Assembly (NCBI GenBank): GCA_947573925.1
Contig: CANPHS010000003.1
Coordinates: forward strand, 1 to 48,448
Reading direction: 5' to 3'
From: an uncultured Enterorhabdus sp.
GTDB taxonomy: Bacteria; Actinomycetota; Coriobacteriia; Coriobacteriales; Eggerthellaceae
DNA: 48,448 nucleotides
Under the pieces are notes generated by a model. The model searched no databases and had not been told where the DNA came from. It was given only the letters and a program-made list of their open reading frames with translations. The translations under genes were made by a program, and so were the position numbers. This document shows positions 1-48,448 of this stretch, piece after piece; position 1 is the stretch's first letter; every line of letters starts with the position of its first letter.

Positions 1-151
1 AAGGCGCTGCCCTTCGTTCCTTTCAGGGACCGAATTGCCCCTGCCGCCTTCGCGCGTCGTGCAGGCTCGCGAACCCGTAAAAAGGAAAGTGGGCGCGCGA
101 GCCTTGAAACCCGCACGCCCACTGAGGGGAGGGCTGGCTGAAAATCGTTGT

Positions 152-688
152 CTAGAACACCTGGGCCAGAGTGGCGATGCAGCTTAAGGCTACGCCCTGC
201 ACTTCGGCGTTCATGATAGCGCCGCCGCCAGGGCCGTTGGTGGAGCAGGCACAGCCCATGAGGTAGCTTGCGGCCTCGTCCTCAGCGGCCATCTCGTCCA
301 CGGTGGCGTCGAACGCAGCATCCCCGGCCGTAACGGCAATGGGGCCTGCCGAAGCAGCCTCGTATACGGGCAGCCCCTCGCACAGCACGGCGGCCGCCTT
401 GCTGAACATGCCGGCAATGGAGCCGTTGCCGCTCACTACAGCCTGGTCGAAGGAGAACTGCCCTTCCACCCGGTCAACAGCGGCAGCGGTCGTCGCATCC
501 GCCAGCCCCAGAGCTTCCGCGTCGGCGGCGAAGGCCACCTCGGCATCCGTCGGGGGAACTTCCTGGGCCGTGGCCATCACAGGGGCCATAGCGCCGGCGG
601 CACCAACCGTCAGAAGCACAGCGCTCGCAGCAGCGCCCACGGTCCGCGCAGAAATTGTCTTTTCCATCATGTCCATCCTTTCTCGCAC
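152..688 (-). CDS. secreted hypothetical protein with N-terminal signal peptide
   Basis: 178-aa ORF; hydrophobic Ala-rich N-terminus ending in a likely AxA cleavage site (VMATAQE); no family recognised. Confidence 0.6.
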   Translation of the reverse strand: MRERMDMMEKTISARTVGAAASAVLLTVGAAGAMAPVMATAQEVPPTDAEVAFAADAEALGLADATTAAAVDRVEGQFSFDQAVVSGNGSIAGMFSKAAAVLCEGLPVYEAASAGPIAVTAGDAAFDATVDEMAAEDEAASYLMGCACSTNGPGGGAIMNAEVQGVALSCIATLAQVF

Positions 689-696
689 GGGCCGTG

Positions 697-2268
697 CTAT
701 TCCGTAACTTTCACGATGACCGACGCGGGCACGTACTGCTCGGATCCCGCCGCATCGATGGCCTTCACCTGCAAGATATAGGTGCCGGCAGTGTCAGGCG
801 TCCAGGTGCCCTCGAAGCGCGTCCACTGCTTCTGGTCGAAGTCCGCGGGCACATCCAGCGTCGTCCAGGTGGTGCCATAGTCGGCGCTGAAGGCAATCTG
901 GGAAAGCTCGTGGCCGGCGTAGTTGTCCAGGTAGGCGTAACCGGACACGGGCACCGCCTCGCCCACCTTCACTTCGGTGCCATCTTTGGCCGGGCTGAAC
1001 CAACCAGCGCAGATAGTACCTTGGAACTGGCGCTTCATGCCGGCAACATCGTAGAGCATCCAGGGATTCGGGGTAGGATCGTTGGTGTTGAAGTCCATGG
1101 ACACGACCCACTTGTCCCACATAAGGCCGCTCACGCCGGGCAGCACGAAGGTGACCGGATAGCCCTGGTTCACCGTCAGCTCATGGCCCCAGTACTCCAG
1201 AGCGATCATTGCGTTTTGCTCCAGCAGGAAGTCGATATTGTTGCTGTGGCCCCATTCGTCGGCACCAGCGTTGGTCAGCGTGGTGTTGCCATCAGCCACG
1301 CCGCCGCAGGCCTCGATAAGGTCGGCCAGCAGCACGCCCTTGATGGGGATGTTGCCGATGAGCACCGAGTTGCTGGCGTTGGTAAAGCAGTCCTGGGTAA
1401 CGACCGCCTCGGTCTGGGGCAACGCACGCAACACGTCCAGCGTGAAGGTGCGCTCGTTGTTCACGCCGGTCACCGTCAGGGTGTAGTCCTCGGCGGAGAG
1501 CTCGGGCACAACGTAGTTGTTGGCCACGTACATATCGGCCTCGTCGCTCGTCGGTTGGGACAGATCAACGTTGATAGCCAGGGCGTTGTCGATGACCACA
1601 TCGTTAGCGCTGTGGTTGGAGCGCCCGCGCAGGCGCAGCCAGTTGTCCAGGCTCGGATCGGCCGCGTTCGCGTAGCCGCTCGCCTCGGCGGTGTACTTCT
1701 GCTCGTCGTACATGACCAACTCACCATCAGCGTTGGTCTCGTGGCAGCTCCAGCAATTGCCGTTCTCGGCATCAGTGAACGTAGCGCTTGCGTAATGGAT
1801 GTTGTGAATGCGCGTATCCAGGCGCGGGGCACCCAAGGCGGCGTTGAAGGTGTGGCACGTGGTGCAGTCCGTCCAGCCGTAGGTCTTCCCATAGCCGGCC
1901 GCGCTAGCCAGCACGTGCTGGATGGGAGCCACATCTCCGCTGATGGTGGTCCACAGGTCAGCATGGCAGGAATTACAGCCGCGATTGCCGTCGTTCATGT
2001 TGCGGCCATTGAAGCCGTCGCCGTCGGTGAAGTCGCCGGCGGACAGTTCCTGAAAGTTGGTGACGGCCATGCCGTCCACGCCCGTTTCCGCCAGGGCCTG
2101 TTCCTGGGCGGCGGTGTCCGTGGCCGTTACCTCCGCCGTAGTAGCGGGTTGGCAACCGGCGGCCACCACCACGGCCAGCGCCAGCGCGGCCACGGCTCCC
2201 GTCAGCGCTAGTCGGCGGCCGAGGCCCCCTCCTTTCCCTTCGGTCTTTTTTCCCATAGTACGTTTCAT
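697..2268 (-). CDS. lipoprotein with multihaem N-terminal region and sulfite-oxidase-like molybdopterin/dimerisation domains
   Basis: Lipobox-like AAGC; CxxCH motifs CNSCH, CTTCH, CWSCH; C-terminal half resembles oxidoreductase molybdopterin-binding and Mo-co dimerisation domains; start ATG 2268 preceded by GGAGAGGAGA-type SD. Confidence 0.8.
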   Translation of the reverse strand: MKRTMGKKTEGKGGGLGRRLALTGAVAALALAVVVAAGCQPATTAEVTATDTAAQEQALAETGVDGMAVTNFQELSAGDFTDGDGFNGRNMNDGNRGCNSCHADLWTTISGDVAPIQHVLASAAGYGKTYGWTDCTTCHTFNAALGAPRLDTRIHNIHYASATFTDAENGNCWSCHETNADGELVMYDEQKYTAEASGYANAADPSLDNWLRLRGRSNHSANDVVIDNALAINVDLSQPTSDEADMYVANNYVVPELSAEDYTLTVTGVNNERTFTLDVLRALPQTEAVVTQDCFTNASNSVLIGNIPIKGVLLADLIEACGGVADGNTTLTNAGADEWGHSNNIDFLLEQNAMIALEYWGHELTVNQGYPVTFVLPGVSGLMWDKWVVSMDFNTNDPTPNPWMLYDVAGMKRQFQGTICAGWFSPAKDGTEVKVGEAVPVSGYAYLDNYAGHELSQIAFSADYGTTWTTLDVPADFDQKQWTRFEGTWTPDTAGTYILQVKAIDAAGSEQYVPASVIVKVTE

Positions 2269-2412
2269 GACGTTCTCCTCTCCTTGGGCTTCGTCGGTAC
2301 CTGAAACCATAGAGAAGAACTGCGCTGCGCACATCTACGCAACCTGCACATTTTCCTCTGAAACAGGGGCTATTTTTGCTGTGTACTTTTTATACAGTCG
2401 CTGTTGACCAGG

Positions 2413-3888
2413 CTATTTGCCCGAGATTGTTTCTGCAACCCGCGTTTCCACCAAGCTCCGCGCTTCATCGTAGGAATGCACGCCGAGCTTCATGTAACCC
2501 CGGTTGATGTGGTTGCGCACAGTGCCCAGAGAGATGCCCAGCACCTCTTCGATCTGCTTCGCACGATAGCCGCGCACCACCATGAGAAACACCTCGCATT
2601 CGCGCGGCGTAAGGCCGGCCGCGGCCGCAACGCCTTCCGCAGCTTCAAGGAAGGGCCGCCGACTTTCCGGCTGCACGGGAGCCGCCGCCTCCGCCTGGCG
2701 GGCCACAAGACCCCATCGCGTGCTGAGGGACTGGCGAGAAAGAAAAGCCACAGCCGCCCCGGCCAGAACAAACGCTAGCACCAGCACTATTACCGAGAGT
2801 TCCGGGCCCTGCGCCCATGCCAGCGGGACAGATGCCCCCGCAATGCCCGCCACCAAAGCAGCGCCGTAGTTCGCCACCGAGCCCTGGGCAAACACGAGCA
2901 GCGGCGATGAGGAGGTCTGGAACGCAATATCCAGATAGAGCACCTTGCAATACAGGTGATAGAGCATGATGGCCGCCGCCAACAGGCTACAGGTCAGCAG
3001 CAGGGGGAAGGCCTGGGGCGCTTGCATCATGAACAAACCCGTAGCGCACAGCATGAACGTGACGGCAAGCACGATAAGCCCGAGTCGATCTGCTTTTCGG
3101 CGATAATGTCCAATCAACAGGAACACCAGAGCAGCCGCAATCAGGCCGCCCACCATCGGCACCGCTAAGGCCTCGGTCCTTCCCACATCCATAAGGCTGA
3201 CCAGGCCTATGGCGAATCCGAAAACGCCCCACAGAGCTGCAGCAGCTATCGAAGGAACCAAGGGGATGGTCCAGCGATGACGGCGCTCGACCTCCGCACC
3301 GGCGGGAATGAGCATCGTATCCGATCCCAGTGTTGAGTCGGTAGCCAGCACGAGACATCCCAACGACCCCAACATGACCAGCGCCCCGAGGGCGGCGCCC
3401 AAAACTGTTCCCTCCAGCCCATGGAGCCCAGCAGCTACCAGCACACCGACAGCCGTTGTGGCGCCCATGGCCCCGTAAAGCGAGCCGCTGCTGCGCACGC
3501 ACACGATGCACATCCAGAGGATGGTGAGCACCAACGTAAGAACTCCCAGCACTCCCAAAAGCCACGGACTCATGCACCCGGCCAGCGCTTGCAGGGCGTA
3601 ATAGAACGTTCCCGCTACGGCGCAGCCAAACGCCAGGCCCACCACCACGAGCGACAGGCGGCAGCACGAGAAAACCCGCTGCCCGAGCGTCACAAGAAGC
3701 ACGGCTCCCAACACGTAACCGACAATGAGGGATGCCTGCAACCACGGATCCGCCGGATGACTCACGGCCACAGAAGACAGGGAACACAACACGACCAGCT
3801 GCACATTCCAAGCAATCCAGAGCGTCGTGCCCACGTACATAATCCAGCGATTGCGCCGCTGGATGCGAGATTTTTTCTCCTCCGACAT
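2413..3888 (-). CDS. LuxR-family transcriptional regulator with polytopic membrane N-terminal domain
   Basis: C-terminal LuxR HTH (LTPRECEVFLMVVRGYRAKQIEEVLGISLGTVRNHINRGYMKLGV); about 12 hydrophobic segments upstream; start MSEEKK chosen. Confidence 0.85.
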   Translation of the reverse strand: MSEEKKSRIQRRNRWIMYVGTTLWIAWNVQLVVLCSLSSVAVSHPADPWLQASLIVGYVLGAVLLVTLGQRVFSCCRLSLVVVGLAFGCAVAGTFYYALQALAGCMSPWLLGVLGVLTLVLTILWMCIVCVRSSGSLYGAMGATTAVGVLVAAGLHGLEGTVLGAALGALVMLGSLGCLVLATDSTLGSDTMLIPAGAEVERRHRWTIPLVPSIAAAALWGVFGFAIGLVSLMDVGRTEALAVPMVGGLIAAALVFLLIGHYRRKADRLGLIVLAVTFMLCATGLFMMQAPQAFPLLLTCSLLAAAIMLYHLYCKVLYLDIAFQTSSSPLLVFAQGSVANYGAALVAGIAGASVPLAWAQGPELSVIVLVLAFVLAGAAVAFLSRQSLSTRWGLVARQAEAAAPVQPESRRPFLEAAEGVAAAAGLTPRECEVFLMVVRGYRAKQIEEVLGISLGTVRNHINRGYMKLGVHSYDEARSLVETRVAETISGK

Positions 3889-4148
3889 AGGCGATCCTCC
3901 GATATGCCCGATACATTTCGCCGGTTGCCAATGCGCCAGCCGTGCCGCCATTATACCTGAACCACAACACAGTCCGCGCCCCGGCGTGGCCGCGTAGGGG
4001 CAACGCTCGCCGAAGCGCCCCTCCCAACGAGGCTCCACCCCTTCAAGCCTCGATGTGAAGTTTCCGCTCTTGAGGGCGCGGGCGTTGCCAAGGGTCTGCC
4101 TTCTTGGGAAACTAGGCGCAGCGAAGAGGAAGCAGAGGAGGGCTTTTC

Positions 4149-4777
4149 ATGGCACAGGAAGAACGCGCGGAGCCGATGAGCGAATCGCACGCGGAACAGG
4201 CCGGCGAAACCCGGCAGAGCAACACGGTCACGTTCACGGCTTCGGACGGGATGCAGGTGGCCTTCCCGCTTGACTTCCTTATTGAACGCGGGGCTATTGT
4301 GGCCGATAAGATCAACGGGGAGGACATCGCCTCGGTGCTCGGATGCGCCAACCAGCTGTGGATTCCCGGCTTCCCTGCGAAGTACTTCGTGCGCGACATC
4401 GTGGCCATCGATTTTTCTTGGCAGGAGGAGCCGCCGGCGCTGCCCGACTTCATCGACGACGGCCACGACTACACCAACCGCCCCAACGTGTCGTGCAAGG
4501 CCGAATACGTGGGCACCGTGGGCGAACCCATGACCTTCGAGGGCTGGGCCGACGACTACGACAAGCGCATCGTGGCCGTGGAGTTCTCCCTAGATGAAGG
4601 GGCGCACTGGACGCGCCACGAAACCGCCGGCACCGATGCCGTGCGCTGGGTGTGGTGGACCTTCGAATGGACGCCCCCGGCCGAAGGCGATTACGTCATG
4701 CGCGTGCGGGCCGTGAACGAGAACGGCAAAGTGTCTCCCACCCCCGCCGAGCACCGCTTCTCAGTGATGGAGGGAAA

Positions 4778-4781
<4 letters not shown>
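4149..4781 (+). CDS. small sulfite-oxidase-fold (molybdopterin/Mo-co dimerisation-like) protein
   Basis: C-terminal Ig-like Mo-co dimerisation pattern (EGWADDYDKRIVAVEFSLDEGAHW...W.WTFEWTPPAEGDYVMRVRAVNENGKVSP). Confidence 0.7.
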
Positions 4782-5719
<938 letters not shown>

Positions 5720-6118
5720 GGGGCCTCCTTGGGTCCAGTGGGGGGGGTGCCGCGCGGCACCCGAATTTCGTGTCAGCCACAGTGTAATGAATAATCGGCC
5801 CCGCGCGGCCGTCAACGGGAAAGAAAGCGCCCGCAGGTAGAAGGCGGCGCGGCAAGAGAAACATGGCAGCTTGGCGACGGATCCGCCCTCTTCCCCGGAC
5901 GACGCGGCGGGACGGCTACCATCGAGTCATAAGATACTGGATGCCCGAACGACGCCGAATCGCAGCCCGCACCTGGCGTCTTTGCCTCGCACGGAAGCCG
6001 GCCTCGCGGCTTCCCAAGCCCAAGCAGCCCCGTTGCCTCGCTCGCCGGGGCTGCTTGAATTTTCTTTCGCTGTTGCTGGCGCAGCAGCGAAGTACGCCGA
6101 TGCTGCGGGGACAAAATT

Positions 6119-8095
6119 TTATTTACTGTTTTCCTCGCACTCGCACTCTTCGCCTTCTACACACTCGTTTTGGCCGGTGGGAGCGTCGCCGCAATAGAGG
6201 GCGCGGTCGGGGTTGCCGGCCAGGTAGGCGGCCATGGAGTACTGGGTGATGTCGCTGCGGTTGATGATGCCCACGATGTGGCCGTCCTCCAGCACCGGCA
6301 CCTTCTTCAGGTGGTTCTCGGCCAGCACGCGGCACACGTCGCGGATGTCGGCGTGCACCGACACGCACACGGGGCTCGCCGCGCCGATCTCGCTGGCCCG
6401 CATCTGCATCACCTTCGCCAGCTTCTCGTCGTAGCCCTCCTCGTCGGTCACCGTGCGGCTGATGAGCACGATGGGGTCGGTGAACGACTCCCGCCGCGGA
6501 CTCAGGCGCTTCAGGATGTCGCCGTCGGAGATGAAGCCCACCGGTTCGCCCGCCGCGTCCACGATGGGAGCCGCCGAGATGTTCTTGTCCACGAACAGGC
6601 GCATGGCCTCTTCCACCGTGGCCTCCTGCGTAAGCGAGTACACGTCGGTCTTCATGATGGCCGTGAGCAGCGACTTGCGTGCGCCGCCCTCGTCCACGGC
6701 CGCCTCCTCGCCGGGCTTGTCCTTCACCAGCGCGATGGTCATGATCAGGCCCACCAGGCACAGCAGCGTGCACACGAGGAACGCGGCGTTGATGCCGAAC
6801 ATGGTGCCCTGGGCGCTGCCGAACTCCGGCGTGGCGAAGCTCTGCACCTGGGTGGACACCGCGATGATGATGGCGGTGCCGAGGGAGCCCGCCACCTGGC
6901 GCAGGGTGTTGTTCACCGAGGTGCCGTGGTTCATCACCTTGTTGTCCAGGGCGTTCATACCCCAGGTGGTGATGGGCATGTTCACGAGCGACATGGAGAA
7001 CATGCGCACGGTGTACACGATGGTGATGTAGATGATGCTGGACGTGAGGTTCAAAATGGCGAAGGCGAAGGTGGTCAGCGTGAGCAGGCTCATGCCCACA
7101 ATGGCCATCTTGCGCGGGCCATGGCGGTCGAACCACTTGCCGGCGATGGGGTTCATGACGCCCATGAGGATGGCGCCGGGCATAAGCACGAGGCCCGACA
7201 CCGTGGCCGACAGCCCGTGCAGCGACTGCACGTAGATGGGCATGAGGATGCCGGCGGCCAGAAGCGCGCCCTGCACCAGCATGCCGATGATGGTGCCGAT
7301 GAGGAAGCGGCGGTTCTTCAGCACGTCCACCCGCAGCATGGGGTGGGGCAGGTGCGTCTGGCGGATGAAGAACCACACCACGCCGACGATGCCGAGCACG
7401 GTGGTGGCCACGGGCACCAGGGTGAGCCCCGCCGAGCCCAGGGCCGAGAAGCCGTAGAGCATGAGGCCGAACCCGAGGGTGGAAAGGGCCAGCGACAGCG
7501 GGTCGAGCACCGAGTCGCCCTTGTTCGCCGGGGCCTTGTTATCCACGAGGAACAGCGACGCGGCCGTAATGGCCAGCGCCAGCCCGAAGATAAGGTAGAA
7601 CAGGATGTGCCAGTCGGCCTGGTCGATGACGAAGCCAGCCACCGTGGGGCCGATGGCCGGCGCGAAGGCGATGACCAGGCCGAAGATGCCCATGGCCGAC
7701 CCGCGGCGATCCACGGGGAACACCAGCATGAGCACGGTCATGGTCACCGGCATGAGAATGCCGGCACCCGAGGCCTGCACGAGGCGGCCGGCCAGAAGCA
7801 CGGGGAAGTTCGGCCCGAGGGCGGCCAGGAGCGTGCCCGCGGCGAACAGCAACATAGAGGACACGAACAGCTTCCGCGTGGAGAACCGGTCCTGCAAGAA
7901 CGCCGTGATAGGAATCATGATGGCGTTCACCAGGGTAAACCCGGTGGTGAGCCACTGGGCGGTGGACTGGTCGACGGACATCTCCTCCATGATGGAGGGG
8001 AGCGCCGGCGTGACCAGGGTCTGGTTCAACACCGTCACGAAGGCCCCGAACACCAATACGGCCAGCATCATCCATTGCTTGCGGGTCAGTTTCAT
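6119..8095 (-). CDS. DHA2-type MFS transporter fused to a C-terminal CBS domain pair
   Basis: 14-TM-like N-terminal MFS region (VLNQTLVTPALPSIMEEM...), C-terminal tandem CBS signature (MKTDVYSLTQEATVEEAMRLF...GIINRSDI) and Cys/Glu-rich tail. Confidence 0.85.
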   Translation of the reverse strand: MKLTRKQWMMLAVLVFGAFVTVLNQTLVTPALPSIMEEMSVDQSTAQWLTTGFTLVNAIMIPITAFLQDRFSTRKLFVSSMLLFAAGTLLAALGPNFPVLLAGRLVQASGAGILMPVTMTVLMLVFPVDRRGSAMGIFGLVIAFAPAIGPTVAGFVIDQADWHILFYLIFGLALAITAASLFLVDNKAPANKGDSVLDPLSLALSTLGFGLMLYGFSALGSAGLTLVPVATTVLGIVGVVWFFIRQTHLPHPMLRVDVLKNRRFLIGTIIGMLVQGALLAAGILMPIYVQSLHGLSATVSGLVLMPGAILMGVMNPIAGKWFDRHGPRKMAIVGMSLLTLTTFAFAILNLTSSIIYITIVYTVRMFSMSLVNMPITTWGMNALDNKVMNHGTSVNNTLRQVAGSLGTAIIIAVSTQVQSFATPEFGSAQGTMFGINAAFLVCTLLCLVGLIMTIALVKDKPGEEAAVDEGGARKSLLTAIMKTDVYSLTQEATVEEAMRLFVDKNISAAPIVDAAGEPVGFISDGDILKRLSPRRESFTDPIVLISRTVTDEEGYDEKLAKVMQMRASEIGAASPVCVSVHADIRDVCRVLAENHLKKVPVLEDGHIVGIINRSDITQYSMAAYLAGNPDRALYCGDAPTGQNECVEGEECECEENSK

Positions 8096-8430
8096 CTGCT
8101 ACCTCGTCTGCTTCTCGTCATCTTGCGTGCTTCTCGCGAATGTTTCTTGCGGGGGAATCTGACACACTTTACCACTGTGGGCCCCTCACCTTCCGCGCCC
8201 CGGGCCGAACGGTTGCGCGGCTGGCAACTTGCCCCGGCCCCCGGCGGACACGGGCGGCAGCCAGAGACGGCGGAAAGCAACAACACTGTGAAAGTTCGCC
8301 GTAATGCGGCATCAGTTCGGCGACTGAGCGGGGAAATCCCCTAGGATATGAGGCGTTACTATTACTGACGGGCTTGGCGTCTTCCGAAGGGGGACGTACG
8401 CCACGCCCACCGAAAGGATGACGATCCGGT

Positions 8431-9741
8431 ATGTATACCGCAATCTGTCTGCTGTTGGTTCTCTTCTTCCTGTTGATGAATGCGTTCTTCGTTATCGCGG
8501 AATTTGCGCTTGTGCGCGTGCGCAAAAGCCAGATCGATATGGCCGTGGCCGAAAAGCGCCGGGGCGCCGAGGCCGCCCGCGATGTGACCACGCACATCAA
8601 CGCCTACCTATCGGCCTGCCAGCTCGGCATCACGCTCGCCTCCCTGGCCATCGGCTGGCTGGGAGAGCCCGCCGTGTCCGCCGTACTGGAAGCGCCGCTT
8701 CTGGCCTGGGGCTTCCCCGAATCGGCAGTGTATCCCATCTGCGTGGCGGTGGGCTTTTTCATCGTGACCACGCTGCACGTGGTGGTGGGCGAGCTCATTC
8801 CGAAATCCTTCGCCATCTTTGCCACCGAGAAGTACGCCCTGCACACCGCTGGTCCCCTGCGCGTGTTCTACCGCATCACCTACCCCGTCATGGTCATCTT
8901 CAACGGCATTACCAACGCGGTTATGCGCCTGTTCGGCCATGATCCGGCCGACGAGCACGAGGTGTACACCGGCGACGAGATCAAACTGCTCATCGACGAG
9001 TCCACCGAGAACGGCCTCATCGATCCCGAGCAGAACGAGTTCGTCGACAACATCTTCGACCTGGGCGACAAGGACGCCGAGGGCATCATGACCCCGCGCA
9101 CCGACGTCATCTGCCTGGACACCGAGGACACCCTGGAGGAGAACCTCGAGCTCATCCGCCAGTACAAGTACTCGCGCTATCCCGTGTGCAACGGCTCGAA
9201 GGACCACCTCGTGGGGTTCGTGCACACCAAGGACCTGGTGGACATGCCGCTGGACACGCCGCTTTCCGAGTGGAACATCCGCGAGCTGCCCGCCGTGCCC
9301 GAGAGCATTCCCATCGCGAAGCTGCTGGAGACCATGCAGGAGCGCTGCACGAAGATCTGCGTGGTGGTGGACGAGCATGGCGGCACGGCCGGCATCGTCA
9401 CCATGAGCGACATCATGGAGCAGATCGTGGGCCGCATCGACGACGAGTACGTGCACGACACCGACGACGACGTGGAGCAGCTGCCCGACGGCACCTATCA
9501 GATCAACGGCACTCTGGCCATCAACGACCTGGTGGAGCTGCTCGGCTTCGAGCCCGAAGAGGCCGACGACGTGGAAACTGCCGGCGGCCTGCTGCTCACG
9601 CTGTTCGACCGCATCCCCGACGAGGGCGACGTGGCCGTGCTGGAAGACCGCGGCACCAAGGTGACCTTCACCGTGCTGGCCATGGACCGCCTGCGCATCG
9701 ACCGCATCTGCATGGCCATCGACCGTCCGGACGAGGAGTAG
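8431..9741 (+). CDS. CNNM/HlyC-CorC family membrane protein (DUF21-CBS-CorC_HlyC)
   Basis: DUF21-like TM region, CBS pair (IMTPRTDVICLDTEDTLEENLELI), CorC_HlyC C-terminus (DGTYQINGTLAINDLVELLG). Confidence 0.9.
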   Translation: MYTAICLLLVLFFLLMNAFFVIAEFALVRVRKSQIDMAVAEKRRGAEAARDVTTHINAYLSACQLGITLASLAIGWLGEPAVSAVLEAPLLAWGFPESAVYPICVAVGFFIVTTLHVVVGELIPKSFAIFATEKYALHTAGPLRVFYRITYPVMVIFNGITNAVMRLFGHDPADEHEVYTGDEIKLLIDESTENGLIDPEQNEFVDNIFDLGDKDAEGIMTPRTDVICLDTEDTLEENLELIRQYKYSRYPVCNGSKDHLVGFVHTKDLVDMPLDTPLSEWNIRELPAVPESIPIAKLLETMQERCTKICVVVDEHGGTAGIVTMSDIMEQIVGRIDDEYVHDTDDDVEQLPDGTYQINGTLAINDLVELLGFEPEEADDVETAGGLLLTLFDRIPDEGDVAVLEDRGTKVTFTVLAMDRLRIDRICMAIDRPDEE

Positions 9742-9789
9742 CGGGCAGCGGCTGCTCCCGCGCCGCAGCTCGCCCTGTTCCCTTACGCG

Positions 9790-9821
9790 AAAGACCCCGT
9801 ATCAAACGGGGTCTTTTTTCT
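9790..9821 (+). terminator. rho-independent terminator
   Basis: AAAGACCCCGTATCAAACGGGGTCTTTTTT hairpin and T-run. Confidence 0.85.
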
Positions 9822-9845
9822 GATCGGGAAAGAGGGGATGGGCGG

Positions 9846-10640
9846 TTACCCGATGGGCTCGCCTACGAAGCGCTCGGCGGTGCGCCAGGTGATGGCCTCA
9901 AACTCCTCGGGGGTGAAGGGCATCGCGGACAGCATGGCGTACTCGGTGGCGGGGCTCCACATGGGGAAGTCGCTGCCGAACATCACGCGGTCGGGCCCGT
10001 AGGCCCGCACCAGCTCCACCGTGCGCCGCGGGCCGAGGAACTCCAGGGCGCTCGAGGTGTCCACGAAGCAGTTCTCGTGCTCCAGGTACTCCAGGGCGTA
10101 GTCGAAGATGGACCAGCCGCCGAAGTGGGCCGCGTCCACCTTCAAATGAGGGAAGGTGCGCAGGATGTTCACGAGACGCCGCGGGTGCGAGTAGTCGTAG
10201 CGGTAGTCGCCCGTGTGGATGACGATGGGCAACCGCCCCTCGATGGCCTCGTACAGGCGCATGAGCCGCGGGTCGTCCATGTTCACCTTCTGCGTGTCGG
10301 GGTGAATCTTCACGCCCTTGAGGCCCAGCTCGATGGCCCGGTCGATCTCCCCCGCCACGTCCCCGTAGTCCTGGTGCATGGTGGCGAACCCGATGAACTC
10401 CGGATGCTGAAAGCACTGGTCGGCGATGAAGTTGTTGATGGTCTCCACCTGCCCCGGCGTGGTGGCCACGGAGTGCACAATGTGATGGGTGATGGGCGTG
10501 CCCTCGTCGGCCGCGAGCAGGGCCTCAGCCGACGCCACCGGAGCGGCCATGTCCACATGATAGAAATCGCCCACGGCACCGGACGCCTTCGAGGCAATCT
10601 TGCCAGGGTAAATATGGGAATGGGCATCAACGACAGCCAT
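9846..10640 (-). CDS. amidohydrolase family protein
   Basis: N-terminal VDAHSHIYPG metal-binding motif; VIHTGDYRYDYSHP, DAAHFGG and MFGSDFPMW motifs. Confidence 0.85.
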   Translation of the reverse strand: MAVVDAHSHIYPGKIASKASGAVGDFYHVDMAAPVASAEALLAADEGTPITHHIVHSVATTPGQVETINNFIADQCFQHPEFIGFATMHQDYGDVAGEIDRAIELGLKGVKIHPDTQKVNMDDPRLMRLYEAIEGRLPIVIHTGDYRYDYSHPRRLVNILRTFPHLKVDAAHFGGWSIFDYALEYLEHENCFVDTSSALEFLGPRRTVELVRAYGPDRVMFGSDFPMWSPATEYAMLSAMPFTPEEFEAITWRTAERFVGEPIG

Positions 10641-10757
10641 AGAGAATCCTTCGACGAGCCTGCGTGTCTTCCCTATTGTAAAGAGGCTTCTGTTTCCGGA
10701 AAATGACCAATTCGCTCATCTTGACGGCAAAACGAGTGAATGGCCCCGATTCCCTTG

Positions 10758-10886
10758 CTCGTGTGCAAAATGTGCGAATGAAGCGAGTCTTTGGAGCCAA
10801 ATGAGAGCGTCCGTGCACACTATTGTCGAATGAAGCGAGCTTTTCCAAGAACGCAACTCGCTTCATTGCAACATTTTGCACACGAG
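10758..10886. repeat. cluster of three copies of a ~30-bp motif (two +, one -)
   Basis: 10758-10787 CTCGTGTGCAAAATGTGCGAATGAAGCGAG; 10813-10839 partial copy; 10857-10886 inverted copy CTCGCTTCATTGCAACATTTTGCACACGAG. Confidence 0.8.
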
Positions 10887-10927
10887 AAGCATTTGGAGGG
10901 AAAAGACTTACTTACTTGAAGAAAAAC

Positions 10928-10949
10928 TGGCGGAGGAGGAGGGATTCGA
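10928..10949 (-). repeat. extra copy of the tRNA-Ser 3' end (candidate scar att site)
   Basis: TGGCGGAGGAGGAGGGATTCGA identical to 11097-11118 and 48354-48375; the AAGAAAAAC flank is shared with the 11097 copy. Confidence 0.7.
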
Positions 10950-11096
10950 TGCGCCTCCGCCTTCGGCGAATTCGCGAGACCTCGCTTCGCTCGGCCCAGA
11001 ACAGCCCACTGGGCTGTTCTGCCTTCGCAGGGTTCGAATCCCAACGTTGCTGGAACCGCGCCAAACGCGAAAAGATTCACTTGCTTGAAGAAAAAC

Positions 11097-11122
11097 TGGC
11101 GGAGGAGGAGGGATTCGAACCC
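11097..11122. mobile_element. prophage attachment core attL
   Basis: TGGCGGAGGAGGAGGGATTCGAACCC, 26 bp identical to 48354-48379 at the 3' end of the tRNA-Ser gene; integrase gene adjacent. Confidence 0.85.
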
Positions 11123-11230
11123 CTGGGAGCGACTTTCTGACCTGGGGTTACTCCGGGAAATGTTGCGCATTGCTGCGCGGTTCGGCACCGTCGGTCGCTC
11201 CCTGTCCCGGTTCCGGGACTTATGGAGGAG

Positions 11231-12349
11231 CTATGAACCGCCCATGGCCGCGTCGATGATGTCCGCGTCCCCGCGCAGGTCGGCCAGCTTCGGCTTGACG
11301 TATCGGTTGTAGGTGGTGGACGTGTCGCAGTGCCCCATCCACTTGGCCAGCCGGGCCACGTCTATGCCGGCGTTGATGCACGACGTGCCGAAGCTGTGGC
11401 GCATGGAGAACTGCGTGAGGTGCGGAAGCGGCTCGCCGTTATCGTAGCGCAGGCTCGCCCCGAACACCCGGGCGATGCGCTTGCGGGCGGTGGAGGGGCG
11501 CATCCTGGCGCCCTTGGAATCCACGACCACCGGCCCATCCCCGCCGCCCCAGGCCTCTATGCGCCGCAGGGCGTGGGAGGTCATGGGCACCGGGCGCACC
11601 GCCTTGGGGGTCTTCGGGTCTCCCAAGACCGGCTCACCCTCCCCCTGGGTGTACGCCTGCACGACCTGGATGCGGCGCTCGCCCGGGAAGACCGTCTCCC
11701 AGTCCAGTCCCAGCACCTCCTCCTTGCGCAGCCCGAAGCACAGGCCGAGCACGCACATGCGCTCCTCGGGCGTGTTGGGATAATGCTCCTCCATGAAGTC
11801 CAGCACCTTCTGTATCTCCGCGAAGGTTGACAGCCACACGCCGAAGTGGTCGTCCGGGTGCTGCGCCGCCTTGGGGTAGCTGTAGGTGAAGCCGGCGGGA
11901 TTCACGGGCATGGCGCCCATCTCAACCGCCAGGGAGAGCACCGAGGAGAGCGTCTCGCGGGCGTTGGTGGCCACCTTCTTGGAGCTGCACGAGGAGATCA
12001 TGCGCTGGATGCGCAGCCTGTCCAGGTCCTCCAGGGCCACGTCACCGAAGGCCGGCAGCAGCCTCAGGTTCAGATCCCGGTTGTATCCCTTCACCGTGGT
12101 GGGCCGCAGGGCCGCCTTCTGGGGCCAGAAGTACTCGTCCACGAACTCCCTGAACGTGATGCCGCCGTAGGACTTGCCCTGGAGCCGTTCCTTCAGCAGG
12201 AGCAGCTTGCGCTCTGCCGCCTCGGCGTCCTTCTTCCTGCGGTGCGTGGAGGTGCGCCGATCCGGCGATCCGTCCAGCCTCCTGCCCACGGTCACGTCGG
12301 CGATCCAGCCGCCCTCGGGCCGCTTCCTCACGGACATGGTACAATGCAC
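11231..12349 (-). CDS. int: prophage tyrosine recombinase (integrase)
   Basis: SAM-like core-binding region plus catalytic region with QFSMRHSFGTSCINAGIDVARLAKWMGHCDTSTTYNRY; next to attL; start may be ATG 12337. Confidence 0.9.
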   Translation of the reverse strand: MHCTMSVRKRPEGGWIADVTVGRRLDGSPDRRTSTHRRKKDAEAAERKLLLLKERLQGKSYGGITFREFVDEYFWPQKAALRPTTVKGYNRDLNLRLLPAFGDVALEDLDRLRIQRMISSCSSKKVATNARETLSSVLSLAVEMGAMPVNPAGFTYSYPKAAQHPDDHFGVWLSTFAEIQKVLDFMEEHYPNTPEERMCVLGLCFGLRKEEVLGLDWETVFPGERRIQVVQAYTQGEGEPVLGDPKTPKAVRPVPMTSHALRRIEAWGGGDGPVVVDSKGARMRPSTARKRIARVFGASLRYDNGEPLPHLTQFSMRHSFGTSCINAGIDVARLAKWMGHCDTSTTYNRYVKPKLADLRGDADIIDAAMGGS

Positions 12350-12473
12350 CTGCCTTCCGTTTATTCGGTGGGTCTACGTTGCGCCCCGCCCCCGTCTCGC
12401 CAAAGATCGGGCGGGGCCATTTCTATGTTCGCGACACTCCCCCTATGCTGAGTCCGTCAGATAGGAGAAGATC

Positions 12474-12572
12474 GTGAGAACGCTAGCCTTCCTTGCCTCG
12501 TGGTACATCGCCTGCATCCTCCTGGCCCTCGGAATCACCGCCGCCGGCTACCCTGTTCCACCGTTCGGATAG
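12474..12572 (+). CDS. possible 32-aa single-TM peptide
   Basis: GTG start with AGGAG SD; VRTLAFLASWYIACILLALGITAAGYPVPPFG; overlaps antisense to 3' end of the 12483-13031 ORF. Confidence 0.3.
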   Translation: MRTLAFLASWYIACILLALGITAAGYPVPPFG

Positions 12573-13031
12573 GGGCTTGACGAACGGCTTCATGACCGAG
12601 AAGAGCCCTTCGAGCATCAATCCGCCGATGAACCATGTGAACAGGCTCTGAGCCAGTCCGAGGACGCTCATCTGCCAACCCTGCGACACCCCGTAGAGCA
12701 CGTACAGGAGCCAGATGACCATAGTCAAGGCAAAAGCGGGGACGGCACGCACGAGAACCCCAACCGTCACAGCAACCGCCGTCTTTCCGTTCAACCGCGC
12801 ATCTAGCCTTTTCAACACCTTTTTCTCGTAGTCGTCCACTAGGACGCTGACAAAGGCCTTGCGATCCGTGGGGGTTTCCCTTAGGCGCCGTATTATCTCC
12901 AAATCCTTCAGGGTCGCATTGCGCCATGTAAGCTCAGACAGGATCCCCGTGCCGAGGTAACAGAGGGCACCGACGGCGAGCACTAGGGCGATGAGCCACA
13001 GGGGCAACCCACTGCCATCAAGTGAAACCAA
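12483..13031 (-). CDS. membrane protein of unknown function in the lysogeny module
   Basis: 182-aa ORF with several TM segments, co-oriented with repressor and integrase. Confidence 0.65.
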   Translation of the reverse strand: MVSLDGSGLPLWLIALVLAVGALCYLGTGILSELTWRNATLKDLEIIRRLRETPTDRKAFVSVLVDDYEKKVLKRLDARLNGKTAVAVTVGVLVRAVPAFALTMVIWLLYVLYGVSQGWQMSVLGLAQSLFTWFIGGLMLEGLFSVMKPFVKPLSERWNRVAGGGDSEGQEDAGDVPRGKEG

Positions 13032-13062
13032 CCCGCGTCACCTCCCCACTCCATCTCTCCGG

Positions 13063-13635
13063 CTAGAACGTGAGGGAAATCGGGGCCTCGGCAACAACGT
13101 CTACTGAGGATCCGAGCACGACGAACTCCAGGTTCATGGACACGCTCTTGATCTCGTCGGTACTGGAGATGTTGGCCTGCTTCTGACTCAGCATGAACTG
13201 CGCAACCGCGCTCTTGCCCGCCTGTATCTCGGCACCGCCCACGGAATCGATGTCGAAGTCGTTGACCGCAAGCGTTCCCTGCTCCGCGATGCAGTTCACA
13301 TCCTGGCCGGTCTTATTCTCCACGACCAGGCTGAGAATGGACATGCCGGACACGTCCACATTCTCCAAGCTACCGAAGGTCACCTTCATGTCGTCACCGT
13401 CGTAGAGCACCTGGCCCTCCTGGCCCTGGGCGCCGTCCTGCGGCTCGGCCGCCTGCTCGGCCGCCTGATCGCTCGGCTGGGCTGCCGGGGCGTCACCCGA
13501 GACGAGACCGGTCACGCCGCCGTTGGTCGCCTTCTCCACGTTGGCGCCGAAGAAGAACACCCCTACTCCGCACACGATGACGAGCAACGCGATCAACACG
13601 TTGGCGAGGCATCCTTTTCCACTTCCATTTGCCAT
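13063..13635 (-). CDS. membrane-anchored extracytoplasmic protein (DUF4352-like beta fold suspected)
   Basis: One N-terminal TM segment, low-complexity linker (AAEQAAEPQDG), then VTFGSLENVDVSGMSILSLVVENKTGQDVN pattern. Confidence 0.65.
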   Translation of the reverse strand: MANGSGKGCLANVLIALLVIVCGVGVFFFGANVEKATNGGVTGLVSGDAPAAQPSDQAAEQAAEPQDGAQGQEGQVLYDGDDMKVTFGSLENVDVSGMSILSLVVENKTGQDVNCIAEQGTLAVNDFDIDSVGGAEIQAGKSAVAQFMLSQKQANISSTDEIKSVSMNLEFVVLGSSVDVVAEAPISLTF

Positions 13636-13638
13636 GAC

Positions 13639-14313
13639 TTACTCCATTTCCCTCGGGGACTGGTACCAAACAATTACGCCGGGTATCTCCACGGCGTGGT
13701 CGCTGTCGCGCCTTATGATGATGTCCTCGTGCTCGGGGTTGTGGGACTCCGGCGAGAGGATCATCGTGTTCGCGGTCAGCCTGAGCCGGCGAACTATGTA
13801 GTCGGATCCGTCAACGGACGCGATCACGATGGAGTTGTCCCGCGGCTCCTTCTTCTTCGACACCACGAGGTCGCTGCCCTCGGGGAACGCCTTGTCCATG
13901 CAGTCGCCCTCGCTGGACACCACGAAGCACTCGGGGTCTGATTCCAGGATGAAGTCCGGTACCTTGACCATGGTGGCCTCGTCGTAAGTTTCCGGCTCGG
14001 TGAGCACACCGGCGTGGACGCGCCCGAGCCTGGGGGCCAGGCCCATCTTCATGCCTACAGCGGGGCGGGCGTTCTGCGGCATTGCCGGAACGGTTCCGTG
14101 TTCCTTCGCCGCGAGGCCGTAGTTCGAGGACAGGATGTCGTCCTCAACCAGGTTGAAGTACGCGCAGATGTTGCTCAGCGCCTCCTTGCGGGGCTTCGAT
14201 CCCTTGCGCCACCCGGTCACCGCGCCTGGTGTCACCTCGGCGATGCGAGCCAGGTTGTCCTGCGTGATGTCGTACTTGACCAGCAAGGCGTCTATGTTCT
14301 CTGCAACTCCCAT
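13639..14313 (-). CDS. CI-like repressor: N-terminal HTH and C-terminal S24/LexA-like peptidase domain
   Basis: HTH NLARIAEVTPGAVTGWRKGSKPRKEALSNICAYF; S24-like VSSEGDCMDKAFPEGSDLVVSKKKEPRDNSIVIASVDG; start MGVAEN. Confidence 0.85.
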   Translation of the reverse strand: MGVAENIDALLVKYDITQDNLARIAEVTPGAVTGWRKGSKPRKEALSNICAYFNLVEDDILSSNYGLAAKEHGTVPAMPQNARPAVGMKMGLAPRLGRVHAGVLTEPETYDEATMVKVPDFILESDPECFVVSSEGDCMDKAFPEGSDLVVSKKKEPRDNSIVIASVDGSDYIVRRLRLTANTMILSPESHNPEHEDIIIRRDSDHAVEIPGVIVWYQSPREME

Positions 14314-14358
14314 GGCCAACCTCATTCATAAAATCTCAACTGATTGCTATATTCTACC

Positions 14359-14403
14359 AAGTTTTTGAAAACTTTTCTCAATTTTCTCTTTAGTTTTTCT
14401 AAA
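14359..14403. promoter_or_regulatory. candidate repressor operators in the divergent repressor/early-gene intergenic region
   Basis: TTTAGTTTTTCTAAA (14389-14403) inverted repeat and variant AAGTTTTTGAAAACTT (14359-14374). Confidence 0.55.
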
Positions 14404-14444
14404 CACTGTGATACGATACCTTCGGCAAAGAAAGGAGGTCACCC

Positions 14445-14684
14445 ATGCCAAAGAAGAGTTCTCTCAAGAGCTCGCAGTTCCGGGCCGCTCGCGGGGCGTC
14501 CTTGATGACCCTTGAACAAATAAAAACCGCCGCTGGCGTGGGGTCTATCAATACCTATATCGCTCATGAAGAAGAGCCTAGCGACTTCCGGTTGAGCGAG
14601 ATCGAGGGCATGTACCGCAGCATGGAAGAACCCGCAAGGACGCTTTTGCGGGATGCCGTCTGCGAAATTTTTTTGCCTTCGTAA
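14445..14684 (+). CDS. small Cro/HTH-like protein, first rightward early gene
   Basis: 79-aa ORF with SD AAGGAGG, divergent from the CI-like gene. Confidence 0.55.
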   Translation: MPKKSSLKSSQFRAARGASLMTLEQIKTAAGVGSINTYIAHEEEPSDFRLSEIEGMYRSMEEPARTLLRDAVCEIFLPS

Positions 14685-14701
14685 TTTAGTTTTTCTAAAT
14701 T
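14683..14701. promoter_or_regulatory. third candidate operator
   Basis: AATTTAGTTTTTCTAAATT, perfect 7-bp inverted repeat; contains the same 15-mer as 14389-14403. Confidence 0.5.
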
Positions 14702-15188
14702 CAAGGCACCGGGAACTTTGAGAGGAGGTTGGAAGTGGAAGGACTGACTGGCGCGTTCATGTTCGCCGTGGTGACGATCCTGGCGAGGATCAGCTGGGAC
14801 CTGTTCTGCGTGCGGGAGTCCCTAGGAAAGGGAGAGCGTGCCAAGAAGAAGCATCCAGGCCACATTCGACGCGGCCCAGAAGGCGAATCCGCCCACGAAC
14901 TTGACGGGTCGCCAAGAGGCTAGGTCGCGCAGCCCGCACCGGAGGTTGCGCGACGGGATTCTGGCCGCGACTGAGTACCGCGGGTTGTACCGCGAGTAGC
15001 GCCAGAGGGTATGTCGGGCGGCCTGCTCCATGCCGCGATTCGACCAAGGGTGTCGCCTGATTTTTACGGTCATCTGACCTGGTGTTTCTCTTCGTTGCAC
15101 CAGATCATACGCACAAAACGAAACACCCATTGAAGTAACACCGTCACGAAATCAGCACAAAGCCAGTTCAGAGAGGAGGTGACCAGAT

Positions 15189-15419
15189 ATGCCGGAGAAC
15201 GACTTCCCCGTGGAGGACAAGGCGCTGTTCGTGAAGCGATTGAACGAGGCGCTGGTCGAGTGCGGGGCCAACCGCTACGACTTCCTGCTGAGGACGCCCA
15301 TGGAGTACTTCACGGAGGGAAACCGCGAGTACGTGCGCTGCGGGAACCGCACCGCGTGCGTGAACATGGACTCGCTGCCCGCCCTGATGGGCGACGTCTA
15401 CCGCCAGGGGCTACTGTAG
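15189..15419 (+). CDS. hypothetical early phage protein
   Basis: 76-aa ORF with AGGAGG SD. Confidence 0.6.
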   Translation: MPENDFPVEDKALFVKRLNEALVECGANRYDFLLRTPMEYFTEGNREYVRCGNRTACVNMDSLPALMGDVYRQGLL

Positions 15420-15426
15420 GATACGC

Positions 15427-15502
15427 GGCCCCGTCGCCCAACGGAGAGGGCAACGGCCTCCTAAGCCGGACGGTGCGGGTTCGAGTCCCGCCGGGGCCGC
15501 CA
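15427..15502 (+). tRNA. tRNA-Arg(CCT), CCA-encoded, inside the prophage
   Basis: Acceptor GGCCCCG/CGGGGCC, D-stem GCCC/GGGC, anticodon loop CTCCTAA (anticodon CCT), T-arm GCGGG-TTCGAGT-CCCGC, discriminator G and CCA; one A-G mismatch at 27:43. Confidence 0.88.
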
Positions 15503-15510
15503 AATTTTTC

Positions 15511-15556
15511 AAATGAGTGTTACTTTCCGAGTTTTACCAGATCAGATAGGAGGAGA
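15511..15556 (+). repeat. 46-bp direct repeat copy 1 (leader/RBS element)
   Basis: AAATGAGTGTTACTTTCCGAGTTTTACCAGATCAGATAGGAGGAGA identical to 17595-17640. Confidence 0.95.
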
Positions 15557-15557
15557 A

Positions 15558-15809
15558 ATGACACCTGAGAAGGTCGCCGAGGCCATGGAGGTCATGGCCG
15601 AGGCGCAGCGGGAGCCGCTTCCGCAAGGCGAGCTGCCCGTACCCTGCGACGTGCTCGTGGGGCGCGTCGGCGTCGATTACCAGACGGTGACCGTGACGCA
15701 GTGCTCAAGCCGCGTCGTGGACGCCCTGACCGACCACGGGTTCTACGTCCGCGTGTACGGGGGCGGGGCCCGGGTGGAATGGAGGGAGGGGGAATGCCGT
15801 GCGATGTGA
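15558..15809 (+). CDS. hypothetical early phage protein
   Basis: In-frame ATG downstream of AGGAGGA in the repeat; may instead start at 15513 in the repeat. Confidence 0.6.
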   Translation: MTPEKVAEAMEVMAEAQREPLPQGELPVPCDVLVGRVGVDYQTVTVTQCSSRVVDALTDHGFYVRVYGGGARVEWREGECRAM

Positions 15810-16021
15810 CCGAGAGCGCCACGGCGTGGCCCGTGGCCCCCGGGATGCCGCTGTACGTGACCATAAACGAGGCGGCCGAGATCACCGGGGTCTCCCGCGC
15901 CAAGCTGCGCGAGTGGGCCTACGACAAGGGCCGCCCCATCCCGCAGATGCGCCCGGGCAACAAGGTGCTGCTGCGAACCGCCGCCCTGCCCGCGTACCTG
16001 GAGGGGAGGGAGTGCCTGTGA
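15794..16021 (+). CDS. excisionase/MerR-like HTH DNA-binding protein
   Basis: LYVTINEAAEITGVSRAKLREWAYDKGRPIPQMRPGNKVLLRTAALPAYLE. Confidence 0.7.
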   Translation: MPCDVTESATAWPVAPGMPLYVTINEAAEITGVSRAKLREWAYDKGRPIPQMRPGNKVLLRTAALPAYLEGRECL

Positions 16022-16266
16022 GGTGCTTCGAGATGCCGGCGCGGCGCGGGTCCAATCGCAAGCCGCGCCGGAAGGTGCACCGTCGCCCTTACGCGACCCC
16101 CGAAGTCTACCGCATCCTCAGGCCCCGCATCAAGGCCCTGGCCCGCACCGCCGCGCCTTACCTCGCCTGCCTTGCGCTGCTGCTGGCAGTGTGGGGCTAC
16201 TCGGTGGCCCTGTGGGACGTGGCCTACGGCTACGGTGCTTCGGAGGTGTCCCATGCTCAATGCTGA
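16018..16266 (+). CDS. small single-TM hypothetical protein
   Basis: GTG start overlapping the previous stop; Arg-rich N-terminus then a TM segment. Confidence 0.5.
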   Translation: MRCFEMPARRGSNRKPRRKVHRRPYATPEVYRILRPRIKALARTAAPYLACLALLLAVWGYSVALWDVAYGYGASEVSHAQC

Positions 16267-16693
16267 CGGGGTGGAGGCCGCCCTTTACGACGGTGTGACC
16301 ATGACGCCCGAGCGCCGCGTTGAGCACGCGCTCGCCTGGATCGCGGACGGCTACCCGAAGAAGTGGCTCAGGCTCGTCAACCTGTGCGAGCGGGCCATGA
16401 CGGAGGGCTGGCCCCGCATCAGGCGCGGCGACCTCTACGTGCTGGCGTCCCAGCAGGGGCTGGACATCACGCTGTGCCGGGAGTTCCGCATGGACAACAA
16501 CTTGTGGTCGGTGCTCTCGCGCTACCTGCTGATGTTCCGGCCATCCCTGGCCTCTGCCATCTTCCCCCGGTACACGCCGGAGCTTGACGAGGGGATGGAC
16601 TTCGAGGCGATGTGGCACCGCGACGTGGCGGCCACCACCTTCTTCCGCGCCCCCATGTGGATGGCGGCGGCCAAGAGGGGGCGGGCGGCGTGA
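16253..16693 (+). CDS. hypothetical early phage protein
   Basis: 147-codon ORF in a packed operon. Confidence 0.6.
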   Translation: MLNADGVEAALYDGVTMTPERRVEHALAWIADGYPKKWLRLVNLCERAMTEGWPRIRRGDLYVLASQQGLDITLCREFRMDNNLWSVLSRYLLMFRPSLASAIFPRYTPELDEGMDFEAMWHRDVAATTFFRAPMWMAAAKRGRAA

Positions 16694-16701
16694 GGGCGTC
16701 C

Positions 16702-17058
16702 ATGGTGATCGAGGGAGGCTTCCCGTCCCTCAACGACTACATCCGGGCGGTTAACGCCAGCCGCTTCAAGGGCAATGCCGTGAAGCGCGAGTGCACCGAG
16801 GCCGCCGCCTGGTGCGCCAGGGCCGCCCGGATGCCCCGCTTCTCCCGCCCCGTGACCGTGCGGTTCCTGTGGGTGGAGCGCAACCGGCGCCGCGACTTGG
16901 ACAACGTGGCGTTCGGCAAGAAGTTCATTTTGGACGGGCTGGTGGCGGCGGGCGTGATCGGAAACGACACGCCCCAGTACGTGCGGGGGTTCACCGACTC
17001 CTTCGCCTACGACGCCAGGAACCCGAGGATAGAGGTGGAGGTGACCGACGAGGCATGA
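16702..17058 (+). CDS. rusA: RusA-like Holliday junction resolvase
   Basis: Short protein with PSLNDYIRA..., RRRDLDNVAFGKKFILDGLVAAGVIGNDTPQYV. Confidence 0.8.
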   Translation: MVIEGGFPSLNDYIRAVNASRFKGNAVKRECTEAAAWCARAARMPRFSRPVTVRFLWVERNRRRDLDNVAFGKKFILDGLVAAGVIGNDTPQYVRGFTDSFAYDARNPRIEVEVTDEA

Positions 17059-17600
17059 CGAGGAAGGGCGCGAGGCAGCGCGAGTGGACGGTGGCAGAAC
17101 TCCAGCTGCTCAGGGACAACGCGGGGAAGGTGCCCCGCCGCGAGCTGAGCCGGATGCTGAAGCGCGGGGCAGGGTCGGTGAAGCAGCAGGTGTACCGCAT
17201 GCGGGCGCAGGGCGAGGACATTACCCTGCGGTGCTTCCGCAGCAGGCTGTCCACGTGCCCCGCCTGCGGCGCCCTGCGATCCCGCATGGGCAGCGAGGGC
17301 ATCTGCGAGCCGTGCCGCAGGAGGAGGCAGCTGGCCAAGGTGCACGAGCGCATCTCCCACCTGCTGGCGCAGCTGCCCCCTGATGAGCGGGCCGTCTACG
17401 ACGACACCGAGGCCGAGACCGAGTCCTCCCTCGACCCCATGCCCCCTCCCCCGCCCCTCGTCGGCCTGACCGCCTACGAGCGAGAGAGGGCCCTGGAGGC
17501 CCGCGAGATCGCCGTGGAGGACTGGCTCGCCCGAAACCTCAGGCGGCAGGTAAAGGCCGCCCAGAAGCGCAAGGAGCGCATCGCGAAAAAACTGAAATGA
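17055..17600 (+). CDS. zinc-ribbon-containing DNA-binding-like hypothetical protein
   Basis: N-terminal Myb/HTH-like segment (EWTVAELQLLRDNAGKVPRRELSRMLKRGAGSVKQQVYRMR) and CPAC...CEPC. Confidence 0.55.
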   Translation: MTRKGARQREWTVAELQLLRDNAGKVPRRELSRMLKRGAGSVKQQVYRMRAQGEDITLRCFRSRLSTCPACGALRSRMGSEGICEPCRRRRQLAKVHERISHLLAQLPPDERAVYDDTEAETESSLDPMPPPPPLVGLTAYERERALEAREIAVEDWLARNLRRQVKAAQKRKERIAKKLK

Positions 17601-17640
17601 GTGTTACTTTCCGAGTTTTACCAGATCAGATAGGAGGAGA
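17595..17640 (+). repeat. 46-bp direct repeat copy 2
   Basis: Identical to 15511-15556; precedes the ParB-like gene. Confidence 0.95.
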
Positions 17641-17647
17641 TACCGAA

Positions 17648-18868
17648 ATGCAAGTGATCGAGACCGTCAGCATCGATGACGTGTTCCCGCTGGAGGACGA
17701 GTACGGCAACGACCTCGCCCGCCGGGACTACACCCTCAAGGCCAACAAGGAGTACGTGCGCCGCCTGGCCGACAGCTTCGACAAGGAGACCGGGCGGCCC
17801 GACGAGCTGGTGACGCTCGTGCGGGACGGCGGCATCTACCGCGTCAAAGCCGGCAACTCCCGCGTGGAGGCCATGCGCCTCCTGGGCACCAAGACGTTCC
17901 CCGCCATCATCGACGAGGACGACACCGTGCAGTCCTGCGTGGAGGCCGCCTGGCGCACCGACACCAAGAAGACCTACGAGGCCGAGGAGAAGGCCGAGAT
18001 CTTCCGCGCCCTCACCCTGTTCGGCGACGACGAGTACGTGGCCGAGACCACCGGCACGGACATCGAGCGGGCACGGCGCATCCGCCGGGGCGCCAAGCAC
18101 GCGGAGGAGGCCGTGGACCAGATGCCGCTGGAGTGGTACGAGGCCGTGGGCGAGGCCGAGGAGGCCGGCGACGCCGAGATGGTGGCGGCCCTGACCGTCG
18201 CCAGCGCGTCCACGTGGCAGAGCGCGCGGCGGGGGCTGCTCGGGCGACGCGCGGAGGCCGGGCGGGCGGATGAGCTCAGGGAGGCCCTGGCATGGGCCGG
18301 GATCGCCGTGGCCGAGGACGGAGCAGACCGCTCGGACATGCGGTACGTGTCCACAGTCGCAACGGCGAGCGACGTGAAGGGCCGCGAGTGGCCGGAGGGC
18401 AGCGTGGCGTACATGCAGGGAGGAGCTACGGCCTACGTGTACGTCCCCGCCAAAGGGGCCGATCCCGTGGCTGAGGAGCGGCGGCGACTGATGGACGAGA
18501 CGAAGGCAGTCCGCGAGGAATGGCTCTCGGAGGCCATCCTGGGCGACCTGGGGCAGTTGGCACCGCTCATGGAGCTTCCCGGGCAGTGCGAGAGCCCGTA
18601 CTGGAACGGCATAAACAGCATGCTGTCCCACCTGGTCGACGACCTTCCCAAAGTTCCGGCGGACGCCGTGAACTCCTACATGGGGAGCAGCACGGCGCCG
18701 TGGTACGAGAACGGCAGGGGCGCCTACGAGCCCGAAGCCGGCAAGTGCCGAAAGTTCGTCGCGCTCACCGACGCCATGGAGCTGTGCGGCTACGAGCCGC
18801 CCGAGGCCGAGCAGCGCCTGTACCAGATGTGCGTCGACGCCATCGGGAAGGAGGGCACCGATGAGTAG
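17648..18868 (+). CDS. ParB/Srx-like nuclease-domain protein
   Basis: ParB-N-like LKANKEYVRRLADSFDKETGRPDELVTLVRDGGIYRVKAGNSRVEAMRLLGTKTFPAII. Confidence 0.7.
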   Translation: MQVIETVSIDDVFPLEDEYGNDLARRDYTLKANKEYVRRLADSFDKETGRPDELVTLVRDGGIYRVKAGNSRVEAMRLLGTKTFPAIIDEDDTVQSCVEAAWRTDTKKTYEAEEKAEIFRALTLFGDDEYVAETTGTDIERARRIRRGAKHAEEAVDQMPLEWYEAVGEAEEAGDAEMVAALTVASASTWQSARRGLLGRRAEAGRADELREALAWAGIAVAEDGADRSDMRYVSTVATASDVKGREWPEGSVAYMQGGATAYVYVPAKGADPVAEERRRLMDETKAVREEWLSEAILGDLGQLAPLMELPGQCESPYWNGINSMLSHLVDDLPKVPADAVNSYMGSSTAPWYENGRGAYEPEAGKCRKFVALTDAMELCGYEPPEAEQRLYQMCVDAIGKEGTDE

Positions 18869-19361
18869 CATCACCCCCGACGAGCGCCTGGCGCTGCTGG
18901 CCGCCATGTCGAAGGCCGTCAAGCCGCAGCTGGACGAGGCGAAGCGCGAGGCCCAGGAAGGGCTCATGGACAGGTTCGCCGAGGACGGCACCGACCGCCG
19001 CGCCATCATGGTCGGCGGCTCCAAGGTCGGCGAGGTCGGCATGAGCTTCAGCAAGGCCGCGCCGTCCATCAGGCCCGGGCACGAGCGCGAGGCCCTGGAG
19101 GCCGCCATCGACATGGGCCTGGTGGACTGGTCGAAGGTCGGCTCCGTGCTCGTCCGCGACTGGCAGAAACGCTTCTCGCAGGTGGGCGACGCGGTGGTGG
19201 AGGCCCAGAGCGCCGAGCTGATCGAGTGGCTCCAGTGGGAGCCGTCCCGACCCAAGTCGGCGGCGGTGCGCGGCTGCAAGCCGGAGGACGTGCTGCCGGC
19301 CCTGCGGGCCAAGCTCGGCGAGGGCTTCGCCCAGGCGCTCTTGGGGGCCGGCGATGAGTAG
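18861..19361 (+). CDS. hypothetical protein upstream of recT
   Basis: 166-aa ORF overlapping both neighbours by a few bp. Confidence 0.6.
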   Translation: MSSITPDERLALLAAMSKAVKPQLDEAKREAQEGLMDRFAEDGTDRRAIMVGGSKVGEVGMSFSKAAPSIRPGHEREALEAAIDMGLVDWSKVGSVLVRDWQKRFSQVGDAVVEAQSAELIEWLQWEPSRPKSAAVRGCKPEDVLPALRAKLGEGFAQALLGAGDE

Positions 19362-20259
19362 CGAAATGGAGGTGGTGCGTTTCGAGGCGGACAACGGCCA
19401 GGAGATCACCGTCACCGAGCAGGACGTGCGCGACCTCCTGGCGGCCGGCGGCAACGCCGTGCAGAACGTGACGCCCCAGGAGATCAAGGCGTACCTGCGC
19501 CTGTGCCAGGCCCAGCGCCTCAACCCCTTCACCAAGGACGCCTACATCGTCAAGTACGGGAGCTCCCCGGCCACGGTCATCGCCGGCAAGGAGACGTTCA
19601 CCAAGCGGGCGCAGCGCAACCCCAAGTTCCGGGGCTACACGGCGGGCATCACCGTCGCGCGCCCGGACGGCACCATCGACCGCCGCGAGGGATCCATGAT
19701 GGTGCAGGGCGACACGCTGGTGGGCGGCTGGTGCAGCGTGAGCATCGAGGGCTACGACCGCCCCATGTACGACGAGGTGGCCTTCGGCGAGTACACCACC
19801 GGCAAGAGCAACTGGGCCAAGATGCCGGCCACCATGATCCGCAAGGTGGCCATCTGCCACGCCCTGCGCGAGGCGTTCCCGGAGGATCTGGGAGGGCTCT
19901 ACGGCTCCGAGGAGATGGACCAGGCCCGGGAGCGCCAGGGAGCGCCCGCGGTGCCGTACCAGGCCCCGCAGCCGTGCCCTCAGCAGGCGCAGCCGGCACC
20001 CCAGGCGCAGCAGCCCCGCCAGCACTCCCCGCTCGACCTCTACAAGCTGGCGCTCATCCGCGCCCGCGACGAGCGCGGGGTTCCCTGCGAAGACGCCATG
20101 GCCGCCGTGGAGGCGGCCCTCGGCAAGCCCCGCGAGGAGTACGACGCGGACGATTTGGCCGCGGCCGTCGTGGTGGTGGACGGCCTGGGGCAGCCCGAGC
20201 CGGAGTACGAGGTCGTGGAGGAGCAGCTTCCCCTGGCCGACGACGACATACCGTTTTAG
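19354..20259 (+). CDS. recT: RecT/Bet-family single-strand annealing protein
   Basis: LCQAQRLNPFTKDAYIVKYGSSPATVIAGKETFTKRAQRNPKFRGYTAGI and KSNWAKMPATMIRKVAICHALREAFPEDLGGLY. Confidence 0.9.
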   Translation: MSSEMEVVRFEADNGQEITVTEQDVRDLLAAGGNAVQNVTPQEIKAYLRLCQAQRLNPFTKDAYIVKYGSSPATVIAGKETFTKRAQRNPKFRGYTAGITVARPDGTIDRREGSMMVQGDTLVGGWCSVSIEGYDRPMYDEVAFGEYTTGKSNWAKMPATMIRKVAICHALREAFPEDLGGLYGSEEMDQARERQGAPAVPYQAPQPCPQQAQPAPQAQQPRQHSPLDLYKLALIRARDERGVPCEDAMAAVEAALGKPREEYDADDLAAAVVVVDGLGQPEPEYEVVEEQLPLADDDIPF

Positions 20260-20268
20260 GAGCTGCCA

Positions 20269-20969
20269 TGGGAATGACGATCCAGGACGATATGTGGGAG
20301 GCGGCGAAGATGCTCCCCGAGAAGCAGAGGGCCCCCTTCGTCCATGCCCTCGTGGCCTACGGGATGGACGGGGCCGAGCCGAAGGGGACGCCCCCGTGGC
20401 TGCCCGTCTTCCACGTGATCCGCGACCGGCTGAGGATGTCGGCCGAGGCGTCCGAGAAGGGCCGCAGCATGGCCCGGGCGCGGTGGGACAAGAAGCGCCA
20501 GCAGGATGCGGCGGCACCGCTCGTGCATATGCAGCAGCATATGCACGAGCATGATGCTGGCGGCGTGCCTGTGCATGATGCTGAGTATGAGAGTGAGATA
20601 GAGGATAGGAACCCCCCTATAGTCCCCCCTTATGCCGAAGTCGATTTTGACGCGCCCGCCCCCGGCGCCAACTTCTCCCTCCAATGCCTGGCCGCCCTCA
20701 CGGAGGTGTCGGGCCAGACGTACACCACGATGCCGGCGAAGTGCCGCCGCGAGCTGGAGAGGGCCGAGGGCCGCTTCACGGCGGACCAGGTGCGGGCCAT
20801 GGTCGAGTTCAAGCGCGACGAGTGGCGGGCCAAGGACGCCCGCGACGGCACCACGTTCTCGCGGAACCTGACCCCGAACACGCTGTTCAGCCCGGACCAC
20901 TTCGAGCAGTACATGGGCCAGTCAATGGCCCACCGGGAGGAGGCGGGGCGCTATGCGGATTACGACTAG
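20269..20969 (+). CDS. phage replication initiation protein (Phg_2220_C-like C-terminus)
   Basis: C-terminal FSRNLTPNTLFSPDHFEQYMGQ pattern; directly upstream of a DnaC-like loader. Confidence 0.75.
20519..20550. repeat. perfect 14-bp inverted repeat inside the initiator gene (candidate origin)
   Basis: GCTCGTGCATATGC-AGCA-GCATATGCACGAGC followed by CATGATGCTG repeats and a lower-GC stretch. Confidence 0.85.
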
Positions 20970-21729
20970 GCGGCGTCCCTCCGTGCCAGACCCCAAGCCG
21001 TGCGAGCACTGCGGGCGCCTCCTTGCCCCGCGCACCGTGGAGGTGGAGTTCGGCATGCAGGGCACGAGCGAGGTGTTCGCCGGCTGGGAGCCGTGCGGCT
21101 GCGAGGGCGCCGTCGCCGCCAGGGCCGAATGGGAGGCCGGGCGGGAGCGGGCGGAGCACGCGGCCGAGGAGGCCCGCTGGGAGCGGACGCTCGAATCGTC
21201 CGGAATCCCGCCCCGCTACCGGGGGGCGACCCACCCCTGGGCCGCGAGGCTGGCCGGGCGTCTTTCCGCGGGCGACGGCGTGTACCTGCACGGGCCCAAC
21301 GGCACCGGCAAGACCACGCTCGCCTGCGCGGCGGCGCTCATCTGCATGCGCAATGGGATGGGCGTCAAGTTCGCCGTGGCGACCAAGCTGCTGGACGGCC
21401 TGCGCGAGTTCGGCGACGGGCAGCGCGAGCTGCTGGAATCGCTCGTCCGGTGCGACCTGCTGATCGTGGACGACCTGGGCAAGGAGGGAGCGGCCACCCC
21501 CAGGGCGGCGGAGAAGCTGTTCGACCTGTTCAACGACCGCTACAACGCCCAGACGCTCGCCGACCCGAAGCCGATCCTGGTGACGAGCAACTTCCCGCGC
21601 GGGGAGGTCGCCGCCCGGGTGAGCCAGGGCGGCTCCGGCTTGGCCATCGCCAGCCGGCTGAAGGAGACAACCTATGCCGTCCCCATGGACGGCGAGGACT
21701 GGAGGAAGGGAGGCGCCCGTGAGCGATAG
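20953..21729 (+). CDS. DnaC-like helicase loader ATPase
   Basis: Walker A GPNGTGKTTLA; Walker B DLLIVDDLGKE; NRYNAQ...ILVTSNF; N-terminal CEHC zinc-finger-like motif. Confidence 0.88.
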   Translation: MRITTRRRPSVPDPKPCEHCGRLLAPRTVEVEFGMQGTSEVFAGWEPCGCEGAVAARAEWEAGRERAEHAAEEARWERTLESSGIPPRYRGATHPWAARLAGRLSAGDGVYLHGPNGTGKTTLACAAALICMRNGMGVKFAVATKLLDGLREFGDGQRELLESLVRCDLLIVDDLGKEGAATPRAAEKLFDLFNDRYNAQTLADPKPILVTSNFPRGEVAARVSQGGSGLAIASRLKETTYAVPMDGEDWRKGGARER

Positions 21730-22015
21730 CGTCATGCAGGACCGGCGCGAGTGCTACGCCACCCGCGCCACCGTGGGCCTGGACAGGCACCACGTGTTCA
21801 AGGCCTCCCGCCGCAAGGCCAGCGAGGAGATGGGCCTGTGGGTGTGGCTGCGCCACGACGTGCACATGGCCATGCACGACCACCGCCCGCCCTGGGAGGC
21901 GCTGGAGGAGGCCCTGAAGGCCGCCGCCCAGCGGGCCTGGGAGGAATCGGGCGGCACCCGCGCGGAGTGGATGCGCCGCATCGGCGCGAACTACCTGGGA
22001 GGGGATGCGGAATGA
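21719..22015 (+). CDS. small HNH-like/YbcO-like phage protein
   Basis: RHHVFKASRR...HDVHMAMHDHRP His-rich pattern. Confidence 0.5.
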   Translation: MSDSVMQDRRECYATRATVGLDRHHVFKASRRKASEEMGLWVWLRHDVHMAMHDHRPPWEALEEALKAAAQRAWEESGGTRAEWMRRIGANYLGGDAE

Positions 22016-22269
22016 GCGGCAACTATCCCGACGGCACATGGGCCGGCGACCCCCGCGCCCCGTGGAACCGGCAGGACCCTCCCCGCCGCTGCGACCTCTG
22101 CGCCGAGTGGAGGGAGTGCCCCTGCGGCTGCGGCGAGGGCTGGTGCTCGGAGCTGTCCGAGTTCACCGCGCCCGACCCCACCGACGAGTGCGACGCCTTC
22201 GACGGCGACGCCGAAGAATACGACGACCCCCGCATCGACCAGGTGCGGGAGGAAGGATGGACAAAATGA
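22012..22269 (+). CDS. small Cys-rich hypothetical protein
   Basis: CDLCAEWRECPCGCGEGWC; ATGA overlap with upstream gene. Confidence 0.55.
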   Translation: MSGNYPDGTWAGDPRAPWNRQDPPRRCDLCAEWRECPCGCGEGWCSELSEFTAPDPTDECDAFDGDAEEYDDPRIDQVREEGWTK

Positions 22270-23123
22270 CCGGAAAAGACCCCAAGGACATGACCGCAAG
22301 CGAGCTGCTGCGGAAAGTGGATAGACACCCGTGCTCCATGTGCCATCTCGTCATGGCGGGAGAAGAGTCGTGCGCCACGACAGCCTGCGAATCCTGGGCG
22401 TACCGCCTCGCCGACAAGGTCGACGCCGAGCTGGCCCAGGCCACCGCCTATGGAATCTCCGAGGGCTTCAATTCATCCCTGCGGGCAGGTGCCGAGCTAT
22501 GGGCCAAGGCCAACGGCTGGCCCGACTTCCGCGATGGGGATGACTTCGGGCAGTGGCTCGACCGCTGCGCCCTCCCGCGCCCCTGCTACGAGAACGGCGA
22601 GCCTGTGCAGTTCGGCGATTCCTTCCTGCGATGGGACGGGAAAAGCGGCAACGATGGCGAGAAAGTTACCGAAATCACGGTTCGAGGCGGCGATTGCTAC
22701 CGTTGGAGCCTCAATGGCGATTGCTGCACGAGCCAGCTTGTCAAGCGCCCCGCCCCCGAGGTGCTGGGGGCCGACGGGCTGCCCGTCGTGGCGGGGGAGG
22801 AGGTGTGGAGCCTGTCCGGCACGGGGCCTCACACGGTGGGAACCGTTTACACCGACATTCAGGCTCCAGACGGGAGAGACTGCCCATGGGCCGACATCGA
22901 CAACGATGGGACATGGGCGTGCGTCGAATCGCTCACCCACACCCCTCCCGAAACCCAGGCGCGCATCGACGATGACGCCACGCTGCACCCTCGCGTGTAC
23001 TACGCAGAGCATATCGGCCACGACGTTGACTTGAAGGACGACGCAGAGGTCACCGAGGCCATGGTGCGCGACCTGCTGCGGCGGCAGAGGGAGCTGGACA
23101 AGCGGAAGGGGGGCGCGGAATGA
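22257..23123 (+). CDS. hypothetical phage protein
   Basis: 289-codon ORF with GGAAGG SD. Confidence 0.6.
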   Translation: MDKMTGKDPKDMTASELLRKVDRHPCSMCHLVMAGEESCATTACESWAYRLADKVDAELAQATAYGISEGFNSSLRAGAELWAKANGWPDFRDGDDFGQWLDRCALPRPCYENGEPVQFGDSFLRWDGKSGNDGEKVTEITVRGGDCYRWSLNGDCCTSQLVKRPAPEVLGADGLPVVAGEEVWSLSGTGPHTVGTVYTDIQAPDGRDCPWADIDNDGTWACVESLTHTPPETQARIDDDATLHPRVYYAEHIGHDVDLKDDAEVTEAMVRDLLRRQRELDKRKGGAE

Positions 23124-23308
23124 TCTGCCCGATGACGCTTGCAAACAACGAAGCTTTCAACCACGGGGCCATGGAGTGCGACCCAGACTGCGCGTGGGCG
23201 TTCGAGTGGAACGGAAAGCTGTCCTGCGCGATCGCCATACACTGCGTTGGGATGCAGGGAGTCAACGCGCAACCGCTAGATGATGATTCCGAGAAGGGAG
23301 GCGAGTAG
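23120..23308 (+). CDS. small hypothetical phage protein
   Basis: 62-aa ORF, ATGA overlap. Confidence 0.5.
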   Translation: MICPMTLANNEAFNHGAMECDPDCAWAFEWNGKLSCAIAIHCVGMQGVNAQPLDDDSEKGGE

Positions 23309-23310
23309 CC

Positions 23311-23844
23311 ATGTGCGAGTACTGCGAGAACACGAAGCTCCTCGGAAATTCGAAGAGCCTCATCGAGGGCGTTGACGCCGCGATCGATGGAGGCAAGCTG
23401 CGCGTCAGCGGATGGTTCGACGGAATCGCGGGCGTGCAGCCGCTGTACATCCCCGTCAACTACTGCCCCATGTGCGGGCGCGACCTGAGAGGAAACGACA
23501 TGCCTAGGCTCTACATCTCCGGCCCCGTGACGGGCAAGCCGGACGGCAACCGCGAGGCGTTCGAGGAGGCGCGCAGAGAGCTGCGTCACTGGCACATGGT
23601 GAGCATCCCGCACGAGTACGTAGATGCCGAAACGACGCACGAAGAGGCCATGGCCATCCTCTTGCACCAGCTGACGGATCGCACGTACTCGTACCGCAAG
23701 GGAAAGTGCGCCAACCTCTACGACGGCGTGGCCATCCTCCCCGGCTGGGAGCAGTCGGAGGGCGCGAGGCTTGAGAAGGCCGTGGCCGAGGCCTGCGGGA
23801 TACCGTGCAAGACCGTGGACGAGTGGTTGGAGGAGGCGCGATGA
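23311..23844 (+). CDS. Cys-rich N-terminus fused to DUF4406 / nucleoside deoxyribosyltransferase-like domain
   Basis: CEYC...CPMCGRDL zinc-ribbon pairs then MPRLYISGPVTGKPDGNREAFEEARRELR. Confidence 0.65.
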   Translation: MCEYCENTKLLGNSKSLIEGVDAAIDGGKLRVSGWFDGIAGVQPLYIPVNYCPMCGRDLRGNDMPRLYISGPVTGKPDGNREAFEEARRELRHWHMVSIPHEYVDAETTHEEAMAILLHQLTDRTYSYRKGKCANLYDGVAILPGWEQSEGARLEKAVAEACGIPCKTVDEWLEEAR

Positions 23845-24155
23845 GGAAAATCGAGGTGCCGAAGCTGATCGAGCCGTGGCGCATCATCTGCGCGGCCCAG
23901 TCGGAGCCTGACTACAGCGAGGAGCGGTACATCCTCATCTACGCGGGCGAGAACGTGTGGGACGACGAGTTCGCGGTCATCGAGGGCGGCCACTGCTCGT
24001 GCTATGGATGGAACGATGTCACATGGGACGGCGTTGAGTACGGGCGCGACGAGCTGCTGAAGCTCGCCGAGTCGAAGATCGGCGACAGCGGTTGGTACTG
24101 CCGATGCGAGCAGCGTTTTTGGAAGCTGGTCGTTATGGCGTTGGAGGTGTCCTAA
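23841..24155 (+). CDS. hypothetical phage protein
   Basis: 105-codon ORF, ATGA overlap. Confidence 0.55.
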   Translation: MRKIEVPKLIEPWRIICAAQSEPDYSEERYILIYAGENVWDDEFAVIEGGHCSCYGWNDVTWDGVEYGRDELLKLAESKIGDSGWYCRCEQRFWKLVVMALEVS

Positions 24156-24385
24156 TGAACGACTATGAGCGCGGCGAAGAGCAGATATGGCGCGCAACCG
24201 AGGCAAACTGCCGCCAGACGACGTGGGTTAGTGTAGGCGGCCTGGTGCGGTGCGAGAGATGTGTCAACTGGGGCGCGTTGGCGGGTAACTACTCTCCCGA
24301 CTGGTGCCCAGTAGTGCAGAAGCACACGAGACCGACGGACTGGTGCTGCTGGGGCGCGGGGAAAGGAGAATCCGATGAGCGATGA
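24155..24385 (+). CDS. hypothetical Cys-rich phage protein
   Basis: 77-codon ORF, stop/start overlap with upstream gene. Confidence 0.5.
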   Translation: MNDYERGEEQIWRATEANCRQTTWVSVGGLVRCERCVNWGALAGNYSPDWCPVVQKHTRPTDWCCWGAGKGESDER

Positions 24386-24704
24386 GCTTAAGCCTTGTCC
24401 GTTCTGCGGGGGCGAGGCGAAGGCGTTCTACTGTGAAGAAAGCGGCACGTTCGATGTGCAGTGTCAGCAGTGCGGAGCGATTCCCTTCATAGGGTCGCGT
24501 ACATCCGAAAGGAAGACGATGGCCGATGTCATCGCCGCCTGGAACGCCCGCGCCGAGCACACGTGCCGAATTGAGCCGGCTAAAGACGGCGGCTGGTACT
24601 GCTCGGAGTGCCATGTTTGGATTTCCCCTTCCCCCATGGCGAACGCCACGGAGTACCTGCTTCCCCGTTGGTGCCCGAACTGCGGCGCGAAGGTGGTGGG
24701 GTAG
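24375..24704 (+). CDS. Lar-like (restriction alleviation family) zinc-ribbon protein
   Basis: LKPCPFCGGEAKAFY...CQQCGA...VIAAWNARA signature. Confidence 0.75.
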   Translation: MSDELKPCPFCGGEAKAFYCEESGTFDVQCQQCGAIPFIGSRTSERKTMADVIAAWNARAEHTCRIEPAKDGGWYCSECHVWISPSPMANATEYLLPRWCPNCGAKVVG

Positions 24705-25001
24705 ATGAGAAGCATAAGCTACCGATTCGCTCCCAACGACGCCGTAGCCGCCGAGCGGGAGCAGATGGAGCCCGTGTCCGGGGTGCCCATGGTGCGGGTG
24801 CTCGACGCCGACGGCAAGGAGCTCTTCCGGGGCTGGTACGTGCGCCACGAGTGCCGCCAGCCCTACGTGATGGACGACGAGCTGCGGCCCAGCGACGTGG
24901 CCCATCTCGTCGCCGTGTCCGGCTCCGCCGACTGGGGCCTTGAGCGCCCCCTGCGCATCATCGAGGTCACGCCGCCGCACCGCATCGAGGTGATCGCATG
25001 A
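24705..25001 (+). CDS. hypothetical phage protein
   Basis: 98-aa ORF in operon. Confidence 0.5.
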   Translation: MRSISYRFAPNDAVAAEREQMEPVSGVPMVRVLDADGKELFRGWYVRHECRQPYVMDDELRPSDVAHLVAVSGSADWGLERPLRIIEVTPPHRIEVIA

Positions 25002-25189
25002 GCATGGCCGAATTGTTTGTCGCATGCATCTCCGTCTTCGGCCTTATCGTTCTCTTCGTCGTCCTCTTCGCGGCCGCCGTGTCTGTTGGCATCTTGCTCT
25101 GCGCCACGCTGTGGGCGCTCGTCAAGCCGTTGCTCGCAGGAGCCATCGACGCCTGGATGGAGTGGTTCGAGCGGAGGACGGAATGCTAG
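24998..25189 (+). CDS. small membrane protein
   Basis: 63-aa ORF with long hydrophobic segment, ATGA overlap. Confidence 0.45.
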   Translation: MSMAELFVACISVFGLIVLFVVLFAAAVSVGILLCATLWALVKPLLAGAIDAWMEWFERRTEC

Positions 25190-25271
25190 CCCGCGCCGCC
25201 ATGGCGGCGGTGCTCGTGCCCGTGGGTGTGGTGTGCTGGATGTCGTGGAGCGAAGGAAGGAGGTGCAACTG

Positions 25272-26291
25272 GTGGGCAAGGTAGTGGACTGCTTCGCCGG
25301 CGGGGGCGGCGCCTCCACCGGCATCGAGGCTGCCTTGGGCAAGCCGTGCGACATAGCCGTCAATCACGACCCCAAGGCCATCGCGATGCACCGGGCGAAC
25401 CACCCGCGCACGCACCACGTGACCGAGGACATCTTCGAGGCCGATCTTCGGCACCTCGTGGGCGACGAGCCGGTGGACGTGATGTGGGCCAGCCCGGACT
25501 GCACGAGCCATTCCCGGGCCAAGGGAGGGGCGCCGCGCCTGTCGGGCCTGCGGATGCTGCCCTGGGCCGTGCACAAGCACGCGAGCGAGATCAAGCCAAA
25601 CGTGATCTTCATGGAGAACGTGGCCGAGATACAGAAGTGGGGGCCGCTCGGCTCCGACGGGCGGCCGATCAAGGCCCGCGAGGGCGAGGAGTACAACCGC
25701 TTCGTGGAGGCCATGGGAGAGCTGGGCTACACCTTCGAGTGCCGCGAGCTGTCGGCCTGCGACTACGGGGCGCCGACCACCCGCCGCCGGTGGTACGCCG
25801 TGCTCAGGCGCGACGGGCTGCCAACCCGGTGGCCCGAGCCGACCCACGGGGACGGCCTGTTCGGCGAGCCCTACGTGCCGGTGTCGGAGTGCATCGACTT
25901 CTCGGACACCGGGGAGTCGATCTTCGGCCGCAAGCGCCCCCTGGCCGAGGCCACCATGCGCCGCATCGCCAGAGGGCTGCGAAAGTTCGTGCTGGACGAC
26001 CCGGAGCCGTTCCTGGTGCAGATCGGCTACGGGGAGCGCCCGGGCCAGGCGCCGAGGATAGGGTCGGTGCGCGAGCCTCTGGGCACGGTGGTGGCCCAGG
26101 GCGTCAAGCACTACCTGTGCACGCCGTTCGTCACGAAGTTCTACGGCACGAACACCGGCCACAGGGTGGACGAGCCGCTGCACACCATCACAGCCTCGTC
26201 GGGCCACCTCCCGCGAGGAGACGAGCCTCGCCGCGGAGGAGAGGTTGGGCTAGCGACACAGTTGAGACCATGCAGGTGCGCGGGGTTCTGA
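25272..26291 (+). CDS. DNA (cytosine-5-)-methyltransferase, apparently short at the C-terminus
   Basis: VDCFAGGGGASTGIEAA (motif I), WASPDCTSHSRAKGG (PC-like motif IV), IFMENV (motif VI), YGAPTTRRRWYAV (motif VIII); GTG start with AGGAGG SD. Confidence 0.8.
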   Translation: MGKVVDCFAGGGGASTGIEAALGKPCDIAVNHDPKAIAMHRANHPRTHHVTEDIFEADLRHLVGDEPVDVMWASPDCTSHSRAKGGAPRLSGLRMLPWAVHKHASEIKPNVIFMENVAEIQKWGPLGSDGRPIKAREGEEYNRFVEAMGELGYTFECRELSACDYGAPTTRRRWYAVLRRDGLPTRWPEPTHGDGLFGEPYVPVSECIDFSDTGESIFGRKRPLAEATMRRIARGLRKFVLDDPEPFLVQIGYGERPGQAPRIGSVREPLGTVVAQGVKHYLCTPFVTKFYGTNTGHRVDEPLHTITASSGHLPRGDEPRRGGEVGLATQLRPCRCAGF

Positions 26292-26319
26292 TCGGTGCGC
26301 CCGCGCCCTCCTTCTGATT

Positions 26320-26350
26320 GGGCCGCCCTGGAGGGCGGCCCGCTGCTTTT
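26320..26350 (+). terminator. rho-independent terminator
   Basis: GGGCCGCCC-TGGA-GGGCGGCCC then TTTT. Confidence 0.65.
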
Positions 26351-26394
26351 GCGACACCTCCCCCACCATGACCCCGAGAGAGAGGAGGTGCCCC

Positions 26395-26541
26395 GTGCCC
26401 CTGAGCCAGATGGAGTGCTGCAAGTGCCGCGGCAAGTTCCCCGTGCGCCGACAGCGCGGCAAGCTGCGCAAGCGAGACCATATCAAGACCATGTGGTGCC
26501 CGTGGTGCAAGAGCGTCACGCCGCACCGCGAGAGGTTCTAA
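26395..26541 (+). CDS. 48-aa double-CxxC zinc-ribbon protein preceding terminase (absent from supplied ORF list)
   Basis: GTG start with AGAGGAGG SD; VPLSQMECCKCRGKFPVRRQRGKLRKRDHIKTMWCPWCKSVTPHRERF. Confidence 0.65.
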   Translation: MPLSQMECCKCRGKFPVRRQRGKLRKRDHIKTMWCPWCKSVTPHRERF

Positions 26542-28197
26542 GTGCTCACCCCCAAGCAGGAGAAATACTGCCAGGCCCGCACGCGCGGGCTCTCCCAGCG
26601 CCAGGCGTACCGGGAGGCGTACCCCTCGGCAATCCGGTGGAAGGAATCCACGGTCGATACCAAGGCGTACGAGCTGGAGCGCAATGGTGAGATTTTGGAT
26701 AGGCTCGCCTACCTTCGCGAGGCCGCCGCCAAGGAGGCACGCATCACCCGCGCCCAGGTCATCGACCGCTTGGCCGACATAGCCGAGGACGCCTACGAGC
26801 GGGCCCGCGACGCCAGCCCCCTCAACTACGGCGCCGCTTCGAGCGCCGCCATCAGGAGCAGCGAGGCCCTTCTCAAATGGCTGCCCGAGGACGAGCCCGA
26901 GGCGCGGCCCGTGTTCGTGGCGGACTTCGGCCTCCTCATCGCCCCGGCCTTCCTGCGGCCCCACCGCCTCATCGCCGCGGGCGAGATCACCGACGTGTGG
27001 CTCGGCGGCGGCCGCGGCTCCATGAAGTCCTCCTTCGCCGCGCTCGAATTGGTCAACTGGATAGAGCGCCACCCCGACCAGCACGGCCTGGTGCTGATGC
27101 GCTACAAGAACTCCCTGCGCGACTCCGCCTACGCCCAGGTGGTGTGGGCCGTCAACATGCTGGGCCTGGCCGGCGAGTACGACATGCCGGACTCGACCCT
27201 GCGCATCAGGAAGAAATCGACGGGACAGCTCATCCTGTTCCGCGGGTGCGACAACCCCAAGAAGATCAAGTCCGTCAAGGTCCCCTTCGGCCACATCGGC
27301 ATCGGCTGGTACGAGGAGGCGGACATGTTCCGCGGCATGGCCGAGATCCGCATGGTCAACCAGTCGCTCACGCGCGGCGGGGCCGACTTCGTGCGCATCT
27401 ACAGCTACAATCCCCCGCGCTCGAAGACCTGCTGGATCAACGAGCACACCGAGGCCATCGAGGCGGCCGGCGGCGAGGTGTTCCGCTCGACGTACCTTGA
27501 GGCCCCGGCCGAATGGCTGGGAGCGCAGTTCATTGCCGACGCCGAGGAGCTGCGGCGCACCGACCCCAAGTCCTACGAGCACGAGTACCTGGGAATCCCC
27601 GTGGGCCTCGGCGGCAGCGTGTTCGACAACGCCGTGTTCCGCGAGGTGACAGACGAGGAGATAGCCGCCTTCGACAACATCAGGTGCGGCCAGGACTTCG
27701 GATGGTGGCCCGACCCGTGGGCCTTCGTCGTCAGCGAATGGCACCAGGCGAGCAGGACGCTCACCACGTACATAGAGGACGGCGGCAACAAGCTCCAGCC
27801 GGACGAGCAAGCCCAGCGCATCATCGACTTGCTCACATGGGCCGACGAACCGGGCGAGGCCCCCGAGTACCACCGCCTCACGGTGCGCTCCGACGATGCC
27901 AACCCCACCGCCATAGCCGCGCAGAAAGCTGCGGGAGTGAAGGCCGTGGCCGCCCAGAAGGGGAACATGCGCATGGCCTCCTACGAGTTCCTGGCCTCCA
28001 TCACCTGGATCATCGACCCCGAGCGGTGCCCACGCCTGGCCAAGGAGGTCAGGCAGATGGAGTACGAGCAGAACGCCGACGGCGAGTGGCTGAACTCCAT
28101 CCCCGACGGCAACGACCACTGGGTGGACTCGGCCCGCTACTCGGTCATGGACATCGCACGCAAGGGCAAGATGGCCTACGCGACATGGGCGGAATAA
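26542..28197 (+). CDS. phage terminase with TerS-like N-terminus fused to TerL
   Basis: N-terminal LTPKQEKYCQARTRGLSQRQAYREAYP (TerS-like) followed by Walker A GGRGSMKSS and PBSX-type large-subunit sequence. Confidence 0.85.
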   Translation: MLTPKQEKYCQARTRGLSQRQAYREAYPSAIRWKESTVDTKAYELERNGEILDRLAYLREAAAKEARITRAQVIDRLADIAEDAYERARDASPLNYGAASSAAIRSSEALLKWLPEDEPEARPVFVADFGLLIAPAFLRPHRLIAAGEITDVWLGGGRGSMKSSFAALELVNWIERHPDQHGLVLMRYKNSLRDSAYAQVVWAVNMLGLAGEYDMPDSTLRIRKKSTGQLILFRGCDNPKKIKSVKVPFGHIGIGWYEEADMFRGMAEIRMVNQSLTRGGADFVRIYSYNPPRSKTCWINEHTEAIEAAGGEVFRSTYLEAPAEWLGAQFIADAEELRRTDPKSYEHEYLGIPVGLGGSVFDNAVFREVTDEEIAAFDNIRCGQDFGWWPDPWAFVVSEWHQASRTLTTYIEDGGNKLQPDEQAQRIIDLLTWADEPGEAPEYHRLTVRSDDANPTAIAAQKAAGVKAVAAQKGNMRMASYEFLASITWIIDPERCPRLAKEVRQMEYEQNADGEWLNSIPDGNDHWVDSARYSVMDIARKGKMAYATWAE

Positions 28198-28218
28198 TCG
28201 AAGCCGCGAGAGAGGAGC

Positions 28219-29622
28219 ATGGGCTTGGCGAAGAACGAGTTCAAAATACCCGACCTGATCGTCCGCTACATCAAGAGGGCGGGCTACCGGATCGACACGG
28301 CCATGGCGCCGCACATCAACGAGTGGTGGAACTGGTACACTTGCTCCGACGCCTGGTACGAGCTGGAGTACCGCAAGCCGGACGACAGCACCGGCACGCG
28401 CCGAAGGCTCTCCCTGCACCCGCACCGCAGGGCGTGCAGGGAATGGGCCTCCATGCTCCTCAACGAGGATACGGGCATATCGGTCAACAAGAGCAAGGCC
28501 AACGAATGGCTCCAAACCTACCTGGAGGAGCACGGGTTCTGGCCCACCGGGCAGCAGCTCATCGAGAAGGCGTGGGCGCTCGGCACGGGAGCGTGGGCGC
28601 TGCGGTTCGACATAGGCGCCTCGGAGACCGATTCCAAGGTGTTGGTGCGCTGTTACGACGCTCGCATGGTCGTGCCCCTGTCCTGGACTCCCGATGGCGT
28701 GACCGAGTGCGCGTTCGTCACGGAGGTGTCCATAGAAGGCAAGAGGGCGCACCAGCTCTGCATGCACGTGATCGAGGAGGGCCGCTACGTCATCAAGACA
28801 GCCATGTTCCAGGGGAACCGAGAACTCGTCCCCGAGGAGCACGGGGCGCTGTCCTCATTCGACACGAAGTGCGCCACCCCCACCTTCGCACTCGTGAGGC
28901 CGGCCATCGAGAACACTGCCGTTGACCTGTCCCCCTACGGCATGAGCGTGTTCGCCGACGCGCTGGATGCGGCAAAGTCGGTCGATCTTGCCTACGACGC
29001 CCTGTTCCAGGAGATCGAGTTGACGGAGGCCATCGTGTTCCTGGATGAGTCGATGATCGACTTGCGCGACGATCACGGGAAGGCCGTGCCGGTCGCCATG
29101 GGCGACGGGGACAGGAAGTTCCGCAAGCTGGAGGGTCAGGACGGCAAGAACCTCTACGAGGTGTACTCCCCCGCCATCAGGACGGAGCCCATCCGCTCCG
29201 CCCTGGACGTGGCCCTCGCCGAGTTCGGCGATCTCGCCGGCTTCGGGCAGAACTACTTCACCCTTGACAAGTCGGGCGGCCTGAAGACCGCCACCGAGGT
29301 GTCCGCCGACAACTCGGCCCTCATGCGCAACATCCGCAAGCACGAGAACTCCATCAGGCGCTCGCTCCAGACGATCACGGGAAGCCTGCTCACTTGCGCC
29401 CGGATCCACTGCGGCGCGAAGATCGAGAAGAACTTCGGCCCGATAGAGGTGTCCTTCGACGACTCCATCATCGTGGACACCCAGGCCGAGAAGAACATGA
29501 TGCTCGCGGAGATCGCCGCAGGCGTGGTGCCGGCGTGGAAGTACATGGCCACGTTCTTCGACATGTCCGACGAGGAGGCCATGCGTTTGATCGGCACGAA
29601 CTCCGTGGACATGGGGGCGTAA
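28219..29622 (+). CDS. phage portal protein (SPP1 gp6-like)
   Basis: 467-aa ORF after terminase; GHKAVPVAMGDGDRKFRKLE and YFTLDKSGGLKTATEVSADNSALMRNIRKHE. Confidence 0.85.
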   Translation: MGLAKNEFKIPDLIVRYIKRAGYRIDTAMAPHINEWWNWYTCSDAWYELEYRKPDDSTGTRRRLSLHPHRRACREWASMLLNEDTGISVNKSKANEWLQTYLEEHGFWPTGQQLIEKAWALGTGAWALRFDIGASETDSKVLVRCYDARMVVPLSWTPDGVTECAFVTEVSIEGKRAHQLCMHVIEEGRYVIKTAMFQGNRELVPEEHGALSSFDTKCATPTFALVRPAIENTAVDLSPYGMSVFADALDAAKSVDLAYDALFQEIELTEAIVFLDESMIDLRDDHGKAVPVAMGDGDRKFRKLEGQDGKNLYEVYSPAIRTEPIRSALDVALAEFGDLAGFGQNYFTLDKSGGLKTATEVSADNSALMRNIRKHENSIRRSLQTITGSLLTCARIHCGAKIEKNFGPIEVSFDDSIIVDTQAEKNMMLAEIAAGVVPAWKYMATFFDMSDEEAMRLIGTNSVDMGA

Positions 29623-31427
29623 TGCTGACCCCCGAGCAGGCCGAGGGCGCCGGTGAGCTGGTGGCCGAGGTGTACCGCCAGATAGAGGCCGAGCTTCTGG
29701 AATACCTCGTCGCCAAGATGATAGAGGGCGACGTGTCCGGGCAGAGGGCGGCCACCGCCCTGAACCTGCTGGCCCAGTCGATGCCGACCGAACTCAAGAA
29801 GATCATCGACGCCCATGCCGACGAGATCGACGACACCGTGCGGCAGGAAGTGGAATCCGCCCTCTCCGCGTCAGACGCCTTCGACCTGGCCCGCATCACC
29901 GCTGCGGCGGGCGTAACACTGGCAGATTCCGCCCTCACCGCCCAAACCGCCGCCGTGGCCACGGGGGCCAGGGACGTGCTGGCCCGCGACAACCTGGATC
30001 TGTCGGCGGCGGCACGGTCGAAGTTCCTGCAATGGAGCACGTGGGCGGCCACCCAGGCGGCCACGGGCAACATGACGGCCGACAAGGCGCTGCACAGGGC
30101 CGTGCGAGAGCTTGCCAAGGGCGGCCTGGGCATCGAGTTCGTCACCTACCGCGACGAGGGGACGGGCAAGGTCACCGTCACAAACCGCGTGGACGTGGCC
30201 GTGCAGCGCCACCTGCGCACGCTCATAGCCCAGGGGGCTGCCGAGCTGACCATGGCCCGCATCCAGGACGCGAGGGTGGAGTTCGTGGAGGTGTCCAGCC
30301 ACTACGGGAGCCGTCCGTCCCATGCTGAATGGCAGGGACGCTGCTACCATGTGGGTGGCGCCGTGGAGGTTGACGGCGTGCGCTACGAGGACTTCGAGTT
30401 CGGCACCGGCTACAAGGGGACGTGCGGCCCCTACACCGCTCTGGGCGACCAGCTCCTGGGCGTCAACTGCCGGCACTCGTTCGCACCCTGGCAGCCGGGA
30501 ATGCCCCGTGCCTACTCTCCCGACCCCGAGCACCCCAGCGGCATCCCCTCGGACGAGGCCTACGCCCTGGCGCAGAGGCAGAGGGCGAGGGAGCGCCGCA
30601 TCCGCGAGACAAAGCGCGAGCTGGCCGCAGCCGAACAGCTGTGGGCGGCCGACCCGACGGCGGAGCACCGTGCAGAGGTGGACAAGCTGAAACTGAAGCT
30701 GCGCCGCCAGCAGGAGGGCATGCGGAAGTTCATCAAAGAGGCCAACGCGAAATGCAAACCGGGAACCGAGGTGCTGCACCGCCAGCCCCGCCGCGAGTGG
30801 GCCGGTGACAGGCCGAAGTCTGCTATCATGGAGAACATGAGACATAAGGAACCGCTAGTGAAGATGGCCAAGGACAGGAACGCCCTGTCCGTGTCCCCCG
30901 CTGTCAACGCGAAGGGGTTCCACGACGCGTTCAGCGCCATGCCCGTACCGAAGCCCGTGGCCGAGAGCGCGTACCGCGAGGCGGGGCGCATCCTGTCGGC
31001 CTGCGACGGCACCGAGTTCGAGCACCTTGTCGCCATCGACGCCCGCACCGGCGTCCTAGTGGCAGACAACCTGGACGTTGCACCGACGCGGGCCAGGGCC
31101 ACCGGCTTCCGCAATTCCGACATCGCAAAGATACGGCAGTGCAGCGGCGGCGTCGTGACGATACACAACCACCCGGGAAGCAAGCAGCCTTCGTTCCGCG
31201 ACGTGGTAACAGCAGCGGAGAACGCGGAGGTGCGGGCGTCCATCGTGGTGGGCCACGACGGCTCCGTGTGGTATGTATCCGTAAACGACCCGTCGGTTGC
31301 AGACCAGCTCCTGGCAGCCTATAATGAGTCAAAAGCGTACTTGGGAGAATTCGCAGAGCAAGCGGCTCTCAAGACTATGCTTGAAGACGATAAATCAAAT
31401 TTGATCGATTGGAGGAGGCTGAGATGA
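29622..31427 (+). CDS. phage minor capsid/head protein with C-terminal RadC/JAMM-like domain
   Basis: Head region (HAEWQGRCYHVGG...GVNCRHSFAPWQPG); C-terminal VVTIHNHPGSKQPSFRDVVTA resembling HxHP...SxxD. Confidence 0.78.
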   Translation: MLTPEQAEGAGELVAEVYRQIEAELLEYLVAKMIEGDVSGQRAATALNLLAQSMPTELKKIIDAHADEIDDTVRQEVESALSASDAFDLARITAAAGVTLADSALTAQTAAVATGARDVLARDNLDLSAAARSKFLQWSTWAATQAATGNMTADKALHRAVRELAKGGLGIEFVTYRDEGTGKVTVTNRVDVAVQRHLRTLIAQGAAELTMARIQDARVEFVEVSSHYGSRPSHAEWQGRCYHVGGAVEVDGVRYEDFEFGTGYKGTCGPYTALGDQLLGVNCRHSFAPWQPGMPRAYSPDPEHPSGIPSDEAYALAQRQRARERRIRETKRELAAAEQLWAADPTAEHRAEVDKLKLKLRRQQEGMRKFIKEANAKCKPGTEVLHRQPRREWAGDRPKSAIMENMRHKEPLVKMAKDRNALSVSPAVNAKGFHDAFSAMPVPKPVAESAYREAGRILSACDGTEFEHLVAIDARTGVLVADNLDVAPTRARATGFRNSDIAKIRQCSGGVVTIHNHPGSKQPSFRDVVTAAENAEVRASIVVGHDGSVWYVSVNDPSVADQLLAAYNESKAYLGEFAEQAALKTMLEDDKSNLIDWRRLR

Positions 31428-31582
31428 CACAAGAAGAGAAGCTTTTCATGGTGTGCGATGACACCAACAACGATATCGATCTCGACGACATCAATCTCGA
31501 TGATCTCCCCAAAGAGCTTTTAGAGAGAATGCGCAAGGCCATGGAGGACGCAAAGGCCATTGCAAAGCCCGCGGCTGCATAG
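31424..31582 (+). CDS. 52-aa acidic protein, translationally coupled to the minor head gene (absent from supplied ORF list)
   Basis: ATGA overlap, GGAGGAGG SD; MTQEEKLFMVCDDTNNDIDLDDINLDDLPKELLERMRKAMEDAKAIAKPAAA. Confidence 0.6.
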   Translation: MTQEEKLFMVCDDTNNDIDLDDINLDDLPKELLERMRKAMEDAKAIAKPAAA

Positions 31583-31632
31583 CCGCATCCAACCCAAGGC
31601 ATGACGGAACGGCTCACGGGCCGCCCGTCCGC

Positions 31633-31660
31633 AGCCCCGCCACGGCGGGGCTTTTCTTTT
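31633..31660 (+). terminator. rho-independent terminator
   Basis: AGCCCCGCCACGGCGGGGCTTTTCTTTT. Confidence 0.8.
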
Positions 31661-31777
31661 GTCAAAAGTCCTCCGGCGACACCTCCCGGATACTGCCCCT
31701 TGCTTGGGATAGCGCGAAAAACCCACCCACGAGCGGAGAGAACCGCGCAAACAAACCTGGGATGAAAGGAGCAGGTA

Positions 31778-32311
31778 ATGGGAGCAGAGGACTTGGGCAA
31801 GCAGGCAGAGCCGCAGGAACCCGCCGGGAACGAGCATCAAGGCTCGACCGGCGAGGGCAACACCGACCCGAAGGCGGGGGCGACCGACCCGCAGGGGGAC
31901 GGCGACCCCGACGACGGCGTGGTGGACAGCCACGGCCAACCCGGCATCAACAGGGAGCGCCACGACCGCGAAATCGCCGCGAAGGACGCCCGGATCGCCG
32001 AACTGGAGGGGAAGCTGGAAGATGCCTCCAAGACGGAGCAGGGCCGCGCCGACCTCAAGAAGGAGATCGACAAGCTGCGGGCCGAGCAGGCCGACGAGCG
32101 AGTGGCCCACAAGCTGGAGCTGGCGGGCTGCGTCGATCTGAAGGCCGCGAAGGCCCGCCTGGACGACTTCGGCGGCGACGTGGACAAGCTGAAGTCCGAG
32201 TGCCCCTACCTGTTCGCAGAGAAGAAGCAGACCGGCTCCACCGGCCTGGAGGCTTCGGGCGCTGCTTCCGGCGGCCCGGCCAAGACGATCCGCGATGCCC
32301 TGAGGGGCTAG
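31778..32311 (+). CDS. scaffolding protein (GP20-like)
   Basis: Charged coiled-coil ORF immediately upstream of the capsid gene. Confidence 0.75.
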   Translation: MGAEDLGKQAEPQEPAGNEHQGSTGEGNTDPKAGATDPQGDGDPDDGVVDSHGQPGINRERHDREIAAKDARIAELEGKLEDASKTEQGRADLKKEIDKLRAEQADERVAHKLELAGCVDLKAAKARLDDFGGDVDKLKSECPYLFAEKKQTGSTGLEASGAASGGPAKTIRDALRG

Positions 32312-32323
32312 AGAGGAACCCAA

Positions 32324-33220
32324 ATGATCACGCTCGCAGAACTGGCGACCAACGCCGACGGCAAGCTCGTGCAGGGCTTCGTCAACGAGATCATCACCGA
32401 TAGCTACCTGCTCTCGGCGCTGACCTTCGACGACTGCCTGAACTCCACGGGCACGTCCGACCTGACGTACACCTACAAGCGCGTGAAGACCCCGATGGAG
32501 GCCAAGTTCCGCGCGCTGAACACCGAGCCCGAGAAGAGCAAGCCGGAGATCGAGCGCGTCACCACCCAGGTGGCCATCCTCTCCGACGCCTGGAACATGG
32601 ACCGTGTGGCCAAGGAGGCGGCGTCCGACCTGTACGAGCTGCACCTGGTGGAGTCGAAGAACGCCATCATCCGCAAGTTCAACGCCACCATCATCGGCGG
32701 CGACACGACCGTGGACGAGAACGGGTTCGACGGCCTGAGCAAGGCCGTGACCGGCACCTCCACCGACTTCACGTCCGCGGTCGATCTCGATGCCCTCGAA
32801 AAGGCCTCCGCTTTGGCCTTCGCCGAGGAGATGGACAATTTCCTGTCCGCGCTCATGCGCGATCCAGACGTGCTGCTGGTGTCCCCGCGAATGAAGGTGA
32901 AGATCAACGCTATCTGCCGCATCCTGGGCATCAGCAACGTCACCATGGACTCCGCCGGCCACCGCGTGAGCGCATGGGACGGCATCCGTATCGAGGAGCT
33001 GCGCGACGGGGCCCTCAAGACCAACGACATCTACGCCGCTTGCCTCGGTATGGACGGCTTCCACGGCATTACGCTGAAGGGCGGCAACGCCGTGAGCGTC
33101 AACCTCCCGAACTGGGAGGCGCCGGGAGCGGTGAAGACGGGCGATGCCGAGTTCGTTTGCGGGTGCGCCCTCAAGGCGACGAAGGCGGCGGGCGTCCTGC
33201 GTGCCAAGCCGGCCGAATAG
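32324..33220 (+). CDS. major capsid protein
   Basis: 298-aa ORF after scaffold; position and composition typical of HK97-type capsid. Confidence 0.8.
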   Translation: MITLAELATNADGKLVQGFVNEIITDSYLLSALTFDDCLNSTGTSDLTYTYKRVKTPMEAKFRALNTEPEKSKPEIERVTTQVAILSDAWNMDRVAKEAASDLYELHLVESKNAIIRKFNATIIGGDTTVDENGFDGLSKAVTGTSTDFTSAVDLDALEKASALAFAEEMDNFLSALMRDPDVLLVSPRMKVKINAICRILGISNVTMDSAGHRVSAWDGIRIEELRDGALKTNDIYAACLGMDGFHGITLKGGNAVSVNLPNWEAPGAVKTGDAEFVCGCALKATKAAGVLRAKPAE

Positions 33221-33594
33221 TGGCCACGGCGCCGACATACCGGTACTACCGCGACAGCTACGGCGGAACCGCCGTGCCCGAGGCCGAGTGGGCGCACCGC
33301 TCGGCCCGGGCGGCCGCCTGGCTCGCCAGGACCGAGGCGCTCTCTACCGTCACGCCCTGGGGCGACCCCGACGAGTGCCGGGCCATGGCCCTGTGCGCCC
33401 TGGCCGACAAGGCGGCAGAGCTTGACGCGGCGGCTGAAGATGCCGAGGTGTCCTCGGTGTCCGTCGGCTCGGTGAGCACGTCCTACGACGCCACGCGGGG
33501 AGGGTCTATCGACCTATCCCCCGCCGGGCGCGAGCGGGCCATGCTGTCGGCCGTGTCCCCCTGGCTGCACGTGTACCTGGGGGTGCGCCTGTGA
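33220..33594 (+). CDS. head-tail connector-type protein
   Basis: Position after capsid; GTG start overlapping capsid stop. Confidence 0.55.
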   Translation: MATAPTYRYYRDSYGGTAVPEAEWAHRSARAAAWLARTEALSTVTPWGDPDECRAMALCALADKAAELDAAAEDAEVSSVSVGSVSTSYDATRGGSIDLSPAGRERAMLSAVSPWLHVYLGVRL

Positions 33595-33941
33595 GGCGCC
33601 CCGATTACAGGCTGTGCGACCAGACGGTGACCGTATACCGCCGCAACGGGCGGGACGATATCTCCCGCACCGTCTTCGACCGGGCATTCCTGGACATCAA
33701 GAAGGTGCGCAACGTGGAGAAGACGGGCAGCGACGGGGCCATGTCGTTTTTGCTCGTCATCCTCGGCGACGCCGACGTGCGGGATGGCGACAAGGCCATC
33801 CACGGCGAGGGGCCGGAGATCGGCACCGACGCCGAGTGGCAGCAGTTCGTCCCCTCCAAGGTGCGCGGCCTATGCGCCGTGCGCTGGGCCGACCCCAAGT
33901 ACCTGGGCGGCGAGGTGTGCCACGTCGAGGCGGGCGGATGA
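33591..33941 (+). CDS. head closure / minor capsid protein
   Basis: Position in connector cluster. Confidence 0.55.
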   Translation: MRRPDYRLCDQTVTVYRRNGRDDISRTVFDRAFLDIKKVRNVEKTGSDGAMSFLLVILGDADVRDGDKAIHGEGPEIGTDAEWQQFVPSKVRGLCAVRWADPKYLGGEVCHVEAGG

Positions 33942-33942
33942 C

Positions 33943-34311
33943 ATGATCGTGAGAGTGGACGCCAGCATCAACCCGCCGAGGGAGATCATGGAGCAGCTGG
34001 GCGTGACCGAGCGCGGGCACGTGCAGGAGTTCCTGACTGACCGCGTGCTGTTCCGCATGCGGCGCTACATGCCCTGGCTCTCCGGCATGACGGCCACGAG
34101 CCTCACCCAGGCCACTTCACCGTCAACCATCACCGTCAACGCGCCTTACGCCAAGCGGCTGTACGAGGGGTTCTCCGAGGCGGGCAACCCCCTAAACTAC
34201 ACGACCATCACCAACCCCTACGCAGGTCCGCGCTGGGACGAGACCCTGGTCTCCCGCGAGGGCGCGGCTATCGCGCAAGAGGTTCAGCAGTTCGTGGAGG
34301 GAAGGCCATGA
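33943..34311 (+). CDS. minor capsid (Minor_capsid_2-like) protein
   Basis: YMPWLSGMTATSLTQ...APYAKRLYEGFS...NPYAGPRWDE pattern. Confidence 0.7.
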   Translation: MIVRVDASINPPREIMEQLGVTERGHVQEFLTDRVLFRMRRYMPWLSGMTATSLTQATSPSTITVNAPYAKRLYEGFSEAGNPLNYTTITNPYAGPRWDETLVSREGAAIAQEVQQFVEGRP

Positions 34312-34757
34312 GCGACGCGCTTGGGAAAATGAGAACGTTCGTGGAGGGCTTCCCGGACTTCGACATCCTGGGGAGCCTGGAAATCGACTGGACGGACGAG
34401 GTGCCCAACTGCGCGGGCCTGTTCCCCGCCGGCATGGTGGAGGTGTCCCGCAAGGCGGACATCACGGGCAACGTGGCCGTGACGAACCAGTACAACTTCG
34501 CGCTGTACGCCCGGCTGCCCAAGATGGGCCAGCCCGACGACGCCGGTGCGGAGCTGAACGCCTCGTGGGTCATGGCCTTCCAGGAGTGGGTGCAGGCCCA
34601 GTCCGTCCTGGGGCTCGCCCCGGCCTTCGGTGACAACCCGAGGAGCGAGAGGATCGCCGCCAGCAACGGCGCGCTCTACTCCGCCGGCGACGAGGGCACC
34701 GCCCTCTACGCCGTGCAGCTGTCAGTCAGATTCGAGAAACGCTACAAGAGGAGCTAG
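34308..34757 (+). CDS. minor capsid / tail completion protein (Minor_capsid_3-like)
   Basis: 149-aa ORF between connector and major tail genes. Confidence 0.6.
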   Translation: MSDALGKMRTFVEGFPDFDILGSLEIDWTDEVPNCAGLFPAGMVEVSRKADITGNVAVTNQYNFALYARLPKMGQPDDAGAELNASWVMAFQEWVQAQSVLGLAPAFGDNPRSERIAASNGALYSAGDEGTALYAVQLSVRFEKRYKRS

Positions 34758-34759
34758 AA

Positions 34760-35299
34760 ATGGCAGGATCAACGGCCAACACCTTCAACACACCTGCGGA
34801 CCAGACCATCGCCCGCGAGCAGCTGGTCTGCTACCTCAACACCGCCACCTACGCCTCCCCCACCTGGGCGGCGCTCGGCAAGCGCGTCGAGGACTCCACC
34901 ATGGACTTCGACTGGGGCGACGAGACCAAGCAGGACATCCTGGGCAACGTCCACACCACCATGAAGAAGCCCGTCATCACCCAGAGCTTCGACCCGTGCA
35001 ACCTTGACTCCGCGGACAGCGCCATCGCAAAGGTGTGGCAGACCGCCGTGCACGACCAGGACCCGCAGAAGCTCTGCAACATGGACATCCTGGTGGTGCA
35101 CCTGTACGCAGGAACGTCCTCGGCCCCGTTCGCGGAGCGTTACCCCGCCTCCATGGTGAAGCCCACGGGCCTCGGCGGCGAGGGCGGCGGCTCCATCGAG
35201 ATGCCCATCGACGTGACCTACGGCGGCAAGCGCGAGACCGGCACCGCGGCCGTGGCCGACGGCGCGGTGACCTTCACGCGCGACGGCGCGGCGAGCTAG
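34760..35299 (+). CDS. major tail protein
   Basis: Position; beta-rich ORF with MDFDWGDETKQDILGNVHTTMKKPVITQSFDP. Confidence 0.7.
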   Translation: MAGSTANTFNTPADQTIAREQLVCYLNTATYASPTWAALGKRVEDSTMDFDWGDETKQDILGNVHTTMKKPVITQSFDPCNLDSADSAIAKVWQTAVHDQDPQKLCNMDILVVHLYAGTSSAPFAERYPASMVKPTGLGGEGGGSIEMPIDVTYGGKRETGTAAVADGAVTFTRDGAAS

Positions 35300-35307
35300 G
35301 GGGAGAC

Positions 35308-35763
35308 ATGGCCAAGGAGCTGAACTTCGAGACGGGCGTGGTGGAGTACACCATCAACAGTGCCGCCACCGCCCGCTTCAACCCGACGGACGCCATGTTC
35401 GTGGAGCGCATGTACAACACCTTCGGCGAGCTTGCCGACAAGCAGGACGAGTTCGAGGCCCGCGTGGCCGAGATCGGCGAGGACGGCGAGGCCATGTTCG
35501 CCTACGCCGCCGAACGCGACCGGGACATGCGCGGCATGATCGACAACCTGCTGGGCGCCGGCGTGGCCGACGCGCTGTTCCCCGGCATGAACTGCTACGC
35601 CCTGGCCGACGGGCTGCCCGTGTGGATCAACCTCATGTTCGCCGTGGCCGACGAGGTGGAGGCCACCTTCACCGACGAGCAGAAGAAGTCCGACCCGCGC
35701 GTGAAGGCCTACAACGGCAAGTACGCCGCCATGGCCAAGAAGTACAAGAGGGCCAGGAAGTGA
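35308..35763 (+). CDS. tail assembly chaperone-like protein
   Basis: Between major tail and Gp15-like gene. Confidence 0.55.
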   Translation: MAKELNFETGVVEYTINSAATARFNPTDAMFVERMYNTFGELADKQDEFEARVAEIGEDGEAMFAYAAERDRDMRGMIDNLLGAGVADALFPGMNCYALADGLPVWINLMFAVADEVEATFTDEQKKSDPRVKAYNGKYAAMAKKYKRARK

Positions 35764-36323
35764 TTCCCGACGCCCCCTGGGAGCTGCCGGAGTCCGCCGT
35801 CATCGGCGGCGAGGAGTGGGAGATCAACTCCGACTTCCGCTGCGCCCTGGACACCATAGCGGCCATGAACGACCGCGAGATAGACGACGGGGAGAGGACG
35901 GGCGCCGTCCTCTCCCTCCTTTTCCCCGACTACGAGGACATGCATATGTCCCACGTCCAGGAGGCCCTTGACTTCGCCTTCTGGTTCGTAGGCGGCGGAC
36001 AGCCCCAGGGCGGCCAGAAGCGCCCCAAGCTCATGGACTGGGCGCAGGACTTCCCCATCGTGGTGGCGCCAGTGAACCGGGTGCTCGGGTTCGAGGCCCG
36101 CGAGGCGCCCCACCTGCACTGGTGGACGTTCCTGGCGGCCTACAACGAGATCGGCGACTGCCTGTACGCGCAGGTGGTGTCGATCAGGAAGAAGCTCAAG
36201 CAGGGAAAGAAGCTGGACAAATCGGACCAGGCCTTCTACCGCGCCAACAGGGAGCTGATTGACATGAGGGGAAGGGCGACCTCCGCCGAGGAGGACATGT
36301 TCGACGAATGGACGAGGGGGTAG
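35760..36323 (+). CDS. bacteriophage Gp15-like protein
   Basis: LMDWAQDFPIVVAPVNRVLGFEARE..HLHWWTFLAAYNEIGDCLYAQVVSIRKKLKQGKKLDKSDQAFYRANRELIDM. Confidence 0.75.
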   Translation: MIPDAPWELPESAVIGGEEWEINSDFRCALDTIAAMNDREIDDGERTGAVLSLLFPDYEDMHMSHVQEALDFAFWFVGGGQPQGGQKRPKLMDWAQDFPIVVAPVNRVLGFEAREAPHLHWWTFLAAYNEIGDCLYAQVVSIRKKLKQGKKLDKSDQAFYRANRELIDMRGRATSAEEDMFDEWTRG

Positions 36324-36326
36324 GCC

Positions 36327-38849
36327 ATGGCATCCGACGGAACGATCACGTTCTCCACGGCGCTGGACAACTCGCAGCTGGAGAAGGGCATCAAGGCCGC
36401 CGAGCGCGAGGTGAAGCGCATCGAGGATAAGGTCTCGCGTGCCGAGACCACCAAGAGCGGCATCGAGAAGCAGATGGAGGCCGCAGAGGCCGCCATCAAG
36501 GAGACCGGCTCGGAGATCGACCGCCTCAACGCCAAGATGGCCGGGTTGGGCGGGGTGTCCGGCACCCGCGAGGGCTACGAGGCCCAGCGGGCCGAGATCG
36601 AGGGCACCGCCTCCGCGCTCGCGGCCGCACAGGCCCGGATGGAGTCCCAGGTCGCCGGCATCGACAAGCTGAACGGGCAGTGGCAGAAGGCCGACGAGCG
36701 GGCGCGGGCCTACACCGAGCAGCTGGGGCAGGCCAAGTCCCGCGCGGCGGAGCTGGGGGCTGAGTACCAGCGTTCGATGGCACGCGCGGCATCCTCCGCC
36801 GACATGGTGCGCAAGCGCCAGTCCGGGATCGGCGAGGCATACGCCAAATCGGTGGCCGCAGGCACCATGGACGCCGGGAAGTCGCTGTCGGCCTCGGAGG
36901 CCCGCTTCGCGCAGTTCTCCAAGCGCATAAAGACCATGATGAAGGACGCGTTCATCTTCTCTGGCGTACTCGTGGCCCTGAACGCCGTGAAGGAGCACCT
37001 GGCCGAGACCATGAAGGAGAACGACCGGTTCGCGGCGTCCTACGCCGTCCTCATGGCCACCATGAAGGGCTTCGCGGCACCGCTCGTGAACGCGGCAACG
37101 GCGGCCCTCACCGGCCTCATGAACATGCTGTCCCGGATGCTCGCGACCCTGGCGCAGCTCATCGACTCGGTGTTCCGCACCGACCTCTCCGGCTCAATCA
37201 AGGCCGCGAGGGCGGCCGCCCAGGCCGCCGAGCGCGAGGCAAAGGCCAAGAAGAAGACCGCCAAGGCGGCCAAGGAGGCCGCGAAATCGATCATGGCCTT
37301 CGACGAGATCAACGCCATGCAGGCGGACAAGAAGGACGAGAAGGACGACGAGCCCGCCGAGAAGCCGCTCGACTTCGACGCCCTGGGGGCCGGCAAGATC
37401 GACGAGGCCCTGGGGGCCATCATGGCCGTGCTGGGCGCGGCGCTCTTGGCCGTGGGCGCAATCCTGTGCTTCTCCGGCATCAACATCCCCCTCGGCATCA
37501 CGCTCATGGCCGTCGGGGCGCTCATGCTCTACACGGCCGTGCAGGAACAGTGGGGGAAGCTGCCCGCCGAGGTGCGGGAGGCCATCACGACGGCCCTCGT
37601 GATCGGCGGCCTGCTGTGCCTCGTCGTGGGTGCCGTCCTCGCCTTCTCCGGCGTCAACGTCCCCCTGGGCGTGGGGCTCATCGCCGCGGGCGCGGTAATG
37701 CTCGGGGCGGCGGTCGCCCTCAACTGGGGCAGCATGAGCGCCGAGGCCCAGGGGGTGGTGTCCGTCATGATGGGCATCCTGGGCGCGGCCCTGCTCGTCA
37801 TCGGCGCCATTCTGACCTTCACCGCCGCCAACCCCATGCTGGGCGTGGGGCTCATGATCCTGGGGGCCGCCGTGCTCGCGGCCGTGGTGGCCCTCAACTG
37901 GCAGAGCATGCCCGAGGAGGTGCAGGGCGTGGTCTCCGCGATCATGCTGATCGTCGGCATCGCCTTCCTCGTGCTCGGCGTGGTGCTCGCCTTCGCGGCT
38001 CCGGGGGCATGGGGGCTGGCGCTGGGCCTCATCATCGTGGGGGCCGCCGCCCTCGCCGGGGCGGTCGCCCTCAACTGGGAGAAGATGCCCAAGGAGGTCA
38101 GGGACACGGTGTCCACCATCATGGGCATCGTGGGCGGGGCCCTCGTGGTCATCGGCGTAATCCTGCTGTTCACCGGTGCGGGAATCCCCCTCGGCGTGGG
38201 CTGCATCCTCGCGGGCGCGGGACTGCTCGCCGCAGACGCCGCCCTCAACTGGGACTTCCTCAAGGACAAGATCGCAGAGATATGGGCGTCGATCTGCCGC
38301 TTCTGGGACGACAACATAGCCCAGGTGTTCACCGAGCAGTTCTGGGAGGATTTGTGGAAGTCCATGGTGAACGGCCTCATCTGGGCCATCAACTCCGGGC
38401 TGTCGGCCTTCGGCGGTTTCCTCAACGACATCTCGTCGGGCATCGGCGGCCTCTTGGGCGCCGTCGGCATCAACGACTGGTCGGGGTGGAACGTGCAGAT
38501 GCCGCAGATACCCTACCTGGCCCAGGGCGCGGTCATCCCGCCCAACCGCAAGTTCGCCGCCGTGCTGGGCGATCAGACGAGCGGCAACAACCTGGAGGCC
38601 CCCGAATCCCTCATCCGCCAGATCGTGCGCGAGGAGTCCGGGGGCATCGACGCCGACGCGCTGGCCTGGGCGGTGCAGCAGGGCGTGGCCATGGCCATCG
38701 TGCAGGCCATGCCCTCCCAGGGCGCCGGCGACAGCGACGCTACGATGGTCCTGCAAGTTGACGGCGAGGAGCTTGCCCGGGCCGTGGCCCGGGGCAACGC
38801 CTCGCTCATGTGGAAGGGGGCGTTGAGCCCCGAGATCCAGTTCGCGTAG
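36327..38849 (+). CDS. phage tail tape measure protein
   Basis: 840-aa; N-terminal coiled coil, central hydrophobic tandem repeats, tail-gene position. Confidence 0.88.
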   Translation: MASDGTITFSTALDNSQLEKGIKAAEREVKRIEDKVSRAETTKSGIEKQMEAAEAAIKETGSEIDRLNAKMAGLGGVSGTREGYEAQRAEIEGTASALAAAQARMESQVAGIDKLNGQWQKADERARAYTEQLGQAKSRAAELGAEYQRSMARAASSADMVRKRQSGIGEAYAKSVAAGTMDAGKSLSASEARFAQFSKRIKTMMKDAFIFSGVLVALNAVKEHLAETMKENDRFAASYAVLMATMKGFAAPLVNAATAALTGLMNMLSRMLATLAQLIDSVFRTDLSGSIKAARAAAQAAEREAKAKKKTAKAAKEAAKSIMAFDEINAMQADKKDEKDDEPAEKPLDFDALGAGKIDEALGAIMAVLGAALLAVGAILCFSGINIPLGITLMAVGALMLYTAVQEQWGKLPAEVREAITTALVIGGLLCLVVGAVLAFSGVNVPLGVGLIAAGAVMLGAAVALNWGSMSAEAQGVVSVMMGILGAALLVIGAILTFTAANPMLGVGLMILGAAVLAAVVALNWQSMPEEVQGVVSAIMLIVGIAFLVLGVVLAFAAPGAWGLALGLIIVGAAALAGAVALNWEKMPKEVRDTVSTIMGIVGGALVVIGVILLFTGAGIPLGVGCILAGAGLLAADAALNWDFLKDKIAEIWASICRFWDDNIAQVFTEQFWEDLWKSMVNGLIWAINSGLSAFGGFLNDISSGIGGLLGAVGINDWSGWNVQMPQIPYLAQGAVIPPNRKFAAVLGDQTSGNNLEAPESLIRQIVREESGGIDADALAWAVQQGVAMAIVQAMPSQGAGDSDATMVLQVDGEELARAVARGNASLMWKGALSPEIQFA

Positions 38850-38861
38850 GAAGGAGGGCGC

Positions 38862-39257
38862 ATGGCGGCTCTTGCCGTGGGCACGTCGGTGTCCTCCCTC
38901 AAAGACGTGCCGGTGGAGCCGGACGTGATCGACTGGGACGTGAACGACATCTCGTCGCCCGACGCGGGGCGCGTGCAGGACGCCAACTGCACCATGTACA
39001 AGCGCCGCATCGGGCGCAAGCGCAAGCTGTCCCTGGCCTGGCACAACCCCACGCTGGCCCAGGCATCGGGGATCCTCAAGATGTTCGCCCCCGAGTACGT
39101 GCACGTGCGCTTCCTGGACGTCGAGGAGGGCAAGTTCATCACGCGCGAGTTCTACACCGGCGACAAGAAGGCCCCGTTCCGCCGCATCAACCTCACCGGC
39201 CCGTCGGGCCAGACCGCCGTCATATCCGCCCTCTCCTTCGACATCGTTGAGAGGTAG
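38862..39257 (+). CDS. tail protein (distal tail-like / DUF6711-like)
   Basis: Position after tape measure; KRRIGRKRKLSLAWHNPTLAQASGILKMFAPEYVHVRFLDV. Confidence 0.65.
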   Translation: MAALAVGTSVSSLKDVPVEPDVIDWDVNDISSPDAGRVQDANCTMYKRRIGRKRKLSLAWHNPTLAQASGILKMFAPEYVHVRFLDVEEGKFITREFYTGDKKAPFRRINLTGPSGQTAVISALSFDIVER

Positions 39258-39260
39258 CCG

Positions 39261-41465
39261 ATGATCAACACGTCATTCGAGTTCCGCCAGAGGATCGCCG
39301 ACACCGCCGACGTGCGCGTGAGGGCCCAGCTCGTGCTGGCCGACGGGAGGCGGATGGACCTTTCCGGCGACGACATAGCCGGCAACTCGCTGGCCTTCGA
39401 CCAGTCGGTGTCCTCGCAGGGCAGTTTCGACGTCGGCGGCGCCATCGTCGGCGGGCTGAAGCTCACCCTCAACAACGACGGGCGGCGCTTCGACGACATC
39501 GACTTCGACGGATCGCGGATCATCCCATCCGTTGGCGTGGACGTGGGCGGGGAGGTGGAGTGGCTGCGCAAGGGCACCTACTGGGTGGAGCAGCCGAGGA
39601 GCTATAGCGAGACCATCCCCCTGTCATGCGTCGATTCGATGTCGAAGTTCGACGTGCCCTACTCCAGGGTCGGCACGCGCTACCCCGCCACCGCCCAGAC
39701 GGTGGTGCGTGACGTGTGCCAGGCCTGCGGCGTGCCCCTCCTGGACGCCGCCTTCCACGGCTGGCAGACCGTCTTCAAGCAGCGCCCCGACAACGACCCC
39801 ACGTGCCGGCAGGTGCTCTCGTGGGCGGCCCAGGCCACGGGCAACTGGGCGAGGGTGACCGCCGACGACCGCATGGAGCTGGCGTGGTACGACCCCTCCG
39901 TGTGGGACGAGGAGGACTGGCTCGACGGCGAGGAGTTCGACGACGCCAGCCCCTACCAGAGCGGCAGCGACGCCGACGGCGGCAACTTCATCGACTACTC
40001 GTCGGGCGATTCCTACGACGGCGGCAGCTTCGAGACGGGCCGCATCGTGCACATCCACGCCTACTCCGACGCCACCCTGGCCACCGACGACGTGGTGGTG
40101 ACCGGCATCCGCGTGACCGCGTCCGACGAGGTGCGGCCCGACGGCTCCAAGGGCGCCAAGGGCGAGACGGTGACGGTGGGATCGGAGGGTTACGTGCTGG
40201 AGGCGTCGGGCAACCCGCTGGTGTCCTACGGCGAGGCCCGCGCAACGGCGTCCCGCATAGCGGCCCGCACGGTGGGCCTGCGCTTCCGCCCCTTCGACGT
40301 GTCCTGCATAGGCGACCCGAGGGTTGAGCCCGGAGACCCCGCCATCATCACCGACCGCCACCAGAACGCCCACAGGGGCTACCTCACGCGCGTGGCCTAC
40401 AAGGTCGGCGGCTTCGCTGCCTACTCCTGCTCGGCGAAATCGCCGCTGCGCAACGCGGCGGCAGGAGGCGGGGCGTTCACGCGGGCCATCCTGGGCCTGG
40501 CCGAGGACGTGCGCAACGAGCAGACGGCCCGCGAGATCGCCTTGCAGCGCCTCAACGACGACCTTGCGGCGGCACCGGGCATGTACGTCACCACGAAGAG
40601 CGAGGACGGCGGCACCAGCTGGTACCTGCACGACAAGCGCGACCTCAAGGACTCCAAGATCGTGTGGAAGGTCAACTCCGCCGGGTTCGGAATGTCCATC
40701 GACGGCGGGAAGAACTACTCTTACGGCCTGGACAAGTGGGGCAACGCCATCCTCAACACGGTGTACGCCATCGGGCTGAATGCCGACCACATCACTGCCG
40801 GCAGCCTGCGCGTGAGAAGCGGCGGCAAGACGATCTTCTGCGCGGACGTGCGGGCGGGACAGTTCTGGTGGGATTCCACGTACAGCAAACTGTCGAACAC
40901 CGGCGCGCTCACGGTAACTTCAGGCAAAATCGCCGGGTTCACCGTCTCGGGCAACAAGCTGTACACCTCACGGAGTTCTTTGAAAAGCATTGCAAACGGT
41001 GTTTATGTGGGAAGCGACGGCATTTCAACGGGCAACGGTGCCAACTGGTGCGCCATCTCCAGCGGGGCCTTCTTCGGAGGAAATGGCAGTTCGACTGAAA
41101 AGGGATGGCTATCCCTCGCCTACAACTTCCCCTCATCTAAAAAGCAAGTCTCGATCTTGGCGGGACAGGCCGGCGTGTGCATCCTGGGCGGCCTGTATGT
41201 CGGGAACTACGTATCACGTGGAAGTTCCCCTTCCGTTTGGGAGGGAACGAGTCCGACTTTAAGATGCTCACGTATAAAAAGCGGCTACACCGTGAAAAGA
41301 GTGGCACTGACGGGAAAGCGAACCCTGCAAGTTGCCTTGGCAAATGACAAGGGGCAGGTTGTCGGGTGCGACAAGATAACCGTGTTCAAGGATGTCACGT
41401 TCACACCTGGAGCAATCACCCAGGAAAGCCTGACGTTCAAGAAGGGCATTGTTATAAGTTCCTAG
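39261..41465 (+). CDS. tail-associated/baseplate structural protein
   Basis: 734-aa beta-rich ORF downstream of distal tail gene. Confidence 0.7.
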   Translation: MINTSFEFRQRIADTADVRVRAQLVLADGRRMDLSGDDIAGNSLAFDQSVSSQGSFDVGGAIVGGLKLTLNNDGRRFDDIDFDGSRIIPSVGVDVGGEVEWLRKGTYWVEQPRSYSETIPLSCVDSMSKFDVPYSRVGTRYPATAQTVVRDVCQACGVPLLDAAFHGWQTVFKQRPDNDPTCRQVLSWAAQATGNWARVTADDRMELAWYDPSVWDEEDWLDGEEFDDASPYQSGSDADGGNFIDYSSGDSYDGGSFETGRIVHIHAYSDATLATDDVVVTGIRVTASDEVRPDGSKGAKGETVTVGSEGYVLEASGNPLVSYGEARATASRIAARTVGLRFRPFDVSCIGDPRVEPGDPAIITDRHQNAHRGYLTRVAYKVGGFAAYSCSAKSPLRNAAAGGGAFTRAILGLAEDVRNEQTAREIALQRLNDDLAAAPGMYVTTKSEDGGTSWYLHDKRDLKDSKIVWKVNSAGFGMSIDGGKNYSYGLDKWGNAILNTVYAIGLNADHITAGSLRVRSGGKTIFCADVRAGQFWWDSTYSKLSNTGALTVTSGKIAGFTVSGNKLYTSRSSLKSIANGVYVGSDGISTGNGANWCAISSGAFFGGNGSSTEKGWLSLAYNFPSSKKQVSILAGQAGVCILGGLYVGNYVSRGSSPSVWEGTSPTLRCSRIKSGYTVKRVALTGKRTLQVALANDKGQVVGCDKITVFKDVTFTPGAITQESLTFKKGIVISS

Positions 41466-41478
41466 CTTAGGAGGACTT

Positions 41479-41649
41479 ATGAAGAGAATCGACGACAGCA
41501 TTATGGTTGAGAAAGATGGAAAGATGTTCCTCGCTCCTGGATCAGATGCCGCCATGTACTCGGCAGGCAATTACGGCGTGTACCGAATTGAGTACATCCC
41601 GATCAACGCTATAGCGGATGAGCAGCAGAAAGAGCAGGAGACCCGATGA
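41479..41649 (+). CDS. small tail-region hypothetical protein
   Basis: ATG after GGAGGA SD; MKRIDDSIMVEKDGKMFLAPGSDAAMYSAGNYGVYRIEYIPINAIADEQQKEQETR; ATGA overlap with next gene. Confidence 0.6.
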   Translation: MKRIDDSIMVEKDGKMFLAPGSDAAMYSAGNYGVYRIEYIPINAIADEQQKEQETR

Positions 41650-42029
41650 AAGTCAAGAAGGCCAATCTTGAACTAGAGAATATGCTTGCCAGCTTATCGT
41701 CGGTAATCGACCGAACGGACGTCATCGGCTACACGGCCGCGAAGAACACGCTCGCAATTCAGGGCGCAATCACCGCCTATATCGAGACTCGCGATAGGCT
41801 GATCGAAAAGTATGGCGATCAGGAGACGGACGCCAACGGCGTCCCGACAGGCCGCATGCACATCGACCCATCTATGGATGACTTCCCCGCGTTCCTGGAA
41901 GAACTCCAGCAGATAGCGAACAGGGAATCAAAAGTGACCGTAGAAACCCTCCCCTACGCCGAGGCCATCGGCAAGATCAGCGGCACGCAGCTCCTCGCCT
42001 TGGACTGGATGTTCGAGGAGGGCGACTGA
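41646..42029 (+). CDS. hypothetical tail-region protein
   Basis: 127-aa ORF in tail operon. Confidence 0.55.
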   Translation: MKVKKANLELENMLASLSSVIDRTDVIGYTAAKNTLAIQGAITAYIETRDRLIEKYGDQETDANGVPTGRMHIDPSMDDFPAFLEELQQIANRESKVTVETLPYAEAIGKISGTQLLALDWMFEEGD

Positions 42030-42736
42030 TGGCTATCCAACACAGGCGCGGCATTTACAGCCGCTTCGACCCCTCCCGCCTGGTCGCGGGCGAGTGGGCC
42101 GTGGTGCTCTCGGGCGACCCCGACGCCAAGGACGGCAAGGCGGCCTACGTGTGCTTCGCCGCCGGCGACGTCAAGCGCGTGGCCACCTACGAGGACATGA
42201 TGGACTGGCTCCTGGGCCTGCGCGAGGACGTGATCACCGCCGTGGTGGACTCGGCCACCTCCGAGATCAGGGCCGAGCACCTGCAGATGATGGGCGACGC
42301 GCAGACGGCCGAGGCGGCCAGGGCCGCGGCCGAGCAGCTGCGCAGTGATGCCGAGGCGGCCAGGGCGTCGGCCGAGTCCTCGCGGGCGACCGCCGAGCAG
42401 GCCCGCGCCGCCGCCGAGCTTGAGCGGGCGCGGAAGATCGCGGCCTTCGAGGCTGCCGTGGCGGCCGGGGAGTTAGACGGGGCCACCTTCACGCCCAGCG
42501 TGAGCGAGGCCGGCCTCCTGTCGTGGACCAACGACAAGGGCCTGCCCAACCCCGTCACCGTGGACGTTCGCGGCCCCAAGGGCAACGACGGCGCGGTGTC
42601 GCAGATCGGCACGGGCCTCTACGCGTTCCAGGTGGCGCGGGACGGGCACCTGCACCTGCTGCACGGCGAGGAGGCCGAGGTGCCGGACATGGAGATAAGG
42701 GACGACGGGCACCTGTGGGCGCTCGTGGGAAGCTAG
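42029..42736 (+). CDS. tail fibre/baseplate-like protein with Ala-rich coiled coil
   Basis: AEAARAAAEQLRSDAEAARASAESSRATAEQARAAAELERARK plus VRGPKGNDG segment. Confidence 0.6.
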   Translation: MAIQHRRGIYSRFDPSRLVAGEWAVVLSGDPDAKDGKAAYVCFAAGDVKRVATYEDMMDWLLGLREDVITAVVDSATSEIRAEHLQMMGDAQTAEAARAAAEQLRSDAEAARASAESSRATAEQARAAAELERARKIAAFEAAVAAGELDGATFTPSVSEAGLLSWTNDKGLPNPVTVDVRGPKGNDGAVSQIGTGLYAFQVARDGHLHLLHGEEAEVPDMEIRDDGHLWALVGS

Positions 42737-42744
42737 GAGTAGAC

Positions 42745-43371
42745 ATGCCTTACATCGACTTGGGGCCGGTCGTCGGCAAGGACGGCGGGTTCGGGAACAT
42801 CACGAGCGACTACGTCAACGACGGCGGCAGCCCCGGCGTGGAGATCACCATGAGCGGCGAGGACGCCGCGAAGGACTTCCACTTCGAGTTCAAGAACCTG
42901 GTTAACGACCCGCTGACGAGCGCGGAGGTGAAGGCCATCGCCGCCGGCGAGCAGGTGCAGTCCTCAAGCGTCGTCAACGGCACGACACTGAGCCAGTTCT
43001 TCGGGCTGCTCGCCGAGGCGTTCGCGCCGGCCGACCACCAGCACGACGCCTCGGACGTGACGTCAGGCACGTTCTCGGGCGACATGCTGGCCGACAAGGC
43101 CGTGACCGCCGACAAGATCGCAGATAATGCGATAACCGCCGCCCAGATAGCCGACGGCACCATCACCCAAGCCAAGCTCGACGAGGCAACCCGGGATTGC
43201 TTGTCCCCGGTTCGAGTATGGGGAGGGGGAGAGTTCCCCTACAACAAGCCCACGGACCGCTCCTTTAGGGCATTCGGAGTCTACGGCTACTACGTCGCCG
43301 TTGACTCCGGGTCCAACGTTTGGGGCGGCTGCATCCTGAGCGATAACACCGTGACGTGGGTTAAGAGGTGA
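42745..43371 (+). CDS. tail fibre-like protein, constant N-terminus joined to switchable C-terminal cassette A
   Basis: Stalk-like DKAVTADKIADNAITAAQIADGTITQAKLDEATRD joined at site s1 (GAT TGC TTG TCC) to cassette A; stop TGA overlaps site s2. Confidence 0.78.
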   Translation: MPYIDLGPVVGKDGGFGNITSDYVNDGGSPGVEITMSGEDAAKDFHFEFKNLVNDPLTSAEVKAIAAGEQVQSSSVVNGTTLSQFFGLLAEAFAPADHQHDASDVTSGTFSGDMLADKAVTADKIADNAITAAQIADGTITQAKLDEATRDCLSPVRVWGGGEFPYNKPTDRSFRAFGVYGYYVAVDSGSNVWGGCILSDNTVTWVKR

Positions 43372-43385
43372 TTGCTTGTCCCAGA
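43196..43385 (+). repeat. 190-bp inverted repeat, left arm (sites s1 and s2, cassette A)
   Basis: Perfect reverse complement of 43957-44146 by manual alignment. Confidence 0.95.
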
Positions 43386-43666
43386 AAGACTGGATCGCCA
43401 TCTCCGAGGGCGTGATGGCGGCCAGGGCGGGTATGTTCGCGGTGGTTCTGGTCGACGTTCAGAAAAACTTCGCGCCGCGGGAGTGGACGGAGCTCGCCAC
43501 CCTCCCGGAGGGGATGAGGCCCGGCAGGACCCTCTACATGGACTCCCAGATAGGGGGCTACACCGCCCGCGCCTACGCCAACGCCGACGGCCTGCTGCAG
43601 GTCTACAACCTGCGATCTGCCGCCGGCAGCGCGATGGCCGACACTCTGCTCGTGCCGCTGGTGTGA
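43371..43666 (+). CDS. silent C-terminal cassette B, in-frame from site s2
   Basis: GAT TGC TTG TCC CAG AAA GAC TGG = DCLSQKDWIAISEGVMAARAGMF...LLVPLV; same phase as s1 fusion junction. Confidence 0.75.
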
Positions 43667-43669
43667 CCC

Positions 43670-43971
43670 CTACGCGGCGTAGGAGTCGTGCCAGCGGCAC
43701 GACGTGCCCACGGTGCCCCCGTGCACCCTGATGCGGCCCTCCTCGATGGCGAGGTGCCCTGCCGGCGTGTCGCAGTACACGATGCCGGCCAAGGGCGCGG
43801 GCAGCGCGGGGCTGGTGAGTACCTGCTCGTACCCGCCGGTATGGGCGTAGACGCAGGTGATCAGCCCCGACACGTGCACGGTGTGCCCGTCGCGGTAGAT
43901 GCGCACCTGCTCGATCTTGTGGGTGGCGTTGGCAGTGTTCGCGGCCACCTCGTTTCTCTGGGACAAGCAAT
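43670..43971 (-). CDS. silent C-terminal cassette C, opposite strand, in-frame from site s3
   Basis: GAT TGC TTG TCC CAG AGA AAC GAG = DCLSQRNEVAANTANATHKIEQVRIYRDGHTV...RWHDSYAA; same phase as s1. Confidence 0.75.
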
Positions 43972-44146
43972 CACCTCTTAACCCACGTCACGGTGTTATC
44001 GCTCAGGATGCAGCCGCCCCAAACGTTGGACCCGGAGTCAACGGCGACGTAGTAGCCGTAGACTCCGAATGCCCTAAAGGAGCGGTCCGTGGGCTTGTTG
44101 TAGGGGAACTCTCCCCCTCCCCATACTCGAACCGGGGACAAGCAAT
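43957..44146 (-). repeat. 190-bp inverted repeat, right arm (sites s3 and s4, cassette D = copy of A)
   Basis: Perfect reverse complement of 43196-43385. Confidence 0.95.
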
Positions 44147-44149
44147 GCC

Positions 44150-45118
44150 CTACGCGGCCATGGGCAGCTCCACGGGTGCGGGGGTCAGCTGGATGCCCCT
44201 GTACATGTCGTCGCAGGTCTTGCCGAGTATGCGGCGGGACAGCTTGCGCTGGGCGCGGAGCACCTTGGCGCGGGTAAGCGCGATGTAGTAGCGGTAGCAC
44301 GTGCCGATGTCGCTGTGCCCGAGCATCCCCGCCAGGTCGTTGATGGGCACGAGGTCGGCGGCCAGGGTCGCGAACGTGTGCCTGAAGTTCTGCATGGTGA
44401 TCTTGGGCAACTTGTGGGTCTTTATCCACCGCCGCACCCGGTAGGACGCCTGTGCGGGCGTCAGCTCGCCGATCACGCGGCCCTTGGGGCGGCCCCGCCC
44501 CACCCATATCTGGTGCAGCCTGTCCAAGGCCCAGGGCGGCAGGTACAGGTCGCGCTCGCCCTTGGCGGTCTTGGTCGGCCATTCGCGCGTGCCGTCCGAT
44601 GTCGTCTGGAGCGTGGCGCGTATGGGCACGAGGCCGGTGCGCCAGTTGACCTGCTCCCACTTGAGGGCGTAGCTCTCGCCGGGCCTGAGCCCCAGCGATG
44701 CCGAGAGGATGACCGTGGCCTCCACCTCGCAGCCCACCATGCCGCGTATGAGCTTTTTCAGCCTGCGGTGCGTCAGCGTCTCGGGCCGGTAGGCGGGCAC
44801 GCGGGGCTTCTCCACGTGCTGGGTGGGGTCCCACACCCTCATGCGCCACTTGGCGAGCGCCCAGCGCACGATCTGGCGCAGGCACTTGTACGCCTTCCAC
44901 GCGCCCCCGGGGCCGCACTCCTTGGCCATGTCGTCAACCCAGGCCTGCACCTCGTCAGGGTCGATGGCCGCGATGGTCGCGCCCGCCCAGCGGGGCAGCA
45001 CGTGGAGCCTGATGCTGCTCTCGTAGCCGTCAACCGTGTTGGTGCGGCGGCGCGACCTCTTGGCCGGCAGGTAGTGCTCCAGGGCGATCTGCCCGATGGT
45101 GAGGGATGCGGGGTTCAT
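44150..45118 (-). CDS. tyrosine recombinase, candidate shufflon/tail-switch recombinase
   Basis: Core-binding domain plus SLGLRPGESYALKW, NFRHTFATLA, LGHSDIGTCYRYY; stop codon 3 bp from site s4; start MNPASL at 45118 with GGAGG upstream. Confidence 0.85.
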   Translation of the reverse strand: MNPASLTIGQIALEHYLPAKRSRRRTNTVDGYESSIRLHVLPRWAGATIAAIDPDEVQAWVDDMAKECGPGGAWKAYKCLRQIVRWALAKWRMRVWDPTQHVEKPRVPAYRPETLTHRRLKKLIRGMVGCEVEATVILSASLGLRPGESYALKWEQVNWRTGLVPIRATLQTTSDGTREWPTKTAKGERDLYLPPWALDRLHQIWVGRGRPKGRVIGELTPAQASYRVRRWIKTHKLPKITMQNFRHTFATLAADLVPINDLAGMLGHSDIGTCYRYYIALTRAKVLRAQRKLSRRILGKTCDDMYRGIQLTPAPVELPMAA

Positions 45119-45194
45119 GGGGGCCTCCTTCTGTTTGCTTTGCGACACGAACCATAGTATCGGGCCGTAAGGAGATGCGAGAGAAAGGAGACCC

Positions 45195-45680
45195 ATGGAT
45201 GCAGCGATCGACTGGCATCCCATCGCCGTGATCACAGTTCTGATGGTGCTCGATATCCTCACAGGATTCGGCGGCGCAGCGAAGGACAGCACCGTGGAGT
45301 CCGGCAAGATGCGCGAAGGCCTTTGGCACAAGGCGGGGTTCTACGGCCTCGTAGCCCTTGCCGCCGTATGGGAAGTCGGAAGCGTGTGGCTCAATGCGGA
45401 GGTGTCTGGCATCGGGGTGTCCGTGCCGCAGATACCCGCAGTGGGCGCGGTGTGCACATTCGTAGCGGCAACCGAGGTGGTCTCCATTCTGGAGAACCTG
45501 TGCGTGCTCAACCCGGACATCGCCGAGCTGCCGGTGATCAAGCGGCTGAAGCCCCACGACCTGGAAAAGGCGGCGGAGAAAACGGGCGCCGATGACTGGA
45601 AGACCGTTGTAACGGAAGACGACGATGACTGGGGCTACAGCCCCATGTACGACGGCGACGACGAGATGGAGGCGGAGTAA
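45195..45680 (+). CDS. phage holin (phage_holin_4-like)
   Basis: TM-rich ORF; VLMVLDILTGFGGAAKDSTVESGKMREGLWHKAGFYGLVALA; precedes endolysin. Confidence 0.8.
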   Translation: MDAAIDWHPIAVITVLMVLDILTGFGGAAKDSTVESGKMREGLWHKAGFYGLVALAAVWEVGSVWLNAEVSGIGVSVPQIPAVGAVCTFVAATEVVSILENLCVLNPDIAELPVIKRLKPHDLEKAAEKTGADDWKTVVTEDDDDWGYSPMYDGDDEMEAE

Positions 45681-46576
45681 TGACGAAGGTTGCTAACTGC
45701 GGGCACGACGAGCGCGGCAAGTACTCTGGGGGGAAGCCCGGAGACCAGTCCGGCACGGAGTGGTACGTCCGAGAGGACTACGACTTCGGCCAGAGCGTGT
45801 TCCTGGTGCACCCCAACGACAAGGTGAACGACCTCATGGCCCGCATGGCCGTCAACGGGGCCAGGAACGACCACGTGGGCTACTGCCAGGGGCACCGCAC
45901 CACGTTCTACGAGGCCTTGAAGCGCAACAAGTGGGTGGTGGGCACGATCAAGGAGGACTGCGAGTCGGACTGCTCCTCGGGCGTGGCGGCCCTGGGCGAG
46001 GCGTGCGTGCAGCGCCTCAAGCTCGGCAAGGCCCACATCTCCAAGGACGTGTACACCGGCAACCTCAAGGCGGCCTTCGTCGCGGCGGGGTGGAAGGCCT
46101 ACACCAAAGCCGAGCTGCTTGGGAAGTACGGCAAGAAGCCCAAGGGCTGCATCCAGCTCAACCCGAGCCGCCACGTGAACGTGGTGGTGGAGGGGGCGTC
46201 CAACCTGGCGGCGGCCGCGAAGCCGAAACCCAAGCCCTCGTCCGGCGCTAAGGTCGCCAAGCCGAGCGCCGCGTGGGTGAGGTCTTTGCAGGACGCCTGC
46301 AACAAGGCCGGCCGCAGCAAGCAGGCCGTGGACGGCATCCCCGGCCCCGACACGCTGGCCGGCTGCCCGACCCTGCGCAGGGGCGGCAAGGGCGCAATCG
46401 TCAAGCTCATGCAGCAGCGCCTCGTCTCCCTGGGATACTCCTGCGGTAGCTGCGGCGCGGACGGCGACTTCGGCCCCGGCACGGAGGGCGCGGTGCGCAA
46501 GTTCCAGGCGACCGCGGGCATCGCGTCCGACGGCATCGCAGGACGCGACACGTGGCGCAAGCTGCTCTGCCTGTAG
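45680..46576 (+). CDS. endolysin: NlpC/P60-like peptidase plus peptidoglycan-binding domain
   Basis: GGKPGDQSGTEWYVR, DCSSGVAALGEACV, RHVNVVV; C-terminal PG_binding repeat KFQATAGIASDGIAGRDTWRKLL. Confidence 0.82.
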   Translation: MTKVANCGHDERGKYSGGKPGDQSGTEWYVREDYDFGQSVFLVHPNDKVNDLMARMAVNGARNDHVGYCQGHRTTFYEALKRNKWVVGTIKEDCESDCSSGVAALGEACVQRLKLGKAHISKDVYTGNLKAAFVAAGWKAYTKAELLGKYGKKPKGCIQLNPSRHVNVVVEGASNLAAAAKPKPKPSSGAKVAKPSAAWVRSLQDACNKAGRSKQAVDGIPGPDTLAGCPTLRRGGKGAIVKLMQQRLVSLGYSCGSCGADGDFGPGTEGAVRKFQATAGIASDGIAGRDTWRKLLCL

Positions 46577-46603
46577 AAAGCGCGGCGGCAGATCGATCAA
46601 CCG

Positions 46604-46638
46604 CCCCGGCTCGCAGAGCCGGGGCCTTTTCTTTTTGG
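46604..46638 (+). terminator. rho-independent terminator after lysis genes
   Basis: CCCCGGCT-CGCAG-AGCCGGGG then CCTTTTCTTTTT. Confidence 0.85.
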
Positions 46639-46647
46639 AGGTGCGGA

Positions 46648-47454
46648 ATGGGAAAGGGCGGCGCCACATCCCAGACGAAGGAGCTGTTCGAGGACTACGA
46701 CGGCTTCGTGGAGAAGTTCAAGCCGAAGAAGACCACCGACGACTGCTACACGCCGCCGCAGGTGTACCGGGCCGTCCTGGACTGGGCGGCGGCCGAGTAC
46801 GGCCTTGCCGGCCGCGAGATCGTGAGGCCCTTCTTCCCGGGCGGCGACTACGAGCGCCACCCGTACCCGGAGGGCTGCGCCGTGGTCGACAACCCGCCGT
46901 TCTCCATCCTGGCCCGGATCGTGCGATTCTATATGGCGCGGGGCATCGACTTCTTCCTGTTCGCCCCGGCGCTCACGGTTTTCGGCCTGCTGCGCCAGGA
47001 GGGCGTCTGCGCCGTGTGCGCCGGCGCGGCGGTGGAGTATGAGAACGGGGCCCAAGTGAACACCAGCTTCGTCACCAACATGGAGCCGTGGCGGGCGCGG
47101 TCGGCCCCCGACCTGAACGAGGCGATCGCCCGCGCCGTGGCGGACTTCCGCCGCGAGAGGCGGCGCGAGCTGCCCAGGTACGAGTACCCCGACGCGGTGC
47201 TGACGGCCGCCAGGCTCAACTACATGAGCAACCACGGGACCGACTACCGCGTGGCCGCCGGCGACTGCTCCAGGATCTCGGCCATGGACGCGCAGCGGCC
47301 CCACGGCAAATCGGTGTTCGGGGGGGGGTTGCTCCTCTCCGAGCGTGCGGCGGCAGAGCGTGCGGCGGCAGAGCGTGCGGCGGCAGAGCGTGCGGCGGCC
47401 AGAAAATGGGAGCTGTCGCCGCACGAGCGGGAGGCGCAGCGCCGGCTCGGGTAG
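46648..47454 (+). CDS. moron-like gene with NPPF motif (adenine methyltransferase-like or ParB-annotated phage family)
   Basis: TTDDCYTPPQVYRAVLDWAA...IVRPFFPGGDYE...CAVVDNPPFSILARIVRFYMARGIDFFLFAPALT. Confidence 0.65.
   Translation: MGKGGATSQTKELFEDYDGFVEKFKPKKTTDDCYTPPQVYRAVLDWAAAEYGLAGREIVRPFFPGGDYERHPYPEGCAVVDNPPFSILARIVRFYMARGIDFFLFAPALTVFGLLRQEGVCAVCAGAAVEYENGAQVNTSFVTNMEPWRARSAPDLNEAIARAVADFRRERRRELPRYEYPDAVLTAARLNYMSNHGTDYRVAAGDCSRISAMDAQRPHGKSVFGGGLLLSERAAAERAAAERAAAERAAARKWELSPHEREAQRRLG
47341..47400 (+). repeat. 15-bp tandem repeat x4 in coding sequence
   Basis: GAGCGTGCGGCGGCA repeated (last unit ends GCC), encoding (ERAAA)n. Confidence 0.95.
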
Positions 47455-47461
47455 CAGGACG

Positions 47462-47510
47462 AACGCCCCGGCCCCTCGCAGCGATGCGGGGGGGCCGGGG
47501 CGTTTTCTGC
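47462..47510 (+). terminator. rho-independent terminator
   Basis: AACGCCCCGGCCCC...GGGGCCGGGGCGTTTT. Confidence 0.8.
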
Positions 47511-47594
47511 GTTTAGGCCGCTTGTTGCCAGTCCGCAGAAATAAGAGCGAATCCCCACGATCGACATACTATATAAATGTTATCCCTTATCTTT

Positions 47595-48133
47595 CTCGGG
47601 CCTACCACTTCCTCGTTCGCAAGGACGGCTCCGTGTGGCGTCTGCGCCCCGAGAGCACGGTCGGCGCACACGCCCAGGGCGCTAACTCCGATTCGATCGG
47701 AATCTGCTTTGAGGGGAGCTACAACAAGGAGTCTATGCCCCAGGCCCAGATCGACGCGGGCCGCGAGCTGGTGGCCGAGCTGAAGAAGAAGTACGACATC
47801 TCGAAGGTTGTGCGCCACAAGGACGTTGGAAATACCGACTGCCCAGGCAAGAACTTCCCGTTCGACGCGATCGTGGCCGGCGCTCAGAAGAAGCCTGCCG
47901 CCGCCAAGCCCGCTGCGAAGCCCAAGGCCGTCAAGTACAAGATCACCACGAAAAGCGGCGTGAACATCCGTAAGAAGCCCGACACCAAGGCCTCGAAGGT
48001 CGGGGCCTACGCCAAGGGCGACGTGGTGACCGTCTCCGAGACCAAGACGGTCTCCGGCAACCTGTGGGGCAAGACCTCCAAGGGCTGGTTCGCCATCAAG
48101 TATGGCGGCGCGAGCTACGCGAAGAAGTGCTAG
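47595..48133 (+). pseudogene. 5'-truncated N-acetylmuramoyl-L-alanine amidase (amidase_2/PGRP) with C-terminal SH3-like domain
   Basis: Homology-like sequence begins at AYHFLVRKDGSVWRLRPESTVGAHAQGANSDSIGICFEGSYN; upstream catalytic-His region and a start codon are absent; SH3_3-like KYKITTKSGVNIRKKPDTKASKVG. Confidence 0.7.
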
Positions 48134-48156
48134 TCTCGGGAATCGATTGAATTTTC

Positions 48157-48200
48157 AGGCCCCGGCTACGCATTAATGCGTAGCCGGGGCCTTTTCTGTT
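48157..48200 (+). terminator. terminator built on a 36-bp perfect palindrome
   Basis: AGGCCCCGGCTACGCATTAATGCGTAGCCGGGGCCT followed by TTTCTGTT. Confidence 0.8.
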
Positions 48201-48314
48201 GCGAGATGTTGCGTTGTGGATTTGCTTGACAAACCGCGCGAACGTGCTTCACGGGGCACACAATGTTGCGCGATGTTGCGCAAGTTGTGGAAAGATACGG
48301 AACGATATGACAAG

Positions 48315-48345
48315 AAACCCCAGGATTGACCTGGGGTTTCTTTTA
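48315..48345. terminator. terminator hairpin near attR
   Basis: GAAACCCCAGGATTGACCTGGGGTTTC followed by TTTTAATTT. Confidence 0.7.
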
Positions 48346-48353
48346 ATTTGCAG

Positions 48354-48379
48354 TGGCGGAGGAGGAGGGATTCGAACCC
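48354..48379. mobile_element. prophage attachment core attR (within tRNA-Ser 3' end)
   Basis: 26-bp match to 11097-11122. Confidence 0.85.
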
Positions 48380-48446
48380 TCGTCACCGGGAGCACCGGTG
48401 AAACGGTTTTCGAGACCGCCGCATTCAACCACTCTGCCACCCCTCC
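48354..48446 (-). tRNA. tRNA-Ser(CGA), CCA-encoded
   Basis: Reverse strand GGAGGGGTGGCAGAGTGGTTGAATGCGGCGGTCTCGAAAACCG... long variable arm, T-arm GGGTTCGAATCCC, CTCCTCC-G-CCA; anticodon loop CTCGAAA. Confidence 0.9.
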
Positions 48447-48448
48447 GC

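Follow-up and report, generated by a model that had tools for sequence, protein, structure and literature searches.

A Rin-type shufflon that probably swaps the tail-protein tips of an Adlercreutzia-group prophage

Described inversion systems and the present locus

The tail-fibre inversion systems of Mu, P1 and p15B rely on Gin, Cin and Min, which are serine recombinases with another site structure. They resemble the locus analysed here in that the C-terminus of a tail fibre is switched. A tyrosine recombinase of phage origin does this work in the Rin shufflon of Bifidobacterium breve and B. longum prophages, where it shuffles the C-termini of the receptor-binding protein and where inversion variants were seen in reads; the contrast with serine-recombinase tail-fibre inversion was already drawn there (Mavrich et al. 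2018; PMC6109161). A rin shufflon with the repeat ttccgtat was described in 2022 in clade 1 of Eggerthella lenta prophages (PMC8778435). In the Rci shufflon of R64, the sfx sites combine a conserved core of 7 bp with a right arm of 12 bp (PMC11852207), and Rci has been placed in the IntP2 subgroup (PMC8138268).

We analysed a 48,448-nt stretch of DNA, hereafter the window, and suggest that it very probably carries a shufflon (multiple DNA inversion system) of the Rin type, situated in an integrated prophage of a gut bacterium of the Adlercreutzia group and swapping the tips of a tail protein; that this copy is active and that the tips bind receptors is what we infer. In the proposed mechanism, an arm-less tyrosine recombinase other than the phage integrase would recombine asymmetric sites of 12 bp. 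One site falls within the gene for the tail protein, where the constant N-terminus ends, and each remaining site would begin an alternative C-terminal cassette. Inversion between oppositely oriented sites would bring cassette A, B or C in frame behind the N-terminus, and several tail tips would then be displayed across the phage population, where they may bind host receptors. That a tyrosine-recombinase shufflon switches the C-terminus of a tail protein, as a previous reading of the sequence alone had proposed, is well supported by the anatomy of the locus and by rearranged relatives.

The window and the Bifidobacterium Rin system are alike in having an arm-less recombinase separate from the integrase, the order Rc, Rv cassettes, rin, a short asymmetric site before each Rv, and a two-step inversion logic. 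In the window, too, an asymmetric repeat precedes every cassette; copies occur in both orientations, and the expressed cassette has two in direct orientation. It differs in the centre of its site ATTGCTTGTCCC, in having only three distinct cassettes and in its exact inverted duplicate of A; moreover, the PMBT6-type recombinase is only about 35% identical to that of the window. We judged homology to Rin through three loci (L107, L108 and L110) bearing the published Bifidobacterium rix TTCCCTAACCC, rather than through the Rin protein of Bb423phi1; their recombinases are 53-56% identical to the PMBT6 "integrase" and join the tree of the window recombinase. The E. lenta system shares with the window a related host (Eggerthellaceae), and its ttccgtat is the middle of ATTCCGTATCCC, present in most coriobacterial loci of our survey; the published repeat of 8 bp understates a 12-bp site. 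The window site, in contrast, has GCTTG for CCGTA at its centre and codes for DCLS rather than DSVS. With the R64 Rci shufflon the window shares C-terminal cassette switching, two-faced segments, an arm-less tyrosine recombinase and an asymmetric site. The target in R64 is, however, the pilV pilin of a plasmid, whereas in the window it is a phage tail gene, and window-type sites do not have the 12-bp right arm of sfx; their centre varies between loci, ATT and CCC alone being fixed. The sequence-only reading had compared the locus to R64 Rci and to Gin/Cin. Rci does work in a similar way, but the comparison set was incomplete: the direct precedent is neither of these but the phage Rin shufflon (PMC6109161, PMC8778435). 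The window would thus represent a Rin shufflon with a new site centre, a tyrosine invertase acting on a phage tail gene having already been published.

A four-site array in an integrated prophage

The prophage spans about 37 kb (11097-48379) in a tRNA-Ser gene, bracketed by a 26-bp repeat, with a CI-like repressor close to its integrase and the shufflon recombinase between the tail genes and the holin/endolysin genes (Table 1). The nearest relatives with a window-type recombinase are Adlercreutzia caecimuris and A. muris, placed in the genus of the host. Nucleotide searches returned no close phage record, and the N-terminal protein had no tblastn match among phage records. In the gene at 36327-38849, a 12-bp repeat occurs four times (37716-38252, spacing 174-177 bp); with its repeated hydrophobic stretches, the product looks like a tape-measure protein.

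Table 1. Features of the prophage and of its shufflon locus (window coordinates)
Feature	Position	Strand	Remarks
Left attachment repeat	11097..11122		26 bp
Integrase of the prophage	11231..12349	-	372 aa; not the shufflon recombinase
N-terminal constant part (Rc-like) of the putative tail/receptor-binding protein	42745..43194	+	150 aa; ATG at 42745; ends ...ADGTITQAKLDEATR
Predicted crossover site s1 (rix-like)	43196..43207	+	ATTGCTTGTCCC
Cassette A, C-terminus expressed at present	43208..43370	+	DCLSPVRVWGGG..., 58 aa
Predicted crossover site s2	43371..43382	+	ATTGCTTGTCCC
Cassette B, first face of two-faced segment	43383..43666	+	DCLSQKDWIAIS..., 98 aa in fusion
Cassette C, second face of two-faced segment	43670..43959	-	DCLSQRNEVAAN..., 100 aa in fusion
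Predicted crossover site s3	43960..43971	-	ATTGCTTGTCCC
Cassette A'	43972..44134	-	exact inverted copy of A
Predicted crossover site s4	44135..44146	-	3 bp from the recombinase stop codon
Rin-type tyrosine recombinase	44150..45118	-	322 aa; Pfam SAM_3 from residue 13, and Phage_integrase
Right attachment repeat	48354..48379		26 bp; in the 3' end of tRNA-Ser

Four copies of ATTGCTTGTCCC are found in the window, two on each strand, and allowing one mismatch adds none. Across the whole 2.42-Mb genome, GATTGCTTGTCCC has three copies, all at the shufflon locus, the fourth site reading CATTGC.... The anatomy described by the sequence-only reading was reproduced throughout: the four sites have exactly the positions and strands that it had given, B stops at 43666 and the stop codon of C begins at 43670, 3 bp apart on opposite strands, and the recombinase stop codon (44150-44152) follows s4 at the distance claimed. 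The single reading phase proposed for all four sites was likewise borne out. The frame beginning at 42745 is open from its ATG and in frame with s1, and in silico joins to the constant N-terminus are all open (N-A 208 aa, N-B 248 aa, N-C 250 aa). By inversions alone, four sites allow 12 arrangements and three different proteins. Exchange of s1 with s4 is silent because A' equals A. As had been noted, N-B arises by inversion only after an s1 x s3 step, s1 and s2 being direct repeats in the present arrangement; their recombination would delete A and give N-B too.

Cassette C is 65% identical to cassettes of two relatives, L006 (+) and L024 (-), and thus occurs in both orientations among relatives; A is 37% identical to a cassette of L007, and B 33% to one of L005. 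A Pfam search of the cassettes gave no match above cut-off and no recognised binding domain. The repeat stalk of the 42745 protein has weak PHROG matches to tail fibres, and its position ahead of the holin and endolysin genes, its stalk-like repeats and these weak tail-protein matches suggest a tail protein with receptor-binding tips. An imperfect 26-bp inverted repeat without a T-run spans the junction of B and C (43650-43702); it may act as a bidirectional terminator, or record how two-faced segments come about.

The duplicated cassette

From one site to the next, cassette A matches its inverted copy A' at 100% identity, as the sequence-only reading had claimed for its fourth cassette; past the outer edges of the sites the likeness ends at either side. 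With flanks included, identity is 99.5% over 193 bp. Such a duplicate can arise from exchange between two phage isoforms, in which one product would gain a second copy and the other would lose its own, or as an assembly chimera of two isoforms. We give the chimera an even chance. The real locus would then have three sites and one A, its isoforms N-A-B/C-rec and N-B/C-A-rec having been mixed in the sample. Not one substitution separates A from A', the genome is broken into 213 contigs and only 85% complete, an exact duplicate is present in the window alone among the 39 coriobacterial-type loci of our survey, and a short-read assembler could plausibly link isoforms in this way. On the other hand, exchange between isoforms in a replicating phage would produce the duplicate as well, and a Bifidobacterium-type locus (L096, IMGVR_UViG_2609460028_000001) has a like architecture: the same 640 bp, comprising two cassettes, recur there in inverse orientation without a mismatch, with both ends at sites, one copy beside the N-terminus and the other beside the recombinase, as with A and A' in the window. 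The question concerns the duplicate only. Since both origins require the mixing of isoforms, a chimera would be no argument against the shufflon, and the duplicate is the strongest indirect hint that the copy in the window is active.

Related loci

Searches for homologues of the recombinase gave 13 of 201 related genomes, GTDB genomes from Eggerthellaceae, Olsenella and Collinsella, and IMG/VR contigs; these recombinases adjoin like arrays in Eggerthellaceae, Coriobacteriaceae and Bifidobacterium phages. We assembled a set of 39 loci with at least two sites each, a few of them being the same phage in two collections. All show a recombinase followed by an array of one repeated motif of 11-12 bp; in 35 of them the distance between the last site and the recombinase stop is 11-39 bp. 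Nearly every distinct site (159 of 160) opens at least 40 aa in the common phase D/H-S/C-V/L-S; for the remaining phases the figures are 22% and 41%. The commonest whole 11-mer, TTCCGTATCCC, occurs in 23 loci; the others are TTCGCTGTCCC, TTCCTTATCCC, TTCCATATCCC, TTCCGTAACCC, TTCCAAATCCC, TTCCTTGTCCC, TTCCCTATCCC, TTCTGTATCCC and TTCGGTAGCCC, together with TTGCTTGTCCC, which among the 39 loci is confined to the window. The little-studied phage Rin shufflon is thereby extended to Adlercreutzia-group prophages, and recurs across Coriobacteriia and Bifidobacterium.

Several loci deserve separate mention. An array of TTCCGTAACCC lies beside the "integrase" genes of Bifidobacterium phage PMBT6 (L037, MK932884.1, 31228-32100) and Siphoviridae sp. 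ctl617 (L038, OY725605.1, 36956-37828), which are probably misnamed and look like Rin-type shufflon recombinases. The largest array of the survey (L029, G151:C1) has 12 sites, 11 in the same direction and one inverted beside the recombinase; it should be prone to deletion unless recombination between direct repeats is avoided. At two loci (L008 and L025) there is no site beside the recombinase, and another 3' sequence is common to both. Two more distant recombinase relatives (L053 and L054, one in an Akkermansia-labelled bin) have no recognisable site array.

Natural inversion states

Compared for other cassette orders, a check that the sequence-only reading had recommended, related prophages do not share one fixed arrangement: several pairs differ, with breakpoints inside the site. 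The clearest pair, L069 and L071, is one phage in two states, with identical flanks and recombinase and with cassette blocks that are 99.9-100% identical, inverted and reordered, and that end at sites. One site of this pair has a mismatch, ATTCCGTATCAC. In L069 this variant is found where the array meets the N-terminus, in L071 where it meets the recombinase; the cassette on its right is the same in both states, and the sequence on its left is that of the local flank. As the variant moves with the cassette while the left flank stays, the crossover must fall inside ATTCCGTATC, within 10 bp. Further rearranged pairs are L089/L090 (two copies on one contig), L093/L094 and L103/L104. The inverted pair nearest to the window is L006 and L024 (A. 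caecimuris B7), whose recombinases are about 75% identical to that of the window; a 579-bp two-faced segment is inverted between them and is 94% identical, like their recombinase genes. Contig pairs from different samples each capture two fixed states rather than the act of switching. Related phages in differing states are natural experiments on tail-tip variation in gut phages.

The recombinase

The core-binding domain SAM_3 begins at residue 13 of 322, leaving no arm-binding domain, and the closest PDB profile matches of the protein are XerC-like and XerD. In an alignment of eight relatives, R145, R246, H268 and Y278 are invariant, and the position of the HxxR histidine is occupied by Gln in the window protein and by Lys or Thr in most others; the alignment suggests catalytic roles for these residues. 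The window protein also shows a one-residue gap.

The gap and the Gln at HxxR could indicate that the locus is a relic, with recombinase or sites dead and the four sites left by an active ancestor. This would accord with the searches for other states of the window prophage, which gave no alternative junction within its own genome (213 contigs, 85% complete), the exact N-junction pattern being absent from all other viral contigs searched. (A contig matching the paired-site pattern, L088, carries a plain repeat without recombinase and was dismissed as a coincidence.) We nevertheless regard a relic as improbable. All four sites are exact, the frames are intact and the recombinase is full length; the perfect identity of A and A', ending exactly at sites, implies recent exchange there; and relatives with clear recombination likewise have no HxxR histidine (Lys in L006).

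We give almost no credence to the possibility that this recombinase is the prophage integrase and that the repeats are att-like or coding and do not invert, even though PHROG and the databases name it an integrase. Another integrase adjoins the left att repeat, and the shufflon recombinase is distant from att; its relatives nearly always adjoin a cassette array and are found in inverted states. In the recombinase tree, the window protein lies far from the prophage integrase and groups with Bifidobacterium Rin-type recombinases. Not every fork of this tree is firm, and where the Bifidobacterium branch falls within the coriobacterial groups is weakly supported. The presence of the separate integrase thus points to a dedicated invertase. 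A chance origin of the repeats is dismissed by the four sites found versus 0.18 expected with one mismatch allowed, none of 100 shuffles reaching four, and a serine-invertase system is ruled out by the Phage_integrase (tyrosine) domain.

Site structure and the central overlap

The site consensus is a 12-bp ATTsnnnnTCCC, or ATTsnnnn[T/A]CCC when aligned with the published sites. In all 160 sites, TT and CCC are unchanged, partly by virtue of the search pattern TT[C/G]....CCC, which the first discovery of the arrays did not require, and the preceding A is present in 92%. A few bases to either side, information is down to the background level, and conservation ends at CCC; some of the enrichment at -4 to -2 may reflect stop codons and the Asp/His codon. 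What is gained is a testable site definition, with fixed ATT/TCCC and a free centre.

The centre differs among loci and is constant within nearly every locus. The recombinases of L008 and L060 are 93% identical, yet their centres are CGCTG and CCGTA, respectively. On the recombinase tree, the centre switches repeatedly among close relatives, CGCTGT requiring at least four forced changes. This variation between close relatives, combined with agreement within a locus, points to a crossover overlap. The simplest reading would be that the centre is the strand-exchange overlap, matched between partners and not read by the protein, which fits the general mechanism of tyrosine recombinases.

More tentatively, and with some doubt, we propose that the Rin overlap is reprogrammable: the recombinase would read only ATT...TCCC, and the central 5-6 bp would be free to vary provided that every site of a locus matches. 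Near-identical recombinases such as those of L008 and L060 would then act on different centres, cassettes could be passed between phages and converted to the centre of their new locus, and isoform exchange would duplicate or delete them. If so, actinobacterial gut phages would have in common a library of tail tips that grows and shrinks. With its swapped centres, the pair L008/L060 opens the overlap hypothesis to a direct test. A further locus (L095, IMGVR_UViG_2503754041_000001) contains two site variants, TTCCGTAACCC and TTCCGTACCCC, which are possibly two site groups or a site in transition.
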